Shown here piece by piece: positions 1-64,000 of a stretch of DNA of 64,000 nucleotides. A model generated the notes under the pieces. It ran no database searches. It saw only the letters and a program-made list of their open reading frames with translations, and was not told the DNA's origin. How positions within the stretch are numbered: the stretch's first letter is position 1; each line of letters opens with the position of its first letter. The stretch spans positions 1,178,001 to 1,242,000 of the forward strand of contig NZ_SOEO01000001.1 in NCBI RefSeq assembly GCF_004365655.1, in the 5' to 3' direction. The translations under genes and the position numbers were made by a program. This DNA is from Epilithonimonas xixisoli. GTDB lineage: Bacteria; Bacteroidota; Bacteroidia; Flavobacteriales; Weeksellaceae.

Positions 1-582
1 AACATCGAAAATTCTGGAGGTCTTACCAATTGGAAACTTCTAAACACCGTTCAAATCCAAGGAAGAGTAACTTTGGGAATCAATGATGAATATCCGATAA
101 AGATCTATCAGCAACGTCCGAATCTTAGCAAAACAGCAATGGTTGTAGGCGGAAAAGAAACGCCCGTTGAAGGTTATGATGGCAAGAATGGATATGCGAT
201 GAATTATGCTCAGAACAAGCTTCAGCAATATAATGATTACATTCCTGAAAACTTCGACAACGACTTTATCGATTGGGAAAACAAAGGTTTTGAAGCTAAA
301 TTTCTTGGTAAGGAAAAAATAGGAGAGTTGTATTATTTCAAAGTTGAATTGACGAAAAATGTGAACAAAACAATTTATTTTTTCGACACAAAAAGTTATA
401 TGCTTTTCCGTGAAATTAAAAAAGATGAAATCTTGACTTACTCTGATTACAAAAAAGTGGGACAATTGCTAATGCCTTACAGAATCGAATCGTCTTCACC
501 AAAAAAAGACAGCGATTATGTAATGACAATCAACAAGATAGAAATCAACAAAGAATTACCAAAGAATACTTTTAAGTTTTAA
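1..582 (+). CDS. Envelope protein, outer-membrane lipoprotein-sorting (LolA-like) type, 5'-partial
   Basis: The frame is open from base 1, so the N-terminus and any signal peptide lie outside the window; 193 residues are visible, ending in a TAA stop. The visible part alternates short beta-strand-like segments with charged turns (LLNTVQIQGRVTLG, then a segment ending KTIYFFDTKSYMLFREI, then a C-terminal strand at KNTFKF). This is the look of LolA/LolB-type half-barrel proteins that Bacteroidota annotation calls outer membrane lipoprotein-sorting proteins. Members can bind lipidated protein or act as uncharacterised periplasmic lipoproteins. No catalytic motif is visible. The next gene starts 5 bases after the stop, so the two may be cotranscribed. 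Family assignment is by overall resemblance only. Confidence 0.5.
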   Translation, partial: NIENSGGLTNWKLLNTVQIQGRVTLGINDEYPIKIYQQRPNLSKTAMVVGGKETPVEGYDGKNGYAMNYAQNKLQQYNDYIPENFDNDFIDWENKGFEAKFLGKEKIGELYYFKVELTKNVNKTIYFFDTKSYMLFREIKKDEILTYSDYKKVGQLLMPYRIESSSPKKDSDYVMTINKIEINKELPKNTFKF

Positions 583-587
583 ATTCT

Positions 588-941
588 ATGGAAGCTGAGG
601 AAATCCGCGAATATTGTTTGAGCAAGAAAGCCGTGACGGAAAGCTTTCCTTTTGACTTGGAAACCTTGGTTTTCAAAGTTGGTGGGAAGATGTTTCTCTT
701 AATTTCCTTGGAACAACATCCTGCAACATTTTCTGCAAAAGCCAATCCTGAATGGAGTGAGGAATTACGAGAAGAATATTCTCAAATCAATGGTGCTTAT
801 CATATGAACAAAACCCACTGGAATTCTGTGGTTTGCGAAGGATTGAAACAAGATTTAATCTTTAAATTGATTGACCATTCTTACGATTTGGTTTTCAAAT
901 CTTTGACCAAGAAATTGCAAGCGGAAATCAATAATTCTTAA
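588..941 (+). CDS. MmcQ/YjbR family protein
   Basis: This is a 117-residue protein of the usual MmcQ/YjbR length. It carries the family pattern: an N-terminal EEIREYCLSKKAVTESFPF segment, a central strand pair around VFKVGGKMFLLISL, and the C-terminal HWNSV...LIDHSYDLVFKSL region. The fold is a CyaY-like 'double wing' thought to bind DNA, but the cellular role is not established. It follows the upstream gene by 5 bases. Its TAA stop overlaps the stop of the convergent ribF by the four bases TTAA, leaving no room for a terminator between them. Confidence 0.85.
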   Translation: MEAEEIREYCLSKKAVTESFPFDLETLVFKVGGKMFLLISLEQHPATFSAKANPEWSEELREEYSQINGAYHMNKTHWNSVVCEGLKQDLIFKLIDHSYDLVFKSLTKKLQAEINNS

Positions 942-1864
942 AATTGAAATTCCTCAGTCAATCCTTTATCCAAATCCAGCTTTTCAATTAATTTTTCCAT
1001 CCCCTCAAATTTGATCTCATCGTGAAGATAATCTCTGAATTTCACAGTGATTTCTTTATCATAAATATCTTGGTCGAAATTCAAAATATAAACTTCGGTG
1101 TGTAAAGTCTGATTTTCATTATCGACGGTTGGATTCGTTCCGATGCTCAACATTCCTTTATAAAATTGACTATCAATCCAAACTTCCACAATGTAGGCGC
1201 CACTTTTTGGAAGCAGTTTATTAATAGGAACATCAATATTTGCAGTTGGATAGCCAATAGTTCTGCCTAATTTTTTTCCATGGATTACTTTTCCGGTCAA
1301 AGGATAAATGTAACCCAACATTTGGTTCGCATCCTTGATTCTACCTTCTGACAAAGCGATTCTAATTTTCGTAGAACTAATGTTAAGGTCGTTCTGTTGA
1401 ACTGCTTGTAATTGATTCACTTTAAAATCTAACTCAGTAGAAAGTGATTTAAGCAATTCGAAATTACCACTTTTATTTTTTCCAAATGTATGGTCGTGAC
1501 CGATGATGATGTGCTTTACATTCAGTTTGTCAACTAAAACTTGTTCACAGAATTCAGTACCAGTCAGATTACGGAACTCCTCATCAAAAGTTTTAAGGAA
1601 AATATTTTGGATTCCACTTTTTTCGAGCAATTCCAGCTTTTCTTCCAATGTGTTGAGCATTTTTACATCATCATTCGGATTCAGGAATTTTCTTGGATGC
1701 GGCCAGAAACTTAGAATTGCGGATTCTAAGTTTTCATTTTTGGCAATCTCATTTAACGTATTAATAATAGATAAATGCCCGAGATGAACACCGTCAAACA
1801 TACCTAATGACAATGCCAATGGCGTTTTGGAGTGATAATCGTTGAAATCTGTGATGATTTTCAA
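938..1864 (-). CDS. ribF: Bifunctional riboflavin kinase / FAD synthetase
   Basis: RibF phosphorylates riboflavin to FMN and adenylates FMN to FAD in the cytoplasm. The 308-residue length is standard. The N-terminal nucleotidyltransferase domain (about 1-185) shows GMFDGVHLGH at 21-30, the WPHPR segment near 54-58, GHDHTFGKNKSGN near 122-134 and SSTKIR near 163-168. The C-terminal kinase domain (about 186-308) shows GRTIGYPTANI at 200-210, the kinase signature. The gene is divergent from atpD with about 160 bases between starts, and convergent with the MmcQ-like gene, sharing a TTAA with its stop. Confidence 0.97.
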   Translation of the reverse strand: MKIITDFNDYHSKTPLALSLGMFDGVHLGHLSIINTLNEIAKNENLESAILSFWPHPRKFLNPNDDVKMLNTLEEKLELLEKSGIQNIFLKTFDEEFRNLTGTEFCEQVLVDKLNVKHIIIGHDHTFGKNKSGNFELLKSLSTELDFKVNQLQAVQQNDLNISSTKIRIALSEGRIKDANQMLGYIYPLTGKVIHGKKLGRTIGYPTANIDVPINKLLPKSGAYIVEVWIDSQFYKGMLSIGTNPTVDNENQTLHTEVYILNFDQDIYDKEITVKFRDYLHDEIKFEGMEKLIEKLDLDKGLTEEFQF

Positions 1865-1956
1865 AAGCTGAAATATTTTGACAAAAAGTGATGCGTTTTG
1901 TCCGGCTAAAAATACACCTAAAAATGGTGTTGTTAATTGTTATGCAAATATGATAA

Positions 1957-3534
<1,578 letters not shown>

Positions 3535-3589
3535 TTTGCTGATTGCTGATAGCCAATAGCTATTTGCCAAAAGCTAAAAGCCAATTAAA

Positions 3590-3871
3590 ATGAATATAAA
3601 AATTTTAACTCCGGAATTTGTGATCTTTGATGGCGAAGTAGAATCCGTTCTTCTTCCAGGAAAAAGTGGACAATTCCAAATCTTTAAAAATCACGCGGCG
3701 ATTGTTTCTGCTTTGGTTGGTGGGAAAGTGAAGATTTATACTGATAAAGTAGATTCTTCTTACCAAAAATATCTGACCAAAGAAACAGAAGCAAAAAGCG
3801 CTTACTCTTACGAGATCAAAAGTGGTGTTTTAGAATTCAACAATGATAAGGGGATTATTCTTTGCGAGTAA
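3590..3871 (+). CDS. atpC: F1Fo ATP synthase subunit epsilon (short form)
   Basis: This 93-residue protein is the epsilon subunit that couples the F1 rotor to the c-ring. It matches the N-terminal beta-sandwich: ILTPEFVIFDGEVESVLLPGKSGQFQI, then NHAAIVSALVGGKVKI. It ends after SGVLEFNNDKGIILCE and lacks the C-terminal two-helix domain that inhibits ATP hydrolysis in many bacteria. Short epsilon forms of this size are normal in Flavobacteriia. It is cotranscribed with atpD. The 55-base gap holds a low-complexity run of AGCCAA/AGCTAAAAGC units just before the ATG. Confidence 0.95.
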   Translation: MNIKILTPEFVIFDGEVESVLLPGKSGQFQIFKNHAAIVSALVGGKVKIYTDKVDSSYQKYLTKETEAKSAYSYEIKSGVLEFNNDKGIILCE

Positions 3872-3891
3872 AAAGCTTAACATACATAAAC

Positions 3892-3928
3892 AAAAAAGAA
3901 TCATTAGAAATAATGGTTCTTTTTTTTG
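3892..3928 (+). terminator. Intrinsic terminator after atpC
   Basis: AAAGAATCATT pairs with AATGGTTCTTT across a 6-base loop and is followed by a T-run. It sits 20 bases after the atpC stop. Confidence 0.8.
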
Positions 3929-4117
3929 TGCCTTTTGAGAAATATTAAATCTATCTTTAATCATTCTTAATCACACTATTACTCTGCTTTCATATCAAAA
4001 ATGAAGCAGGACTTTTCTAAAAAACAGAATTGAAAATTACTGACAAATTTAATGTCTCAAAGTAAGATATTATCATCAAAACGCATTATCTTTAGCCACG
4101 TTATAAATTAAAAATAT

Positions 4118-5539
4118 ATGATAAATAATGAAGTAGGAACCAAAAGGAATTACACCGTTCCATTGGTTACGATTACCCTTTTGTTCTTTATGTGGGGATT
4201 CATCACGTGTATGAATGATATCTTGATTCCTTACCTGAAACAGCTTTTCAATCTCACCTTTTTCCAATCGATGTTGGTGCAGTTTTGTTTCTTTGGAGCG
4301 TATTTTATTGGCTCATTGATTTACTTTTTAATTTCAACCACACAGGGTGATCCCATTGATAAAGTGGGGTATAAGAAAGGTATTCTTTTCGGAATTTTTC
4401 TGGCGGCATTTGGGTGTGTTTTATTTTTTCCGGCGGCGAGTTTGTCGTCTTATCCTTTGTTTTTAGGTGCTTTATTTATCTTGGGACTTGGATTCACGGT
4501 ATTACAAATCACGGCGAATGCTTACGTTTCCCTTTTGGGACCAGAAGATTCCGCATCCAGCCGACTGAATATGACCCAAGCTTTCAACGCCTTCGGAACA
4601 ACGATTGCGCCGGTTTTGGGAGGTCATTTGATTTTCGAATTGTTCTCCGAGGCAGACGGATCTTTCTCTGCAGCCGCAACCAAGATTCCTTATTTGATTT
4701 TTGCCGGGATTCTATTATTGGTCGCACTGATAATCTCAAGAGTTAAATTACCAGATTTCAAAGTAGCCGGCGAAGAAGTCGTAAAAGGTTTTGGCGCTTT
4801 GAAACACAACCATCTCAAGTTCGGCGTTTTGGCAATGTTCTGCTATGTGGGCGGGGAAGTGGCAGTGGGAAGTTTCATCATCAGCTTTTTGGAGCAACCA
4901 CAAGTCATGAATCTTACCGAATCTGTCAGCAAAAACTACCTTGCAGTCTATTGGGGCGGTGCGATGATAGGGCGATTCTTAGGTGCAATTTCTCTGAATC
5001 ACTCCATCAGCCAAGGCAAAAAAGCCATCTATATGCTGGGAGCAGCGATTGCAGTTTTCCTGGTGATTTATGGAATTGTAGATCTCACGTTTGCACAGAT
5101 TAGTTTCTTCCTCGTATTTATTGCTTTGAATTTCATTGCGTTCTTCATAGGGAAATCTGCTCCGGCAAGAACCCTTTCTATCTTTGCAGGTGTCAACGTT
5201 TTGTTATTAATCTCAACGATGCTAAACCACGGTGAGCTGGCAATGTACAGCGTTTTAGGCATTGGGATTTTCAACTCGATTATGTTCTCTAATATCTATA
5301 CATTAGCGATTTCCGGTTTAGGAAAATACACGAGCCAAGGTTCATCTTTGGTTGTAATGGCGATCTTAGGAGGTGCCATTGTTCCGATTTTCCAAGGTTA
5401 TTTGGCAGATCAGTTTGGCGTTCAGCATTCCTTTATTATTCCGGTGTTTTGTTATCTCGTTATTTTGGTTTTTGGGGCATATTGTACTAAGTATCTTGGC
5501 CACGTGAAGCAGGATGTGGATGCTAAGTCTGGGCATTAA
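4118..5539 (+). CDS. Sugar:proton symporter, MFS FHS family (GluP/FucP type)
   Basis: This 473-residue inner-membrane transporter has about 12 hydrophobic segments. It matches the fucose/glucose-galactose symporter family. The first segment reads FFMWGFITCMNDILIPYLK (a family hallmark), followed by MLVQFCFFGAYFIGSL, GYKKGI in the loop between helices 2 and 3, and ITANAYVSLLGPEDSASSRLN with FNAFGTTIAPVLGG. Such proteins import hexoses with protons. Which sugar is carried cannot be read here. The gene stands alone, with its own terminator. A near -7 box (TATCTTTA) lies about 25 bases upstream. Confidence 0.9.
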   Translation: MINNEVGTKRNYTVPLVTITLLFFMWGFITCMNDILIPYLKQLFNLTFFQSMLVQFCFFGAYFIGSLIYFLISTTQGDPIDKVGYKKGILFGIFLAAFGCVLFFPAASLSSYPLFLGALFILGLGFTVLQITANAYVSLLGPEDSASSRLNMTQAFNAFGTTIAPVLGGHLIFELFSEADGSFSAAATKIPYLIFAGILLLVALIISRVKLPDFKVAGEEVVKGFGALKHNHLKFGVLAMFCYVGGEVAVGSFIISFLEQPQVMNLTESVSKNYLAVYWGGAMIGRFLGAISLNHSISQGKKAIYMLGAAIAVFLVIYGIVDLTFAQISFFLVFIALNFIAFFIGKSAPARTLSIFAGVNVLLLISTMLNHGELAMYSVLGIGIFNSIMFSNIYTLAISGLGKYTSQGSSLVVMAILGGAIVPIFQGYLADQFGVQHSFIIPVFCYLVILVFGAYCTKYLGHVKQDVDAKSGH

Positions 5540-5561
5540 GATTTTTGTTTTATATAAATGG

Positions 5562-5590
5562 AAAACCTGCTGTTGAGCAGGTTTTTTTTG
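5562..5590 (+). terminator. Intrinsic terminator after the sugar transporter
   Basis: AACCTGCT pairs with AGCAGGTT across GTTG, followed by eight T. It ends about 18 bases before the first REP hairpin. Confidence 0.85.
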
Positions 5591-5607
5591 TTTGATTATA
5601 TTGACAA

Positions 5608-5633
5608 GCACGAGCTAGAAGCTCGCGCTAGCG
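5608..5633 (+). repeat. REP palindrome a
   Basis: Hairpin CGAGCT-AGA-AGCTCG at 5611-5625, followed by the tail CGCTAGCG at 5626-5633. Confidence 0.8.
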
Positions 5634-5665
5634 ACGAAGACTGTGATATTTAAGTTCTGCCTTGT

Positions 5666-5690
5666 CGCTGGCGCGAGCGTCTCGCTCGTA
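5666..5690 (-). repeat. REP palindrome b
   Basis: On the minus strand, hairpin CGAGCG-AGA-CGCTCG (5674-5688) is followed by tail CGCCAGCG (5666-5673). The sixth stem pair is G-C where copy a has T-A. Confidence 0.8.
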
Positions 5691-5707
5691 CCAAACAACC
5701 TTAACAT

Positions 5708-6259
5708 TCACAAATTAACATCAATCTTCAAAACTTCATCAAAATCATCACCATAATTTCGTGCACTACTATATTTCCACTCCCAAGGTTCTATTACAAA
5801 ACCACTTTCGACAGGATTTTGATGGATATAATTTAATTTTTGCTCAAATACTTTCAAAGACCAGATTTCTATCGGTTGATTGTTCTGTTGCCAAAATTGA
5901 TATTCTTTGACATTAGAATTTCTTCTTCCAGCTTTTTTGAACATCCAAAGCATCCATTCTTTTCTACTTTCCTGATTATTTTCTTGAATAGCTTTAAGTA
6001 ATTTTCTTGATGTGAATCCTTTAAAATCTCTAATCAGTTCTGAAGGTTTTCCATCATCAGAACGAAAGATTAAATGAATATGACTTGGCATAATACAATA
6101 TCCAAATATTACCATTCCTTTATTTTTCCTACAGTAGTCTAAAGAACTGATGATGATATTAAAATATTCAATTCTGGTAAATACATCAATCCAAAATACT
6201 GTTGCAAAGCTGATAAAATAGGCACCATCTTTTTCTCGGAATTTATATTTTCTACTCAT
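5708..6259 (-). CDS. REP-associated tyrosine transposase (RAYT, Y1 transposase IS200-like)
   Basis: This 183-residue enzyme is a single-strand DNA nuclease/transferase of the HUH Y1 class. The N-terminus reads KYKFREKDGAYFISFATV. The metal-binding HUH motif is in MPSHIHLIFR (about residues 57-66). The C-terminal helix with the nucleophile tyrosine is LNYIHQNPVESGFV, followed by the WKYSSARNY motif typical of RAYTs. Unlike true IS200/IS605 elements it has no terminal insertion-sequence ends or partner tnpB. It is instead flanked on both sides by REP hairpins. RAYTs are usually single-copy and regarded as partly domesticated. The ORF looks intact. Confidence 0.9.
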   Translation of the reverse strand: MSRKYKFREKDGAYFISFATVFWIDVFTRIEYFNIIISSLDYCRKNKGMVIFGYCIMPSHIHLIFRSDDGKPSELIRDFKGFTSRKLLKAIQENNQESRKEWMLWMFKKAGRRNSNVKEYQFWQQNNQPIEIWSLKVFEQKLNYIHQNPVESGFVIEPWEWKYSSARNYGDDFDEVLKIDVNL

Positions 6260-6298
6260 TCTATTGTGTTTTGAGTAAAACTACAAAATATAATGATA

Positions 6299-6324
6299 CG
6301 CTAGCGCGAGCATCTTGCTCGTGC
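6299..6324 (-). repeat. REP palindrome c
   Basis: On the minus strand, hairpin CGAGCA-AGA-TGCTCG (6307-6321) is followed by tail CGCTAGCG (6299-6306). The sixth stem pair is A-T. Confidence 0.8.
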
Positions 6325-6334
6325 TCAGGAAACG

Positions 6335-6360
6335 GCACGAGCTTGAAGCTCGCGCCAGCG
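6335..6360 (+). repeat. REP palindrome d
   Basis: Hairpin CGAGCT-TGA-AGCTCG at 6338-6352, followed by tail CGCCAGCG at 6353-6360. Confidence 0.8.
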
Positions 6361-6402
6361 TGAGGATTTTTGTGAAAATTTTGACTTATAATTCTGTAAT
6401 TT

Positions 6403-7581
6403 TTATTCTTTGTTCATCTCCTCCGATGAATTTATAGGTACATCTTTAACGAATAGAGGAGAATCTGAAGCATACGGAACCCTACCAGAAGGGACAAATT
6501 TGGAAGAATCTTTTAAATGTATATCTTGGTCATCGAAAAAAATATGTGCTCCAAAAGCTTTCAATACTTTGTCTTTGCTTAAACCTCCGAGAAAATATGC
6601 TTCATCAACATATACACCCCATTTTCTTAGCGTTTTAATAACTCTCATATGGGAAGGTGCATTTCTTGCCGTAACAATAGCTAAACGGAGGGGTGATAAT
6701 TCAATTGTTGTAGGCAATTCTTCTTGTATCTTAGATAGTTTGATTAGTAATTTAGCGAAAGGACCTTCTGCTCAAGCGTCGTCTTCGTGTTCTTGCTCGT
6801 ATCTATGAAAGGCTTCAATACCTTCTGTCTTATATCTGTGTTCAGAGTCATCTGAGAATAAAACAGCATCTGCATCAAACGCTATTTTAACTCGGTTATC
6901 TAATGGCTTAAATTCCGTAGGTGGAGCATAAATATATGCCGCTGCACAACTTTTTGAATCTATAACAGATTGTACGTCTTTATTATCTTTGCTGAGAAAC
7001 AAATCGATATCAAATGCATCAATGTATGGTGATAATGGTTCTCCTCCACTAAGAGCTATTCTTGTAATATCAAATTTATGTTGTTTTAAGGAATTCATAA
7101 TCCTTACACCTGTCTCTGGACTATTTCTTGACATTACAACCACTTCAACAATTCTCTTTTTTGCAACTGTGTTTAAGTGTAATAAACTTTGAACTAAATG
7201 AAATGCTGTTCCAGGTGATAATGGTTCATTTTCATTTTCTTGTTGATATTTCCTATAACCTGCAATTCCTTCTTTTTCGAAAATTTCATTTTCTTTTTCT
7301 AAATCAAATAAAGCTCGGCTTGAGACACCAACTACTAAAATTTCTGATAGATCTACTGCCATCTTTCTATTTTTTTTTTTAATCAAATCGTTCAAAGATT
7401 TTATATTATTCTTTTTTAAGTATGTGTCCAAACGCATATCTCTTCTGACTTTCAAATCAATATCGTATTGTTTTTCAATTGTTCCAATATGAGTATCTCC
7501 ACGTTTTTGACGTAAAGTTCCATCATCTGTTCTTTCTCTGTTGCCTTTCAAATCAGGCGCATCATTTTTACTTGTACTCAT
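6403..7581 (-). pseudogene. Cytosolic 5'-nucleotidase (NT5C1-like) interrupted by an in-frame TGA
   Basis: Reading from the ATG at 7581, the protein matches bacterial NT5C1-type 5'-nucleotidases: MAVDLSEILVVGVSSRALFDLE, then PGTAFHLVQSLL, VVVMSRNSPETG, and HAD motif I in KIAFDADAVLFSDDSE. At 6774-6772 a TGA stops translation after HEDDA. Without any frame change the homology resumes at once with AEGPFAKLL, then ELSPLRLAIVTARNAPSHMR (HAD motif II), FLGGLSKDKVLKAF (motif III lysine) and IFFDDQD (motif IV). The truncated product would lack most catalytic residues. One base change, probably from a leucine TTA or TTG, explains the break. The N-terminal 75 residues are charged and not typical. It could be a real nonsense mutation or a sequencing error. 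Confidence 0.8.
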
Positions 7582-7778
7582 AATTTTATGATTGTGTGAT
7601 TATCTTAAGAAAATCACAATTATTAATCCAGATGTTAAAATGTGACAATTTGACATTTTTTTTACTTTTTCTAAACTATTTGGGATTTTTTGTCATATCA
7701 GTATTTCTGTATTTTATTTAAAAGTATTATTATGGCAGAATTAAGGCTGATTTGAATAAACTATTAAATTTAAAGTGT

Positions 7779-7959
7779 ATGAACTCAAAAACCCTCGTTT
7801 TCTAACCCATACAACTTCCGCAAAACTTTCAAAACCCCAGTTTTCAATCAAAACAACTTTTACTTTGATGTCCCAGACTGGCAAATCTTCTACGCAGACG
7901 TGAACGAACTGGTAAAAGCAGCGAAGAATTCCAACTTAGAACCGCCAGTAAAAGGGTAG
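7779..7959 (+). pseudogene. Frameshifted remnant of a small protein gene, unrecognised
   Basis: From the GTG at about 7777 one frame reads VYELKNPRFL and then turns into low-quality sequence. From about 7803 the +1 frame reads NPYNFRKTFKTPVF, then NNFYFDVPDWQIFYADVNEL and VKAAKNSNLEPPVKG up to a TAG at 7957-7959. Joining the two at the run TTTTCTAACCC needs a single added base and gives a continuous, protein-like chain of about 60 residues. It is followed 30 bases later by a terminator. I do not recognise the family. It could be the tail of a larger lost gene, left over from rearrangement near the REP island. Confidence 0.35.
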
Positions 7960-7987
7960 AACCCAATGCCATTTACAGAACACCATA

Positions 7988-8021
7988 GAAAAAGCCGAAC
8001 TAGAAATAGTCCGGCTTTTTG
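7988..8021. terminator. Bidirectional terminator
   Basis: AAAAAGCCGAACTA pairs with TAGTCCGGCTTTTT across GAAA, with one mismatch and T-runs on both strands. It lies 30 bases downstream of the minus-strand anti-sigma gene and downstream of the plus-strand remnant. Confidence 0.85.
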
Positions 8022-8050
8022 TTTTTTATGATGATGTGATGAGGGCGTTA

Positions 8051-8851
8051 TTAGGTTGTACCCATTACAAACATATTCTCCATCGTTGGTACTTCGCTGC
8101 CGCCTTCTTTCTCCAGCGTTATGGCAAATGCCTGTGCATTCGGGATGTTGGCAAGCGCTGTTTTGCTGTCTTTTTCGGAAGTGTACATTCCGGCGTTTAC
8201 CGGTTTTCCATCGGCAATTGCCCACAATTGGTACTGCATGCCTGCAGGTGCTTTTGGCAGGCTGTCCGCATTCAGATAGACTTGCTTGGATTTGGTATCC
8301 CAGAAAACCAAGGCTTTGGAATCCGGATGTTTTTCTACTCCTTTTAGCATCACCATTTTCATATCAGGATTGGAGAAGAGTTGCATTTTCTCATTCATCT
8401 TGCTGAGGGCGTCATCTTGCAATTGCTTTTCGGATTGTAGCTGGACAATTTGTTTTTTGTTGTCCGTAATATTATTGATCCAAAGGAAATTTCCAAGGAT
8501 GCTGATTAAAAATAGAACAGACGCTGCAATACCATAGGTTTTCCAATTGATCACCTCTTTCACAGACTTGGTTTCGAACTTATGTTTTGGTATTTCCGGA
8601 TTGTTGTTGGGCGAGACTATCGCAGGTTCGCTCTTGATTCTATTCCAGATTTTTGACTTCAAATCATCTGCCGGTGCTACTGCCTGCGCGGTGGCAAGGT
8701 CTTCCAATGTTTTTTGTGCATCCTCAAAAGCCTGCTTCACTTCGGCATTATTCTTCATCACACACTCCAAGATGCCTGCCTCCTCGGGAGAAGCAAGTCC
8801 TAAAATGTAAGATTCTATAATTCCGGATGATATGTATTCTTTCGTGTTCAC
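8051..8851 (-). CDS. Anti-sigma factor, RskA-like
   Basis: This 266-residue single-pass inner-membrane protein is the likely partner of the adjacent ECF sigma factor. The N-terminal cytoplasmic part (about 1-95) starts IIESYILGLASPEEAGILE, the zinc-free anti-sigma entry typical of RskA relatives. A transmembrane segment follows at WKTYGIAASVLFLISILGN. The C-terminal periplasmic domain has VMLKGVEKHPDSKALVFWD, LPKAPAGMQYQLWAI and FAITLEKEGGSEVPT, matching the RskA domain. It starts with GTG at 8851, one base after the sigma stop, so translation of the two is probably coupled. Confidence 0.88.
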   Translation of the reverse strand: MNTKEYISSGIIESYILGLASPEEAGILECVMKNNAEVKQAFEDAQKTLEDLATAQAVAPADDLKSKIWNRIKSEPAIVSPNNNPEIPKHKFETKSVKEVINWKTYGIAASVLFLISILGNFLWINNITDNKKQIVQLQSEKQLQDDALSKMNEKMQLFSNPDMKMVMLKGVEKHPDSKALVFWDTKSKQVYLNADSLPKAPAGMQYQLWAIADGKPVNAGMYTSEKDSKTALANIPNAQAFAITLEKEGGSEVPTMENMFVMGTT

Positions 8852-8852
8852 G

Positions 8853-9416
8853 TTATTGATAACCTTTTAACAAATCCTTTAATTTCAACAATGCATTCCG
8901 CATTTTCGTCTTCACTGTTCCCAGTGGTATTTGGAGTTTTTCACAAATTTCGCTTTGGGTCATGCCCTGGTAGTACGCCATATCTATGATTTCTCTCTTG
9001 TCCTGGTCGAGACCTTTCAGCATATCGGAGAAGCCGGTATGATCGGATTCTTCATTAGTCGCAGAAAGTTCTGTAATGTTATATACGAAATCCGGAAGCG
9101 GTTGGTTTTTGAGTTCGTTCTGGAAATTTTTGGACTTGAGATAGTCGATGGCAGTATGGCGGGCAATATTGATCATCCACGTGTAGAAGCGGCCTTTGGA
9201 AGCATCGTACTGGTGGATGGAGTTCCAGATTTTGACAAAAACGTCCTGGATGATTTCTTCTGTATATTCTTTGGAATGTACAATTCGGAGGATGACACCA
9301 TACAGCGCACCAGAATAGTGATCATACAAATGATGAAAACCATTTTCGTTTTTCTCTTTCAGTAAAACGATGAGTTGCTCTTCCGAATAGTTTGTTTTGA
9401 TAAGAATATATTTCAA
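8853..9416 (-). CDS. RNA polymerase ECF sigma factor (sigma-70 family)
   Basis: This 187-residue sigma factor has region 2 (FHHLYDHYSGALYGVILRIV, then EEIIQDVFVKIWNSI and GRFYTWMINIARHTAIDYLKS) and region 4 (LDQDKREIIDMAYYQGMTQSEICEKL, then IPLGTVKTKMRNALLKLKDLL). It most resembles RskA-linked ECF sigmas. The only in-frame start is the TTG at 9416, which directly follows a TACATTTG -7-like box, so the exact start is uncertain. It heads an operon with the anti-sigma gene and is divergent from the ferritin-like pair across about 275 bases. Confidence 0.88.
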   Translation of the reverse strand: MKYILIKTNYSEEQLIVLLKEKNENGFHHLYDHYSGALYGVILRIVHSKEYTEEIIQDVFVKIWNSIHQYDASKGRFYTWMINIARHTAIDYLKSKNFQNELKNQPLPDFVYNITELSATNEESDHTGFSDMLKGLDQDKREIIDMAYYQGMTQSEICEKLQIPLGTVKTKMRNALLKLKDLLKGYQ

Positions 9417-9692
9417 TTCAAATGTAGTGAAATAATGTAAATGACAAACAAATTATTAAAAATATTTTATTCCAAGACCAATAACCCAAAATCCTTAGTA
9501 ATTATTCAAAAATATAAGACTTATGTCGTGTTTTTTGTAAGATTAAATCAAAAATAGCACACTTAGTCAAAAATTAAATTATTGATTGATAGCGATTTAA
9601 AAATAATTTCAAAAAAAATAAATCTAAAATCTACCAAAGCCTCGTAGATGATAGTAACACCCACAACAACATATTAACTTTAAAATAATATT

Positions 9693-10403
9693 ATGAAAAA
9701 AACAATTAATGTCTCCAATCAAGGTGCAAGCCTGGATACCGGAAGACGAAACTTTTTGAAACTCAGCGGTATTGGTCTTGCAATGGCAGGTCTTGCGCTG
9801 GTAGGATGTAACGATGATGATATGATGATAGATAATGGTGGCAACGTCTTTGATCTTGGAAAAGGCGATGTAGGTGTGCTAAACTATGCCTACGCTCTGG
9901 AACAATTAGAAGCCGATTTTTACAGCAAAGTGGTGAATAATTTCTACCCCGGAATATCCAGTCTGGAGAGGGAGGTCTTAACAGATCTTTACCACCACGA
10001 GGTGATTCATAGAGATTTTTTCAAAGCGGCGATCAGTGGTGCAACGTCCAATGTATTGCCAACGCTTGAGTTCCAATATCCCAATGTCAACTTCAATGAT
10101 AGAAACTCTGTCTTGGCAACTGCAAAAGCATTGGAAGATACTGGTGTAGCGGCTTACAACGGCGCAGGAAAATACATTACCACGCCAGATTATCTGGTGA
10201 TAGCGGGCAAAATAGTTTCTGTAGAAGCTCGCCATGCGGCCGCGATTCGTAATCTAATCAATCCTGGATCTGCAGATTTTTCTGGGGATGATGTGATAGA
10301 TGCCAATGGTCTGGATGTGGCAAAAGAGCCTAAGGACATTGTAATGGCAGCAGGTGGTTTTATCAAAACGCCATTCACTTGGAAAGAAAGAAACATTGGT
10401 TAA
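9693..10403 (+). CDS. Ferritin-like domain protein, Tat-type lipoprotein
   Basis: This 236-residue protein begins with a twin-arginine signal (TGRRNFLKLSGIGLAMAGLALVG) ending in a lipobox cysteine (LVGC), so it is predicted to be exported folded and anchored by lipid. The mature part is a ferritin-like four-helix domain of the Ferritin_2 type. Helix motifs with metal-ligand spacing are ALEQLEADFY, LYHHEVIHRDFF, ALEDTGVAAYNGAG and SVEARHAAAIR. Its substrate is unknown; relatives are studied mostly as desiccation- or stress-induced proteins. It is followed 24 bases later by a second member and is divergent from the ECF sigma operon. Confidence 0.85.
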   Translation: MKKTINVSNQGASLDTGRRNFLKLSGIGLAMAGLALVGCNDDDMMIDNGGNVFDLGKGDVGVLNYAYALEQLEADFYSKVVNNFYPGISSLEREVLTDLYHHEVIHRDFFKAAISGATSNVLPTLEFQYPNVNFNDRNSVLATAKALEDTGVAAYNGAGKYITTPDYLVIAGKIVSVEARHAAAIRNLINPGSADFSGDDVIDANGLDVAKEPKDIVMAAGGFIKTPFTWKERNIG

Positions 10404-10427
10404 TTATTCATTTCAAAATCGATTATT

Positions 10428-11243
10428 ATGAACATTCTTAAAATATTAGATAAACTTTCTGATGATAAATTCTTTACCACAGAAATCTCAAGATTAGACT
10501 CGCTCACTGGCATTACAAATTTTGGAAAAAAAGCAGCAGTAGCGGCAGTTCCCGTAGGATTGGGAGCAATGATGACCACTTCTGTAAAAGCTGAGACAAG
10601 CACAGCAACTGCATCAACCACGATGTTCAAAAGTGCGTTGACAGATGCTTTGCAATTGGCTTTGACATTAGAATACCTGGAAGATGAGTATTACCGTATT
10701 GGCTTGGCAACTTCTGGACTTATCCAAAATGCTGACAGAACCGTTTTTATGCAAATCTCAAAACACGAAACGGCGCACGTGGCCTTTCTGAAAACGGCTT
10801 TGACTTCCTTAGGACAGACACCAGGAACCAAACCAACTTTTGATTTTACAGCAGGTGGAAATTTTTCTCCGTTTACAGATTACAATCAATTTCTAATTCT
10901 AGCTCAGGCCTTTGAGGATACGGGAGTTAGAGCCTACAAAGGACAGGCAGGAAATGTGATGTCCAACAAAGATATCTTGCAGGCCGCACTTCAAATCCAT
11001 TCTGTAGAGGCGAGACATGCTGCGCAAGTTAGAAGAATGAGAGCCAACAAAGGCTGGATAGAATTAGCCAATGGTGGGAATATGCCGGCAGCAACCAATG
11101 CTGTGTACGCTGGCGAAGGCGTAACCAATCAAGCAGGATTCAATACAGCGAGTGCCTTTGGCCCTGAAGCAGGATCTGCAGCTTATGACGAAGTATTGAG
11201 CGGCTCAGATGCCGCTGCCATTGCAGGAATATTCATAGCATAA
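10428..11243 (+). CDS. Ferritin-like domain protein
   Basis: This 271-residue second member of the pair carries the same ferritin-like core as its neighbour: LTLEYLEDEYYRIGLA, ISKHETAHVAFLKTAL, QAFEDTGVRAYKGQAG and SVEARHAAQVRRMR. All four helices keep their E/H ligands. The N-terminus (about 1-65) has a hydrophobic stretch AAVAAVPVGLGAMM after a basic patch FGKKA but no twin arginine. It may be exported by another route or stay attached to the first protein. A C-terminal tail after WIELANG is low in charge. The operon ends in a terminator. Confidence 0.82.
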   Translation: MNILKILDKLSDDKFFTTEISRLDSLTGITNFGKKAAVAAVPVGLGAMMTTSVKAETSTATASTTMFKSALTDALQLALTLEYLEDEYYRIGLATSGLIQNADRTVFMQISKHETAHVAFLKTALTSLGQTPGTKPTFDFTAGGNFSPFTDYNQFLILAQAFEDTGVRAYKGQAGNVMSNKDILQAALQIHSVEARHAAQVRRMRANKGWIELANGGNMPAATNAVYAGEGVTNQAGFNTASAFGPEAGSAAYDEVLSGSDAAAIAGIFIA

Positions 11244-11265
11244 CAAGTCGTAATATTTTATTTTA

Positions 11266-11305
11266 AAGAATCCTTTTCCTTATTTCTGAGGAAGAGGATT
11301 TTTAT
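11266..11305 (+). terminator. Terminator after the ferritin-like pair
   Basis: AATCCTTTTCCT pairs with AGGAAGAGGATT (one G-U) and is followed by a T-run. It lies between convergent genes. Confidence 0.8.
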
Positions 11306-11314
11306 TAATTATCA

Positions 11315-13510
11315 TCACAAACTCAGTATAATTCCATTTTCTTTCAGTTGCTGAATTGGTTTTGAAAACCAGAACAATTCGAAATCTTCAAAGTTTTCTT
11401 CAAACTGAGTTTTAAGTTGTTGCAGCGTTATTTTCTTTGGATTTTGGATGTGATTATCTTCTAAAATCTGGATGAGCCAATCGCCTTTTTCTTTCTCAAG
11501 TTCTATTTTGACAATATTCGTTTTCAGGTGAAAAATAATCTGTTTCAGTTCCCAAGAATTTCCTTTTTTTGTTTTAATAATGTCTTTCGCAATGACATTT
11601 TTGTCCAGAAAAACCAGTTTGGAGTTGGCTTTGAAACTGAAATTATCGTCCTCCAAAAGACTGTCGTGGATGTAATCCGGATGGATTGTGGTTCTCGGAA
11701 TTTTAAAATCAAACCAATCCTGCAAAGGCAATTCAAAATTGATTCCGTGCATATAATTGAACAAAGATTTCTTCAATCCAAAACTGAATTTGCTGTGATC
11801 GATTCCGGTTTTATCTGTAAAATCAATGTCATTATTAGCAAACAAAATTTCTTGTTTCATCTGAATCACACCATATTCCTCAGGATTGATTCCGACAGGT
11901 GAGTGCGCCGTCATCGCAAACTGATGCCAAAAGCCACTTTGCAAAATTCCCATCTCAAAAAGCTGACGAACCATTTCCAAAGAATCCACCGTTTCCTGAA
12001 CGGTTTGGGTCGGGTAGCCGTACATCAAATAAGCGTGAACCATAATCCCAGCTTCCGTAAAATTCCTGGTCACTCTCGCCACTTGATCTACGGAAACGCC
12101 TTTGTCTATTAGTTTTAATAATCGGTCACTCGCCACTTCCAATCCGCCAGAAACCGCAACACAACCAGATATTTTCAAAAGAAAACAGAGATCTTGAGTG
12201 AAACTTTTTTCGAATCTAATATTGGTCCACCAAGTTACGACCAGATTTCGCCGCAAAATTTCCAACGCCACTTCACGCATCAACGCTGGTGGAGCGGCTT
12301 CATCTACAAAATGGAAACCAGTTTCGCCAGTTTGCTGGATGAGTTCCTCCATTCTATCCACTAGAATTTTGGCAGAAATAGGTTCGTAGATTTTGATATA
12401 ATCCAAAGAAATATCGCAAAAAGTACATTTGCCCCAGTAGCAACCATGCGCCATTGTCAGCTTGTTCCATCGGCCATCACTCCACAAACTGTGCATGGGA
12501 TTTGCCACTTCGATGACAGAAATGTAGCGGTTCAATTGTAAATCCGAATAATCGGGCGTTCCAATTTCGGATTGTTTATAATCGTGTCTTTTGGAATTAT
12601 TTTTATAAACGACTTCACCGTTTTCCAATAAGAAAGTACGTTTGAAATCTGACTCTTCGTTGGATTTATTTGCAAGAACATTTTCACAAACTAATTCAAG
12701 CGGTATTTCGCCATCGTCTAAAGTAATGAAATCAAAAAATTCGAAAACTCTTTTATCTTTGACTTCTCTAAGTTCGGTATTCGGAAAACCTCCGCCCATT
12801 GCGGTTTTGATGTACGGATAATGTTCTTTGATAAACTTTGCAGATCGAAAAGCAGAGTACAAATTCCCTGGAAACGGAACGGAAAAACAAACCAATTTCG
12901 GCTGAACCAAATCCAGATTTTCTTTCAGAATTCTTAAAGTGAAATCATCTATAAAAGTCTGATTATCATTTAATTTAAAATATAATTCATCAAAAGAATT
13001 GGCGCTTTTTCCCAAGCGTTCTGCATATCTACTGAATCCAAAATCTGAATCCACATTTTCGACAATATAGTCCGAAAGATCTTCTAAATATAATGTAGCC
13101 AAATGTTTCGCCTTGTCCTGCAATCCCATATTTCCGAAAGCAAATTCCATATCATCCAACTGATTGAATCGGGAAGCTTCCGGAAGGAAATTCATAGAAC
13201 AAATCTGCCTTGCCAACGTCGGATTTTGATTCTGCAAAAAGAGAATCACCTGATCGATGGTTTTAATATATTCTTCGCGAAGCGCAAAAATCCGCTGAGA
13301 ATTTTCGGAAGAATTTTGAATATCAATTTTTTTCTTAAATATCTTTTGAATGCCATCTTTGGAAAACAATTCCAAAATCACTTCGATACCCAAATCCATC
13401 TGATAAGACGAAATATTTTTGGTATTCAGAAAACCTTTGATGTACGCCGTCGCCGGATAAGGCGTGTTGAGTTGCGTGAAAGGTGGCGTGATGAGCAGAA
13501 GATCTTTCAA
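11315..13510 (-). CDS. B12-binding domain radical SAM protein
   Basis: This 731-residue protein has an N-terminal cobalamin-binding-like Rossmann region (LLLITPPFTQLNTPYPATAYIKGFL; later PKLVCFSVPFPGNLYSAFR and AMGGGFPNTELREV). The radical SAM domain begins at AHGCYWGKCTFCDISL. The cluster motif reads C-YWGK-C-TF-C, that is CX4CX2C rather than the common CX3CX2C. Later radical SAM features are ISGCVAVSGGLEVASDRLL and VHAYLMYGYPTQT. Relatives include methyltransferases and enzymes of cofactor or lipid biosynthesis; the reaction here is unknown. It is monocistronic, with an XRE regulator upstream in the same orientation (42-base gap). Confidence 0.85.
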   Translation of the reverse strand: MKDLLLITPPFTQLNTPYPATAYIKGFLNTKNISSYQMDLGIEVILELFSKDGIQKIFKKKIDIQNSSENSQRIFALREEYIKTIDQVILFLQNQNPTLARQICSMNFLPEASRFNQLDDMEFAFGNMGLQDKAKHLATLYLEDLSDYIVENVDSDFGFSRYAERLGKSANSFDELYFKLNDNQTFIDDFTLRILKENLDLVQPKLVCFSVPFPGNLYSAFRSAKFIKEHYPYIKTAMGGGFPNTELREVKDKRVFEFFDFITLDDGEIPLELVCENVLANKSNEESDFKRTFLLENGEVVYKNNSKRHDYKQSEIGTPDYSDLQLNRYISVIEVANPMHSLWSDGRWNKLTMAHGCYWGKCTFCDISLDYIKIYEPISAKILVDRMEELIQQTGETGFHFVDEAAPPALMREVALEILRRNLVVTWWTNIRFEKSFTQDLCFLLKISGCVAVSGGLEVASDRLLKLIDKGVSVDQVARVTRNFTEAGIMVHAYLMYGYPTQTVQETVDSLEMVRQLFEMGILQSGFWHQFAMTAHSPVGINPEEYGVIQMKQEILFANNDIDFTDKTGIDHSKFSFGLKKSLFNYMHGINFELPLQDWFDFKIPRTTIHPDYIHDSLLEDDNFSFKANSKLVFLDKNVIAKDIIKTKKGNSWELKQIIFHLKTNIVKIELEKEKGDWLIQILEDNHIQNPKKITLQQLKTQFEENFEDFELFWFSKPIQQLKENGIILSL

Positions 13511-13552
13511 AAGAAAATTTTTGCAAAGATAAGTTTTCTAAAATTTGAAATC

Positions 13553-14074
13553 TTAGTTTTCAAAAGTTTCAAAGGTTCCGTCTTCGTAAAAGAAAACAAT
13601 TCTTTTCACATTCTTCTTTTTTGAATCGTGTTTTTGACTCAAATTTTCTAATCGCTGAGAATCGGATAAAATATTTTTTTCTGACTTGTGATAGGAAATA
13701 TTGGATTCTCGCGCATTTTCATTTTTTGTAGAATTTTGTGGAGTGTCATCTTTTCCAAAGTTCTCGTCATCTATCAAAGAAAACAAATCTGGCAAAGACG
13801 GTTTTTTCTTCTCTACAACTTCTGGTTTTTCTTTAACTATAGGTTCAGATTCTTTTTCCGAGATTAACATTTTGCCTTCTCCAGTGATTAGCCAACTCCA
13901 TTCAAATTCTGGAAAAGCGGTTTTTATTTTGGTAATGAAATCGAGAGAAGGTTTGTTACGTCCAGAAATAATATGAGAAATGCTCGATCGTTGCACACCA
14001 ATTTCTTCTGCAAATTCTGCCGGCGATAATTCTGAATGTTCTATTACTTTTGTAAATCTATTGCTGAAATCCAT
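13553..14074 (-). CDS. XRE-family helix-turn-helix regulator
   Basis: This 173-residue protein has an N-terminal HTH_3 domain (about 1-65): RFTKVIEHSELSPAEFAEEIG, then VQRSSISHIISGRNKPSLDF with the recognition helix. WSWLITGEGKML follows, as in small phage-type repressors. Residues about 80-150 are charged, low-complexity and probably disordered. A short conserved tail KRIVFFYEDGTFETFEN ends the protein. The start region is surrounded by five TTACnnnnGTAA-type palindromes (14044-14143), which makes autoregulation likely. A -7-like TACATTTG ends 4 bases before the ATG, so the mRNA may be leaderless. Confidence 0.85.
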   Translation of the reverse strand: MDFSNRFTKVIEHSELSPAEFAEEIGVQRSSISHIISGRNKPSLDFITKIKTAFPEFEWSWLITGEGKMLISEKESEPIVKEKPEVVEKKKPSLPDLFSLIDDENFGKDDTPQNSTKNENARESNISYHKSEKNILSDSQRLENLSQKHDSKKKNVKRIVFFYEDGTFETFEN

Positions 14075-14143
14075 TTTACAAATGTAATTAAAATTGTTTA
14101 CAATTGTTTTACATTTGTAACCGAGGGTTATTTACTTTTGTAA
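14044..14143. promoter_or_regulatory. Operator array TTACnnnnGTAA at the XRE gene start
   Basis: Four exact matches to the palindrome TTACnnnnGTAA lie at 14044-14055 (TTTT core, inside codons 7-10), 14076-14087 (AAAT), 14109-14120 (ATTT) and 14132-14143 (TTTT). A fifth, imperfect one (TTACAATTGTTT) lies at 14098-14109. Start-to-start spacings of the exact sites are 32, 33 and 23 bases, close to whole helical turns. They overlap the XRE start and the region upstream, where its promoter must be. Confidence 0.65.
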
Positions 14144-14233
14144 ACTGCTTGAAACAATATTTTAATAACAAAAAATCAGTAAGTTATAAATTTAAATTGA
14201 TTTTGTAAATTATCAATTGTGGATAACTTAGAC

Positions 14234-14887
14234 TTATTCACTTTTTAATTTTCTGTTACGAAAGAGTAACCAAATCGATGTGGATAAAAGTAAAACTGAG
14301 ATAAACCCAATAATAATTATCAGCAGTTTTTGATGGGAATTTTCTCTTTGTAGAGTATTTACTTCATTATTTAGACGAATAATCTCTCTGTTAGGTTGGT
14401 TAAAAGGATCCTCAACTATAAGATCAACATCCAAAGAATCTGAAATCTTGGAGTTTTCAATATCTATTTTGTATTGTTTGCTTAAGCTCTCTAATGTTAT
14501 TATTTCTTCAGAAGATATTTCGGTTAATTTTTTACTGTAAAGACATTTGTGGGAAAAGAGAAATCCAGTATCCGGTTCTTCATAAGCAAAGATTAGATAT
14601 TCATCTTTTTCATCGAAAATAACATCGCAAGAATGGACTTGTGAACCAAAAAGAGTAGCTTGTTGGGTATAAAAATTATTGTAGGTTTCTCCTTTATAAA
14701 GACTTTTTATCTGAACTTTACTAACATAATCTTCCAAAGTCCCTAAACCAGAAGGTGTTTTTTGCACATCAAAAACACGCCCGATAAAAACATAATGTGC
14801 ACTTTCAAATGATTGTTTCAGACTCATATTTTCGCATTTGCAAGCAAAAATGTTAATCGAAAATAAAAGTGCAAAAAGCGTTTTCAT
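14234..14887 (-). CDS. TIMP/netrin-like domain protein with C-terminal membrane anchor
   Basis: This 217-residue protein has a signal peptide (MKTLFALLFSINIFA) followed at once by CKCENMSLKQSFESAHYVFIGRVFDV, then strands through VQIKSLYKGE and a second cysteine pair (HSCDV, SHKCLY). A CxC right after the cleavage site followed by a 'V(F)xGxV' strand is the pattern of TIMP/NTR-like OB-fold domains. A coiled-coil-like stretch (about 165-190, REIIRLNNEVNTLQRENSHQK) leads to a transmembrane segment LLIIIIGFISVLLLSTSIWLLF and a short basic tail. The domain would face the periplasm. Function is unknown. Confidence 0.6.
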   Translation of the reverse strand: MKTLFALLFSINIFACKCENMSLKQSFESAHYVFIGRVFDVQKTPSGLGTLEDYVSKVQIKSLYKGETYNNFYTQQATLFGSQVHSCDVIFDEKDEYLIFAYEEPDTGFLFSHKCLYSKKLTEISSEEIITLESLSKQYKIDIENSKISDSLDVDLIVEDPFNQPNREIIRLNNEVNTLQRENSHQKLLIIIIGFISVLLLSTSIWLLFRNRKLKSE

Positions 14888-14902
14888 TTAGTTTACATTA
14901 AA

Positions 14903-15961
14903 CTAAGACTCTATATTGTGAGGTTTCTTTTCGGGAAACATCAAGGAAGTTGCGATACTTAAAAATAAGATGGATACAATCACAATCAAAGAATGTGAAG
15001 TAGTAAATCCATTATCATCCAGATAGTGGTGGAAGATCATTTTGAGACCGATAAACGTAAGTAACGCAGCCAAACCAATCTTCAGAAATCGGAACTTATT
15101 CACAATTCCGGCCAGTAAGAAGAACATCGATCTAAGTCCGATAATTGCAAAGATATTGGAGAAAAAGACAATGTAAGGATCTTTGGTAATCGAGAATATC
15201 GCTGGAATACTATCAACCGCAAAAATCAAATCTGTAAATTCTACGATAATCAAAACCAGGAACAACGGTGTCATTTTCTTGATGCCATCGATAACGACAA
15301 AGAATTTGTTGCCTACAAATTGGTTATGAACTTTGAAATGTTTTTGGGCAAACTTTACCACAGGATGATGTTGCGGATCTATCTCGTCTTCTTTATTTCT
15401 ATCGATAAACATTTTGACTCCCGTATATATAAGGAAGGCTCCGAAAACGTACATAATCCATTCAAACTTCTGAATCAAAGCAGCACCTATAAATATGAAT
15501 AGGAATCTCATCACAATCGCTCCGAAGATTCCCCAGAACAATACGCGGTGATAATTGCGCGGTGCAACTCCAAATCCTGAAAACACAAGAAGTATAACAA
15601 AGATGTTATCTATAGAAAGCGCATATTCTACCAAATAACCGGTTAGAAATTCGAGGCCAAGATTTTTATTATAAAGCATGATGCTATGCTCCAGATTATC
15701 CGGAATGATCTTGATCGGATGTTTATGCTTTGCAACGACTTCTTGTAATCTCTCGATGCTATCGATCCCGTGGATCTGATGACCGAAGTAGGTAAGGACG
15801 ATATAAAATCCTAAAGAAAGAAGAATTATGAAAACACTCATCAAGCCAGCTTGTTTCAAAGACACCGCTGAATCTTTTTTGTTGAAAACTCCCAAGTCGA
15901 GTAGGAGGAGTGCTAGTATAAATATCAAGAATCCCGAAAGGAATAAAATCTCGTTGCTCAT
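14903..15961 (-). CDS. TerC family integral membrane protein
   Basis: This 352-residue protein has about nine hydrophobic segments and matches TerC/Alx proteins. It shows FILALLLLDLGVFNKKD at the N-terminus, FLTGYLVEYALSIDNIFVILLVF (acidic SxDN motif), and VVIDGIKKMTPLFLVLIIVEFTDLIFAVDSIPAI with the second acidic motif. Family members are linked to tellurite resistance and, more recently, manganese export; the substrate here cannot be read. It is followed by the NTR-like gene 15 bases downstream. A -7 box (minus TATTTTTG, 15978-15985) precedes it. Confidence 0.92.
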   Translation of the reverse strand: MSNEILFLSGFLIFILALLLLDLGVFNKKDSAVSLKQAGLMSVFIILLSLGFYIVLTYFGHQIHGIDSIERLQEVVAKHKHPIKIIPDNLEHSIMLYNKNLGLEFLTGYLVEYALSIDNIFVILLVFSGFGVAPRNYHRVLFWGIFGAIVMRFLFIFIGAALIQKFEWIMYVFGAFLIYTGVKMFIDRNKEDEIDPQHHPVVKFAQKHFKVHNQFVGNKFFVVIDGIKKMTPLFLVLIIVEFTDLIFAVDSIPAIFSITKDPYIVFFSNIFAIIGLRSMFFLLAGIVNKFRFLKIGLAALLTFIGLKMIFHHYLDDNGFTTSHSLIVIVSILFLSIATSLMFPEKKPHNIES

Positions 15962-16300
15962 CAGTAAAAAATATGAGCAAAAATAGCGAAATTATTATGA
16001 TTTAGACACTTATACATTTGTAAAATATCAATATTTTAAAAGAAATTTTTGTTTAGCATTCTGATGAACAAATGAAAGAATATACTTGTTATCCATATTA
16101 AAGTAGATTTAAAATTGTACTTTAATAAAATTTCATAACGCATTGAAAAATAATGTTTTATTATTTTTAAATAAGAATATATCAATCCACAAAATAATTA
16201 ACAGACAAGTTGTCATTTTAACTTGTTTAATGATTTTACAAATGTAATTGTTATTATTTCAGATTAAATGTTATTTTTGTCAAAATCTAAAAGAGCAATT
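15962..16300. other. Divergent intergenic region, TerC / M14 peptidase
   Basis: This very AT-rich stretch holds the TerC -7 box (15978-15985), a near operator match ATACATTTGTAA (16012-16023), an exact TTACAAATGTAA (16236-16247) and the M14 promoter (16248-16279). I see no coding or RNA gene in it. Confidence 0.55.
16236..16279 (+). promoter_or_regulatory. Promoter of the M14 peptidase with an upstream palindrome
   Basis: A -33 TTG (16248-16250) and a -7 box TATTTTTG (16272-16279) are separated by 21 bases, fitting the Bacteroidota promoter. The palindrome TTACAAATGTAA (16236-16247), identical to one in the XRE array, abuts the -33 element. Confidence 0.5.
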
Positions 16301-17404
16301 ATGAACTACAGTTTTCCTTATTCCAAAAATTCAAACTTCCCAGAACGCTATATTTCTCCAGAAAAATTATTTTCTTACTTACAGGACAATTACAGCAATC
16401 AGATCACAGAAATTGGAAAGTCTGGTTTAGGAAAACCCATCTATATGATGACGCTCGGAAATGGAAATATTCGTGTTGCTGCCTGGTCACAAATGCACGG
16501 CAATGAATCTACTGCGACATTAGCAATGTTGGATCTTCTGGCAATTACAGAGAAACATCCTGAACTCACAGACAAATTATTTTCTTTGATTCAGCTGGAT
16601 TTTATTTTTATGCTAAATCCGGACGGTTCAGAAACTTGGTCTCGCAGAAATGCTTTTGATATAGATCTGAACAGAGATTTCATTAGAACGTCAAGTAGTG
16701 AAATGCGACTTTTGAAATCGATAATTCTGAATGGTAACTATAGCTATCTTTTGAATCTTCACGATCAAAGAACAATTTTTACAACAGATGGCGTTCATCC
16801 TGCAACTTTATCTTTCTTAGCATCGTCGGAAAATATTGAAAGAGATGTGACGGAAAACCGTAAAAAAAGTATGGCGGTGATTGCAGCAATATATCTTCAA
16901 ATGAAACACGTTTTGCCCAATCGAATTGCAAAATATACAGACGAATTTTACCCAACATCTAGCGGAGACAATTTTATGAAATCAGGAATTCCGTCTATTT
17001 TGATTGAAGGCGGTTTTTATGAAAATGATTTGGATCGGAACAAAACCAGAGAGTTTTATACCCAAGCTTTGTATTTTGCTTTGAAAGCTATGTCTGTACT
17101 GAAAGGTGACACATTGAGTTACGAAACATATTTGGATATTCCACAGAATAAAGAAACCCATTTTGATTTGATCTACAGAAATGTAAAACTGAACACAGAG
17201 TTTGAATGCATTATGGATATCGCTGTACAGTACAGAGAAATTCTGGACGAAAATTATAAACTCACATATCAGCCGTACGTGATTGAAGTTGGTGATTTGA
17301 ACCACAAAAAAGCTTGGCAAGAATTAGATTGTACAAATAAGAAATTTGTCTCTATCAAGAAATTCCCAAAACTAGATTCTTTAGTAGATTTCAAAATAGA
17401 ATAA
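16301..17404 (+). CDS. M14 family zinc carboxypeptidase
   Basis: This 367-residue metallopeptidase starts at the ATG at 16301. An in-frame ATG at 16268 overlaps the -7 box, so it is probably not used. Zinc ligands are H66 and E69 in QMHGNEST and H154 in LNLHDQ. The substrate-binding NR pair is in FDIDLNRDF (124-125), and the catalytic glutamate is probably E236 in SILIEGGFYEN. No signal peptide is visible, so a cytoplasmic location is likely; the family hydrolyses peptides or amidated amino acids. The C-terminal 110 residues form an extra domain. It is transcribed alone. Confidence 0.9.
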   Translation: MNYSFPYSKNSNFPERYISPEKLFSYLQDNYSNQITEIGKSGLGKPIYMMTLGNGNIRVAAWSQMHGNESTATLAMLDLLAITEKHPELTDKLFSLIQLDFIFMLNPDGSETWSRRNAFDIDLNRDFIRTSSSEMRLLKSIILNGNYSYLLNLHDQRTIFTTDGVHPATLSFLASSENIERDVTENRKKSMAVIAAIYLQMKHVLPNRIAKYTDEFYPTSSGDNFMKSGIPSILIEGGFYENDLDRNKTREFYTQALYFALKAMSVLKGDTLSYETYLDIPQNKETHFDLIYRNVKLNTEFECIMDIAVQYREILDENYKLTYQPYVIEVGDLNHKKAWQELDCTNKKFVSIKKFPKLDSLVDFKIE

Positions 17405-17501
17405 TTATCTAAATAATAGATTTTATAAAGCATTGTAAATAAACGTTTTACATATTCTATTTAACATAATATAAATTATAGGAAATTTTATAATTATTTC
17501 A

Positions 17502-17509
17502 TATCTTTG
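17502..17509 (+). promoter_or_regulatory. -7 box upstream of the 17.6 kb lipoprotein gene
   Basis: TATCTTTG matches TAnnTTTG and lies 74 bases before the ATG. No -33 element was found. Confidence 0.4.
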
Positions 17510-17583
17510 TTTTTTAAGCCGTATATGATTCTATAAATCAATCTGGTACAATATTTTCTAAGCAATCTTTAAATTATAATTTT

Positions 17584-18102
17584 ATGAAAAAGTCTTTTTT
17601 AATTCTCTCAGGAACTTTATTCCTCATCACATCTTGTTCAAAAAATGATGGCAAGCAAACCAATGTAGAAAATCGAAAGCCTGATACACTGGCAATTGCC
17701 GAAGATCCGAATCAAATTTCTGAAAATGAAAATGTTGAAAATTGCTATATGAACGTGATTGGAAAAGATTCTATGTTTTTATCCTATAAAATTGCCAATG
17801 GAAATGTTTCAGGAAAGCTGAAATACAAAAATTTTGAAAAAGATTCTTCATCAGGCGATATCTCAGGAACAGTTTCTGGCGATACGTTGAAAATTAATTA
17901 CAAATTCAGTTCGGAAGGTTCTATGAGCGAAAGAGAAATCTACTTTCTACAAGACAGTGGCGTTTTGCTGGAAGGTATTGGAAAATATGCAGAAACCAGC
18001 ACCAACAAAGCAGTTTATGAATCCACAAAATCCATTAATTTCACCAAAGGACAAAGATTGAATCCGGCAGATTGCAAGATGATTTCAGAAAAATTAAAAT
18101 AA
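17584..18102 (+). CDS. Lipoprotein of unknown function
   Basis: This 172-residue protein starts with the lipoprotein signal MKKSFLILSGTLFLITSC (lipobox ITSC). A linker (about 20-45) rich in N, E and D leads into a compact beta-rich domain with a central cysteine (ENCYMNV) and a C-terminal one (NPADCKM), which may form a disulfide. Repeated GxxSG strands (GNVSGKLKYK, SGDISGTVSGDTLKINYKF) are seen in many Flavobacteriia surface lipoproteins of unknown role. It stands alone between the M14 and GH30 genes. Confidence 0.75.
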   Translation: MKKSFLILSGTLFLITSCSKNDGKQTNVENRKPDTLAIAEDPNQISENENVENCYMNVIGKDSMFLSYKIANGNVSGKLKYKNFEKDSSSGDISGTVSGDTLKINYKFSSEGSMSEREIYFLQDSGVLLEGIGKYAETSTNKAVYESTKSINFTKGQRLNPADCKMISEKLK

Positions 18103-18103
18103 A

Positions 18104-18127
18104 AACAGCAACTCAAAAGTTGCTGTA
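18104..18127 (-). terminator. Terminator of the GH30 gene
   Basis: ACAGCAACT pairs with AGTTGCTGT across a 4-base loop. The T-run is present only on the minus strand, so the hairpin serves the minus-strand GH30 gene. Confidence 0.75.
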
Positions 18128-18150
18128 CATAACCCTTAAAAATATATAGT

Positions 18151-19590
18151 TTATAGAACTATAGTCTGTATAGAATGTGCTGGCGCAGAGAGTTTCGAAG
18201 CTTTTCCTTCAATCCAAAGATGATAATCTGTGTCTGTATCACCTTCGTTCATCACAACAATTACCAGTTCCCCACTCTCGTTTTGGAAACTTGTGGAAAG
18301 TAAAAAGTCTTTGTTTGTAGAAGTTCCCAATCTTTGTGCATTTGGTTTTACAAATTTGGAAAGATGACCAACATAATAGTACTCATAGGTGTAGTGCAAC
18401 TCCCCTTTTTTGGTGTCCGCAATGATGGGCGCAAAACAGAAATTCCCTTTGTGATTTGGTCCGCCTTTTTCGTCCAAAAGTACGTTCCAGTCTGTCCAGG
18501 CAGACATTCCTTTGTTGAAATCGTTAATCATATTTCTGCCGTACAATTCTCCGATATTGACATCATAAATTTTAGCAAAATCAAATTGTTCTTTGCAACC
18601 TTCTGAGAAAATCAAAAATTTGTCCGGAAAAGCTCTGTGTGTTTCTGCCAAATTATCAAACAAAGGCGTTTTGTTGTTCCAGGTTTCATACCAGTGGAAA
18701 CCAATCCCAGAAGCATATTTAGAAGTTTCCGGGTCTTGCAAAGTCGTCGTTGCTCTTTGATAAATCAAATCTCTGTTGTGGTCCCAAATGATGACTTTTT
18801 TATCTTTATAACCATTTTTCCACAAAGTTGGTCCTAGATTTTCTCGTAAGAATGTAGCCTCTTCATCCGCAGTGTAGATGCAAGATTCCCAGCTTTGCGT
18901 TGCCATTGGCTCATTCTGAATCGTCAAGCCCCAAACCGGAATGTTTCTTTTTTCATATTCCTCGATGAATTTAATATAATAATCTGCCCAAACCTGATAA
19001 TATTTGTCCAACAATCTCCCACCCTTCAGCATACTGTTATTAGATTTCATCCACGCTGGCGGACTCCAAGGACTGAAGTAAAATTTGAAATCCTTTGGGT
19101 CAATTGCTTTCTGAGCTTGTTTTATTAATGGAATTTTGTACTGTTCATCGTGCTTTACATCAAATGATTTCAGCGTTTCGTCATTGTCTTTCACATAAGT
19201 ATAAGTATCGCTGGAGAAATCGCAAGAGTTCATATTGGTTCTTAGAATGTTGTAACCAAGTCCCGACTTTCCGTAATAAGCTTCGATAAATTCCTTTTGT
19301 TTGTCTTTCGGAAGCTTAGCAAAAACCTCTGCAGAAGCATCTGTAATCGCACCACCAAATCCCATCACTTTTTGATATTTGAAATTAGGCGCTACAAAAA
19401 CGCAGATGTCCGTTTCTTTTGGCTGAGGAAAATCTGTAAAAACAGCATTGGATTTTGAAGCAAATTTTTCATTGCTTTTTTTGGATGTCAGGATTACTTT
19501 TCCCTCTTTCAAGCCTTTTTTCCAATAGTTTTGCGCATTGACATTAACTAAGAAAAAAACTGAAGCTAATAATACAATTTTACCTTTCAT
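18151..19590 (-). CDS. Glycoside hydrolase family 30 enzyme
   Basis: This 479-residue secreted hydrolase begins at the ATG at 19590 (MKGKIVLLASVFFLVNVNAQ signal peptide); a start seven codons upstream would break the signal. The GH30 barrel is clear: QKVMGFGGAITDASAEVF, FYFSPWSPPAWMK, the acid/base glutamate in LTIQNEPMATQSWE, GIGFHWYETW and the nucleophile in FLIFSEGC. A C-terminal beta-sandwich ends SAPAHSIQTIVL. GH30 includes beta-glucosylceramidases, beta-1,6-glucanases and xylanases. The layout fits subfamilies acting on beta-glucosides or beta-1,6-glucan, but specificity is not readable. It is divergent from an MFS/Nudix cluster. Confidence 0.93.
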   Translation of the reverse strand: MKGKIVLLASVFFLVNVNAQNYWKKGLKEGKVILTSKKSNEKFASKSNAVFTDFPQPKETDICVFVAPNFKYQKVMGFGGAITDASAEVFAKLPKDKQKEFIEAYYGKSGLGYNILRTNMNSCDFSSDTYTYVKDNDETLKSFDVKHDEQYKIPLIKQAQKAIDPKDFKFYFSPWSPPAWMKSNNSMLKGGRLLDKYYQVWADYYIKFIEEYEKRNIPVWGLTIQNEPMATQSWESCIYTADEEATFLRENLGPTLWKNGYKDKKVIIWDHNRDLIYQRATTTLQDPETSKYASGIGFHWYETWNNKTPLFDNLAETHRAFPDKFLIFSEGCKEQFDFAKIYDVNIGELYGRNMINDFNKGMSAWTDWNVLLDEKGGPNHKGNFCFAPIIADTKKGELHYTYEYYYVGHLSKFVKPNAQRLGTSTNKDFLLSTSFQNESGELVIVVMNEGDTDTDYHLWIEGKASKLSAPAHSIQTIVL

Positions 19591-19750
19591 TCTTAATAAA
19601 ATAATTCTCAAAGTGAGACAATAAAAATATACTTTTTTTATTACATCCGAAAATTTTTTAATATTTAAAAAAAATCTTTTATTTGTAAGGGAATTTTTTG
19701 AAATTACAATTTTAAATTAATGTTAATAATGACCATTTAAAATCCACAAA

Positions 19751-20593
19751 ATGAAAGTAATTAGATTAATCATATTTCTTCTATTTCCTGTGCATTATTT
19801 TGCTCAAATAAACTTGGACAAATATGCAATTGACGACGACGGAATTACTGTTGAAAAACCAGAAGCTGGCAAAAACTACGATGAAAATTATAATTATAAT
19901 AACATCATTTATAAAATCGGTAAAAGCTTGACTTACAGTTATTTTTATCAGAATGTGAAAGGAGAAAAATTTTTGATAAAACAAGGAAAAGAAATTCAGC
20001 TACCAGGTGCTCACAGCAGATATGATTGGGAGTTTGTAAATTTTGATAGACAAGATAATGAAACTGTCAAACATTTGATATTGAAACCAAGTTCCGGAAA
20101 CCCTTTTGGAAAAGAGATTCCTGACTACAATCAAACGGCAATAGGTTATGAATACATAATGAATAACGGACAATTCCTAACAATGGAAATGACTGGCGCC
20201 ATTGAGAATGAGATGAATGTTTGGATACATCCTCCACGAAGTAATTTTTTCAAAATTTTAGAATTAAATCCTTTTCCATACATCAAAGCGCCTTACCAAA
20301 TCGGGACAAAATGGAATTGGAAGCTGGAAATCGGAGATCATTGGGCGGACAAAAGATGGCTGGAATGGAAAGGTGGAATCGAAAATAATTACGATTATGA
20401 AATCAAGGAAAAGAAAAATATAGCAACAAAACTAGGAAATCTGGAATGCTACATCATCCATTCCAAAGCGAAAAGCAGAATTGGTGAAACAGAATTAATT
20501 TCTTATTTCAATCCCAATTTTGGTTTTGTAAAACTTGAATACAAAAATATCGACGGAACGAAAACGATTTTAGAACTAGAAAAAGTAGAGTGA
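19751..20593 (+). CDS. Secreted protein of unknown function
   Basis: This 280-residue protein has a signal peptide (MKVIRLIIFLLFPVHYFAQ). The mature part has an acidic-aromatic stretch (GKNYDENYNYNNIIYKIGKS), then beta-rich sequence with GTKWNWKLEIGDHWADKRWLEW and a C-terminal GNLECYIIHSKAKSRIGETELISYFNP. The last part is reminiscent of the DUF3108-like 'cleaved lipid/polymer-binding' barrels found beside transporters. I do not recognise it with confidence. It precedes the MFS gene by 30 bases and is probably the first gene of an MFS-Nudix operon. Confidence 0.7.
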   Translation: MKVIRLIIFLLFPVHYFAQINLDKYAIDDDGITVEKPEAGKNYDENYNYNNIIYKIGKSLTYSYFYQNVKGEKFLIKQGKEIQLPGAHSRYDWEFVNFDRQDNETVKHLILKPSSGNPFGKEIPDYNQTAIGYEYIMNNGQFLTMEMTGAIENEMNVWIHPPRSNFFKILELNPFPYIKAPYQIGTKWNWKLEIGDHWADKRWLEWKGGIENNYDYEIKEKKNIATKLGNLECYIIHSKAKSRIGETELISYFNPNFGFVKLEYKNIDGTKTILELEKVE

Positions 20594-20623
20594 AATTTTG
20601 AGTAATTAACTTTAAAATAATAA

Positions 20624-21814
20624 ATGACATCCAAAAACCAGATTAAGCTTCCGCTGATGCTCAGTTTTCTGATTTTTTCTATGCTGTTGAACAGTATGGG
20701 CGCCATTATTCTGCAGTTATCTAGTAAGATTTCTTACACTGGTTTGGGATTTTTAGAAAGTTTCAAAGACATTCCCATGGCGGTGATTTCTTTGTTTTGT
20801 GTCAATCTAATCAGCAAAACCGGGAACAAAAATGCGCTGATTTTTTCTTTGATTTTCATTATTCTAAGTTGCATTGCTTTGCCTTTGGTAGATGCGTTTT
20901 GGTTTTTCAAAATTTGGTTGAGTATTGTGGGCGTTAGTTTCGCTTTAGCAAAGATTTCGGTTTTCAGCATCATCAAAAATAATTATAAAGACAAAGAATT
21001 GGCAAGCACAATCAGCAGTGTAGATGCCGCTTTTATGTTCGGAATCTTCTTTGTGAATATTGGTTTTGGAAGTCTTCTCACGAGCGATTATGCAGAATAT
21101 TGGAAATTCGGGTTTTGGATTATTGCACTTTTCAGCATCGCAACTGTTTTGATGATAAGACCTTTGGAAATCATAGAAATTCCGGCTTCTGAGAAGAAAA
21201 TATTTTCTGGAGGTTTGAAGTTTTTATTAAAGCCAAAGATCATTTATTTCTTCATTATTATTTTTCTAATGGTTTTGGTGGAACAAAGTTTCAATTCCTG
21301 GTTACCAAGTTTTTATAAGAATAATCTGAAAATCAGTACTTATTTTGCCTTGCAATCTTCTGCATTTTTAGCCTTATTTTCATTTTTCGGAAGATTGATT
21401 ACCAGCAAGTTGATTTTGAGATTCCATTGGTTTCGGATGATTTTGATTTGTCTTTTCATCATCTTCATCATTTTGGGAATTTCACAAATTTTGATAACTT
21501 ATTTTTATGAGGATTACAAATACATTTTGGTCTTTCTGATTCCACTTGTAGGATTGTTCCTTGCACCACTCTACCCGCTTTACAACTCAGAAATCTTGAA
21601 TAAAATTCCAGCGGAGAAAACGCATTACTTTGTTTCCATAGTCGTAATTTGCTCATCTTTGGGAAGTTCGTTGGGATCCATCTATATGGCAATGATTTTC
21701 TACCATAAGATGAGCTATTTTTATCCGATTTTTATATTTTTACCATTATTAATTATATTTGGACTCACATTCGTCCTCAATAAAACGCCAATAACCTATG
21801 ACCGAAAACGCTAA
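20624..21814 (+). CDS. MFS transporter
   Basis: This 396-residue protein has about 12 hydrophobic segments. Recognisable MFS features are GLGFLESFKDIPMAVISL in the first half, LISKTGNKNALIFSLIFI as the loop 2-3 motif, and FFGRLITSKLILRFHWFRM as the corresponding second-half loop. The substrate cannot be read. Location beside GH30 and a Nudix-type regulator suggests a sugar or oligosaccharide. Its last 17 bases overlap the start of the Nudix gene, so the two are tightly coupled. Confidence 0.85.
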   Translation: MTSKNQIKLPLMLSFLIFSMLLNSMGAIILQLSSKISYTGLGFLESFKDIPMAVISLFCVNLISKTGNKNALIFSLIFIILSCIALPLVDAFWFFKIWLSIVGVSFALAKISVFSIIKNNYKDKELASTISSVDAAFMFGIFFVNIGFGSLLTSDYAEYWKFGFWIIALFSIATVLMIRPLEIIEIPASEKKIFSGGLKFLLKPKIIYFFIIIFLMVLVEQSFNSWLPSFYKNNLKISTYFALQSSAFLALFSFFGRLITSKLILRFHWFRMILICLFIIFIILGISQILITYFYEDYKYILVFLIPLVGLFLAPLYPLYNSEILNKIPAEKTHYFVSIVVICSSLGSSLGSIYMAMIFYHKMSYFYPIFIFLPLLIIFGLTFVLNKTPITYDRKR

Positions 21815-22565
21815 GAATAAACAGAATCTCAAGGAACTTGTTGAGACTAAGGATTTTGTGGAACACTTATCTATAGATTGTGTGATTTTTGGATTCCACA
21901 AAGACAAACTCAAAGTTCTATTGCTAAAATATCACGATCTGGATCTTTGGTGCGTTCCTGGTGGATTTATATTTAATGATGAAAATCTAAATGATGCTGC
22001 TGCCAGAACACTTTACGAGAGAACACATCTTTCCAATGTATATCTGGAACAGTTTTACACTTTTGGCGATGTACGACGAACGGAAAACAATGTTCACCAA
22101 AAATTACTTGAGAATAAAAATATTGCGGTGGAGGAAAACCACTGGATTCATCAGCGTTACATTTCTGTTGGCTATTTTGCTTTGGTAGATTACACCTTGA
22201 CTTACACTTTTCCGGATTCCTTCAACGAAGTTTGCCGTTGGTTTGATATTTCCGAACTGCCTGAGTTGGCATTTGATCACAAAGAAATGATTGAAAAAGG
22301 ACTCCTCCATCTCAGAAAAAACATCGATTATCAGGTGATGGGAAGCAACCTCCTACCCGATAAATTTACAATGAAAGAACTCCAGCATCTTTATGAAGCC
22401 ATCTTGGGAGAACCGCTGAGAAGAAACAATTTCCAGAGAAAAATATTGAGTCTCAATATCTTGGAAAGATTGGAAAAACACTTTACAGGTTCTGCCAACA
22501 AAGCGCCATATCTCTACAGATTTCTAGATAATTCTGAAATTAAAAATCTGGATTTCGATAAATAA
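21798..22565 (+). CDS. Nudix-domain transcriptional regulator (NrtR/AraR-like)
   Basis: This 255-residue protein has a Nudix domain (about 20-160) followed by a winged-helix domain (about 165-240: DKFTMKELQHLYEAILGEPLRRNNFQRKIL). The Nudix box region, GGFIFNDENLNDAAARTLYERTHL, keeps the fold but lacks the full REUxEE glutamates, so hydrolysis is unlikely and ligand sensing is more likely. In Bacteroidota, proteins of this layout act as repressors for NAD or sugar (for example arabinose) genes. It overlaps the MFS gene by 17 bases. The operator is not identified. Confidence 0.82.
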   Translation: MTENAKNKQNLKELVETKDFVEHLSIDCVIFGFHKDKLKVLLLKYHDLDLWCVPGGFIFNDENLNDAAARTLYERTHLSNVYLEQFYTFGDVRRTENNVHQKLLENKNIAVEENHWIHQRYISVGYFALVDYTLTYTFPDSFNEVCRWFDISELPELAFDHKEMIEKGLLHLRKNIDYQVMGSNLLPDKFTMKELQHLYEAILGEPLRRNNFQRKILSLNILERLEKHFTGSANKAPYLYRFLDNSEIKNLDFDK

Positions 22566-22586
22566 TTAAATTTAAAAACATAAAAA

Positions 22587-22611
22587 AAGACGACCTAAAA
22601 GGTCGTCTTTT
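22587..22611. terminator. Bidirectional terminator
   Basis: AAAGACGACCT pairs perfectly with AGGTCGTCTTT across AAA, with A/T runs on both sides. It separates the convergent Nudix and M28 genes. Confidence 0.88.
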
Positions 22612-22620
22612 CTATTGATA

Positions 22621-23652
22621 TTATCTGTCGTTTTTACCATCGACCACGATTCTGTCTGCTCTGTTTGCTAGTTCCCAAGCGGTTGCAAAAACCAATTTTG
22701 TTCTTTGCGTCAGGATGTCATAATCAATTTTGTCTGGCGTATCTGTCGGTTTGTGATAATCTTCGTGGATGCCGTCAAAATAGAATGCCACCGGAATATT
22801 ATGCTTTGCAAAGTTGTAATGATCTGATCTGTAATACAATCTTTGCGGATCTTTCGGATCGTCATATTTATAATTAAGCTCCAGTTTTACTGTTTTTTCA
22901 TTAGCCGTTTCACTTATTTTTTTCAAATCCGAGCTTAGCATTTCAGAACCAATCACATAGACGTATTTTTTGCCTCTGTTTTCAGGATCATCTCTTCCAA
23001 TCATATCGATGTTAAGATTTGCAACTGTATTCACTAATGGGAAAACTGGATGATCTGAGTAATACTCTGACCCAAAAAGTCCGTGCTCCTCGCCTGTTAC
23101 GTGCAAGAAAAGAATAGAACGTTTTGGTCCATAGCCCTTCTTCTTAGCTTCTTGGAAAGCTTGCGCAATTTCCATTACCGCCACAGTTCCACTTCCGTCG
23201 TCATCTGCACCATTGTAGATTTCGCCTTTTTTCATTCCCACGTGGTCATAATGTGCAGAAATCACGATGATTTCGTTCGGTTTTTCAGAACCTTCTATGA
23301 AAGCTAAAATATTTTCGGAATCTGGCAAAGTCTCACCATATTTTTTCATTGCTTCAGAAGGCACTTTTTGATAGAAAGAACCTAAAGCAGACGGAAAACT
23401 GATACCATACTTTTTGTATTGATCTATCATAAATTCGCCGGCTTTCTTCTGACCTGCGCTTCCCGTTTCTCTACCTTCCATCTCATCTCCAGCGATGACG
23501 TAAAGATTGGTTTTCAGTTCCTCCAAAGTGATGCTGTTATAAGCATCTTTGAAACCTTTGCCTTCATAAGTGAAATTGGAATTTGTGGAAGTTGCACAAC
23601 TAGTAGCAAGCGCCAAACCAAGGAACAATCCGTATAGTTTTATGTTTTTCAT
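22621..23652 (-). CDS. M28 family zinc peptidase, lipoprotein
   Basis: This 343-residue aminopeptidase-type enzyme has a lipoprotein signal (MKNIKLYGLFLGLALATSC). Zinc-ligand segments of M28 are present in order: ISAHYDHVG, NGADDDGSGTVAVMEIA, the catalytic HVTGEEHGLFGSEYY, NLNIDMIGRDD and YRSDHYNFAKHNIPVAFYF. It probably trims peptides in the periplasm or at the cell surface. It stands alone, with the terminator shared with the convergent Nudix gene. Confidence 0.92.
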   Translation of the reverse strand: MKNIKLYGLFLGLALATSCATSTNSNFTYEGKGFKDAYNSITLEELKTNLYVIAGDEMEGRETGSAGQKKAGEFMIDQYKKYGISFPSALGSFYQKVPSEAMKKYGETLPDSENILAFIEGSEKPNEIIVISAHYDHVGMKKGEIYNGADDDGSGTVAVMEIAQAFQEAKKKGYGPKRSILFLHVTGEEHGLFGSEYYSDHPVFPLVNTVANLNIDMIGRDDPENRGKKYVYVIGSEMLSSDLKKISETANEKTVKLELNYKYDDPKDPQRLYYRSDHYNFAKHNIPVAFYFDGIHEDYHKPTDTPDKIDYDILTQRTKLVFATAWELANRADRIVVDGKNDR

Positions 23653-23702
23653 AAAGTTAATTTATTATTAAGTCGATTTTCTAAAAGAAATGTTACAATA
23701 AT

Positions 23703-24053
23703 TTAAATTTTCTCTCCAAAAGTGAGCAAAGTTCCATTTGGATCAATCACAGAAAATTCTCTCGTTCCCCAAGGTTTTGTTTCGAGGTTTCCGTTGGGAT
23801 GAATGGAAATTCCTTTATCCTGAGTCTGTTGATAAAACCTATCAATATTATTTGAAATCCTTAGATAAATCATAAAATCCGACTTCTCAGGAATCAAACT
23901 TCCAAATTCAAAAAAATGAATTTCGGAATCGTTGTAAGTCGCAATCAGATAATCACCATAATCCGCAACAAATCCGAATCCTAAATTTTGATAATAATCA
24001 ATCGTTTTTTCTTTATTGATAAATGGTAGTTTGGGAATTATTTGTGAAATCAT
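23703..24053 (-). CDS. VOC family protein (glyoxalase/bleomycin-resistance fold)
   Basis: This 116-residue protein starts from the ATG at 24053; the earlier in-frame start at 24080 would overlap the upstream gene. It matches one VOC unit pair: IIPKLPFINKEKTIDYYQNLGFGFV, then EIHFFEFGSLIPEKSDFMIYLRI, and the C-terminal PWGTREFSVIDPNGTLLTFGE. Relatives bind antibiotics such as bleomycin or act as lyases or dioxygenases; the ligand here is unknown. It lies 10 bases after the YciI gene and is probably cotranscribed with it. Confidence 0.85.
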   Translation of the reverse strand: MISQIIPKLPFINKEKTIDYYQNLGFGFVADYGDYLIATYNDSEIHFFEFGSLIPEKSDFMIYLRISNNIDRFYQQTQDKGISIHPNGNLETKPWGTREFSVIDPNGTLLTFGEKI

Positions 24054-24063
24054 AATTTGAAAT

Positions 24064-24333
24064 TTATGGTAATTCATCATTCCATTCTCGGATGGTCACT
24101 TTGGCAATCAAACCTTCCTGTACGAAAGGATCTCCATTTACAAAAGCTTCCGCAGATTCTTTATCCACAAAAATCGCCATCGCACCTTCTCCAGGATTTG
24201 CAAATGCGCCAGTTCCCAGAATTTTTCCGGATTTCAAAAACTCTGCTTCAAACGCCTCGTGACGCGGGAAAACTTCCATAAACTCATCCATTGTTTTCTC
24301 TGTGTTATGTTCGTAAAATACGACTGCTTTCAT
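24064..24333 (-). CDS. YciI family protein
   Basis: This 89-residue protein has the YciI ferredoxin-like fold: VVFYEHNTEKTMDEFMEVFPRHEAFEAEFLKSGKILGTGAF, then the aspartate-containing AMAIFVDKESAEAFVNGDPFVQEGLIAKVTIREWN. The His in RHEAF and the Asp in NGDPF occupy the positions conserved in the family. Its biochemical role is not established. It forms a small operon with the VOC gene. Confidence 0.9.
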   Translation of the reverse strand: MKAVVFYEHNTEKTMDEFMEVFPRHEAFEAEFLKSGKILGTGAFANPGEGAMAIFVDKESAEAFVNGDPFVQEGLIAKVTIREWNDELP

Positions 24334-24380
24334 ATTTGTATGTCTTTGATTTTATTAATGATGAAAAATTTGTACACTAA

Positions 24381-27215
24381 TTAATGCGCTTCCAACCAAT
24401 TATTCCCTACTCCAACTTCCACTAAAAGAGGAACTTTCGTTTCAAAAGCAGATTCCATTTCTTTTTTAATTAATGACATCGCAACATCAACTTCATCAAT
24501 CGGTGCTTCGAAAAGCAATTCATCGTGAACTTGCAGAAGCATTTTCGTCTCAAGGTTTTGAGTTTCTAATTCTTCATCGATTTTTATCATTGCCAATTTT
24601 ATAATATCTGCGGCGCTTCCTTGTATTGGAGCATTAACAGCGTTTCTTTCGGCGTGGGCTTTTACCACAAAATTGCTGGAATTGATATCTTTTAAATGGC
24701 GCTTTCTACCAAGAATCGTCTGAACATAACCCAAATCCTGAGCTTTCTTGACTTGCTCTGCCATAAATTCTTTCAAACGCGGATAAGATTCGTAATAAGA
24801 ATCGATCATCTTCTTCGCCTCGGTTCTGGAAAGTCCGGTTTGTTCGGCTAAGGCAAAGGCACCCTGACCATAAATAATTCCAAAATTCACCGTTTTCGCC
24901 TGACCTCTTTGGGTTTTGGTCACTTCTTCCAATGGAATATCAAACAACTTCGCCGCCGTAGAAACGTGAATATCTTCGCCATTTTGGAAAGCGGCAATCA
25001 TATTTTGTTCACCGGAAATCTCAGCAATCAATCTTAATTCGATCTGAGAATAATCGGCGGAGATAATCTTTTTTCCTTCATCAGCGACAAAAGCACCACG
25101 GATTTGTTGCCCTCTCAATGTTCGGATCGGAATATTTTGAAGATTCGGATTTACACTTGCCAAACGTCCGGTAGCGGCAACAGTCTGCGCAAAAGTCGTG
25201 TGAACGCGCTCATCTTTTTTATCAATTTGACTTGGTAGCGCATCAACATAAGTCGATTTCAGTTTCTGCAAAGTTCTGTATTCCAGAATTGAGGAAATGA
25301 TTTCGTGTTTCGAAGATAATTTTTGAAGCACATCTTCGGAAGTTGCGTATTGTCCGGTTTTGGTTTTTTTCGCTTTCGGATCGAGTTGCATTTTATCAAA
25401 CAAAATTTCGCCCAGCTGTTTCGGAGAATTCATATTGAAATTCTCCCCAGACAATTCGAAGATCTTGGATTCTAAAACGCGTAGATCATTTTCCAAATCG
25501 ATACTTTCCTGAGCGAGCCAATTGTTATCGAGTTTTACGCCCGTCAATTCTATCTTGGCAAGAACGCGCATCAAAGGCATCTCAACATTGTAGAACAATT
25601 CTTCTAAGTTTTCTTTGGCCAATTGTGGCGCAAACAATTCATATAATTGAAACGTCACATCCGCATCTTCTGCGGCATAAGCAGTTTGCGTTTCGATATC
25701 AACTTCACGAAGCGTCAATTGATTTTTCCCTTTTTTACCGATAAGCGATTCTATGGAAACCGGTTTGTAATCGAGGTACATTTCTGAGAGATAATCCATT
25801 CCGTGTCTTCCATCGGGATTGAGAAGGTAATGTGCGATCATTGTGTCAAAGATTTTTCCTTTCACATCAATCTTATAATTCTGAAGAACTTTCGCATCGT
25901 ATTTCAGATTATGGGCAATTTTCAGAATATTTTCGGCTTCAAAAAATGGTCGGAAAAGTTCAATAGTTTTCTGCGCTTCTTCTTGATTTTCAGAAATCGG
26001 AATGTAATACGCTAATCCTTTTTTATAAGAAAAACTCATCCCAATCAATTCAGCTTCTAACTCATTAAGCGAAGTTGTTTCGGTATCAAAACAAACCGAT
26101 TTTTGCTTGAGCAAATTATCTAAAAGAATTCTCTGAGCTTTTGGATTATCGATGTATTGATAAAGATGATCGTTGCCTTCGATGGTTGATTTTGTGGTCG
26201 TTGCTTGTTCCAACTGTTCAAAATTGGCAAATAGATCCATTGTTCCATTTTTATGAGATGCAGATTTTGTTTCAACAATTCCATTATTTGGATTTTCAGT
26301 TTCCATCAATTCCTCAACATATTCTTTGTTTGAGAATGCACGGAAAAGATTTTCATAAAGTCTTCTAAACTCCAACTCTTCGAAAATTTCTTTTACCTTA
26401 TCAAAATCCGGAACATCAAGATCATATTGTTCTTCGATAAATTCAATCGGCGCATCACAAAGTATTGTTGCTAACTTTTTGGATAACAAGCCTCTTTCTG
26501 CGCTGGCTTCAACTTTTTCTTTAAGCTTTCCTTTTAGCTGATGCGTATTTGCCAAAAGATTTTCCATCGATCCAAATTCCTGAATAAATTTCTTCGCTGT
26601 TTTTTCACCAACACCTTCCAGTCCTGGAATATTATCCACAGCATCGCCCATCATTCCAAGATAATCTATGATTTGTTTTGGATCATCGATTTCGTATTTT
26701 GCTTTGACTTCTTCAACGCCTAGGATTTCAATATCACCACCTTTCGAACTGGGTTTGTACATTTTGATTTTATCCGTCACCAACTGTGCAAAATCCTTGT
26801 CAGGCGTCACCATAAAGACATTGTAGCCTTGTTTCTCCGCTTTACAGGCAATGGTTCCGATGACGTCATCCGCTTCATAACCTTCAACTCCCAAAACAGG
26901 AATATGCATCGCTTCCAAAATACTGTAAATATAAGGTTTGGCAATTAAAATCGGTTCAGGTGTTTCCAAACGATTGGCTTTATATTCTGCATAATCATTG
27001 TGACGGACATTGGTTCTGCCTACATCAAAAACTACCGCAAGATGCGTTGGGCGATCTCTTTTAATTAATTCGATCAAAGAATTAGTGAAACCAAAAATGG
27101 CAGAAGTATTGATGCCTTTTGTCGTGATCCTCGGGTTTTTGATGAATGCAAAATAACCACGAAAAATCATCGCGTAAGCATCTATGAGATATAATCTTTT
27201 GTCTGTTGAAGTCAT
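24381..27215 (-). CDS. polA: DNA polymerase I
   Basis: This 944-residue enzyme repairs DNA and processes Okazaki fragments. The N-terminal 5'-3' exonuclease domain (about 1-290) has LYLIDAYAMIFRGYFA and GVEGYEADDVIGTIA. The 3'-5' proofreading domain is intact: FDTETTSL (motif I), IAHNLKYDAK (II) and YAAEDADVTFQ (III). The polymerase domain has DYSQIELRLIAEISGE (motif A), the O-helix KTVNFGIIYGQGAFALAEQ, and LQVHDELLFEAP (motif C). Length and domain order are typical of Bacteroidota. A -7 box lies only 5 bases before the ATG, so the transcript may be leaderless. Confidence 0.98.
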   Translation of the reverse strand: MTSTDKRLYLIDAYAMIFRGYFAFIKNPRITTKGINTSAIFGFTNSLIELIKRDRPTHLAVVFDVGRTNVRHNDYAEYKANRLETPEPILIAKPYIYSILEAMHIPVLGVEGYEADDVIGTIACKAEKQGYNVFMVTPDKDFAQLVTDKIKMYKPSSKGGDIEILGVEEVKAKYEIDDPKQIIDYLGMMGDAVDNIPGLEGVGEKTAKKFIQEFGSMENLLANTHQLKGKLKEKVEASAERGLLSKKLATILCDAPIEFIEEQYDLDVPDFDKVKEIFEELEFRRLYENLFRAFSNKEYVEELMETENPNNGIVETKSASHKNGTMDLFANFEQLEQATTTKSTIEGNDHLYQYIDNPKAQRILLDNLLKQKSVCFDTETTSLNELEAELIGMSFSYKKGLAYYIPISENQEEAQKTIELFRPFFEAENILKIAHNLKYDAKVLQNYKIDVKGKIFDTMIAHYLLNPDGRHGMDYLSEMYLDYKPVSIESLIGKKGKNQLTLREVDIETQTAYAAEDADVTFQLYELFAPQLAKENLEELFYNVEMPLMRVLAKIELTGVKLDNNWLAQESIDLENDLRVLESKIFELSGENFNMNSPKQLGEILFDKMQLDPKAKKTKTGQYATSEDVLQKLSSKHEIISSILEYRTLQKLKSTYVDALPSQIDKKDERVHTTFAQTVAATGRLASVNPNLQNIPIRTLRGQQIRGAFVADEGKKIISADYSQIELRLIAEISGEQNMIAAFQNGEDIHVSTAAKLFDIPLEEVTKTQRGQAKTVNFGIIYGQGAFALAEQTGLSRTEAKKMIDSYYESYPRLKEFMAEQVKKAQDLGYVQTILGRKRHLKDINSSNFVVKAHAERNAVNAPIQGSAADIIKLAMIKIDEELETQNLETKMLLQVHDELLFEAPIDEVDVAMSLIKKEMESAFETKVPLLVEVGVGNNWLEAH

Positions 27216-27220
27216 AAAAA

Positions 27221-27228
27221 CAAAAGTA
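27221..27228 (-). promoter_or_regulatory. -7 box of polA, 5 bases from the ATG
   Basis: Minus-strand TACTTTTG matches TAnnTTTG. Transcription from it would start at or within the polA ATG (27215). No -33 TTG is seen at the usual distance. Confidence 0.4.
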
Positions 27229-27307
27229 ATAAAAATGTGATGATTAATGATTGAAAGACTTGAAAATAGAACTATTGAATTCTGTTAAAAAAATCTTAAA
27301 ATTTGTA

Positions 27308-27337
27308 TTGAAATATTGAAATTTGATTGTAATTTTG
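27308..27337 (+). promoter_or_regulatory. Promoter of the 27.3 kb lipoprotein gene
   Basis: -33 TTG (27308-27310) and -7 TAATTTTG (27330-27337) are separated by 19 bases. The position fixes the gene start at the ATG at 27347 rather than an earlier in-frame codon. Confidence 0.55.
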
Positions 27338-27346
27338 CAAAAGCAA

Positions 27347-27901
27347 ATGAAAACACATCTATCTTCTTTTTTTCTAACTTTCTATGTATCAATTCTCCTG
27401 ATTTCCTGCGCAAATTACGGAGACGCCCTACTTTATAAAAACAAAGACATTAAAGTTTCGAAAATAAAAACCGTTCTCTATTTCAATCCAGAAGTATTTC
27501 CCGACATTTCTGAAATCAAGGAACCAACTTACAACGCTTTTTACAGCGCAACATCTGACAAAATGAGATCGCTTGGAAATGTAAAATATCTTCAGGTAAA
27601 TTCGCCAATGTCTTTTGATGATGTGGACACGAAAACCATCAAGGAAATCTGTGAAAACAACAATGCGGATGTCGCAGTGGTTCCAAAAGTGAAATATTTT
27701 AAAGTTGGTTTTGGAAAGTACGTCTTTTCTAATCAAGTGATTGTGAGTATGAAACTGTACGATTCCAAAGGACATTTTATAATGGAAACTTCTTATGATA
27801 CGTACAAAGGCAATGGCAGATTGTTGGGAACAGCTTCCAATTCTGTGATCATCGGAACCAAAGGTGCAATCCGAAAAATGAATAAGGAGTTGAGAAATTA
27901 A
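27347..27901 (+). CDS. Lipoprotein of unknown function
   Basis: This 184-residue protein has the signal MKTHLSSFFLTFYVSILLISC (lipobox LISC). The mature part alternates beta strands and helices: KIKTVLYFNPEVFPDISEI, then ICENNNADVAVVPKVKYFKVGFGKYVF, then VSMKLYDSKGHFIMETSYDTYKGNGRLLG. The layout resembles small outer-membrane-associated lipoproteins that carry a DUF4136- or TolB-N-like fold. I cannot name it. It sits between divergent polA and mgtE and has its own promoter. Confidence 0.7.
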   Translation: MKTHLSSFFLTFYVSILLISCANYGDALLYKNKDIKVSKIKTVLYFNPEVFPDISEIKEPTYNAFYSATSDKMRSLGNVKYLQVNSPMSFDDVDTKTIKEICENNNADVAVVPKVKYFKVGFGKYVFSNQVIVSMKLYDSKGHFIMETSYDTYKGNGRLLGTASNSVIIGTKGAIRKMNKELRN

Positions 27902-27975
27902 GTTTTTTCGATCAAAAAATCATTTTATTTCACATTATATTAATCTATTTCTAAAGGATTTCTTTCAGATTTTAA

Positions 27976-27983
27976 TACTTTTG
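27976..27983 (+). promoter_or_regulatory. -7 box upstream of mgtE
   Basis: TACTTTTG matches TAnnTTTG. It ends 3 bases before the ATG at 27986, which would then lie at the transcript's 5' end, so the real start should be downstream. Confidence 0.45.
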
Positions 27984-28051
27984 CAATGCAAAAATCTTGA
28001 AAGATCGAGAATCCAGAAATCATATTAAATCCAGCCGACGTTGCAGAATCA

Positions 28052-29323
28052 TTGAGCAAATTGCCAGTGAAGGAACGCTTGTTGCAATTTCTGAAATTAC
28101 CGAAATCTGAAAAAGCCGATGTTTTCTCACACTTAGATCCTGATTTCCAGGAAGAAACAATCCGAAGCATTGCAAGCCACGAAGTTTCTGACATCTTGAA
28201 CGAAATGTCACCCGATGACAGAACGCAACTTTTCGAGGATTTTCCAGATGAATTGATTAAATCTTCCATCAACCTTTTGAATCCACAAGAACGACGAGTT
28301 GCTTTGAAACTTTTGGGTTACGAAGCCGATTCGATTGCGCGTTTGATGACGCCATATTACGTTCAGATTCGAAAAGAATGGACTGTGAAAAGATGTTTCC
28401 AACAAATCAAAAAAGTAGGAAAAAAAGTGGAAACGCTCAACTTTCTTTATGTTGTTGATGAAAGAAATCGTTTGATTGATGACATCACCATTGGTTCTCT
28501 CCTATTGGCAGACGAAGATCAATTGATTTCTGAATTGACGGATGATCATTTTGTAGCAATTACCACAACGACTTCCAAAGAAGACGCAGTTCCTTACTTT
28601 GAAAAATATGACCGAAGTGCTTTGCCGATCATCACAGAAAATGGTGTTTTGGTAGGAATCGTAACGATTGATGATATCTTAGATCAAATTGAATCTCAAA
28701 ATACAGAAGACATCCAAAAGTTTGGAGGTTTGGACGCGTTGGATATGCCTTACACGCAGACTTCGATTTTTGAAATGGTGAAAAAACGTGGGTTTTGGTT
28801 GATCGTCCTTTTCTTTTCGGAGATGTTGACAGCTTCTGCAATGGGACATTTCGAAGATGAAATTCAGAAAGCTGTTGTATTAGCCTTATTTGTTCCATTA
28901 ATTATCTCAAGTGGTGGAAATACAGGTTCGCAAGCGGCGACTTTGATCATCCGTGCGATGGCGCTTCAGGAAATTGGTTTGAAAGATTGGTGGTACGTAA
29001 TGAAAAAGGAAATCATCACCGGTGTTCTATTGGGTAGTGTTCTCGGAATGATCGGGTTTATGCGAATCGCTTTTTGGCAACAAATCGGATTTTTCAATTA
29101 TGGTGAACATTGGATGTTTATCGGACTGAGTATTGGCGTTTCTCTAATGCTGATCGTACTTTGGGGAACTATTTCTGGCTCGATGGTTCCATTTATGTTG
29201 AAAAAAATGAAGTTGGATCCTGCCACTTCTTCTGCTCCTTTTGTGGCGACTTTGGTTGATGTGACTGGATTGATTATTTATTTTTCTATTGCCGGAATGT
29301 TTTTGACTGGCAAACTTCTCTAA
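28052..29323 (+). CDS. mgtE: Magnesium transporter MgtE
   Basis: This 423-residue channel takes up Mg2+ (possibly Co2+). The N-terminal superhelical Mg-sensing domain has [15 protein letters not shown] and [17 protein letters not shown]. Two CBS domains follow ([44 protein letters not shown]), then five membrane segments with the pore signature [22 protein letters not shown]. The start is unresolved. TTG at 28052 is the first usual start codon in the open frame, but the family-like sequence NPADVAESL begins 7 codons earlier. The only upstream ATG in that frame (27986) is followed by a TGA at codon 5. It is transcribed alone. Confidence 0.93.
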
Positions 29324-29497
29324 AAAAAATTTAACGCAAAGTCCGCAAAATTTTCTTGAATTTATTGAAAATATTTTGAGTTAGCAAAGGCGCTTTGCTC
29401 AGCTAAGATTTTGAATTTCTCGCAGATGAGGCAAATTTAACAGATTTTAATTGATTTAATATTCTCGAATTGATTGACATATTGTCGATGATGGCGA

Positions 29498-29620
29498 AGC
29501 GCGCCCCGACTTGAGTGGAGCTCTTTTTTGTGATTGCGATTTTGGGAAGATTTCAACTGATTAACAAATGTTCGTCGCAATCACAAAAAAAGCGGGAACG
29601 GAAGGCGGAAATAGGCGCCC
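29498..29620. repeat. Hairpin repeat element, copy 1
   Basis: Outer arms GCGCCCCGACTTGAGTGGA and GGCGGAAATAGGCGCCC enclose a perfect 16-bp inverted repeat: TTTTTTGTGATTGCGA at 29524-29539 and TCGCAATCACAAAAAA at 29575-29590. The layout of outer CCCCG/CGGGA-type arms, GTGGA/CGGAA blocks and a T-rich/A-rich inner stem is shared with the copy at 39301-39412. Confidence 0.6.
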
Positions 29621-29642
29621 AAATCATCAAAAATATCAAACA

Positions 29643-29672
29643 AAAATGCCACCTTAGAAAAGATGGCATTTG
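29643..29672 (-). terminator. Terminator of ppa
   Basis: AAATGCCAcCTT pairs with AAGaTGGCATTT across AGAA. On the minus strand it is followed by TTTTTG, 20 bases after the ppa stop. Confidence 0.8.
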
Positions 29673-29691
29673 ATATGTTTTGAAATTTTTT

Positions 29692-30312
29692 TTATTTCAG
29701 TTTGTCAACAAAATTGTCTGTGTAATCTTTTTGCGATGCTACGATTACTTTTTTCGCCTGGTCTGCGCCGTAGATCAAATCGATTTTTACTTTTGCAGGC
29801 TCTGTTGGCAAGTTTTTGTAGCTCAAGAAATAGTGCAAAAGACGGTTAACTTCCGCTGATGGCAACTCAGAAATGTCTCTGATGTGGCCATAAACCTGAT
29901 CTTCTACCAAAACAGCAATAATTTTATCGTCTGCCTCACCTTTGTCGATCATTTGGAAACCACCGATTGGAATCGCCTCCAAAAGAATGTTACCAGATGT
30001 GATGTTGTGCGAGCTTAGAACGCAGATATCCAAAGGATCGTGATCGCCTTCTGTAACGTCTGTTGCGCCAGTTGCAACGGCAAGATTTTTCACTTCTTCC
30101 TCACAGTAAGTTCTTGGAACGAAGCCGTACATTGCTGGAATAATGTTGGAAAATTTCTGCGGACGATCTACTTTCAAATAGCCAGTTTCTTTGTCAACTT
30201 CATATTTTATAGTGTCTGTAGGAACGATTTCTACGAAAACATTTACAACTTCCGGAGCGTTTTCTCCAGCTGAAATCCCGTGCCACGGATGGGCTTTAAA
30301 ATTTGGAATCAT
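29692..30312 (-). CDS. ppa: Inorganic pyrophosphatase (family I)
   Basis: This 206-residue soluble enzyme hydrolyses pyrophosphate and pulls biosynthetic reactions forward. It shows HPWHGISAGENAPEVVNVFVEI, KYEVDKETGYLKVDRPQKFSN, the metal-binding EGDHDPLDICVL (the D-x-DPLD signature, with H at the variable place), GEADDKIIAV and a C-terminal LPTEPAKVKIDLIYGA. Size and sequence fit the longer Bacteroidota/eukaryote-like form. The DUF7935-like gene lies upstream in the same orientation, 15 bases away. Confidence 0.95.
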   Translation of the reverse strand: MIPNFKAHPWHGISAGENAPEVVNVFVEIVPTDTIKYEVDKETGYLKVDRPQKFSNIIPAMYGFVPRTYCEEEVKNLAVATGATDVTEGDHDPLDICVLSSHNITSGNILLEAIPIGGFQMIDKGEADDKIIAVLVEDQVYGHIRDISELPSAEVNRLLHYFLSYKNLPTEPAKVKIDLIYGADQAKKVIVASQKDYTDNFVDKLK

Positions 30313-30327
30313 TTATTATATTAGTGT

Positions 30328-30837
30328 TTATATTATTTTGTTTAGTTCTTTTCTCAGATTCTCGATGGTGTCGGAAATGTAGTCTTCCGAGTTGAGATAA
30401 CTCATCAGGAAAACGGTTTTGTAATCTTCCAATTTTGAGTTTTCATTGAGGTCTTCATATGTTTTTCGAAGACTGCTGATAATGTTGTTCTTGCTTGTAA
30501 TGATGTCTTGCCAAGATGATTTTGAAATGTACAATTGTTGAGATGCATTGTACTCAAATTCCTCGATGATGTTCTTTTCTGTGAGGAAAACAAACTCGTG
30601 TGGCTGGAGGTTTTTATCAAATTTCATCACGAGATTTGATGGTTTCAAACGTTCCAGAAACAGAGTCATTCTTTCCAAAGCCTGAAGTTTGATTTCGCTG
30701 TTGCTTTTGGTTGCCAAGAAATTAATTTCCTGTTTTTTGAGCCTGATAAAACTGTTCACGAACTGTTTCGCAAAAACCAAAAATGGCAATGCGATGATAA
30801 CGGCTACAGCGTAAGGGAAATAATCTGAATCAAACAT
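30328..30837 (-). CDS. Membrane-anchored protein of the DUF7935 type
   Basis: This 169-residue protein has one N-terminal transmembrane segment (YAVAVIIALPFLVFAKQFV) followed by a soluble helical domain: IRLKKQEINFLATKSNSEIKLQALERMTLFLERLKPSNLV, then EFEYNASQQLYISKSSWQDII. From memory this matches a small family restricted to Bacteroidota annotated DUF7935; its function is unknown. The domain should face the cytoplasm. It lies 15 bases upstream of ppa and 21 bases downstream of the FemAB/GNAT-like gene, in one transcript direction. Confidence 0.75.
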   Translation of the reverse strand: MFDSDYFPYAVAVIIALPFLVFAKQFVNSFIRLKKQEINFLATKSNSEIKLQALERMTLFLERLKPSNLVMKFDKNLQPHEFVFLTEKNIIEEFEYNASQQLYISKSSWQDIITSKNNIISSLRKTYEDLNENSKLEDYKTVFLMSYLNSEDYISDTIENLRKELNKII

Positions 30838-30858
30838 ATCTGAAATCGGACTGCAAAA

Positions 30859-31740
30859 TTAAGAAATTTTTAGCCAATTTTTAATCAAATCTTTTTTAGA
30901 ATTCTGAATCACGTGATATTCCTGCAAATCGGAGCCGAAACTTTTGAAAAAAACCTCGATTCCACGGATGCTTCCGCCCATAAAGTTGAAGGCTTTTGTC
31001 TCAATATTCAAATCTAAAATCCTGTCTATCAGGAACGATGCGCCGTTGTGGTTTTTTAGTTCTTCGTTATTCAAAAGCCCGAGAAGCGAGAAATAGTTTT
31101 CATTATCAATCAAAACTGCGACGTTTGTTAAATTTTCTTCATAATAACTTCCAAACATTTTCAGTTGCTTTTTCTGATTCAAAAACAAAAGATATTTGAT
31201 GAAAAAATCCATATCACTCTCCTTTTCCAAACCTTTGAAATTATTTTTGATGAATTCCAAAATATCTTTCTCTGCAAATACTTCTCTGAACTCCAGATAT
31301 TGCGCGGTTTTCACCGTTGATTTTCTTCCTTTGAAATATTTTTTGCGTCTAAGAAAAGCGTATTCTTGAACTGGGAGAAAGAAATTTTTCTTTGTAATGA
31401 GTTCGCTTTCAAAGTCATTTTGGAAATTAAAACTATAATTGATAACGTTATAATTGGACCTTAAAAACTTAAGGAATTTTTCATTGATTATTTTATCAGA
31501 CTTCCCAAAAATTCCCAATTGCTGACAGAACAAAGGCATCAAAACCAATTTGAAAAAAGTCTTTTTCACAAACGGAATCGGCATCACAGCTTCGTAATCA
31601 CCATAAACCAAAAGCTCCCAATTTTTGCTCAAGAAATCCAGCGTTTCTTTTTCACAATAGAAATTTTTTTGAACAGAATTTTCTATGCAATTGTTATATT
31701 TTTTGAAATCAATATCTTGATACTTAACTCTTTCTATCAT
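30859..31740 (-). CDS. GNAT/FemAB-like fold protein of unknown function
   Basis: This 293-residue cytoplasmic protein has features of the double-GNAT fold: YGDYEAVMPIPFVKKTFFKLVLMPLFCQQLGIFG in the first half, and LTNVAVLIDNENYFSLLGLLNNEELKNHNGASFLIDRILDLN followed by FNFMGGSIRGIEVFFKSFGSD in the second. The last segment is like the acceptor/CoA region of FemAB and GNAT proteins. Its substrate is unknown. Its ATG overlaps the stop of radC (TAATG), so expression is coupled to radC. Confidence 0.6.
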   Translation of the reverse strand: MIERVKYQDIDFKKYNNCIENSVQKNFYCEKETLDFLSKNWELLVYGDYEAVMPIPFVKKTFFKLVLMPLFCQQLGIFGKSDKIINEKFLKFLRSNYNVINYSFNFQNDFESELITKKNFFLPVQEYAFLRRKKYFKGRKSTVKTAQYLEFREVFAEKDILEFIKNNFKGLEKESDMDFFIKYLLFLNQKKQLKMFGSYYEENLTNVAVLIDNENYFSLLGLLNNEELKNHNGASFLIDRILDLNIETKAFNFMGGSIRGIEVFFKSFGSDLQEYHVIQNSKKDLIKNWLKIS

Positions 31741-32417
31741 TACAAAATCCCTTCGTCTTTAAAACTATAATAATTATTCTGCGTCAGAATCAAGTGGTCC
31801 AGCAAATCGATGTCCAATAATTTTCCTGCGTCTTTGATTTTTTGAGTGATGTTGATATCTTCTTTGCTCGGTTTCAAACTGCCAGCCGGATGGTTGTGAG
31901 CAACAATGATTCTTGTTGAAAAGTGTTCCAAAGCCAATTTGAAAATCACTCTTACATCAGCCACAGAACTCGCAATTCCACCTCGGAAAAGGCAGGTTTT
32001 ATAGAGGATTTTATTTTGATGATTAAGGAAAACCGCCCAGAATTCTTCTGTTGATAAATCTGACAAATGCGGTTGTAAAACTTCGAAAACATCTTTACTG
32101 CTTGAGATTTGCTGTCTTTCCAAAACTTCCTGCTGAGATTTTCTGTTTCCGATTTCCAAAGCTGTAGCAATAGAAATCGCTTTCGCCTCGCCTACTCCTT
32201 TGAATTTCATTAAGTCTTTAATTGATAATTGACTTAATCTGTGCCAATTGTTTTCCACGGAATTTAAAATTCTTCTAGCCAATTCCACAGCAGATTCTTC
32301 CCGATTTCCGCTTCCCATAATGATTGCCAACAATTCCGAATCCGAAACTGCCGATTTTCCTTTCAACAGGAATTTTTCTCTTGGGCGGTCGTCTTCCGCA
32401 AGGGATTTTAGGTTCAA
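31740..32417 (-). CDS. radC: RadC family protein (JAB1/MPN domain)
   Basis: This 225-residue protein has a helix-hairpin-helix N-terminal part (LSIKDLMKFKGVGEAKAISIATALEIG) and a C-terminal JAMM metalloprotease-like domain with the zinc motif VAHNHPAGSLKPSKEDI (HxH...D) and the upstream glutamate in EEFWAVFLNHQNKIL. Despite the name, a repair role is doubtful, and the catalytic activity is not established. Stop and start overlap with the next gene. Confidence 0.93.
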   Translation of the reverse strand: MNLKSLAEDDRPREKFLLKGKSAVSDSELLAIIMGSGNREESAVELARRILNSVENNWHRLSQLSIKDLMKFKGVGEAKAISIATALEIGNRKSQQEVLERQQISSSKDVFEVLQPHLSDLSTEEFWAVFLNHQNKILYKTCLFRGGIASSVADVRVIFKLALEHFSTRIIVAHNHPAGSLKPSKEDINITQKIKDAGKLLDIDLLDHLILTQNNYYSFKDEGIL

Positions 32418-32443
32418 AGTTTTTTAAGTTCTTAGTTTGAAAA

Positions 32444-33043
32444 TTAATTGTAGGCGTAAATTATCAATTTTTTATCAGATTTGTCAATATGTTGTTCCAA
32501 AATCTTAAAGAAATTATCAGAAACCATCGGACATCCCCAACTCAAACAGATTTCATCTTTTTGTTCTGTATCCGGAACACAATCTAATCTATGGAGAACA
32601 ATCGCTCGTTTTCTTGCATTGCTATTGGTTTCATCCAATCCGTCCAATCTATAAGATAAACCAAATTGACCTTTGTATTTTTCCGAAATCGCATACTTTC
32701 CAAGTGATGAACAACGGGAATTATTTTGATTGCTGAATTTCAATTGCTCTTTTTGCTTTCCAGCTTCAGAACCAGAACCGTGAGCAACCAAAGCTTTTTG
32801 GATAACTTTCCCTGTTTTCAAATCGATGACGAAAAAGCGGAATTGTGAAGATGGAATCGAGAAATCAATTAAAAATGCTTTGTCCTGATTGTAATCCGAA
32901 TTTTTTATAAATGTCTTTAAATCTGATATTTTTTGAGAAAGATTATTTTCTGATTTTACAGAAGAAAATGATTGATTTTCCTGAGATTTGACTTCGCAGG
33001 AAATTAAAATAACTGAAAAAATAAAAAATAGAAATGGTTTCAA
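32444..33043 (-). CDS. Murein L,D-transpeptidase catalytic-domain lipoprotein
   Basis: This 199-residue protein has a lipoprotein signal (MKPFLFFIFSVILISC). The domain is the YkuD_2 type: FLIDFSIPSSQFRFFVIDLKTGKVI, VAHGSGSEAGK, then AIVLHRLDCVP and the active site LSWGCPMVSDNFF with the nucleophile cysteine and upstream histidine. It would cross-link or modify peptidoglycan in the periplasm. It is short because it lacks extra binding domains. It lies 26 bases before radC in the same direction. Confidence 0.88.
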   Translation of the reverse strand: MKPFLFFIFSVILISCEVKSQENQSFSSVKSENNLSQKISDLKTFIKNSDYNQDKAFLIDFSIPSSQFRFFVIDLKTGKVIQKALVAHGSGSEAGKQKEQLKFSNQNNSRCSSLGKYAISEKYKGQFGLSYRLDGLDETNSNARKRAIVLHRLDCVPDTEQKDEICLSWGCPMVSDNFFKILEQHIDKSDKKLIIYAYN

Positions 33044-33116
33044 AGAATATTAGTTTTCAATCAAACGAATAATCAATTAAAAATGATATAATTGATTAAT
33101 AAAATTCTTATGAGAT

Positions 33117-33785
33117 TTACAAAACAATCTGCCCATCCTTCATTACCAACTTTCTATCTGTACTTTCTGCCAAAACGGAATTATGCGTGACAATCACAAA
33201 AGTCTGTTGGTATTTGTCTCTTAAATCGAAAAATAATTGATGAAGTGCATCTGCATTTTTGGAATCGAGGTTTCCAGTTGGTTCATCAGCAAAAATGATT
33301 TTTGGAGAATTAATTAATGCTCTTGCAACTGCAACTCTTTGTGCTTCTCCTCCCGATAGTTCCGAAGGTTTATGATGCAATCGACTTGCGATATTTAAAT
33401 CTTCAAATAAAGAATGTGCCTTTTCAATCACTTCTTTTTCAGCAATTCCGCCGATTCTTGAAGGCAAGAGAACATTTTCCAACGCTGTAAATTCCGGTAG
33501 AAGCTGATGATTTTGGAAGACAAAACCAATATTTCTATTTCGGAATTTGGATAGTTCTTTATCTTTCATTTTCAGATAAGAATTCCCATCCAAAGTGATT
33601 TCTGTTCCATAATTATCTATATCAGAAGGCTTGTCCAAAGTTCCCAAAATCTGAAGCAATGTTGATTTTCCAGCTCCTGATTCACCAACGATAGAAACGA
33701 CTTCACTTGGTTTAATATGGATATCTACGCCTTTCAGAACTTCCAGAGTTCCATAGAATTTATGTATGTTTTTTGCTCGAATCAT
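33117..33785 (-). CDS. ABC transporter ATP-binding protein, LolD/MacB-like
   Basis: This 222-residue ATPase starts from the ATG at 33785; an upstream TTG would add eight unlikely residues. Motifs are Walker A GESGAGKSTLL, Q-loop GFVFQNHQLLPEFTALENV, signature LSGGEAQRVAVARAL and Walker B KIIFADEPTGNLDS. The NxxLPEFTALENVLLP segment is typical of LolD/MacB ATPases, which drive lipoprotein release or peptide export. No permease gene is adjacent, so the partner is elsewhere. The leader carries the same AGCTAAAAGC-type run as atpC. Confidence 0.92.
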   Translation of the reverse strand: MIRAKNIHKFYGTLEVLKGVDIHIKPSEVVSIVGESGAGKSTLLQILGTLDKPSDIDNYGTEITLDGNSYLKMKDKELSKFRNRNIGFVFQNHQLLPEFTALENVLLPSRIGGIAEKEVIEKAHSLFEDLNIASRLHHKPSELSGGEAQRVAVARALINSPKIIFADEPTGNLDSKNADALHQLFFDLRDKYQQTFVIVTHNSVLAESTDRKLVMKDGQIVL

Positions 33786-33849
33786 AGTTTTGTTTTTGGC
33801 TTCTGGCAAATTGCTTTTAGCTTTTTATAATATTAATGTAAAAAATATC

Positions 33850-33987
33850 AACCACAAAAGTCACAAAAGTTTTTTGTTTTCTAAGATTTTCAAAAGAAAA
33901 AGCTCAAAAAAGTTTTATGATGATGTAATTCTTTTTTGTTCTTTCTCAAGAATTAATTTCCCTAATTCTTTTGTGGCTTTTGTGGTT
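33850..33987. repeat. Long imperfect inverted repeat with 20-bp arms
   Basis: AACCACAAAAGTCACAAAAG (33850-33869) and CTTTTGTGGCTTTTGTGGTT (33968-33987) pair along 20 bp with one G-U. About 98 AT-rich bases lie between. The element fills the gap between the UvrD-like gene and the LolD-like gene. Confidence 0.6.
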
Positions 33988-34033
33988 AAAAAAATTATTT
34001 TCTTGAATCTTTTGCCTTTATTCTTGTTTCTTT

Positions 34034-36361
34034 TTAAATCTTAGTCAATTTAGCGAATTTCAAGATAAGGTTTTTCTCTCCTTCGTTTTTGAAAATCACT
34101 TTTGCTTTGATATTTTGCGGGTCGGTTCCATCTAAAAACTCAACGGTTCCAACACCAAAACGGTCGTGTCTTACGTTGTCACCAACTTCGATATCTTGTG
34201 AAGATGAACCACTTGGATTGATGATTTTTGCCGTCGCAATCGGTTTTAATTGTTTTGGAACTGGGGCATTGAAGTTGCGTTCCAGCGTTTTTTTCTCCTC
34301 TTTCTTTTTGAAAAATCGAGGTTCGGAAGGCGCGTCATCAAAGATATTAGAATCAATTCCGGAGCGATTGATGAATTTCAATTCTGCAACTGGATTGATC
34401 ATTTCGACATATTTAGCGTCTATTTCGCTCAAAAATCTCGAAGGTTCTGCATCGGTAATTTTTCCCCATTGGAACCTGGAAACGGCGTAAGTGAAAAATA
34501 CTTGTTTCTCGGCTCTCGTCAAAGCCACATAAAACAAACGTCTTTCCTCCTCCAATTCTTCTCTTGTGGACGAACTCATAAAGCTTGGGAAAAGGTTTTC
34601 CTCAAGTCCAACTAAATGAACTATAGGGAATTCCAAACCTTTTGACAAGTGGATAGTCATTAATGAAACCTTATCTTTATCGTCGTCTTTATCATTTTGA
34701 GTATCAGATGACAAAGCAATATTTTCCATAAAGTTGGACAAACTCGGGTCACCACCTTCAATCTGAGTCTGTTCCTCAATGAAACCTTGCATCGAGTTCA
34801 GTAATTCCTGAATATTTTCTACTCTTGAAATCCCTTCTGGTGTTGCGTCTTCTTTTAAAAACTTAATCAAACCACTTCGTTTCGCCACTTCCATTGCAAC
34901 GTCGTAAACATTGTCTGTTTTCAGCATTACTTGGAAGGCTTTTATCATTGCCCAGAAATCGCCTAACTTTGTGAGAATTCCATTATTAAGACCTAATTGT
35001 GGCGCATAAAAACCAAGATTATCGAGAACTTGAGCAACCGGAACGTTTTGAGAATCTGCGAAAACCACCAATTTGTTTTGAGTCGTTTCCCCAATTCCTC
35101 TTGCCGGATAATTGATGATTCTTGATAACGCTTCGGAGTCATTTTCATTAACCAAAATCCGAAGATAAGCTACCAAATCTTTTACCTCTTTCCTTTGATA
35201 GAAAGACAATCCGCCATAAACTTTGTACGGAATATTCTTTTTCCTCAACGCATCTTCAAAGGCTCTCGTCTGGGAATTAGTCCTGTAAAGAATCGCAAAA
35301 TCTGAAAAATGACGTTGTTGCGTGTTGTGTAATTCGTAGATATTGGCAGAAACAAAATTCGCTTCGTCCGCATCAGAAAGACTTCGGTAGATTTTTATTT
35401 TTTCTCCAACTTCATTTTCACTGAAGACATTTTTCTTGAATTGCTGTAAATTTTTGGAGATTACAACATTCGCCGCATCCACAATATTTTGCGTGGAACG
35501 GTAATTTTGCTCAAGAGAAACCGTCATCGCATCAGGATAATCCTTTTTGAAATTCAAGATGTTATGAATATTTGCACCACGGAACGAGTAAATTGATTGA
35601 GCATCGTCTCCAACCACACAAATATTTTCAAATTTTGAAGCTAAAGCTTTGACAATCAAATACTGGGAATGATTTGTATCCTGGTACTCATCAACCAAAA
35701 TATATCTGAATCTGTCTTGATATTTCGCTAAAACTTCTGGAAAACGAGTCAGTAATTCATTGGTTTTCAACAACAAATCATCAAAATCCATTGCGCCATT
35801 TTTGAAACAAGCTTCGACGTATTTTCTATAAATATTGCCGATGTGTTTCATATTGGCTTTCTCGTCAGCTTCCATCAATTCTGGATTGTTGAAGTAAGCA
35901 TTGACTGTAATTAGATTATTTTTATACTGAGAAATCCTCGATAAAACCTTCTTAGCTTTGTAAACGTCCGAATCGATGTTCATATCCTTGATGACCTTTT
36001 TCATCACATTTAGAGCATCTTGCATATCGTAAATCGTGAAATTGGAAGGATAACCGAGATGATGACCTTCGCTTCTCAAAATCCTTGCAAAAACCGAGTG
36101 AAAAGTTCCCATCCAAAGCGAACGCGCATTGCTGTCTCCAACGAGTTTTGCGATACGTTCTTTCATTTCCTTCGCCGCTTTGTTGGTAAAAGTCAAAGAC
36201 AAAATATTGAAAGGGTCCACTCCATTCGTAATCAGATGCGCAATTCTCATCGTGAGCACTCGCGTTTTGCCAGAACCTGCGCCTGCCAAAACCATCAGCG
36301 GTCCTTGCAAGGTGGTAACTGCTTCTAACTGAGGCTCGTTCAATCCTTTCAGATAATCCAT
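34034..36361 (-). CDS. UvrD/PcrA-type ATP-dependent DNA helicase
   Basis: This 775-residue superfamily 1 helicase unwinds DNA 3'-5' in repair and replication restart. Motifs in order are GLNEPQLEAV (Q), AGAGSGKTRVLTMRI (I), LSLTFTNKAAKEM (Ia), YILVDEYQDTNHSQY (II), VVGDDAQSIYSFRGA (III), LEQNYRSTQNI (IV), TIHLSKGLEFPIVHLVGLEENLFP (V) and EEERRLFYVALTRAE (VI). The C-terminal part ends in the short beta domain VGDNVRHDRFGVGTVEFLDG seen in PcrA. Length and motifs are complete. It is divergent from the FUSC gene. Confidence 0.96.
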   Translation of the reverse strand: MDYLKGLNEPQLEAVTTLQGPLMVLAGAGSGKTRVLTMRIAHLITNGVDPFNILSLTFTNKAAKEMKERIAKLVGDSNARSLWMGTFHSVFARILRSEGHHLGYPSNFTIYDMQDALNVMKKVIKDMNIDSDVYKAKKVLSRISQYKNNLITVNAYFNNPELMEADEKANMKHIGNIYRKYVEACFKNGAMDFDDLLLKTNELLTRFPEVLAKYQDRFRYILVDEYQDTNHSQYLIVKALASKFENICVVGDDAQSIYSFRGANIHNILNFKKDYPDAMTVSLEQNYRSTQNIVDAANVVISKNLQQFKKNVFSENEVGEKIKIYRSLSDADEANFVSANIYELHNTQQRHFSDFAILYRTNSQTRAFEDALRKKNIPYKVYGGLSFYQRKEVKDLVAYLRILVNENDSEALSRIINYPARGIGETTQNKLVVFADSQNVPVAQVLDNLGFYAPQLGLNNGILTKLGDFWAMIKAFQVMLKTDNVYDVAMEVAKRSGLIKFLKEDATPEGISRVENIQELLNSMQGFIEEQTQIEGGDPSLSNFMENIALSSDTQNDKDDDKDKVSLMTIHLSKGLEFPIVHLVGLEENLFPSFMSSSTREELEEERRLFYVALTRAEKQVFFTYAVSRFQWGKITDAEPSRFLSEIDAKYVEMINPVAELKFINRSGIDSNIFDDAPSEPRFFKKKEEKKTLERNFNAPVPKQLKPIATAKIINPSGSSSQDIEVGDNVRHDRFGVGTVEFLDGTDPQNIKAKVIFKNEGEKNLILKFAKLTKI

Positions 36362-36427
36362 TCTATTCTCAAAATTTTAAGATAACAAAAATAGCGTTTT
36401 TTATGCAATTTCTCAGTCGTTATAAAT

Positions 36428-36457
36428 TTGAATTTCAACAATTATGAGGTAATTTTG
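36428..36457 (+). promoter_or_regulatory. Promoter of the FUSC gene
   Basis: -33 TTG (36428-36430) and -7 TAATTTTG (36450-36457) are separated by 19 bases, giving a leader of about 45 bases. A second TAATTTTG overlaps the TTG start codon itself. Confidence 0.5.
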
Positions 36458-36509
36458 CAAGCGTAAAAAATGAATCTAATAACTGTCTAAAACTCAATAA
36501 AAAGTAATT

Positions 36510-37613
36510 TTGAACGCCGAATATATCAAGCAAGAATTCCTGTCTTTTTTCAAACTAAAACCTTCGCCAAGAAGTTGGCATATTCCATTTTTGGCTGGAT
36601 TGGCAGTTGGGATTCCGCTGATTTTTGGCTACTTTTTGGGCGATATCAGATCTGCTCTCACAGCAAGTTTGGCGGGATTGGTTATCATTTATATTCCCAG
36701 CAGTAGCGATTTTATTGAGACGATGATGAAGATGTTTGTCTGCTCATTTGGGATGATAATTTCGTATGGTTTAGGATTGACTTTTAGTTTTAATCTTTGG
36801 ATTGGGTCTTTGGTTTTCGGTATTTTTTCGGCGATTGCATATTACATTGCAAGATATTTTAATCTGAAACCGCCGGGGAGTTTTTTCTTCATCATGATGG
36901 CTTCTATGGCAATCGGACTTCCACACGATTTAGAATTGATTCCGAAACGGGTTGGGATTTTCACGATTGGAACTGTGAATGCTTGCCTTATTTGTTTAAT
37001 TTACAGTGTTTTAAACTCCAAAAAAGAATCGAATAAAAATCGTACGACTTTTCATATCAATCCTTATGTGAATCTTGTAGAATCTTTTATTATCGGGATT
37101 TGTATGTTGGTTTCAGTTTTCATTGGGAAGTTTTTCAATCTTGATTATCCTTATTGGATTCCGATTTCCAGCTTGGCAGTTTTGCAAGGCGTGAATCAAT
37201 ATCATATTTGGAAACGTGGTTTGCACAGAATTATCGGAACCACGATTGGACTTGGAATCGCTTGGTTGATTTTCTCTTATGTCACTTCGCCATTGTTGAT
37301 TTGTGTTTCCATTATCACACTTCAAATCATTGTTGAAATGTTGATTACAAGACATTATGCATTAGCTGTAATGTTTCTCACACCAATGGGAATTCTCTTG
37401 GCTGAAACCGGAAGTTCTACTTCACTTAATCCTGATTATCTTTTGCAAATGAGATTGGTAGAAATTTTAATTGGTAGCGCGATTGGTTGTATTGGCGGTT
37501 GGTTTTTGTACAATGAAAGGGTCAGATTCAATTCTGTAAAACATTTGAGAAAATCGAAAGTGGTTTTGAAAAAGAGTTTTTTGAAGAAAGATAATTTTGT
37601 TACAAAACATTGA
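36510..37613 (+). CDS. FUSC family inner-membrane protein
   Basis: This 367-residue protein has two clusters of membrane segments (about 25-165 and 195-335) separated by a short cytoplasmic linker around SKKESNKNRTTF. This is the half-length FUSC/YccS-like layout of putative aromatic-acid or small-molecule exporters. Typical pieces are SWHIPFLAGLAVGIPL, DIRSALTASLAGLVIIYIPSS and DYPYWIPISSLAVLQGVNQYHIWKRGLHRIIGTTIGLG (the FUSC signature). The only credible start is a TTG. The substrate is unknown. Confidence 0.82.
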   Translation: MNAEYIKQEFLSFFKLKPSPRSWHIPFLAGLAVGIPLIFGYFLGDIRSALTASLAGLVIIYIPSSSDFIETMMKMFVCSFGMIISYGLGLTFSFNLWIGSLVFGIFSAIAYYIARYFNLKPPGSFFFIMMASMAIGLPHDLELIPKRVGIFTIGTVNACLICLIYSVLNSKKESNKNRTTFHINPYVNLVESFIIGICMLVSVFIGKFFNLDYPYWIPISSLAVLQGVNQYHIWKRGLHRIIGTTIGLGIAWLIFSYVTSPLLICVSIITLQIIVEMLITRHYALAVMFLTPMGILLAETGSSTSLNPDYLLQMRLVEILIGSAIGCIGGWFLYNERVRFNSVKHLRKSKVVLKKSFLKKDNFVTKH

Positions 37614-37944
37614 CTGTAATTCCCATTATCACGAGGATTGCAATAATTATCAAAACAATATTTGAATTGGCTAATTCTCGACAGTTTCTTTTGGTCAATT
37701 TTATAGCTTCAAAAATCATAAATCCAAACCATCCCAGAATGATCGCAGCGCCCAAAATAGCAAGTTGAATATTTGCGTCGAGCGCAGCCACAAACAAGAT
37801 TGCACAAACTCCAATTATGGTAACAATCAGAACAACAACTCTTACAACGGTGTGAATCAGTACGTTTTGTTTTGGATTTGAAAGATTGTCGTTGGTTTCT
37901 TTTTGTTGTTTTATATCAAATAACTCATTAAATTCTTCATTCAT
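37600..37944 (-). CDS. Small membrane protein of unknown function
   Basis: This 114-residue protein starts from the ATG at 37944, directly after the stop of the next small gene (1-base gap); an earlier in-frame start would overlap that gene. A charged, Q/K/N-rich N-terminus (about 1-27) is followed by three hydrophobic segments: VVRVVVLIVTIIGVCAILFV, LAILGAAIILGWFGFMIFEAI and NIVLIIIAILVIMGITVNV. I do not recognise a family. It is the last gene of a tight three-gene run with the 60-residue protein and the glycosyltransferase, and overlaps the 3' end of the FUSC gene by 14 bases. Confidence 0.65.
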   Translation of the reverse strand: MNEEFNELFDIKQQKETNDNLSNPKQNVLIHTVVRVVVLIVTIIGVCAILFVAALDANIQLAILGAAIILGWFGFMIFEAIKLTKRNCRELANSNIVLIIIAILVIMGITVNVL

Positions 37945-37945
37945 A

Positions 37946-38128
37946 TCATTTCTGTTTTTGATATAGTTTAATGAAAAAAGCAGTAAGTCCAGCATAGGCC
38001 AAAACCTGCAACATTCCCGTTACCATATATAGTTTTTCTGAGAAACCAATGCGCGGAAATAGGTAAACCAAATGAGTTAAAGTGAGAATAGCCAACGAAA
38101 TGATAGCTATTAATGTATGATTTTTCAT
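37946..38128 (-). CDS. Tiny membrane protein (60 residues)
   Basis: This protein consists almost only of two hydrophobic helices (LIAIISLAILTLTHLVYLFP and LYMVTGMLQVLAYAGLTAFFI) with a basic tail LYQKQK. The ATG at 38128 directly abuts the stop of the glycosyltransferase gene (TAG-ATG), which supports it being real and coupled. The function is unknown. Confidence 0.6.
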   Translation of the reverse strand: MKNHTLIAIISLAILTLTHLVYLFPRIGFSEKLYMVTGMLQVLAYAGLTAFFIKLYQKQK

Positions 38129-39187
38129 CTAAGTATTTTTATTGATTAGGGTTTCAACTAATGTCGATATTTTTTTTGAAATATTTTCTTTTGAATAATT
38201 ACTAAAATTAAAACTTTGATTTTTAACTTCCGAAAATTGAGCCTGTAAGTCTGATTTTTCTTTAATAATAAATTCTAAATCTGACTTGTATGTCTCTGGG
38301 AAAATTGCTGGTCTTCCGTATTTGATTGCGTCGCCGATATTGCCACTTATTTTTGTTTTTCCATAACCTTCATTGATAGAGAAAAATTCGGTTTCTTTTT
38401 GAATTGGGCAATATAGAACGTCTGATTTTCTCATCCAATCATCAAAAATGTTCTGTTTTATTTTTTCTTCAAAATACTGAATTTTAATAAATTGTGGTAC
38501 ATTACCTGAAAATAACTTTAATTTTTCTAATTCTTTTCCTGAAGCTTTCCCTAGAAAAATAATTTCATAGTTTATTCCAATATCTTTGAACTTTTTCAAA
38601 TTTTCAAGAAATGAATCGTAATCTCTCCTACTTTGCGAAACTGCGCCCGGAATTACAATTTTGATTATTTCTTCTTGCGATTTTTGAGAAGTGAATTGAT
38701 TAAAATAGATTGGTAAAAATTCAAGATTATTTTGTTTTGACATCCATTCATCAATTCCCACAAGATACTTTGATTTTTGATAAACTTTCGGTGCTTCCAA
38801 AAGTCCTTCTTTCAGAAATAATTTCAGACGGTACTTAAAATCTTTTTTGAAAATACTTTTGAATAATTGCCAAGTCGAAGCTTTGGTAAAATTCAGATTA
38901 TGAACAAGAATCGCTGTGTTGAATTTCTGAACAATCGCTTTATAAAAATTGAAATGCCGATGAACCGTTCCAATGATAATCAAATCATATTTCTTCTTTT
39001 CGAGAATTTCCAAAAGCTCAGAATAATCGGTCAGAAAAACATTTTTTTCGTGAATGTTCAGGAATTTGAAAATCTTTTCGGAGAAGTAGAAATCCACAGA
39101 AATCTCATTTGAATCCTTGGTCAATTCATGAAAATTGGATGCCAATTCTGCGTGTGTATCGAGTTCTATGTAAGCTATTTTTTTCAT
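38129..39187 (-). CDS. GT-B-fold glycosyltransferase-like protein
   Basis: This 352-residue cytoplasmic protein starts MKKIAYIELDTHAELASNF. It has a two-lobed GT-B look: KKKYDLIIIGTVHRHFNFYKAI and AILVHNLNFTK in the first lobe, then IKIVIPGAVSQSRRDYDSFLENLKKFKDIGINYEIIFLGKASG and SDVLYCPIQKETEF...YGKTKISGNIGDAIKYGRPAIFPE in the second. The last pattern is like the nucleotide-sugar-binding end of group 1 transferases, without a clear EX7E. Donor and acceptor are unknown. No other polysaccharide genes lie nearby. Confidence 0.6.
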   Translation of the reverse strand: MKKIAYIELDTHAELASNFHELTKDSNEISVDFYFSEKIFKFLNIHEKNVFLTDYSELLEILEKKKYDLIIIGTVHRHFNFYKAIVQKFNTAILVHNLNFTKASTWQLFKSIFKKDFKYRLKLFLKEGLLEAPKVYQKSKYLVGIDEWMSKQNNLEFLPIYFNQFTSQKSQEEIIKIVIPGAVSQSRRDYDSFLENLKKFKDIGINYEIIFLGKASGKELEKLKLFSGNVPQFIKIQYFEEKIKQNIFDDWMRKSDVLYCPIQKETEFFSINEGYGKTKISGNIGDAIKYGRPAIFPETYKSDLEFIIKEKSDLQAQFSEVKNQSFNFSNYSKENISKKISTLVETLINKNT

Positions 39188-39300
39188 TTTTTATGACAGC
39201 AATTTTTTATTGATAAAAATAACTTAGATTGAGGAAAAGAATTCCAAAAGAATTGACAAATTTTATACTTTTTTTTAGCTGATTGGATTGCAAAACCCAT

Positions 39301-39412
39301 AGCCCCGATTGCAGTGGAAATCCTTTTTTGCGTAAACTTCGAGTTCAACTTAATGCCAATTGTCTGCAAAAAAGATTGCAACGGAAAGCGGGAAATAGCT
39401 CCTAAAAAAATA
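39301..39412. repeat. Hairpin repeat element, copy 2
   Basis: AGCCCCG at the left and CGGG...AGCT at the right form the outer arms. CTTTTTTGC (39323-39331) pairs with GCAAAAAAG (39366-39374). Inside each half is a copy of GATTGCAgtGGAAA (39307-39320) or GATTGCAacGGAAA (39374-39387), a direct repeat within the inverted one. It is related to the element at 29498-29620. Confidence 0.6.
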
Positions 39413-39443
39413 AATTTTCCCCCGACTCTAAAGGGTGGAAAAT

Positions 39444-39863
39444 CTACTCTACCACAACTTTCTTCTCAAAAAAAGTATTGGCTCCAGCGGTGTCTTTTCC
39501 GTTGAAAAATTTGAAAGTGTAAGTTCCTGTTTTTACGGGTTTGAAGTTGATTCGGCTTCCATCTACATAGGTTCCATCGGCGCAAGCTTCATTGGTTTTG
39601 TAGGCGAAATTTGCGATGGTTCGCACGGAATCATTGGTGTAATTGTAATCGTAGCTGTAGATGCCTTCGCAACCTCGGGTGAAAGTCGAATATATTTTAA
39701 ACTCTTGCGTCACGCCCAAAGTCATTGTGTCAATTGGAATTTTCACACTGTCTATTTTTCTGGCGGAAACCTCTGTGATCTCTGGATAATCGTCATTGTT
39801 GTTGCAAGAGATTGCTGTTGCAGACAAAACCGAAATCATGGATAATACAAATACTTTCTTCAT
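39444..39863 (-). CDS. Small lipoprotein of unknown function
   Basis: This 139-residue protein has the lipoprotein signal MKKVFVLSMISVLSATAISC (lipobox AISC) followed by NNNDDY. The mature domain is beta-rich, with two cysteines (FTRGCEGIYSYDY and TNEACADGTYV) that may pair and a C-terminal TGTYTFKFFNGKD strand resembling an Ig-like or lipocalin-like sandwich. I do not recognise a family. It follows rsmG by 13 bases in the same direction. Confidence 0.7.
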   Translation of the reverse strand: MKKVFVLSMISVLSATAISCNNNDDYPEITEVSARKIDSVKIPIDTMTLGVTQEFKIYSTFTRGCEGIYSYDYNYTNDSVRTIANFAYKTNEACADGTYVDGSRINFKPVKTGTYTFKFFNGKDTAGANTFFEKKVVVE

Positions 39864-39876
39864 AATCGTTTCTTTT

Positions 39877-40512
39877 TTAATTGTTGAAATTACCTTTGGA
39901 AAGATAAACTACTTTTTTGGTATCGAAAAATTCGCCTTCGAAATAATTTTTGAGCTGGAAGATCTCACATCGCAATCCTGCCAATTCCTCTGCCAAATCG
40001 CCTCCTTTGAGGTAGAGAACGCCGTTGTGCTTTGGATTGAACTGCTCTTTTTCAAATTTCCCTCTAAGCCACGTTAGAAAAACCGGCATCTGTGTCACCG
40101 CTCGGCTGACTACGAAATGGAATTTCTCCTTCAACTGTTCTGCCCGCATATGATGCGCCGTCACATTTTTGAGACCTAGACTTTCTGCAACACCTTTCAC
40201 AACCGTGATTTTTTTACCGATGCTATCCACCAACGTAAATTGTGCATTTGGGAAAAGAATTGCCAACGGAATCCCAGGAAAACCTCCACCAGTTCCGATG
40301 TCTAGGATTTTTGTATTGTCAGCAAATTCCATCACTTTTGCAATGCCGAGGGAATGGAGAATGTGTTTTTCGTAGAGACTGTCTGTGTCTTTTCTGGAAA
40401 TGACGTTGATCTTCTCATTCCAATCTTTGTACAGGATTTCTAACTCAGCAAACTGATCTTTTTGCTCGCTGGTGATATTGGGGAAATATTTTAAAACTAA
40501 TTCTAATGACAT
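39877..40512 (-). CDS. rsmG: 16S rRNA (guanine-527 N7) methyltransferase
   Basis: This 211-residue SAM-dependent enzyme modifies G527 of 16S rRNA. Signatures are YKDWNEKINVISRKDTDSLYEKHILHSL at the N-terminus, the SAM-binding ILDIGTGGGFPGIPLAILFP, FTLVDSIGKKITVVKGVAESLGLKN, and VVSRAVTQMPVFLTW. Length and motifs are complete. It is monocistronic or cotranscribed with the small lipoprotein downstream. Confidence 0.96.
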   Translation of the reverse strand: MSLELVLKYFPNITSEQKDQFAELEILYKDWNEKINVISRKDTDSLYEKHILHSLGIAKVMEFADNTKILDIGTGGGFPGIPLAILFPNAQFTLVDSIGKKITVVKGVAESLGLKNVTAHHMRAEQLKEKFHFVVSRAVTQMPVFLTWLRGKFEKEQFNPKHNGVLYLKGGDLAEELAGLRCEIFQLKNYFEGEFFDTKKVVYLSKGNFNN

Positions 40513-40548
40513 AGAGCGAAATTATGAATTTTTAAGATGAGATTAAGA

Positions 40549-40577
40549 AAAAACCATCAAAAATAATTTTGATGGTC
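40549..40577 (-). terminator. Terminator of the T9SS cargo gene
   Basis: ACCATCAAAA (40553-40562) pairs with TTTTGATGGT (40567-40576). On the minus strand a T-run follows, 35 bases beyond the stop of the 40.6 kb gene. Confidence 0.8.
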
Positions 40578-40611
40578 TTAGAAAATTTATTGGTATTTGT
40601 GTTTTATAATT

Positions 40612-43600
40612 TTACTTCAAGACTTTTTTGGTTACGATGGTGCTTCCAGATCTTGCTTTGATGATGTAAAGTCCTTCGGCGAAATTGGCATTATTAATCA
40701 AAACTTCTTTTGTAGAAATTTTTGAATTATAAATCAATCTTCCCAATGCGTCGTAAACGCTTACTTCGTCAAGATTCTCAGGAGATTTTACGATAAAGTT
40801 TTGGCTGTTTTTTGTAACGATAATTCCTTTCGAATTAGTTTCTCCAGTTCCAAGAGTTCCAGAAGATTTATAAACAATCTCGAATCTGTTTTCATATTGT
40901 CCTGAATTTGTGAAGAAAACATAAGGAGTCGCTGTAATATCTACAATCTTATCGAGGTTTTGGTCTTTCAAATATACAGATTGGTTGGAGTCGAAAATCC
41001 CCTCTCTGTCTGTCAAAGAAATTGTATAATTGCCTGAAACTGATGCTTTGAAACCAACCCTTACAACATCGTCTTGGTTGAAGTTGGGATTTTTTGACTG
41101 GATCGCCAATTTGCGGTTATCCAAAACGCTCCAGAAAGAGTCACTTCCCACCGCTAGAAGATCTGCGTCATAATCTTTATCAAAATTATTGGTTGCATTG
41201 TTTATGTAGGCAATCAGGATTTCATTATTGATATCTGTTGGCGATTTGAACTCTAGCCAGAATCTGTTTTTCTGAACTGTGGTTTTGTTGTAATAATTTG
41301 CTACACTAGTTGTTCTCAAACTATTATTAAAAGTCAAAGGTTGATTTTTCCCTGTTTCTATTGCTTGGATTATGAATCCTTGACCTACGGAAATACTTCC
41401 TGTCGGTCTTTTGCTAGCATTTCCAACATAGGTTGCGGAAACACCTCCACCATTATTAATAGTCGCATAATTATTCCCTCCATAATTCGAGCTTTGCTGT
41501 CCAACAAATTTACCATCATTGTTGGTCCAGAAATAGGCAATTGCATTTATTTTTGTTTTGTTAAGATCATAGAAATCTTCAAAATCAATATTTGATGGAT
41601 ATGGATTCCCAATCATATTGAAACCGTGGTTGGCATCTGTCCATTTTAAAGGATAGGAAGAAATATCGCCATTGCGAGGTGTTCCAACAAATTCAAAATT
41701 TGCAACTGGCGTAGTATTAGTAATATTTACATCGAAGTTGTTTTTTCCGCGGATGGCGTAACCTCTAGCTTTTTCGAATGTAGATTCAGAATTGAGAGTA
41801 ATCTCACCAGGAATAGATGTTTTGAAATAATCTGTTTTTTCGTCATAAACATAAAATCTGTTCCAAGGTGTTCCGTTTGGATTATAGTTAGCTGCAACCG
41901 CTTGATTGTAACCTGCTGAAAACTGATACAAATTCTGACCATCTACTGGTGACGACCAATAATTGTATCCCATTTTTGGCATTACGGCTAATTTTTTAAC
42001 TGTAATTTTTCCGACGTTTGGCGCAGCAGTATTTTGTAATAAGTTAGCATCATTGTCCAAAACAAATGAAGTCTCGGCAGAATTACGATTTACAATCTGA
42101 CCGTTTACAGTAATGTATCCGCCTGCATTGATGTTCAAAGTTCCTCCCTCATTGATAGTCAGATTTTGGCTTTCGAAATTTCCGTTGATGGAAGTGTCAT
42201 ATTTTGTTTGAATGATGGCGTTTCTGGTGGCATTCGGTAATCCGTTGCTCCAATTTGGACTTGTAGGAGTAGCCATGTGCCACATTGTTCCGTTAGAAGA
42301 ATAAACGTGATTATAAAATATCCCTTCGATTGCGGGACCTAGAGAATTGTTTAAATATCGAATCGCATATTGCCCATTGACTCTGTAAAAATATAGTCTA
42401 ATGTATAACCTTTCTCCTGGCTCTACTTTTACATCAGAATTAAAGTTGAACTTTTTATCTTCGAAACTAGCATTGAAAGTTCCAGAAGACAACGTAAAAA
42501 CATTAGAAGAAAAATTGGAATTCTTTGAATATCTCACTTCATAATTCGCTGATCCACCAATATATCCACGACCAGTAAAGTTGAATGATTTTGGTTCAAT
42601 TGTTTTTATTGAACTGTTATTGTACAAAACAAATTCCGTATACTTTGAACTGTCCAATGTTGCAGAACTTGATAGATTGGAAAATATAAAAACCGGTGTG
42701 TTTTCTGAACCATTAGCAACTGTAACACCTCCTCCATTTGTCATTTGAGTAGAGGATATAAACGATGGCTGAAGAGATGTTCCCTGAAAATCATTTTTAT
42801 CCCATCTAATCAAAGTTGTAGACGTGTTGATAGTTGTATTAACAGTTACTGTGGCAGTATTAGATTTTCCAAATTTATTTTTGATGTAATATGTAAAAGT
42901 ATCTGAACCTGCATAACCTTCATCGGGTAGATAATTAACGGTATTGTTTGGGTTTATTTTAGTGGTTCCGTGTAATGGTTGTGTAATCCTTATAGAATCA
43001 ACTGTATTACTGAAATCATCATTTGAGAGGACATTCAAATCCAAATCATCATTAATAAAATTTGAATATGTATCGTTATATGCAACGGGCGTAGTTGAGC
43101 TGGACTCTACTGTACCTTTGAACACTGGACCATGGTTATCACCTTCTTTGAAAAGTAGTTGCATCGCATTGTTTGTATTATAGATATACATTCTCAGATG
43201 CAAAACCTGACCATCTGTTGCAATTGGTTTAGGAAAATTGGTAAGTGCAAAAGTGGTCATAGTTGACGTTATAGTCGTTTCTGCAAGAACTTCTTTAGGA
43301 TTAGAAAAATTGGCATCCAATGAGTAGTCAATCCTCATCTTCGCAGACCCACCTTGCATAATACAACGAAAATTAAATTCTGTCACATTCAGCTTGTACA
43401 AATTATCTGGACGAATTGTGAATTGTAAGTATTTAGAATAGTCAATAGCCTGCTGTGGCGTTGGCCAACCTCCAGTTGCAAAAACATTATACTTGGTGCC
43501 ACCAATCCAATAGTCATAGTTTGAAAGGTTAACTGTGGCGGATAAATTCCCAGCAGTTAAGTGACTTCCAGAAACAGTTGGTACGTTTGTTCCTTTATTC

Positions 43601-43677
43601 CATCTCACCAAATCCGTCTGCGCAAAAAATAAATTTGAAAATAAGAGTAAAAAAAGCAGAAAGTAATTTTTAATCAT
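40612..43677 (-). CDS. Large secreted protein with type A T9SS sorting domain
   Basis: This 1021-residue protein has a signal peptide (MIKNYFLLFLLLFSNLFFAQ) and a C-terminal type A sorting domain: NFIVKSPENLDEVSVYDALGRLIYNSKI, then ANFAEGLYIIKARSGSTIVTKKVLK, which directs it through the type IX secretion system. Inside are two carbohydrate-binding-like beta segments and a cadherin/Ig-like repeat (TPVAYNDTYSNF, then LPDEGYAGSDTFTYYIKNKFG). A long central region follows with parallel beta-helix-like strands (GNFESQNLTINEGGTLNINAGGYITVNG) and the MIGNPYPSNIDF motif common in T9SS cargo. It probably sits on the cell surface. A -7 box (minus TAATTTTG at 43703-43710) precedes it. Confidence 0.9.
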   Translation of the reverse strand: MIKNYFLLFLLLFSNLFFAQTDLVRWNKGTNVPTVSGSHLTAGNLSATVNLSNYDYWIGGTKYNVFATGGWPTPQQAIDYSKYLQFTIRPDNLYKLNVTEFNFRCIMQGGSAKMRIDYSLDANFSNPKEVLAETTITSTMTTFALTNFPKPIATDGQVLHLRMYIYNTNNAMQLLFKEGDNHGPVFKGTVESSSTTPVAYNDTYSNFINDDLDLNVLSNDDFSNTVDSIRITQPLHGTTKINPNNTVNYLPDEGYAGSDTFTYYIKNKFGKSNTATVTVNTTINTSTTLIRWDKNDFQGTSLQPSFISSTQMTNGGGVTVANGSENTPVFIFSNLSSSATLDSSKYTEFVLYNNSSIKTIEPKSFNFTGRGYIGGSANYEVRYSKNSNFSSNVFTLSSGTFNASFEDKKFNFNSDVKVEPGERLYIRLYFYRVNGQYAIRYLNNSLGPAIEGIFYNHVYSSNGTMWHMATPTSPNWSNGLPNATRNAIIQTKYDTSINGNFESQNLTINEGGTLNINAGGYITVNGQIVNRNSAETSFVLDNDANLLQNTAAPNVGKITVKKLAVMPKMGYNYWSSPVDGQNLYQFSAGYNQAVAANYNPNGTPWNRFYVYDEKTDYFKTSIPGEITLNSESTFEKARGYAIRGKNNFDVNITNTTPVANFEFVGTPRNGDISSYPLKWTDANHGFNMIGNPYPSNIDFEDFYDLNKTKINAIAYFWTNNDGKFVGQQSSNYGGNNYATINNGGGVSATYVGNASKRPTGSISVGQGFIIQAIETGKNQPLTFNNSLRTTSVANYYNKTTVQKNRFWLEFKSPTDINNEILIAYINNATNNFDKDYDADLLAVGSDSFWSVLDNRKLAIQSKNPNFNQDDVVRVGFKASVSGNYTISLTDREGIFDSNQSVYLKDQNLDKIVDITATPYVFFTNSGQYENRFEIVYKSSGTLGTGETNSKGIIVTKNSQNFIVKSPENLDEVSVYDALGRLIYNSKISTKEVLINNANFAEGLYIIKARSGSTIVTKKVLK

Positions 43678-43702
43678 CGTTTTAATTGGTTTTTTGAGGG
43701 TG

Positions 43703-43710
43703 CAAAATTA
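43703..43710 (-). promoter_or_regulatory. -7 box of the T9SS cargo gene
   Basis: Minus-strand TAATTTTG matches TAnnTTTG and lies 25 bases before the ATG, giving a short leader. Confidence 0.45.
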
Positions 43711-43916
43711 AATTATGTAATTATTATTCATATTAACATATGGTAAGAATTATTTCATTTTAAAATATTGTATTTATTGCGAAATAATCCGATAAAATCA
43801 ATAATTTTCTCGACAGCGAAAGCAAATGATTATTACATTATCGCTAAACGGAATGCAATATTATTAATTACTTGATAATTATGCTAATATAACACCCTAA
43901 ACCCTTGTGTATAAAG

Positions 43917-43944
43917 CAAAAACTATCCCTGAGGATAGTCTTTG
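43917..43944 (-). terminator. Terminator of the TPR-LuxR gene
   Basis: ACTATCC pairs with GGATAGT across CTGA, with a T-run on the minus strand, 24 bases after the gene end. Confidence 0.7.
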
Positions 43945-43967
43945 TATGGTGTATGTTGTAGGTGATT

Positions 43968-45218
43968 TTAGGAATTCTGACTCAGTCTTCTGAAAAAATC
44001 CTTTCGGTCTTTGATGTTAAGAATACCGTAAATATTTTTTATATGATATTTCACCGTACTCTCGCTTATAAAAAGTTTCTCGGCAATTTCTTTGTTGGAA
44101 AGCCCATCCGCCATGTGAATCAACAACTCTTTTTGACGATTGGTTAACTCATCGGAACTCAGAAAAAACTGTTTCTCGCCATTATAAAATTTGGTTTGAG
44201 TATCGGAAAACGCATCAATTTCCAATTTCATTTCTTGCAACTCCTGCATCATTTTCAGCTTATCAATTTTGATTTTGGATGTCTTTTGATAATAATAGAA
44301 AACAATCCCGCAAGCAATTAAAATCGTAAAGATTAAAAAAACATTGTTTTTCCAATGTTCAGATTCTTCTTTTATGAAGACACCCTTTCTTGTGTAAGCT
44401 TTGTCCGTAAGATGCATTTCCGAAACCGTAGATTCGATATCTTCCAAACCTCTCAATGAGTCCAGTTCAGAACCAATCAGGTAAGCCTTTCCTAAAAGAT
44501 TATTTTCTTTGTAAATGCGCTCCATCTCCGACGCTGCAAAAATCTTGTATTTCAAAATATTACAACGGTCCGATAGCGCCCGGCTTTTTTCATAGATCTG
44601 TTCCGCTTTTTCTACATTTTTCCTTTTGCCTTGCAGCGTCATCATTTTCACAAAAACAGTTGGAAGATTGCAAGGACTTGCTGTTTTCATTATTTTAAGT
44701 GCCTCGTTGTATTTAGCTTCCGCCTCTTCAAATTTTCTCTCATCCTGAAAAAGAAAACCTTCCTGCATCAATATATAGGATTGATCTTCCGGAAAAGGAT
44801 TTTTATAATTCTGAAGCGCAATATGATTCATCACCTCTCGCGACTTCTGGAAATCTTTGTTATCAAAGTAAACAAACGCGTATTCATAGTCAATCCGCAT
44901 TTTCAACCGATGATCTGCAGGCAGTTCCTCCGCAAGCGTTTTACACCTGCCAAGATTATAGATGCACATTGTGTAATCTCCAACACTGCGGTACGTAGCC
45001 GCCATAAAAAAAACAACGTGAGCTCTCTCCTCATTAGTCAAATCAACATTCAATAAAATATCGGATAATTTTTTCTGAGAAAGTTTGTAATTGCCTAGGC
45101 GGTTGTTTTGGATAATTTCTTGTTCTAATGAATTAAGATTAATGCTTTGCGCACTAAACAAAACTGAAAACAAAAGAAAAAAAACCGCGATACATCTCGC
45201 ACAATTAAGACTCATCAA
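43968..45218 (-). CDS. TPR-repeat sensor with LuxR-type DNA-binding domain
   Basis: This 416-residue membrane-bound regulator has a signal or first helix (CIAVFFLLFSVLFSAQS). A periplasmic tetratricopeptide region follows (about 25-280; for example ERAHVVFFMAATYRSVGDYTMCIYNLGRC, FEEAEAKYNEALKIM), then one transmembrane segment (NNVFLIFTILIACGIVFYYY) and a coiled coil. It ends in a LuxR HTH: LTNRQKELLIHMADGLSNKEIAEKLFISESTVKYHIKNIYGIL. The layout couples an outside or periplasmic signal directly to DNA binding. Target genes are unknown. It stands alone. Confidence 0.88.
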   Translation of the reverse strand: MMSLNCARCIAVFFLLFSVLFSAQSINLNSLEQEIIQNNRLGNYKLSQKKLSDILLNVDLTNEERAHVVFFMAATYRSVGDYTMCIYNLGRCKTLAEELPADHRLKMRIDYEYAFVYFDNKDFQKSREVMNHIALQNYKNPFPEDQSYILMQEGFLFQDERKFEEAEAKYNEALKIMKTASPCNLPTVFVKMMTLQGKRKNVEKAEQIYEKSRALSDRCNILKYKIFAASEMERIYKENNLLGKAYLIGSELDSLRGLEDIESTVSEMHLTDKAYTRKGVFIKEESEHWKNNVFLIFTILIACGIVFYYYQKTSKIKIDKLKMMQELQEMKLEIDAFSDTQTKFYNGEKQFFLSSDELTNRQKELLIHMADGLSNKEIAEKLFISESTVKYHIKNIYGILNIKDRKDFFRRLSQNS

Positions 45219-45443
45219 TTTGTGTTTTAAATAAATAATTTTTCAATTCAAAATTATAAAGAAATAAATTCCGAATAGAAACACAAAAATAATTAATTAT
45301 TAATTTAATTTATCATCAAATAATTGTTTTTTATCATTATTTCGGTAAAAATCACCACCAATATTTCAAACATTAGTTTAAATTTAAAAATAATTTACTT
45401 TAACCATAATTACTATTGATTCAATTTTTTCCTAATACTCTTT

Positions 45444-45472
45444 TTGAGGTTTAATTTAAAAAATTATATTTG
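45444..45472 (+). promoter_or_regulatory. Promoter of the aminotransferase gene
   Basis: -33 TTG (45444-45446, within TTTTTG) and -7 TATATTTG (45465-45472) are separated by 18 bases. The ATG lies 25 bases further. Confidence 0.6.
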
Positions 45473-45497
45473 TCATTAATCTAATTACAAAATAATA

Positions 45498-46688
45498 ATG
45501 AGTAAGATTTCTGATAGATTGAACAGGCTGAGCTATTCTCAGACTTTCGTGATGAGTAACAAGGCAAGAGAGATGAAAGCTGCCGGAATAGACGTGATAA
45601 GCCTGACTTTGGGCGAGCCGGATTTTGATGTTCCTCAGAAAATAAAACAAGCTGCTTTTGATGCCATCAACGAAAACTACAGCCACTATTCGCCCGTTCC
45701 GGGATTTTTGGAACTGAGGCAAGCCATATCAGAAAAACTGAAAAGAGATAACAATCTGGATTACAAACCGACACAAATCTGTGTTTCCAACGGTGCCAAA
45801 CAATCCATCATCAATGTTTTATCGGCGATTATCAATGATGGTGACGAGGTCATTCTTCCCGCTCCATATTGGGTAAGCTACGACGAAATGGTAAAATTGG
45901 TTGGCGGAACGTCGGTTTTCATACAAACTTCCATCGATACGGAGTTCAAAATCACGGCAGAACAATTGGAAAAAGCCATCACGCCGAAGACAAAAGCATT
46001 GCTTTACAGCTCACCCTGCAATCCTTCCGGAAGTTATTACACTGGCGAAGAATTGGAAGCTATTGCCAACGTGATTGCAAAATATCCAGACATCACGATC
46101 ATTTCCGATGAGATTTATGAGTTTATTAATTATGAAGGCAAACACGTTTCCATTGCAAGTTTCCCACAGGTTTATGAGCAAACAGCGGTAATTAATGGGA
46201 TGAGTAAAGCGTTTGCAATGACGGGTTGGAGAATTGGATATTCCGCATGTCCGGAATGGCTGGCAAAAGCTTGCGACAAAGTTCAAGGTCAAATGACGAG
46301 TGGCGCCAATACAGTTGCACAAAGAGCTTCTATCACAGCGTTGCAAATGGATCCGTCTGAACTGCAATATATGTTTACAGAATTTCACAAAAGAAGAGAC
46401 ATCGTTTTTGATTTGATGAAAGACATCAAAGGATTCAAATGCAATCTTCCGAAAAGTGCGTTCTATTTCTTCCCGGATATTTCTTATTTCATCGGAAAAA
46501 ACCTGAATGGAACCGAAATCAAAGATTCAGACGATTTCGCGATGTATCTTTTGGAAAATGCGAATGTTGCTTGTGTCGGAGGTGTAAGTTTTGGTAGTCC
46601 AGAATGCATACGTTTTTCCTACGCAGCCTCGGAAGACGACTTGAGAGAAGCAATGAAACGAATGAAAGATTGCGTAGAGAAGTTTTAA
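45498..46688 (+). CDS. PLP-dependent class I aminotransferase (aspartate-type)
   Basis: This 396-residue cytoplasmic fold type I enzyme probably transaminates aspartate or another amino acid. Motifs are DVISLTLGEPDFDVP, the PLP phosphate region VSNGAKQSIINVL, YSSPCNPSGSYY, ISDEIYEFINYEGK, and the PLP lysine in INGMSKAFAMTGWRIGY. The C-terminal SFGSPECIRFSYAAS includes the substrate-carboxylate arginine. Length is standard. It has a clear promoter and terminator and stands alone. Confidence 0.94.
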   Translation: MSKISDRLNRLSYSQTFVMSNKAREMKAAGIDVISLTLGEPDFDVPQKIKQAAFDAINENYSHYSPVPGFLELRQAISEKLKRDNNLDYKPTQICVSNGAKQSIINVLSAIINDGDEVILPAPYWVSYDEMVKLVGGTSVFIQTSIDTEFKITAEQLEKAITPKTKALLYSSPCNPSGSYYTGEELEAIANVIAKYPDITIISDEIYEFINYEGKHVSIASFPQVYEQTAVINGMSKAFAMTGWRIGYSACPEWLAKACDKVQGQMTSGANTVAQRASITALQMDPSELQYMFTEFHKRRDIVFDLMKDIKGFKCNLPKSAFYFFPDISYFIGKNLNGTEIKDSDDFAMYLLENANVACVGGVSFGSPECIRFSYAASEDDLREAMKRMKDCVEKF

Positions 46689-46732
46689 AATCTGACAGCT
46701 CAGACTTTTTAAGATCTCTGTAAAATAAAATT

Positions 46733-46760
46733 AAACATCACTTTTCGTGGTGTTTTTTTG
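46733..46760 (+). terminator. Terminator after the aminotransferase gene
   Basis: ACATCAC pairs with GTGGTGT across TTTTC (one G-U at the base), followed by seven T. Confidence 0.8.
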
Positions 46761-47016
46761 TAGAATTAATTTCATTTTTCCGATTTACCTCATTCATATT
46801 GTTAAATTTTTGTTTGAAATTGGATTAGAAACTGATGAATTATTTAGATTAATTATGAATTAAAATCGTCATAATCATTAAACAAATGAGATTCAATGGC
46901 TTTTTTAAATTCATTTGGTTCGATAGATTTTATAAATCGAAAATTAATATTCAATTCACAAAATCTTTGTAATTTCGCACTATCAAATTTTAACAAACTT
47001 ATAAAACTTAAATATT
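46761..47016. other. Upstream region of the peroxiredoxin operon
   Basis: This AT-rich stretch has no coding potential. Near the peroxiredoxin start lies TCGATAGATTTTATAAATCGA (a weak inverted repeat ending near 46940). Sequence resembling TAATTTCG (about 46970), one base off the -7 consensus, may be its promoter. No known redox-regulator site is clear. Confidence 0.4.
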
Positions 47017-47649
47017 ATGTCATTAGTAGGAAAATTATTCCCAAATGTAGCGATTGATGCAATGAGCGAAATGGGCGACGATCTTAAAATCAACGTTTTC
47101 GAAGAAGCAGTAAACAACCAACAAAAAGTAATTTTGTTCTGGTATCCAAAAGATTTCACTTTTGTTTGCCCTACAGAATTGCACGCTTTCCAAGAAGCTT
47201 TGCCAGAATTCCAAAAGAGAAATACAATCATCATCGGTGCATCTTGCGATACGAATGAAGTACATTTCGCTTGGTTGAATACTCCAAAAGACAACGGCGG
47301 AATCGAAGGTGTAACTTACCCAATCTTGGCAGATACGCACAGACAATTGGCAAACATCCTTGGAATTGTAGATCAGGATTTGGATTACGATGAAGAAGGA
47401 AACGAGGTTTACACAGGTTCAAACGTAACTTACAGAGCAACTTATTTGATCGACGAAACTGGAAAGATCTTCCACGAGTCTGTAAACGATATGCCACTTG
47501 GAAGAAACGTGAAAGAATATCTTCGTTTGATCGATGCTTATGCTCACGTTCAAAAACACGGCGAAGTTTGTCCTGCAAACTGGGAAGAAGGTAAAGAAGC
47601 AATGAATGCCAACAGAACTGGCGTTGCAGAATACTTCAGCAAAAACTAA
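47017..47649 (+). CDS. 2-Cys peroxiredoxin (AhpC/TSA family)
   Basis: This 210-residue thiol peroxidase reduces H2O2 and organic peroxides. The peroxidatic cysteine is C51 in KDFTFVCPTELHAF. The resolving cysteine is C185 in HGEVCPANWEEGKEAM, making it a typical 2-Cys enzyme; a third cysteine (C77) sits in IGASCDTNEVHFAW. It is the first of three genes with a thioredoxin and a DUF6952 protein, so the thioredoxin is its likely reductant. A 19-bp perfect inverted repeat follows it. Confidence 0.95.
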   Translation: MSLVGKLFPNVAIDAMSEMGDDLKINVFEEAVNNQQKVILFWYPKDFTFVCPTELHAFQEALPEFQKRNTIIIGASCDTNEVHFAWLNTPKDNGGIEGVTYPILADTHRQLANILGIVDQDLDYDEEGNEVYTGSNVTYRATYLIDETGKIFHESVNDMPLGRNVKEYLRLIDAYAHVQKHGEVCPANWEEGKEAMNANRTGVAEYFSKN

Positions 47650-47663
47650 GATAAGAATCTGAA

Positions 47664-47718
47664 AATGTAACAGTTTAACAATGAATCAATTATTTGTAAA
47701 TTGTTAAACTGTTACATT
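47664..47718. repeat. 19-bp perfect inverted repeat between peroxiredoxin and thioredoxin genes
   Basis: AATGTAACAGTTTAACAAT (47664-47682) and its exact complement (47700-47718) flank a 17-base AT-rich loop. In RNA it would fold into a long hairpin in the operon's first intergenic gap. It lacks a T-run, so it is not an ordinary terminator. Confidence 0.7.
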
Positions 47719-47735
47719 GCTAAATTTATAAAATT

Positions 47736-48047
47736 ATGTACATAGAACTTACAGAAGACAACTTGCAACAGATTGTAAGTGAAAATGATAAAGTGATGGT
47801 TCAGTATGGCGCAACGTGGTGTGGAAACTGCAGAATTATGAAACCGAAATTTAAAAAATTGGCTTCAGAAAATGATGAGATTCCTTTCTATTACGTGGAT
47901 GCAGAGAAATTGCCAGAAAGCAGAAAATTGGCGACGGTTGACAATTTACCAACTTTCGCCGTGTTTGAAGGTGGAACTTTGAAAAGCCAAGTTCAAACCA
48001 ATAAGGCTGAAAGTTTGACCACATTATTTTCAGAAATAAAAGCTTAG
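47736..48047 (+). CDS. Thioredoxin family protein
   Basis: This 103-residue thioredoxin has the active site WCGNC (W28-C32) in VMVQYGATWCGNCRIMKPKF, instead of the WCGPC of classical thioredoxin. The cis-proline is in VDNLPTFAVF. It is probably the electron donor of the peroxiredoxin just upstream. The gene between them and the next (DUF6952) is spaced by about 50 bases. Confidence 0.93.
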   Translation: MYIELTEDNLQQIVSENDKVMVQYGATWCGNCRIMKPKFKKLASENDEIPFYYVDAEKLPESRKLATVDNLPTFAVFEGGTLKSQVQTNKAESLTTLFSEIKA

Positions 48048-48097
48048 AATAATTAATTTTTTAATCATTTAATTTTTTAATCTTTAAATTTAAAATA

Positions 48098-48346
48098 ATG
48101 AAACTACCCATCATAAGACAGTTTTATCAAAACCAAACGCCAGAAAATCTGGAAGCGACTTTGGAAGTTTTGGAAAGTTTTTCAGAATTCCGAAGTGTGT
48201 CTGAGGAAGATTTGAACGTTGCAGGAGAATTGATAACAAACATTTGTGGCGCGCTAGAAGTTCACGCAAACGTAAAAAACGGAATGAGCGAGAAAGATGC
48301 GCTCAACTCATTTGCTCAAAAAGTAATGGGATCCATCGATAAATAA
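48098..48346 (+). CDS. DUF6952 family protein
   Basis: This 82-residue soluble, mostly helical, acidic protein (MKLPIIRQFYQNQTPENLEATLEVLE, then LITNICGALEVHANVKNGMSEKDALNSF) has a single cysteine. From memory it matches a small family restricted to Bacteroidota, annotated DUF6952, always after a peroxiredoxin and thioredoxin. No function is known. It closes the operon, followed by a terminator. Confidence 0.8.
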   Translation: MKLPIIRQFYQNQTPENLEATLEVLESFSEFRSVSEEDLNVAGELITNICGALEVHANVKNGMSEKDALNSFAQKVMGSIDK

Positions 48347-48366
48347 AAGTTCGCTTTTATAAAATA

Positions 48367-48408
48367 TTAAGGCTTTAGAATAATTTTTTCTAAAGCCTTT
48401 TTTTTAAT
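48367..48408 (+). terminator. Terminator of the peroxiredoxin operon
   Basis: AAGGCTTTAGAA pairs with TTCTAAAGCCTT across about 8 bases, followed by eight T. It runs into the end of the convergent GNAT gene. Confidence 0.82.
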
Positions 48409-48850
48409 TCTTCAGAATCATCAAACTTCTTTTATGATTCTGAAAACCATAATTTTCGTATAGTTTTTTCGCTTTTTCATTATGGTTTTCAATTTCCAAA
48501 AGCACGACTTTGAAGCCATTTTCAACCGAATAATTTTTCACAAATTCCAAAGCTTTTTTCCCCAATGATTTCCCTTGAAAATCTGACTTGATGAACAACT
48601 CATCCAAAAACAAAATCTCACCACCAAACTCAAAACTAAAATATTTCACGAGAATAATGTAACCTGCCATTTGACCTTCGGAAAGTATTTTGAAACAATT
48701 ACCATATTTTTCTTCAGTAATGAATTTATTAAAATTATCCATCGTCACTTTTTCATCAAAAGGATAAAGATCGATGGCGTAGAAATCCCGCATCATTTGG
48801 GACAATTCCGGAATATCGGAAAGGTTTGCTTTTAAAATTTCGTGCTTCAT
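48404..48850 (-). CDS. GNAT family N-acetyltransferase
   Basis: This 148-residue protein starts from the ATG at 48850, overlapping the stop of the nuclease gene (ATGA); an earlier in-frame start would intrude into that gene. It shows the GNAT core: MMRDFYAIDLYPFDE, GEILFLDELFIKSDFQGKSLGKKALEFVKNYSV (acetyl-CoA loop with GKxxGKK) and LEIENHNEKAKKLYENYGFQNHKRSLMI. The substrate is unknown. It is coupled to the upstream nuclease. Confidence 0.88.
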   Translation of the reverse strand: MKHEILKANLSDIPELSQMMRDFYAIDLYPFDEKVTMDNFNKFITEEKYGNCFKILSEGQMAGYIILVKYFSFEFGGEILFLDELFIKSDFQGKSLGKKALEFVKNYSVENGFKVVLLEIENHNEKAKKLYENYGFQNHKRSLMILKN

Positions 48851-49344
48851 TTTTTCTTTTTTTCTCGCCAAAGCCAAGGCTCTATCGGATTATCTTCTTT
48901 CCAAAGTCCCACTCTATTTTTTCGGGCTAGTTTTTCCAATTGTGCGTAAATCGGATCTTTGGAATATTTTGTAAAATGCCAAGCCATTCCGCGCTTTATC
49001 ATTTCCTGATTGACATTTTGATTTTTATTATTGATGACAACCGCAATCAATCTTTTGTATCGATCATATTTTTCGCCTTTCACGGTCACGATTCTCCCAA
49101 AACAAAGATCAGACAATGCCAATTTTGCATGGTTCCCGTAGGGTTGTTTTCCGCGTTTCTCAGGACAATCGATGTGTGCTAAACGGATTTTGGTCGGTAC
49201 ATTTTTGTAAAGAATTTCCATCGTGTCACCATCAGAAATCCCAATGACTTTTGCAGAAAATGTTTTGTTGGAAAGCTTTTCGGAAAGTTGGGTTTGACCA
49301 AAAACCTGTACAGAAAATAAAATTAGAAATAGAAGATTTTGCAT
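48847..49344 (-). CDS. Thermonuclease family protein (SNase-like), secreted
   Basis: This 165-residue protein has a signal peptide (MQNLLFLILFSVQVFGQ). The SNase OB-fold is evident: AKVIGISDGDTMEILYKNVPTKIRLAHIDCPEKRGKQPYG, with the catalytic R and D, then VKGEKYDRYKRLIAVVIN, and EMIKRGMAWHFTKYSKDPIYAQLEKLARKNRVGLW. It should cut DNA or RNA with calcium outside the cytoplasm. The ATG/TGA overlap couples it to the acetyltransferase gene. Confidence 0.92.
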   Translation of the reverse strand: MQNLLFLILFSVQVFGQTQLSEKLSNKTFSAKVIGISDGDTMEILYKNVPTKIRLAHIDCPEKRGKQPYGNHAKLALSDLCFGRIVTVKGEKYDRYKRLIAVVINNKNQNVNQEMIKRGMAWHFTKYSKDPIYAQLEKLARKNRVGLWKEDNPIEPWLWREKKKK

Positions 49345-49352
49345 TTAAAAAT

Positions 49353-49946
49353 TTAAATCTCAAATTTCTTCTTCGCCAATTCTTTTCTTACTCTACTCAG
49401 ACTTTCGGGTGTGATTCCAAGGTACGAAGCCACCATCCATTGTGGCGCTCTCAGCATTAGATTTGGATATTTTTTCAAAAATTCAAGGTAGCGTTCTTCT
49501 GCGGTTGTGCTAATGAGCGCATTCACACGATTCTGCAGATTCTTGATATGATTGAACATCAACCGTTGATTTTTCTCCGCAACATCTGGATAAATCTTTG
49601 ACAAATCCTCAAAAAAACCTTCTCGGGTGACAATGATTGTACTTTCCTCAATCGCCTCTATGTAAAAACGAGATTTTTCATTTAGCAATTGGCTGGTGGT
49701 GTCCGAAATAATCCAGTTTTCTGGTGCGAACTGAATCACGTGTTCTTTACCAACTTTATCGATAGAATACATTCTCAGCAGGCCTTTTTCCACGAAAAAA
49801 GTACAATCCGAAATCTCGCCTTCTCTTAGAATGATTTCATTTTTTTTAGCCTGTTTCACTTCATAAAAAGAGGAGCAAAACTCTAAGCTGTCTATAGGAA
49901 CGCCCAAAATCTTGGATAGATGATTTCGGAAATTTTGATATTCCAT
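49353..49946 (-). CDS. Crp/Fnr family transcription regulator
   Basis: This 197-residue regulator has a cNMP-binding-like beta-barrel (about 20-120: RMYSIDKVGKEHVIQFAPENWIISD), a dimer helix, and a C-terminal winged helix (ATAEERYLEFLKKYPNLMLRAPQWMVASYLGITPESLSRVRKEL). The barrel lacks a recognisable cyclic-nucleotide phosphate motif, as usual for this Bacteroidota group. Targets are unknown. It lies 8 bases before the nuclease gene. Confidence 0.9.
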   Translation of the reverse strand: MEYQNFRNHLSKILGVPIDSLEFCSSFYEVKQAKKNEIILREGEISDCTFFVEKGLLRMYSIDKVGKEHVIQFAPENWIISDTTSQLLNEKSRFYIEAIEESTIIVTREGFFEDLSKIYPDVAEKNQRLMFNHIKNLQNRVNALISTTAEERYLEFLKKYPNLMLRAPQWMVASYLGITPESLSRVRKELAKKKFEI

Positions 49947-50000
49947 AAGTGTGTTTTTGTAATTTTATCTGTTAGCTTTTTCAGGCTTTAACAGTCAAGT

Positions 50001-50375
50001 TTAAACTTTTTCCAAATCGATACTTTGATGAGATGCGTTGTGAGTGGCTTTCCCATTTTCCAAAGCGATAAGTTGTGGACTTTGATGCGTGACATCGAAA
50101 CGGCATTCTATTTCGTTTGAAACACTTCGATTGGCAATCAAATCAAGAAAATAATAAGCATAATTTTTGTCAGAGTTTTGCATTTGTTTTTCAAAATTCC
50201 TCAGCACAGTTTTACTAATAAAACAGCGCGTAGAATGTTTGAAAATCAAGACTTTCTGCTGAGAAGATTTCTCAACGGCTAAGTCCAAATCTTTTTCGGA
50301 TTCAATTTTTTTCCAAAGACTTTTTGTCTGGTCCTGCTCTTCTTTTTTACCAAATAATTGATCTAAAAATCCCAT
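50001..50375 (-). CDS. ytxJ: Bacillithiol-system redox protein YtxJ
   Basis: This 124-residue monothiol protein of thioredoxin fold probably removes bacillithiol from mixed disulfides. The signature is VLIFKHSTRCFISKTVL with C51, close to the HSxxCPIS of characterised bacilliredoxins. LDLIANRSVSNEIECRFDVTHQSPQLI completes the fold with a cis-proline-type loop. It implies this organism makes bacillithiol. It stands between the Crp/Fnr gene and a ZIP gene, same strand. Confidence 0.9.
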   Translation of the reverse strand: MGFLDQLFGKKEEQDQTKSLWKKIESEKDLDLAVEKSSQQKVLIFKHSTRCFISKTVLRNFEKQMQNSDKNYAYYFLDLIANRSVSNEIECRFDVTHQSPQLIALENGKATHNASHQSIDLEKV

Positions 50376-50431
50376 AAAATCGATTTGAGTAAAATTATGA
50401 TTTTCTTATCAGAGTAGAAAATATTTTTTGA

Positions 50432-51130
50432 TTAATGATGGTGATGAAAAAGATGTCCCGTCAACGCCAATGCAATCCCGACGATCACAAGAACAATCTT
50501 CTGCCAATCCATCTTATGATTCTTGTTGCTTTCAAAAATAATAACAGACGAAATATGAAGAAAAATACCGCCAACAACGGCCAAGAAATAGACTTTCAAA
50601 TCCTCATCAAAATATCTTCCCAACAACATTCCCAATGGTGAAGCTAATGCGAAAACAGAAACGATGACCCAAAATTTGGTAGAGAAATTTTTACTGTGCG
50701 CCAAGAAACTTCCCAACACAAAAGAAATCGGAATGTTATGAAACAAAATCCCCAAAAGATAAGGCGAAAACGTCTCTTTCTCGTGTGACAACGGAATTCC
50801 CTCGATAAAAGCGTGGACAAACAATCCAGCAATCAAAGCAACCGGAAGAATTGTGTGATCGTCAGAATGGTGATGAAGATGGCCGTGTTCAAAACCTTTG
50901 GTGAGATTTTCCAACAACATTTGGATTAAAACACCCAGAATCACGAAAATCCCTATTTGATGTCCGCCTAATTCGTAAACCTCAGGAAAAACTTCATTAA
51001 GGCAAATCGTAATCAAGAAACCTGCGCTTAGAACCAAAAGATTTTTAGCGAATTGCTGTTTGCTCCCGAAGTATTTTCCAAGAAAAACACCGATTAAGAC
51101 GCTCAATATGAGTAGTAAAATTATAATCAT
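50432..51130 (-). CDS. ZIP family metal transporter
   Basis: This 232-residue transporter has about eight membrane segments, with the ZIP features HGHLHHHSDD in the variable His-rich loop, FVHAFIEGIPLSHEKETFS (helix with H and E ligands) and LLGILFHNIPISFVLG (metal-binding HN). The C-terminus ends HLFHHHH. It takes up zinc or other divalent metals. No metal regulator lies next to it. Confidence 0.92.
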   Translation of the reverse strand: MIIILLLILSVLIGVFLGKYFGSKQQFAKNLLVLSAGFLITICLNEVFPEVYELGGHQIGIFVILGVLIQMLLENLTKGFEHGHLHHHSDDHTILPVALIAGLFVHAFIEGIPLSHEKETFSPYLLGILFHNIPISFVLGSFLAHSKNFSTKFWVIVSVFALASPLGMLLGRYFDEDLKVYFLAVVGGIFLHISSVIIFESNKNHKMDWQKIVLVIVGIALALTGHLFHHHH

Positions 51131-51135
51131 AATCT

Positions 51136-51915
51136 TTAGTTGGAAGATGGATGTTGGATGTTAGAAGTCTTCCCGCTTCCATCTTCTGACTTCTGACGCT
51201 TAAACAAATTGATACAACGTGGCGAGCTAGATTCATCAAAATCATTAAGCTGATAATCGCCCCATCTTTTCACCAATTCAAAACCGAATTCTTGCGCATA
51301 TTGATGGATTTTTTCAGCAGATGTGAGTTTTACTTTTTCGAAAAAATGAAATTTTTCACCTTTGTCTTCAAAATCGATTTCTTTGATAATATGATTGTTT
51401 TCAATTTTTTTATTGATATTAAAAACAATATTTTCCTTCTCGCTAGAACTTTGCGGAACAATCGCATTTTTCACAAATTCCGCATTCAGAAAATCTAAAA
51501 CGAAATAACCGTCATCTTTCAAAACATCGGAAACAGATTGGAAAACGCTTTTGTCTTCGGCTTCAGTCTCAAAATATCCAAAACTCGTAAACAAATTGAA
51601 AACCGCATCTACAGGCTCGCTTTCAATTGGATTTCGCATATCGTGAACTTGAAACTTCAAAGTTTCTGTCTCGAATTGCTTATCAAAACTGATGCTTTGC
51701 TCAGACAAATCCAAACCTAAAACATCGTAACCCAACTTATTCAGATAAACCGAATGCCTGCCTTTTCCGCAAGCCAAATCGATTATTTTTGAATTTTTCT
51801 CAAGCTTTAGAAAATCGGTTAAAAGATTCAGAAAATTTTCTGCCTCCTTGTAATCTCTGTTGTTGTATAAAATATGATAATATGGTGTATCAAACCATTC
51901 TTCGAACCATTGCAT
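51136..51915 (-). CDS. Class I SAM-dependent methyltransferase
   Basis: This 259-residue enzyme starts from the ATG at 51915 (MQWFEEWFDTPYYHILYNNRD, a family start). The SAM-binding motif is IIDLACGKGRHSVYLNKLGYDVLGLDLS, followed by FQVHDMRNP and VFNLFTSFGYFETEAED. The substrate is unknown. The C-terminus (KRQKSEDGSGKTSNIQHPSSN) is polar and comes from a repeat-like sequence (51141-51200, GGAAGATGGA... TCCATCTTC), so the 3' end may have been replaced by intergenic DNA. The ZIP gene begins 6 bases downstream. Confidence 0.85.
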   Translation of the reverse strand: MQWFEEWFDTPYYHILYNNRDYKEAENFLNLLTDFLKLEKNSKIIDLACGKGRHSVYLNKLGYDVLGLDLSEQSISFDKQFETETLKFQVHDMRNPIESEPVDAVFNLFTSFGYFETEAEDKSVFQSVSDVLKDDGYFVLDFLNAEFVKNAIVPQSSSEKENIVFNINKKIENNHIIKEIDFEDKGEKFHFFEKVKLTSAEKIHQYAQEFGFELVKRWGDYQLNDFDESSSPRCINLFKRQKSEDGSGKTSNIQHPSSN

Positions 51916-52005
51916 TTTGCAAAAATAGTGAAAATAGACGTGAGACAAATAGAATATAGATGATAGATTTTTCAAATCAATTATCATTTATCGATTATCA
52001 TTCAT

Positions 52006-52013
52006 TAATTTTG
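52006..52013 (+). promoter_or_regulatory. -7 box of the RlmL-like gene, 4 bases from the ATG
   Basis: TAATTTTG matches TAnnTTTG. Transcription from it would start at the ATG (52018), so the mRNA would be leaderless. No -33 TTG is seen. Confidence 0.45.
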
Positions 52014-52017
52014 CAGA

Positions 52018-53184
52018 ATGGATATAGAAAATCTTCAGATACAGGTCAAAACTTTTTTCGGATTAGAACAGATTTTGGCAGAAGAAATCAAGAAATTGGG
52101 AGGTAAAAATGTGGAAATCAAAAACCGCGCAGTCACTTGCGAGGGCGATTTGGGATTCCTTTATAAACTCAATTATTCTTGCAGAACAGCGGTTAAAATC
52201 ATCATTCCGATAATGGAATTCAAGGCTTACAACGAAAGTAAATATTACGATAAATTGTTTAAGTTCGAATGGGATGAATTCTTGGAACCAAATCAAACAT
52301 TTGCCATTGATGCGACTGTAAACTCTGAAAGATTTCACCATTCTCAGTTTATGACTTTGAAAATGAAAGATGCCATCGTCGATTATTTTCAGGACAAACA
52401 TAAGATGAGACCAAGCGTGAACAAGGACAATCCGGATATCAAATTCCATCTTCATATCGACAGAGAATTGGTAACGATTTCCATCGATAGTTCCGGCGAT
52501 CCGCTTTTCAAACGTGGTTATAGAAAGGAACAAACTGTCGCACCAATCAACGAAGTTTTGGCTTCTGGAATGTTGCAACTCGCAGGTTGGGACGGAAAAG
52601 GAAATTTTCTGGATCCAATGTGTGGTTCTGGAACATTGTTGATAGAAGCGGCGATGATTGCAATGGACTTGCCAGCGCAAACTTTCAGAAGAAATTTCGG
52701 TTTTCAAAACTGGAAAAACTACGATTCTGAATTATTCAAAACCATTAAAGAAGTTCGACTAAACCGTGTGAAAGAATTCACAGGAAAAATCGTTGGTTAT
52801 GATGTTGATTCTGAAGCTTTGGACGTTGCGCACATTAACATAGAATCTGCCGAAATGGAAGATATCATCACACTAAGAAACAAAGATTTTTTCGAATCTG
52901 AGAAAGATCTGTTCCCATTATTAATGGTTTTCAATCCGCCTTATGACGAGAGAATTTCTATTAATGATGATGATTTCTACAAGAAAATCGGTGATACTTT
53001 CAAACAACATTATCCAAATACTTTGGCTTGGCTGATTTCTGCTGACCTTGATGCACCTAAGAAAATAGGATTGAGACCTTCAAGAAGAATCAAATTATTC
53101 AACGGTAAATTGGAAACGAGATTCTTGCAGTATGAAATGTATGATGGATCTAAGAAAGGGAAATATATGAATAAGGAGGAATGA
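52018..53184 (+). CDS. THUMP-domain RNA methyltransferase (RlmL/TrmN-like)
   Basis: This 388-residue enzyme has an N-terminal ferredoxin-like/THUMP domain (about 1-160: LQIQVKTFFGLEQILAEEIKKLGGKNVE) and a C-terminal methyltransferase domain with FLDPMCGSGTLLIEAAMIAMDLPAQ and the N6-adenine-type NPPY motif in VFNPPYDERI. It resembles the N-terminal half of E. coli RlmKL (23S rRNA G2445 methylation), but the substrate is not certain. It is divergent from the methyltransferase gene upstream. Confidence 0.88.
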   Translation: MDIENLQIQVKTFFGLEQILAEEIKKLGGKNVEIKNRAVTCEGDLGFLYKLNYSCRTAVKIIIPIMEFKAYNESKYYDKLFKFEWDEFLEPNQTFAIDATVNSERFHHSQFMTLKMKDAIVDYFQDKHKMRPSVNKDNPDIKFHLHIDRELVTISIDSSGDPLFKRGYRKEQTVAPINEVLASGMLQLAGWDGKGNFLDPMCGSGTLLIEAAMIAMDLPAQTFRRNFGFQNWKNYDSELFKTIKEVRLNRVKEFTGKIVGYDVDSEALDVAHINIESAEMEDIITLRNKDFFESEKDLFPLLMVFNPPYDERISINDDDFYKKIGDTFKQHYPNTLAWLISADLDAPKKIGLRPSRRIKLFNGKLETRFLQYEMYDGSKKGKYMNKEE

Positions 53185-53185
53185 T

Positions 53186-53527
53186 TTAACTTATTATTTT
53201 TATAAGATAAAATATTCCGAATAATATTATAAAAATTGACAATAAAGCGATTACATAGATTTTATAAATCTTTTTAGATTGTTGTAAATCAGAAACGCCA
53301 TAATTTTCATTCAAAGGAATTATGGCGTTTTCCTTTAATATCAAATTAATCTTCGCACGGTTTTCTTCAAGAAAATAATATCTGCGATAATCAGAAATAT
53401 TTGTATTGCTTATGACATCAGTAGAAAAAGGAATTTCATTTTGCGAAAGAAGGTTCTCAAATTGAATGGAATCTTTGAATAGAATTAATGTCTTGAAATG
53501 CTCTTTTTCGAAAATTTTAAAATCCAT
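53186..53527 (-). CDS. Small membrane protein with a DUF2007-like domain
   Basis: This 113-residue protein has a soluble N-terminal domain (FKIFEKEHFKTLILFKDSIQFENLLSQNEIPFSTDVI), like the PII-related putative signal-transducing DUF2007 proteins. One C-terminal transmembrane segment (IYKIYVIALLSIFIILFGIFYLI) anchors it. Function is unknown. The two-residue-longer start at 53533 is less likely. Confidence 0.6.
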   Translation of the reverse strand: MDFKIFEKEHFKTLILFKDSIQFENLLSQNEIPFSTDVISNTNISDYRRYYFLEENRAKINLILKENAIIPLNENYGVSDLQQSKKIYKIYVIALLSIFIILFGIFYLIKIIS

Positions 53528-53589
53528 TGTCACTTTTTCCCAAATTTAAAACCTTTTTCAATATTTTTGGAAATAATTTTACATTCAAC

Positions 53590-54588
53590 TTGAATCCAAC
53601 CATCTCCATCATCATCGCCATCTTCAACAGAAAAGACGAATTATTCGAACTTCTCAATTCCTTGTCTCATCAAACAGACAAAGATTTTGAAGTCATAATC
53701 GTGGATGATGGTTCCAAAATCGCGCTTCTTCCGACTGTAGAATTATTCGAAGAACAATTGGATATTCAGTTTTTCCGAAAAGAAAATTCCGGACCCGGAC
53801 TTTCCCGAAATTACGGTGCAAAACGGGCAAAAAATGATTGGTTGGTTTTTGTAGATTCCGACGTGATTGTTGAGACAGATTACATCGAAAATATTAAGAA
53901 AAATCTTACCAAAAATCCTTGCGATGCTTTTGGTGGCGCAGACAAAGCGCACCGAGGTTTCAACTTGATGCAAAAGGCAATCTCCTACTCTATGACTTCG
54001 GTTTTCACAACTGGCGGAATCCGTGGCAATAAAAAAGCAGTGACGAAATTTCAGCCGAGAAGTTTCAATATGGGCGTGAACAAAGAGAAATTCTTACAAG
54101 TTGGTGGATTCTCCGAAATGCGAATTGGTGAAGACCCAGACTTATCGATGACGTTTTGGGAAAATGGCTACACGACTTTATTTTTTGACAACATCGGCGT
54201 TTATCACAAACGAAGAACGGACTTTGGTAAATTCTCAAAACAAGTTTACCAATTCGGTTGTGCAAGACCGATTCTGAACCAACGACATCCAAAATATGTG
54301 AAGCCGACTTTTTGGTTTCCAAGTATTTTTTTGATGGGATATTTTGTTGGAATTATTCATTATTTCGTTTGGGGAAATGGATTGATTCTCGCTCTGTACG
54401 GCCTTTACACGTTTTTGGTTTTCATCCACGCTTGGATTGTGACAAGGAACATCAGCATCGGTTCTATGGCGGTGATTTCCACTTACATCCAAATGTTTTC
54501 CTACGGCTACGGTTTTCTGAAATCCTGGTTCAAATTGAATATTCTGAAACAAACGCCGAGAGAAGCTTTCCCAAAACATTTTCATTAA
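53590..54588 (+). CDS. Family 2 glycosyltransferase
   Basis: This protein is about 332 residues long if it starts at the TTG at 53590 (LNPTISIIIAIFNRKDEL); the frame is open upstream to 53527, but the extension would overlap the divergent gene's start. The GT2 domain shows SLSHQTDKDFEVIIVDDGSK, GPGLSRNYGAKRAKNDWLVFVDSDVIV (DxD) and GEDPDLSMTFWENGYTTLF. A C-terminal pair of membrane segments ends the protein (FPSIFLMGYFVGIIHYFVW, LILALYGLYTFLVFIHAW). It probably transfers a sugar to an envelope glycan or lipid. No other glycan genes are adjacent. Confidence 0.85.
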   Translation: MNPTISIIIAIFNRKDELFELLNSLSHQTDKDFEVIIVDDGSKIALLPTVELFEEQLDIQFFRKENSGPGLSRNYGAKRAKNDWLVFVDSDVIVETDYIENIKKNLTKNPCDAFGGADKAHRGFNLMQKAISYSMTSVFTTGGIRGNKKAVTKFQPRSFNMGVNKEKFLQVGGFSEMRIGEDPDLSMTFWENGYTTLFFDNIGVYHKRRTDFGKFSKQVYQFGCARPILNQRHPKYVKPTFWFPSIFLMGYFVGIIHYFVWGNGLILALYGLYTFLVFIHAWIVTRNISIGSMAVISTYIQMFSYGYGFLKSWFKLNILKQTPREAFPKHFH

Positions 54589-54596
54589 TAAAAACA

Positions 54597-54624
54597 AAAA
54601 AAGCTTCAAAATTGAAGCTTTTAA
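54597..54624. terminator. Terminator between GT2 and the secreted-protein gene
   Basis: AAAAGCTTCAA pairs with TTGAAGCTTTT across a 3-base loop, with A- and T-rich flanks on both strands. Confidence 0.75.
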
Positions 54625-54657
54625 GAAAATAGTATATAAACCTTAGTTTCCTGGAAA

Positions 54658-55251
54658 CTATTTCAAAGTAATCATCCTGCTGAAGCTGTCGCCGTCTTTT
54701 TCAACATTGATGATGTAAGTGTCTGCATTGGCAGGATTCAGATCAAAAGTAAGATCCAAATTGCCATCTTTAGTCACATTATTTTTACTATAATACGTGT
54801 TGTTCAGCGTATCGTAGATGGAAACTCGCACATCGCCAATCACGTTTGCCATCTGTAGTTTTACGATGTTTTTATTAATCGTATATTCTGGTTTTGTAAT
54901 CGCAGAAACAGGCGCCTGATCTACAATCACATTTTTCTCGTCCACTGTTATTTTGTATTTCTCAATTTTCGATTCAGATTCTGCAACCAAATAATATGTT
55001 CCGGCAGTCATATCGCTCATATTGTAAGCTTTTTCTACACTGTCATTACTGATGATTTTCTCTGAAAAAATTTCACCTCTCTCTCCATTGTAAACGTAGA
55101 TGGAAACATTCTTGGCATTAGATAATTCAAAATTTACTGTTTTATTTCTTACCTCTTTTATTGCGACAGAGAAATCTTTATCTTTTGCTAAAATATTAGT
55201 TGATAAGAACAAAAATCCTGCAAGGAAACTTAATTTAATTAGCTTATTCAT
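54658..55251 (-). CDS. Secreted beta-sandwich protein of unknown function
   Basis: This 197-residue protein has a signal peptide (MNKLIKLSFLAGFLFLSTNILA); the start at 55251 gives the better signal than the one two codons earlier. It holds two Ig-like/T9SS-sorting-like modules: VSIYVYNGERGEIFSEKIISND ... AGTYYLVAESESKIEKYKI, and VRVSIYDTLNNTYYSKNNV ... ADTYIINVEKDGDSFSRMITLK. The second resembles type A sorting domains but lacks their conserved core. Function is unknown. It is divergent from the AraC gene. Confidence 0.7.
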   Translation of the reverse strand: MNKLIKLSFLAGFLFLSTNILAKDKDFSVAIKEVRNKTVNFELSNAKNVSIYVYNGERGEIFSEKIISNDSVEKAYNMSDMTAGTYYLVAESESKIEKYKITVDEKNVIVDQAPVSAITKPEYTINKNIVKLQMANVIGDVRVSIYDTLNNTYYSKNNVTKDGNLDLTFDLNPANADTYIINVEKDGDSFSRMITLK

Positions 55252-55382
55252 AATCATATCTTTTTATGTTGTTTTACAATGCAAATGTATAATGGATTTA
55301 AAACTTCTGATACTATACAATTTTCACAAATATGTTCTATATTAACATAAACTAAATGTTAACTAAATATAAATAGACAATA

Positions 55383-55413
55383 TTGAATATATAATTTTCT
55401 TTTCGTACTTTTG
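55383..55413 (+). promoter_or_regulatory. Promoter of the AraC-type gene
   Basis: -33 TTG (55383-55385) and -7 TACTTTTG (55406-55413) are separated by 20 bases, with the ATG 16 bases further. Confidence 0.6.
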
Positions 55414-55429
55414 TTCTAAGGATTAAATT

Positions 55430-56302
55430 ATGAAACATTTCAACCCAGCCTTTGAAGCTATCAAACCCAATTTAGGAAGTAGTTTTACCTGTCTCAGATT
55501 TTCCCGAAACGAAAACATCAAATCGCACGTTTGGCATTATCATCCCGAGATTGAGCTGATCTTCGTCTGCGGTGGTTCTGGCAAAAGACAGATTGGGAGT
55601 AATATCTCTTACTTTACGGAAGGTGATTTGATTTTGATTGGAAGCAACTTACCACATTGCGGTATGACAAATGAAAACACCAAAAATGATTATGAAATCG
55701 TGATTCAGTTTTCGCAGAATTTTATGGGTACCGAATTTTGGAATGCTCCAGAAATGAGCAAAATCCTTACAATGTTGGAAAAAGCAAAAAGCGGAATAGT
55801 CTTCGGAGAAAAAGTAAAAAAAGCCTTGAAAAGTAAACTGGAAGCTTTGTCCGAATCTTCCTCTCTGGACAAACTTATGAAACTGATTGATATTTTGGAT
55901 TCGCTGGCCACCACGTCGGATTACAAAATTCTAAATGCCGGAAAATACTATCTCCAAACGCAGAAAGAAGACAATGACAGGATCAATCTCATCTTCAACC
56001 ACGTGAAAGATAATTTCAAAAACCAAATCAGTTTGGAGGAAGTCGCAGGATTGGCAACGATGACGGTTCCTTCTTTTTGCCGATATTTTAAGAAGATTAC
56101 CAACAAAACATTCACCCAATTTGTGAACGAATATCGCATCACACACTCACTGAAACTTTTGGCGGAACAACCGATGAGCATTACAGAAATCTGTTTCGAA
56201 AGCGGCTTCAACAACTTCAGTTATTTCAACAAAACTTTCAAAGAGCATACGCAAAAAAGTCCGTCTCAGTATCGGAAGGAGTTTAGTAATATTTTGGCTT
56301 GA
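55430..56302 (+). CDS. AraC family transcription regulator with cupin sensor
   Basis: This 290-residue protein has an N-terminal cupin (SHVWHYHPEIELIFVCGGSGKRQIGSNISYFTEGDLILIGSNLPHC), typical of sugar-responsive AraC proteins. The C-terminal double HTH reads ISLEEVAGLATMTVPSFCRYFKKITNKTFTQFVNEYRITHSLKLLAE, then MSITEICFESGFNNFSYFNKTFKEHTQKSPSQYRKEF. The inducer is unknown. It is monocistronic with its own promoter. Confidence 0.92.
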   Translation: MKHFNPAFEAIKPNLGSSFTCLRFSRNENIKSHVWHYHPEIELIFVCGGSGKRQIGSNISYFTEGDLILIGSNLPHCGMTNENTKNDYEIVIQFSQNFMGTEFWNAPEMSKILTMLEKAKSGIVFGEKVKKALKSKLEALSESSSLDKLMKLIDILDSLATTSDYKILNAGKYYLQTQKEDNDRINLIFNHVKDNFKNQISLEEVAGLATMTVPSFCRYFKKITNKTFTQFVNEYRITHSLKLLAEQPMSITEICFESGFNNFSYFNKTFKEHTQKSPSQYRKEFSNILA

Positions 56303-56303
56303 T

Positions 56304-56675
56304 TTAATTTTGATCCCTTACGTATTTTGAGAAAGGAACAGTTTCTGAATTAAAAAATGGGTCTGGAGTAAAAATTATAGTATTTGAATCCAAAAATTGC
56401 ACTTCTGATTGAGCAGAACTTTCTCCAAAATTAGTTTTCAATATTGAGCCAAAAAGATTCCAGTTTCCCGAACTATTTGTTTCTACGAGTCCACCAAATG
56501 AATTGAGCTTAGTATCAATTTCTACAAATTCTTTCTGGAAGTTCAAGTTAACATCTATAAAACCTACTTTTTCAATCTTTTGATCGTTAAACTCTATAGC
56601 TTTCCAATTGCCTAAAAGAGATTGTTCAACGATTACATTTCTTGAGCTAAAAATTTTCTTTAAAAACTTAATCAT
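56304..56675 (-). CDS. Small lipocalin-like protein of unknown function
   Basis: This 123-residue protein starts MIKFLKKIFSSRNVIVEQSLLGNWKAIEFNDQKIEKVGFIDVNLNFQKE. 'LLGNWK' near the N-terminus followed by alternating strands (SFGGLVETNSSGNWNLFGSILKTNF, FLDSNTIIFTPDPF) is the pattern of lipocalin-like beta-barrels of Flavobacteriia. No signal peptide or lipobox is seen, though the N-terminus is basic-hydrophobic. It follows the HisC-like gene by 10 bases on the same strand. Confidence 0.6.
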   Translation of the reverse strand: MIKFLKKIFSSRNVIVEQSLLGNWKAIEFNDQKIEKVGFIDVNLNFQKEFVEIDTKLNSFGGLVETNSSGNWNLFGSILKTNFGESSAQSEVQFLDSNTIIFTPDPFFNSETVPFSKYVRDQN

Positions 56676-56685
56676 AAATAATTTA

Positions 56686-57810
56686 TTAAAAAACTACCTC
56701 AAAATACTTCTGCATCTGCTCCATCGTTCCAAGACTAATTCTCGTCCATTTTCCTTTTTGTTCATAAGTTTTTCCGCCAAGGATTTTCGCATCTTTTAGT
56801 TTTTTGAAATATTCACCCTTGTAATTCTCCAAAGAAAAATAAATAAAATTCGCAGAAGATGGAATGGTTTTAATTCCTCGTTTACTAAATTCTGAAATCG
56901 TAAAATCTTTCACTTTCTGATTGTTGTCCAAAACTTTAGAAATAAATTCTTTGTCTTCCATTCCGGCAATTGCTCCAGCCATTGTCGTCACGCTGATTTC
57001 CGCACCACTCCAGCTTTGCAGTTTTTTCAATTCAACAATCAATTTTGGATTTCCAATGGCGTAACCTAATCTTGCGCCGGCAAATCCATAAAGTTTGGAA
57101 AATGTTCTCGTTATAATCAGATTCTTGTAAACATCAACCAAATCACTGAGAGATTTCTGAGTCGTAAATTCGATGTAAGCTTCGTCCACCAAAACGATGA
57201 TGTTATTAGGAATCGATTTGATGAAATTCTCAATTTCCTGTCTTGAAAGCAAATCTCCAGTTGGATTATTCGGATTGCAGATATATATGAGTTTCGTATC
57301 TTTTTGGATAGAACTTTTCATCTTTTCAAGGTCGATTTTCTTTTTGTCGTTCAGAGGAATCACAGATTTTGACATTCCAAGAAACTCGGCAATCGGTTCA
57401 AAAATCGTGAAAGACGGGTCTGGAATGATGAAATGTCCTTTGTTAATCGAGACATATTTGGTAATCAATTCCAACAGAAAAGATGAACCTGCGGAAACCA
57501 AAATATTTTCTTTTTTGGTCTGATTGATTTCTGCCAACTTTTCGCAAAGAATATCAGCAAATTTGAAATCGTACAACGATGAAAACCTGAGACTGTTTTG
57601 CATAGCTTCCAAAGCTTTCGGCGAAGTTCCAAAAGGATTCTCGTTGAAACAAAGTCGGATTGTTTCGTTATCTTTTTTTAATAAGTTGAAATTTGGGGTT
57701 TCTTTTGCAAAAAATTCCAATGGCGAAAGTGTCAAACCTGCACTTCCTAAAAAAGCGGTTTTCAGCCAGTCTCTTCTGTTGATGGACATAGTTTTTGTTT
57801 TATTTTCCAT
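56686..57810 (-). CDS. Tat-signal PLP aminotransferase of the histidinol-phosphate type
   Basis: This 374-residue fold type I enzyme has the HisC layout: LCFNENPFGTSPKALEAM, VSAGSSFLLELITKY, YICNPNNPTGDLLSRQEI, VLVDEAYIEF, and the PLP lysine in RTFSKLYGFAGARLGYAIG. The N-terminus is unusual. MSINRRDWLKTAFLGSAGLTLSPLEFFA contains a twin-arginine pair, a hydrophobic stretch and a cleavage-like end, so the enzyme may be exported folded with its cofactor. The first ATG (57810) and a second at codon 8 both keep this signal. It is unlikely to serve histidine synthesis. It lies beside the lipocalin-like gene. Confidence 0.85.
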   Translation of the reverse strand: MENKTKTMSINRRDWLKTAFLGSAGLTLSPLEFFAKETPNFNLLKKDNETIRLCFNENPFGTSPKALEAMQNSLRFSSLYDFKFADILCEKLAEINQTKKENILVSAGSSFLLELITKYVSINKGHFIIPDPSFTIFEPIAEFLGMSKSVIPLNDKKKIDLEKMKSSIQKDTKLIYICNPNNPTGDLLSRQEIENFIKSIPNNIIVLVDEAYIEFTTQKSLSDLVDVYKNLIITRTFSKLYGFAGARLGYAIGNPKLIVELKKLQSWSGAEISVTTMAGAIAGMEDKEFISKVLDNNQKVKDFTISEFSKRGIKTIPSSANFIYFSLENYKGEYFKKLKDAKILGGKTYEQKGKWTRISLGTMEQMQKYFEVVF

Positions 57811-57952
57811 AAAAATAATGATTTTTCTTCATCGATAAAAAATTAAATTCTGACGGATAAAAATTCTATTTCACCGATTAAGATTGAGATTTATTTTTAA
57901 GAAATCTACTTTTGATTGAGAAATTAATTCTTTAAATCAAAATATTTTTAAA

Positions 57953-59269
57953 ATGAAACATTTCACTTTCTTTCTAGTCTTTTTCTTTTTCGTGAATCAA
58001 AATTACTCGGCGCAACAAAATCTTGATACTTATTTCGATCATCTTTTCGACAATAAAAAAATGATGGGAAGTATCGCTATTTCACATAAAGACAGCATTG
58101 TTTATTCAAAACAAATTGGATATTCCAACGCTGAAACAAAAAAAATGATTGACGAAAACACAAAATTTCGAGTGGCTTCGATTACCAAAACTTACACTGC
58201 GGTTTTAATTTTAAAAGCTATTGAAGAACAAAAACTGAAACTGAAAACTAAATTATCATCGTATTATCCTCAAATAAAAAATGCCGAGAAAATCACAATC
58301 GAACAATTACTAAAACACCGAACGGGAATTTACAATTTCACAGAAAAAGACGACGAATTGGATTGGGAAAAAAATTTTCATTCGCAAGATGAATTTATCA
58401 ATTATGTTTTGAATGAAAAAAGCAATTTTAAACCAGGAACACAATACGAATACAGCAATACCAATTACGCTTTATTAGGATTTATTTTAGAAAAAATCTA
58501 CCAAAAATCTTATGCTGAGATATTAGATGAAAAAATTGCAAAGCCTCTAAACCTAAAAAATACATATTACAGTTTTGAAATTGATGAGACAAAAAACGAA
58601 GCTTTATCGTACAATATTCAAGATAATTATTTGAAAAACACGACCGTAAATTACTCCAATCATCCTGGAAGTGGCGGAATAACTTCAACTCCAAGAGAAG
58701 TCAATAAATTTCTGTCTGCTGTTTTTGAAGGAAAATTGATTTCTGCTAAAACTCTGGAAATGATGCTTCCAAAAAAAGCAGGAGAATATGGTTTTGGAAT
58801 TATAAAATTAGGTTTTACGGATGTTGATGCATATGAACATACAGGACGCGTAGAAAACTTCATCTCGGAATATTGGTATTTCCCTAAACAAAGATTGGGT
58901 TTCGTTTGCCTTACGAATGCCGTGAATATTGACACAACTGAAATTATGAACAATCTTGTAGGTTATGCTTATCAAAAATCTGCAACGCTAAAAAACTACA
59001 AAACGATTGACGAAATGTCGGAAGACAAATTTTCTAAAATCAAAGGCACTTACAGAGGAAGCAATAAAAAAGAATCTATCACGATTTCTTCTAACGGAAA
59101 AAAGATGACACTTCAGGCTTCTGAGGCTGGTCAAATCTACTTTACATTGCAAAATAAAGGAAACAACACTTTTCAATCTGATAACGTGAAATTAACTTTC
59201 CATCCAGAAAAAGAGGAATTGATTTTTACACAAGAAGGAATAACTGAGATTTTCAAAAAACAGTTGTAA
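57953..59269 (+). CDS. Serine hydrolase, class C beta-lactamase/DD-peptidase fold
   Basis: This 438-residue secreted protein has the signal MKHFTFFLVFFFFVNQNYSAQ. The catalytic motifs are SxxK in VASITKTYTAV, YxN in YEYSNTNYALLGF, and the third box HTG in YEHTGRVENF. A C-terminal beta domain (about 350-438: IKGTYRGSNKKESITISSNGKKMTLQ) follows. Such proteins act as peptidases, esterases or beta-lactamases; which one cannot be read. It is followed by the LytS gene 68 bases downstream. Confidence 0.9.
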   Translation: MKHFTFFLVFFFFVNQNYSAQQNLDTYFDHLFDNKKMMGSIAISHKDSIVYSKQIGYSNAETKKMIDENTKFRVASITKTYTAVLILKAIEEQKLKLKTKLSSYYPQIKNAEKITIEQLLKHRTGIYNFTEKDDELDWEKNFHSQDEFINYVLNEKSNFKPGTQYEYSNTNYALLGFILEKIYQKSYAEILDEKIAKPLNLKNTYYSFEIDETKNEALSYNIQDNYLKNTTVNYSNHPGSGGITSTPREVNKFLSAVFEGKLISAKTLEMMLPKKAGEYGFGIIKLGFTDVDAYEHTGRVENFISEYWYFPKQRLGFVCLTNAVNIDTTEIMNNLVGYAYQKSATLKNYKTIDEMSEDKFSKIKGTYRGSNKKESITISSNGKKMTLQASEAGQIYFTLQNKGNNTFQSDNVKLTFHPEKEELIFTQEGITEIFKKQL

Positions 59270-59306
59270 AATCTTATTTCAATTACAAATTCTAATCTCA
59301 AAAGCT

Positions 59307-59314
59307 TATTTTTG
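59307..59314 (+). promoter_or_regulatory. -7 box of the LytS-LytTR operon
   Basis: TATTTTTG matches TAnnTTTG. It lies 2 bases before an in-frame ATG at 59317 and 23 bases before the next ATG at 59338, favouring the latter as start. Confidence 0.4.
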
Positions 59315-59337
59315 AAATGCCTTTTTACACTAGCAAA

Positions 59338-60495
59338 ATGCAGACAGAAACGATTATAACCGAATCACAATCCAACCAAAATATCTTATTGGAATTCGAG
59401 AAATTCTATAACAGAAGTCCGAAGATTATTTTTCATCTTCTGATGTGGTTTACATTTTCGTTTTTTCTATTTCTGAATTATAATTTAGAATTCAAATTGT
59501 CGATTTTTGATAGTTTTATCCTGACTTTGCGAAGCACAATCAACAACATTGTCGTTTTTTACATTTTTTTCTATCTCTTCATCCCCAAAATATTTTCATT
59601 AAAAAGAAAAATTGCATTACTGATTCTGAGCATTCCAATTTTAATTTACATTTGGCTGATTGTCAATTACTTTATTTTTTCATTTTACCATTGGATGGGT
59701 TTTGAAATAAATTTTGGAGGTTTCAAAGATCTGATCAAACGAAATGCAACACAGACTTTTTTTGAAGCGATAAAATTTGAAACGGTTTTGTCCAATGCAA
59801 TGATTGTAATCTACACAATGTCACCGTTTTTCTTTGTAAAAATCTTGTTTGAAATCGTAAGAATTTATAATAAAACAACGCAATTACAACAGCAAAAACT
59901 GGAGGTCGAAATCCAGAATATCAATATTGAAAAAGACTTTCTGAAGTCTCAACTCAATCCACATTTTCTTTTCAATACTTTGAATAATCTTTATGGTTTG
60001 ATTGTCAAAAAAGATGATTCCGCACCGGAAGTTGTTTTGAATCTTTCCGACATTATGAGTTATACGCTTTACGAGTCAAATTCCGAAAAAGTAGCATTGG
60101 AAAAGGAATTGGACTTTATCAAAAATTATTTTGAACTGGAAAAGATGCGTTATCCGAAAGATAAAAATATTCAGCTGGAAATCCTTGGAGAGGAGCAAAC
60201 TTCAGGACTTTACATTGCACCACTTCTGACTTTTACGTTCATCGAAAACGCTTTCAAATATGGATTGAAAAACTCTGACAATCAATTTATTAATCAAAAA
60301 ATTAAAATAGAAAATGACACTTTTTATTTTGTCCTTGAAAATGATTTTGATAAAACAGAAACTAAGAAAGACTTTGGCGGAATCGGATTGGAAAACATCA
60401 AAAAACGACTTCAATTGCTTTATCCAAATCAACACGATTTGAAAATATCGACATTCGAAAACAGTTTCAAAGTAGAACTTAAAATTAATTTATAA
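59338..60495 (+). CDS. LytS-type sensor histidine kinase
   Basis: This 385-residue kinase starts from the ATG at 59338, chosen because the earlier ATG is too close to the -7 box. The N-terminal half has about four membrane segments (IIFHLLMWFTFSFFLFLNYNLEF; NNIVVFYIFFYLFIPKIF; FFFVKILFEIVRIYN). A coiled coil and the His_kinase domain follow, with the phospho-acceptor in LKSQLNPHFLFNTLNNLYGL, and an HATPase-like end (FTFIENAFKYGLK, FGGIGLENIKKRLQLLYP). It sits 3 bases before its LytTR partner. Confidence 0.92.
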   Translation: MQTETIITESQSNQNILLEFEKFYNRSPKIIFHLLMWFTFSFFLFLNYNLEFKLSIFDSFILTLRSTINNIVVFYIFFYLFIPKIFSLKRKIALLILSIPILIYIWLIVNYFIFSFYHWMGFEINFGGFKDLIKRNATQTFFEAIKFETVLSNAMIVIYTMSPFFFVKILFEIVRIYNKTTQLQQQKLEVEIQNINIEKDFLKSQLNPHFLFNTLNNLYGLIVKKDDSAPEVVLNLSDIMSYTLYESNSEKVALEKELDFIKNYFELEKMRYPKDKNIQLEILGEEQTSGLYIAPLLTFTFIENAFKYGLKNSDNQFINQKIKIENDTFYFVLENDFDKTETKKDFGGIGLENIKKRLQLLYPNQHDLKISTFENSFKVELKINL

Positions 60496-60498
60496 CCA

Positions 60499-61206
60499 AT
60501 GGACAAACTGCGTTGCATCGTTCTGGACGACGAGCCAATCGGAAGAGAAATCATAGAAAACTTTGTAAAAGAAATTGATTTTCTGGAACTTGTGAATTCT
60601 TTTGAAGACCCTGTGAAAGCTTTGATGTTTTTGGAAAACAACAAAGTTGATTTGATTTTCAGCGATATTCAGATGCCGAAAATCAACGGTTTGGATTTGG
60701 TGAAAACTTTGGAAAATCCGCCAGTCATTATCTTTATCACTGCTCATAGAGATTTTGCTTTGGACGGCTTTGAAACCGGAGCGACGGATTATTTGGTAAA
60801 ACCCGTTCGTTTTGAACGTTTCTTAAAAGCCGTTAATAAAGCTAAAGATTACATCGAACTGAAAAACAAATCAACCGTTCATCAAGTCAATTCTGACCGA
60901 ATTTTCATCAAATCCGACGGAAAACTCACGAAGATTCTTTTGGACGAAATCCTTTACGTAGAAGCACAAGGTGATTATCTAAAAATTGTAATTAATAATG
61001 AAACTTACACTACTCTAGCAACTTTGAAATCTATGGATGAAGTTCTGACTTTACCCCAGTTTTTCCGAGTTCAGCGTTCGTTTATCATCAATTTGGAAGC
61101 TATCCGAAGTCTGAACGGAAATATGGTTGAATTGACGAATGGAAAAAGCATTTCGATTGCGCTGAACAAGAAGGAGGAATTGTATCAGGTTTTGGGGATT
61201 AGATGA
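60499..61206 (+). CDS. LytTR response regulator
   Basis: This 235-residue regulator has a receiver domain (about 1-120: CIVLDDEPIGREIIENFVKE, the phospho-aspartate in LIFSDIQMPKINGLDLVKTL, ITAHRDFALDGFETGATDYLVKPVRFERFLKAVNKA) and a C-terminal LytTR DNA-binding domain (KILLDEILYVEAQGDYLKIVINNETYTTLATLKSMDEVL, then FFRVQRSFIINLEAIRSLNGNMVEL). It pairs with the kinase just upstream. Genes it controls are not evident. Confidence 0.94.
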   Translation: MDKLRCIVLDDEPIGREIIENFVKEIDFLELVNSFEDPVKALMFLENNKVDLIFSDIQMPKINGLDLVKTLENPPVIIFITAHRDFALDGFETGATDYLVKPVRFERFLKAVNKAKDYIELKNKSTVHQVNSDRIFIKSDGKLTKILLDEILYVEAQGDYLKIVINNETYTTLATLKSMDEVLTLPQFFRVQRSFIINLEAIRSLNGNMVELTNGKSISIALNKKEELYQVLGIR

Positions 61207-61242
61207 TTTTTCGGTAAGTTTACTTGATTAGAAATAATACAA

Positions 61243-61755
61243 ATGAAATCAATAAAAACAATTTTTATATTATCATTAATACTTTTTTCAAATTTTATTT
61301 ATGCACAAAAAATTGAAATTACAGAGAAAAATTTATTTAAAATATTTAAAAAGACAATAGAACAAGAAAATAAAAATCAAATTAAAACAGTTTCTAATCC
61401 TTGGATTGCTGACAATAGTAATGATGTTTTTTCAAAATCAGATACAATAATATTTACAAATGGTAAGAATAATCATTATTGTAAAGATGTAAATTGGACT
61501 TTTTATAGGAAAAATAAATTTATTAGAAACTATGGAGATTTTTGCTCAGAACCCACATCTTATACAGTAACAAAAATTCAAGATTATTTTGAAATAAAGA
61601 TTAATGAAATGGATACAAGAAAATATTTTGAACTCTACAATCAAGGTAAATTAATTGACAAATTTGAAATTATCTCTTTAGAAAAATCTCAATCTTTATC
61701 ATATAAAAATCTAATCGAATATACTCTAAAGCTTAGACGAATAAGAGATTTTTAA
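61243..61755 (+). CDS. Secreted protein of unknown function
   Basis: This 170-residue protein has the signal peptide MKSIKTIFILSLILFSNFIYAQ. The mature part is mostly charged and aromatic, with two cysteines (HYCKDVNWTFYRKNKF and DFCSEPTSYTV) that could pair, and ends in a helical stretch SLSYKNLIEYTLKLRRIRDF. I do not recognise a family. Its AT content is higher than that of its neighbours. Its TAA stop overlaps the stop of the convergent GH10-like gene in TTAA. Confidence 0.6.
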   Translation: MKSIKTIFILSLILFSNFIYAQKIEITEKNLFKIFKKTIEQENKNQIKTVSNPWIADNSNDVFSKSDTIIFTNGKNNHYCKDVNWTFYRKNKFIRNYGDFCSEPTSYTVTKIQDYFEIKINEMDTRKYFELYNQGKLIDKFEIISLEKSQSLSYKNLIEYTLKLRRIRDF

Positions 61756-63317
61756 TTAACCAAAACAACTTTATAATCACCCAACTTCCCAAGCTTATTC
61801 ACAGACCTTACAACAACTGTCGAAAGTTTTTTTCCATTAGATTCTGAAGCTACATTTTTATTAATGATTTCCGGAGAAAGGATTTCGGTTTGCCAATTAT
61901 TACCATATTTTAGATAAATAACATAAGACAATGCTTCGGTTTGTTTGTTCCAATTGATTGAAACATTATTAGATTGTTTTTTCCAAATTACATTCAATTC
62001 TGGTAATTCTTTAGAAGTTAGCCAATTCGTTTCTGGAATCAAAGCTTTTTCTTTGTAGGAATTGGTTTTTAATTCCTGTTGCATTGCATAATTTTTTGTG
62101 ATTCCGGCAATACTCCAATGCACTTCTCCAGTATTTTTCTTCAAGATTTGTCTTGTCACATCTATTTCACGTGCAATTTCAGAAACAGGATTTGGAGATT
62201 TAACAGCAACTGTGTTCAAACCCGGCCAAAGATGACGATCTTTTGTATTCTCGTCACTCCACCATTGCAAAAGAAGCGGAAAACTTTGTCCCGCCGAATC
62301 TACTGGCCAATACAACTGAGGCGTAAAATAATCAATCCAACCTTGATTCAGCCATAGTTTTGCATCCGCATATAATTCGTCATATTGAGAAGAGCCTTTG
62401 ATTCCTGCAGGAAAACCTGGTTTCCAAATCCCAAAAGGACTGATTCCGAACTTCACATCGTTTTTCTGGGCTTTGATTTCGTCATAGATTCGCTTCACGA
62501 ATTTGTTCACATTTCCACGTCTCCAATCTGCTCTGGAAAGCGTTCCGCCAGATTGCTGATAAAGCGACCAAGATTTGTAATCCGGAAAATCCTTTCCACC
62601 ATTATATTCTGCATAAGGATAGAAATAATCGTCAAAATGAATCCCATCCACATCATATCTGGAAACGATATCTTTTACGACTTTTGAAGCCTGTTCCTGC
62701 GTTCTGTCATCAGCTGGGTCAAACCAGTACATTCCATTTCTTAGTTTGATAATATTATCTGGTGACTTTTTCACCATAGATTCTGAGGTGATTTGTCCAC
62801 CATTGGAATGATGCGCTCGAAACGGATTTAGCCACGCGTGAAATTCCAGACCGCGTTTGTGAGATTCTTCTATCCAAAATTGCAAAGGGTCATATTCTGG
62901 ATAAGGTGCTTGACCAATTTGTCCCGTTAAAAAATAAGACCAAGGTTCGTGTGGACTTTTATACAAAGCGTCTGCAGAAGGACGAACTTGCAAAATCACT
63001 GCATTGAAATTGAGGTCAACGAGAAGATTCAGTAATTGTATGGCTTCTTGTTTTTGCTGGTCAACGGAAAGATTATTTCTCGAAGGCCAATTGATATTAG
63101 CAACCGAAGCAATCCAAACCGCTCTGAATTCTCTTTTAACTTCGGGCAAATCGATGTTATCTAATTTGACAACAGGTTTTGGCGGAAGCTTGACTTCTGT
63201 CTTTACAACAGGTTTCTTAACATCTGATTTGGAAGCTGATTTTTTAGTTTTTGTAGCACAAGAAACCACAAAAACTGCCAATAATAATATTTGGAAAAAT
63301 GATAATCTGAAACGCAT
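61752..63317 (-). CDS. Glycoside hydrolase family 10-like lipoprotein (GHL10/DUF187)
   Basis: This 521-residue lipoprotein has the signal MRFRLSFFQILLLAVFVVSC from the ATG at 63317, then a K/S/T-rich linker (about 20-55). The TIM-barrel domain of the YngK-type shows FRAVWIASVANINWPS, FNAVILQVRPSADALY, LEFHAWLNPFRAHHS, YDVDGIHFDDYFYPYAEY and LNQGWIDYFTPQLYWPVD. A fibronectin-like domain at the C-terminus closes it (SYVIYLKYGNNWQTEIL ... LGDYKVVLVN). It probably acts on peptidoglycan-related or other glycans in the periplasm, but no activity is proven here. Confidence 0.88.
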   Translation of the reverse strand: MRFRLSFFQILLLAVFVVSCATKTKKSASKSDVKKPVVKTEVKLPPKPVVKLDNIDLPEVKREFRAVWIASVANINWPSRNNLSVDQQKQEAIQLLNLLVDLNFNAVILQVRPSADALYKSPHEPWSYFLTGQIGQAPYPEYDPLQFWIEESHKRGLEFHAWLNPFRAHHSNGGQITSESMVKKSPDNIIKLRNGMYWFDPADDRTQEQASKVVKDIVSRYDVDGIHFDDYFYPYAEYNGGKDFPDYKSWSLYQQSGGTLSRADWRRGNVNKFVKRIYDEIKAQKNDVKFGISPFGIWKPGFPAGIKGSSQYDELYADAKLWLNQGWIDYFTPQLYWPVDSAGQSFPLLLQWWSDENTKDRHLWPGLNTVAVKSPNPVSEIAREIDVTRQILKKNTGEVHWSIAGITKNYAMQQELKTNSYKEKALIPETNWLTSKELPELNVIWKKQSNNVSINWNKQTEALSYVIYLKYGNNWQTEILSPEIINKNVASESNGKKLSTVVVRSVNKLGKLGDYKVVLVN

Positions 63318-63350
63318 AGTTTGCAAAACTAAACGATAATATCAGAAATA

Positions 63351-63384
63351 CAAAAAAGCATCCGAATAATTGGATGCTTTTATA
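63351..63384. terminator. Terminator between purU and the GH10-like gene
   Basis: AAAAGCATCC pairs with GGATGCTTTT across GAATAATT. It ends purU transcription 15 bases after its stop, upstream of the GH10-like gene. Confidence 0.8.
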
Positions 63385-63398
63385 ATTTGTTAACTTTT

Positions 63399-64000
63399 TT
63401 ATTCAAAAATAATGGTCTTGTTTCCGTCAATAAAAACTTTGTCTTCGAAAACCAATTTCAATGCATTTGCTAAAACAATTCGCTCAACATCTTTTCCCAT
63501 TTTGGCTAAATCTTTTGCAGTTTTGGAGTGACTGACTTTGATAATATCCTGATAAATAATTGGTCCTTCATCCAAATCATTCGTTACAAAATGTGCTGTT
63601 GCTCCGATGATTTTAACGCCTCTTTCAAAAGCTTTCTTATAAGGATTTGCACCAATAAAAGCTGGTAAAAATGAATGATGAATATTAATAATTTCGCCTT
63701 CAAAATCTTTTACAAAATCAGGAGAAAGGATTCTCATAAACTTCGCCAAAACAAGATAATCGTAGTTGTAATCTTGAAGAACAGTTTTAATTTTTTCTTC
63801 GTGTTCCTCTCTCGTGATATTTTCTGCAGGAATATAAATAAAAGGAATATTGAACTTTTCCGTCAATTCTCTCAGATTTTCATAATTCCCAACAACCGCA
63901 ACAATATTAAAGTTAAGGTCTTTGAATTGATTCCTAATCAACAAATCCGCTAAACAATGATGTTCTTTGGTTACCAAAACCACCACATTTTTAGATTCAT
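63399..64000 (-). CDS. purU: Formyltetrahydrofolate deformylase, C-terminal part
   Basis: PurU hydrolyses 10-formyl-THF to THF and formate. Only the C-terminal 200 residues lie in the window; the frame is open through base 64000, and the N-terminal ACT domain is outside. Visible are VVVLVTKEHHCLADLL, IPAENITREEHEEKI, YLVLAKFMRILSPDF, NIHHSFLPAFIGANPYKKAF (catalytic His), GVKIIGATAHFVTNDLDEGPIIYQD (catalytic Asp), and DVERIVLANALKLV. The C-terminus is complete. Confidence 0.94.
   Translation of the reverse strand, partial: ESKNVVVLVTKEHHCLADLLIRNQFKDLNFNIVAVVGNYENLRELTEKFNIPFIYIPAENITREEHEEKIKTVLQDYNYDYLVLAKFMRILSPDFVKDFEGEIINIHHSFLPAFIGANPYKKAFERGVKIIGATAHFVTNDLDEGPIIYQDIIKVSHSKTAKDLAKMGKDVERIVLANALKLVFEDKVFIDGNKTIIFE

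Follow-up and report, generated by a model that had tools for sequence, protein, structure and literature searches.

A predicted operator array over the promoter and start codon of a conserved chromosomal XRE regulator gene in Epilithonimonas xixisoli

Results

The XRE gene and its neighbourhood

We analysed a 64-kb stretch of Epilithonimonas xixisoli DNA (hereafter the window), in which a minus-strand gene at 13553–14074 encodes a 173-residue XRE-family regulator. An orthologue is present once in each of the 23 Epilithonimonas-like genomes that form our genus set, the genome of E. xixisoli included. The protein matches HTH_3 (PF01381) with 32.1 bits against a cut-off of 23, which places it among helix-turn-helix (HTH) proteins of the XRE/Cro type. 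In an AlphaFold2 model built from 45 sequences (mean pLDDT 70.9, pTM 0.40), the HTH domain is predicted with confidence (residues 1–70, block means 84–90). It is followed by a low-confidence, apparently disordered linker and a C-terminal beta hairpin at residues 158–172 (block means 78–91). A motif of approximately I-V-x-F-Y-x-D-G-x-F-E recurs at the C-terminus throughout the order. Pfam yields no protease-type or S24-type C-terminal domain, and the model contains just the short hairpin after the linker. Foldseek searches with the model returned HTH domains as the best PDB matches, including those of 434 Cro, P22 c2, SinR and DdrO, at a probability of 1.00 and with no match at E ≤0.001.

The 14 proteins examined in the neighbourhood, encoded between approximately 8.0 and 22.6 kb of the window, comprise the XRE protein itself, an anti-sigma factor, an ECF sigma factor, two ferritin-like proteins, radical SAM, TIMP-like, TerC, M14, GH30, MFS and NUDIX/NrtR-type proteins and two further proteins without a Pfam match. 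No phage family was seen among them, in agreement with the initial annotation, which had remarked on the lack of phage genes around the array. We rejected an identity as a phage CI-type repressor on this ground, together with the conservation of the gene across the order and the lack of an S24-type domain. The TIMP-like gene (PF00965, 14234–14887) is inserted between the TerC and XRE genes in just part of the genus. Elsewhere in the window, a Flavo-1 sRNA (RF01705) is found at 39297–39399 with 74.4 bits.

Divergent from the XRE gene, a plus-strand gene at 16301–17404 encodes a 367-residue M14-family zinc carboxypeptidase (PF00246), and a TerC/Alx-type gene (14903–15961) lies between the two. 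Residues H66, E69, H154 and E236 of the M14 protein form the HxxE...H plus Glu pattern and are at least 97% identical across 65 aligned rows. We take their roles as zinc ligands and catalytic glutamate from carboxypeptidase A. No signal peptide is evident by eye, and the sole PDB match is 4axv (MpaA) with an E value of 0.0085.

Four exact palindromes at the XRE start

The palindrome TTACnnnnGTAA occurs in four exact copies at 14044–14055, 14076–14087, 14109–14120 and 14132–14143, with start spacings of 32, 33 and 23 bases, as the initial annotation had described. If the A of ATG (14074, minus strand) is numbered +1, these predicted operators lie at +20, −13, −46 and −69, respectively. The +20 site extends to +31 and covers parts of codons 7–11; the earlier reading had correctly put it inside the gene and had given its extent as codons 7–10. 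A fifth exact copy in the window, at 16236–16247, is located 65 bases before the M14 gene.

The expected number of exact copies per 64-kb window is 0.65 from 100 dinucleotide shuffles and 0.73 from 300 first-order Markov windows, so that the two or three chance matches assumed earlier were an overestimate. Two sites at most 100 bases apart occurred in none of the 300 Markov windows. The clustering of four sites is not due to chance, a point on which the first reading was right.

A near copy, TTACAATTGTTT (14098–14109), had been counted as a further member of the array. It overlaps the next site by one base and departs from the palindrome at two positions; it also falls within the part of the region that is least conserved (−33 to −15, 0.72 bits per position, versus 1.47–1.86 bits per position in the arms of the −46, −13 and +20 sites). 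For these reasons, we consider it probably a chance resemblance within a poorly conserved spacer and do not retain it as a fifth site.

Conservation of the array within the genus

In 20 of 23 genus genomes, all four sites (one mismatch allowed) occupy the same positions when counted from the XRE start, and all four are exact in 9 of 23. Taken singly and with the same tolerance, the −13 site is present in 23/23 genomes, and the +20, −46 (at −46 or −47) and −69 (at −68 to −70) sites are each present in 22/23. We counted 37 exact pairs separated by a gap of 8–25; they come from 16 of the 23 genomes and every one of them is located at the XRE start, and the reversed control pattern gives 3 matches. 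The search for equally dense clusters at unrelated places therefore leaves the array standing, and we read it as a phylogenetic footprint.

At the +20 site, codon choice appears fixed as well: Thr8 is encoded by ACA in 22 of 22 genes (56 of 184 Thr codons elsewhere in the same genes) and Val10 by GTA in 18 of 22 (48 of 133 Val codons elsewhere). This bias supports a constraint acting on the DNA and, because the genomes are related, does not prove it. The sites at the XRE gene are kept where neighbouring genes change. In one genome (G004, locus L112), a transposase-like ORF (PF05598, 2502–3842 of that locus) interrupts the XRE upstream region: three of the sites stay on the side of the gene, and a site of the distal type is still present past the ORF.

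Conservation beyond the genus

For a wider comparison, we used the best 80 of at least 588 confirmed XRE matches, some of which come from genomes of the genus set. Close relatives of the window with a name are found in Epilithonimonas tenax, E. hominis and Chryseobacterium sp. FH1 and FP211-J200, which makes the window Epilithonimonas-like. One locus (L298) had too little upstream DNA and was left out, resulting in 79 loci, which include Chryseobacterium, Kaistella, Riemerella, Halpernia, Flavobacterium, Aquimarina, Salegentibacter and some Bacteroidales metagenome-assembled genomes (MAGs). Sites were sought from −150 to +40 of the match start; in some loci the site lies a few codons inside the gene. 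Within these best 80 of at least 588 matches, an exact site is found near the XRE start in 73 of 79 loci (120 sites in total) and is absent from 6, and reversed DNA of the same loci gives 3 sites in 3 loci. Since the loci are related and were chosen as the best 80, these counts do not represent independent events. No exact site was found at any of 12 loci whose XRE genes match less well and are probably not orthologous (0/12). A conserved palindrome at the gene's own promoter is thus present in the genus (20/23 genomes with all four sites) and in the wider set (73/79 loci). A contig labelled as a Lachnospiraceae MAG (L234, JAGOLM010000094.1) carries a 63% identical XRE protein together with an array of the genus type, and is probably mis-binned.

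Distances between sites in the named loci peak at 13, 22, 33–35, 46 and 67–68 bp, near multiples of the helical turn. Some of these values add up from others, and they are shared through common ancestry. Eleven exact sites in the 79 loci have the core AATG, i.e. TTACAATGGTAA, which in the Flavobacteriaceae loci compared contains the start codon. Outside the genus, arrays include one-mismatch copies and other spacings, and the exact-pair pattern is not enriched there (15 matches versus 18 for the reversed pattern in 55 non-genus genomes). Judged by their coordinates, two of these 15 pairs belong to the XRE start (in G031 and G028), and some lie elsewhere. In the wider family sample, 16 of 60 genomes match.

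A promoter element within the −13 site

The −7 element of Flavobacterium johnsoniae promoters is described as T−12 A−11 nn T−8 T−7 T−6 G−5 (PMC6847099). In the sense of the gene, the sequence of the −13 site is TTACATTTGTAA, which presents T, A, TTT and G at just these distances from the A of ATG. On the basis of this match, we predict a −7 element of the form TAnnTTTG, TACATTTG, at 14079–14086 on the minus strand and a transcription start at 14074, the A of ATG itself. Such a start would be unusual in view of reports on relatives, in which leaderless mRNAs account for 5.5% in F. psychrophilum (PMC9723704) and leaders longer than 10 nt are given for 87% of predicted F. johnsoniae transcripts (PMC6847099).

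An exact site in this promoter form is found in 62 of the 79 named loci. Within the genus, the core of the −13 site is invariant (2.0 bits) and that of the −46 site varies (1.41 bits), which is what a double role as operator and promoter predicts. The core of the +20 site is equally invariant (2.0 bits), perhaps as a result of coding, so that invariance is not special to the promoter site.

Sites upstream of the M14 gene

Of the 23 genus genomes, 22 have an exact copy of the predicted operator at 16236–16247, and the remaining one has a copy with one mismatch; a putative −7 element of the M14 promoter, TATTTTTG, can be read at 16272–16279 on the plus strand. The M14 gene is divergent from the XRE gene in 66 of the 75 named loci with at least 1 kb of upstream DNA, and its start could be placed in 65 of them. 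Within 120 bases upstream of this start, a site with at most one mismatch is found in 62 of 65 loci and an exact site in 34 of 65 (50 sites), compared to 2 of 65 in reversed DNA. In the named Flavobacteriaceae, the M14-side sites commonly lie near −84, −50 and −26. A similar arrangement of genes is seen in family f3: of 13 genomes that have an XRE orthologue, 12 have M14 as its divergent neighbour.

Twelve further genomes were chosen in which the XRE and M14 genes are not neighbours or, in one case (G112), no clear XRE orthologue exists. Eight of them have no M14 match, three have one elsewhere (G143, G112 and G054) and one has a weak partial match (G100). None of these four matches away from the XRE gene has an exact site within 400 bases upstream; one-mismatch sites are present in G143, G112 and the weak case G100. 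In G143, the XRE gene keeps several sites though the M14 gene is located elsewhere. From both observations, we conclude that the sites go with the XRE gene.

A conserved non-coding block on the TerC side

On the TerC side, a one-mismatch site at 16012–16023 lies upstream of the TerC gene. If one mismatch is allowed, 17 of 23 genus genomes keep it, 224 bp (14 genomes) or 225 bp (3 genomes) away from the M14 site; the corresponding distance is 234–236 in six genomes from other genera. Six of the 23 genus genomes do not have the TerC/Alx-type gene at this place and contain just a 46–47% identical relative elsewhere. Because all six keep the 16012 site 224–225 bp from the M14 site, we did not adopt TerC as its target.

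Between the two sites, a non-coding block (16024–16235) contains the conserved words TAAACA, TTTGTCTGTT..TTTTGTGG and TAAAGT..ACTTTA. Its length of approximately 224 bp is fixed in the genus even where TerC is gone. A strict pattern derived from one block gives one match in 13 of 23 genus genomes, each at this locus, and the E. xixisoli copy is one base off this pattern. In Rfam, the block has no family beyond one chance-level match, and RNAalifold yields no structure on either strand (energy 0.0), which led us to dismiss a structured RNA. The block may serve in looping, give rise to a transcript or contain a site for another regulator.

Single sites elsewhere in the genome

The genome scan proposed with the initial annotation shows that single sites are not enriched: TTACnnnnGTAA occurs 59 times in the E. 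xixisoli genome versus 143 times for the reversed pattern and is thus rarer than its control. The same holds for the form with an A/T core (13 versus 24 reversed) and, among the matches listed, for this form in 10 relatives. Of the 13 TTACWWWWGTAA sites in the genome, four constitute the array and one precedes the M14 gene.

We compared the flanks of 9 single sites of E. xixisoli and 55 sites of relatives, which are part of those found. Several of them are common to genus genomes and lie before unrelated genes. Most of the shared intergenic sites hold TAnnTTTG oriented towards the following gene and may be no more than promoters, for which reason we do not claim these genes as targets, i.e. 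as a regulon beyond XRE and M14.

Discussion

The sites, their conservation, their overlap with a promoter element and their co-inheritance with the XRE gene are established from sequence. From them we infer binding by the XRE protein, repression, cooperativity and control of the M14 gene: an XRE dimer quite probably binds TTACnnnnGTAA and represses its own promoter, and M14 would be controlled from the same kind of site where it is the divergent neighbour. The conservation of the array strongly supports its reading as an operator set for the XRE protein itself. This part of the initial interpretation holds; the second target M14, the promoter element in the 14076 site and the depth of conservation had been missed.

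In the proposed mechanism, an XRE dimer would occupy the four spaced sites over its own promoter and start codon via its 434-repressor-like HTH domain and repress its own transcription (negative autoregulation). Because the −13 site contains the −7 element, a dimer bound there would block RNA polymerase directly, and this promoter-overlapping site would act as the switch. The flanking sites, approximately two or three helical turns away, would raise its occupancy, probably in a cooperative manner and possibly through contacts between the conserved C-terminal hairpins. Cooperative binding is plausible from the recurrent spacings of 22 and 33–35 bp.

The operator reading has to be weighed against the possibility that the palindromes are several adjacent promoters in A+T-rich DNA, i.e. 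Bacteroidota −7 elements TAnnTTTG, and not operators. Both TTACATTTGTAA and TTACTTTTGTAA indeed contain this element, and in the genus genomes several shared single sites lie before unrelated genes in promoter sense. The distal sites of the genus, however, mostly read TTACAAAAGTAA or TTACAAATGTAA in gene sense, with the element pointing away from the gene. One site is located within coding sequence, the full palindrome is kept at fixed spacing, and the 12 weaker XRE homologues have no palindrome, which together make promoters as the sole explanation very unlikely. Somewhat less improbable, and still unlikely, is that the sites are bound by some other regulator, which would then control the XRE gene as well as M14. 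That the XRE protein itself binds is a prediction from DNA sequence, the sites are conserved upstream of M14 too, and Wang et al. 2025 raise the same alternative generally for their motifs (PMC12565409). Nevertheless, the sites accompany the XRE gene widely (73/79 loci), the three M14 genes away from it all lack exact sites, and paired matches in the genus occur nowhere but at the XRE start.

A domesticated phage repressor or an antitoxin-type module would account for the Cro-like fold of the protein and for its weak similarity to the RstR and HigA models and to repressor families in PHROG. Both NCBIfam scores fall far below their cut-offs (28.1 versus 80 for RstR; 22.1 versus 47.7 for HigA, TIGR02607), and the latter led us to reject an identity as HigA antitoxin. 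The neighbours are of the housekeeping type, each of the 23 genus genomes has one orthologue, and phages (2 records) and plasmids (6 records, all below 60% identity) contain weak matches alone. We regard this origin as highly improbable.

Going beyond the preferred reading of XRE self-repression, we tentatively suggest, as a possibility that we hold to be doubtful rather than likely, an order-wide flavobacterial chromosomal module. In this module, XRE operators would be fused with the housekeeping promoter element and dedicated to the XRE gene itself and to one divergent, probably cytoplasmic M14 peptidase; it would produce a leaderless, self-repressed mRNA in Epilithonimonas and answer a signal, perhaps a cell-wall or other peptide.

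Bacteroidota and model bacteria have different promoters. In the present case, conservation across many genera directly reveals a likely operator, where it sits with respect to the promoter, and a very small set of targets, so that a single experiment in a laboratory strain could address the regulator together with its motif and target. The XRE system further offers a handle on a widely conserved M14 peptidase.

Like the murein tripeptide amidase MpaA, the M14 partner is an M14 zinc peptidase with no signal peptide evident by eye. Unlike MpaA, it scores 22.5 against the NCBIfam MpaA equivalog cut-off of 157, and by this test it is not MpaA.

Closer to the regulator itself is an HTH protein with a C3L50 locus tag, which probably denotes a Flavobacterium. 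In an EMSA survey, this protein, C3L50_11205, bound the palindromic Motif_210, which had been derived from the regions preceding XRE genes (Wang et al. 2025, PMC12565409). The Motif_210 probe has a TTAC segment, and the motif is said there to adjoin genes of unassigned function. Among the literature matches listed, and judged by title, this report alone is directly relevant to the XRE/palindrome system. Both systems combine an HTH protein with a palindromic motif upstream of XRE genes and may belong to the same family; the array, the promoter overlap and the M14 link do not appear in the main text of that report. If the family is the same, an orthologue has already been seen to bind, and the present analysis adds the array, the overlap with the promoter, the link to M14 and the depth of conservation in the phylogeny.

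Control of the phage 434/P22 type resembles the XRE system in two respects: (i) the model of the XRE protein has a DNA-binding fold like that of 434 Cro and repressor according to Foldseek, and (ii) several phased palindromic sites lie over the gene's own promoter, where they likely serve self-repression. In contrast to the phage systems, the XRE gene is chromosomal and conserved across the order, with no phage genes seen nearby and no protease-type C-terminal domain found. The label 'phage-type', given to the array in the initial annotation, should thus be taken as an analogy only. The XRE system appears to be old; it belongs to the chromosome, not to a phage, and follows an ordinary logic of self-control.
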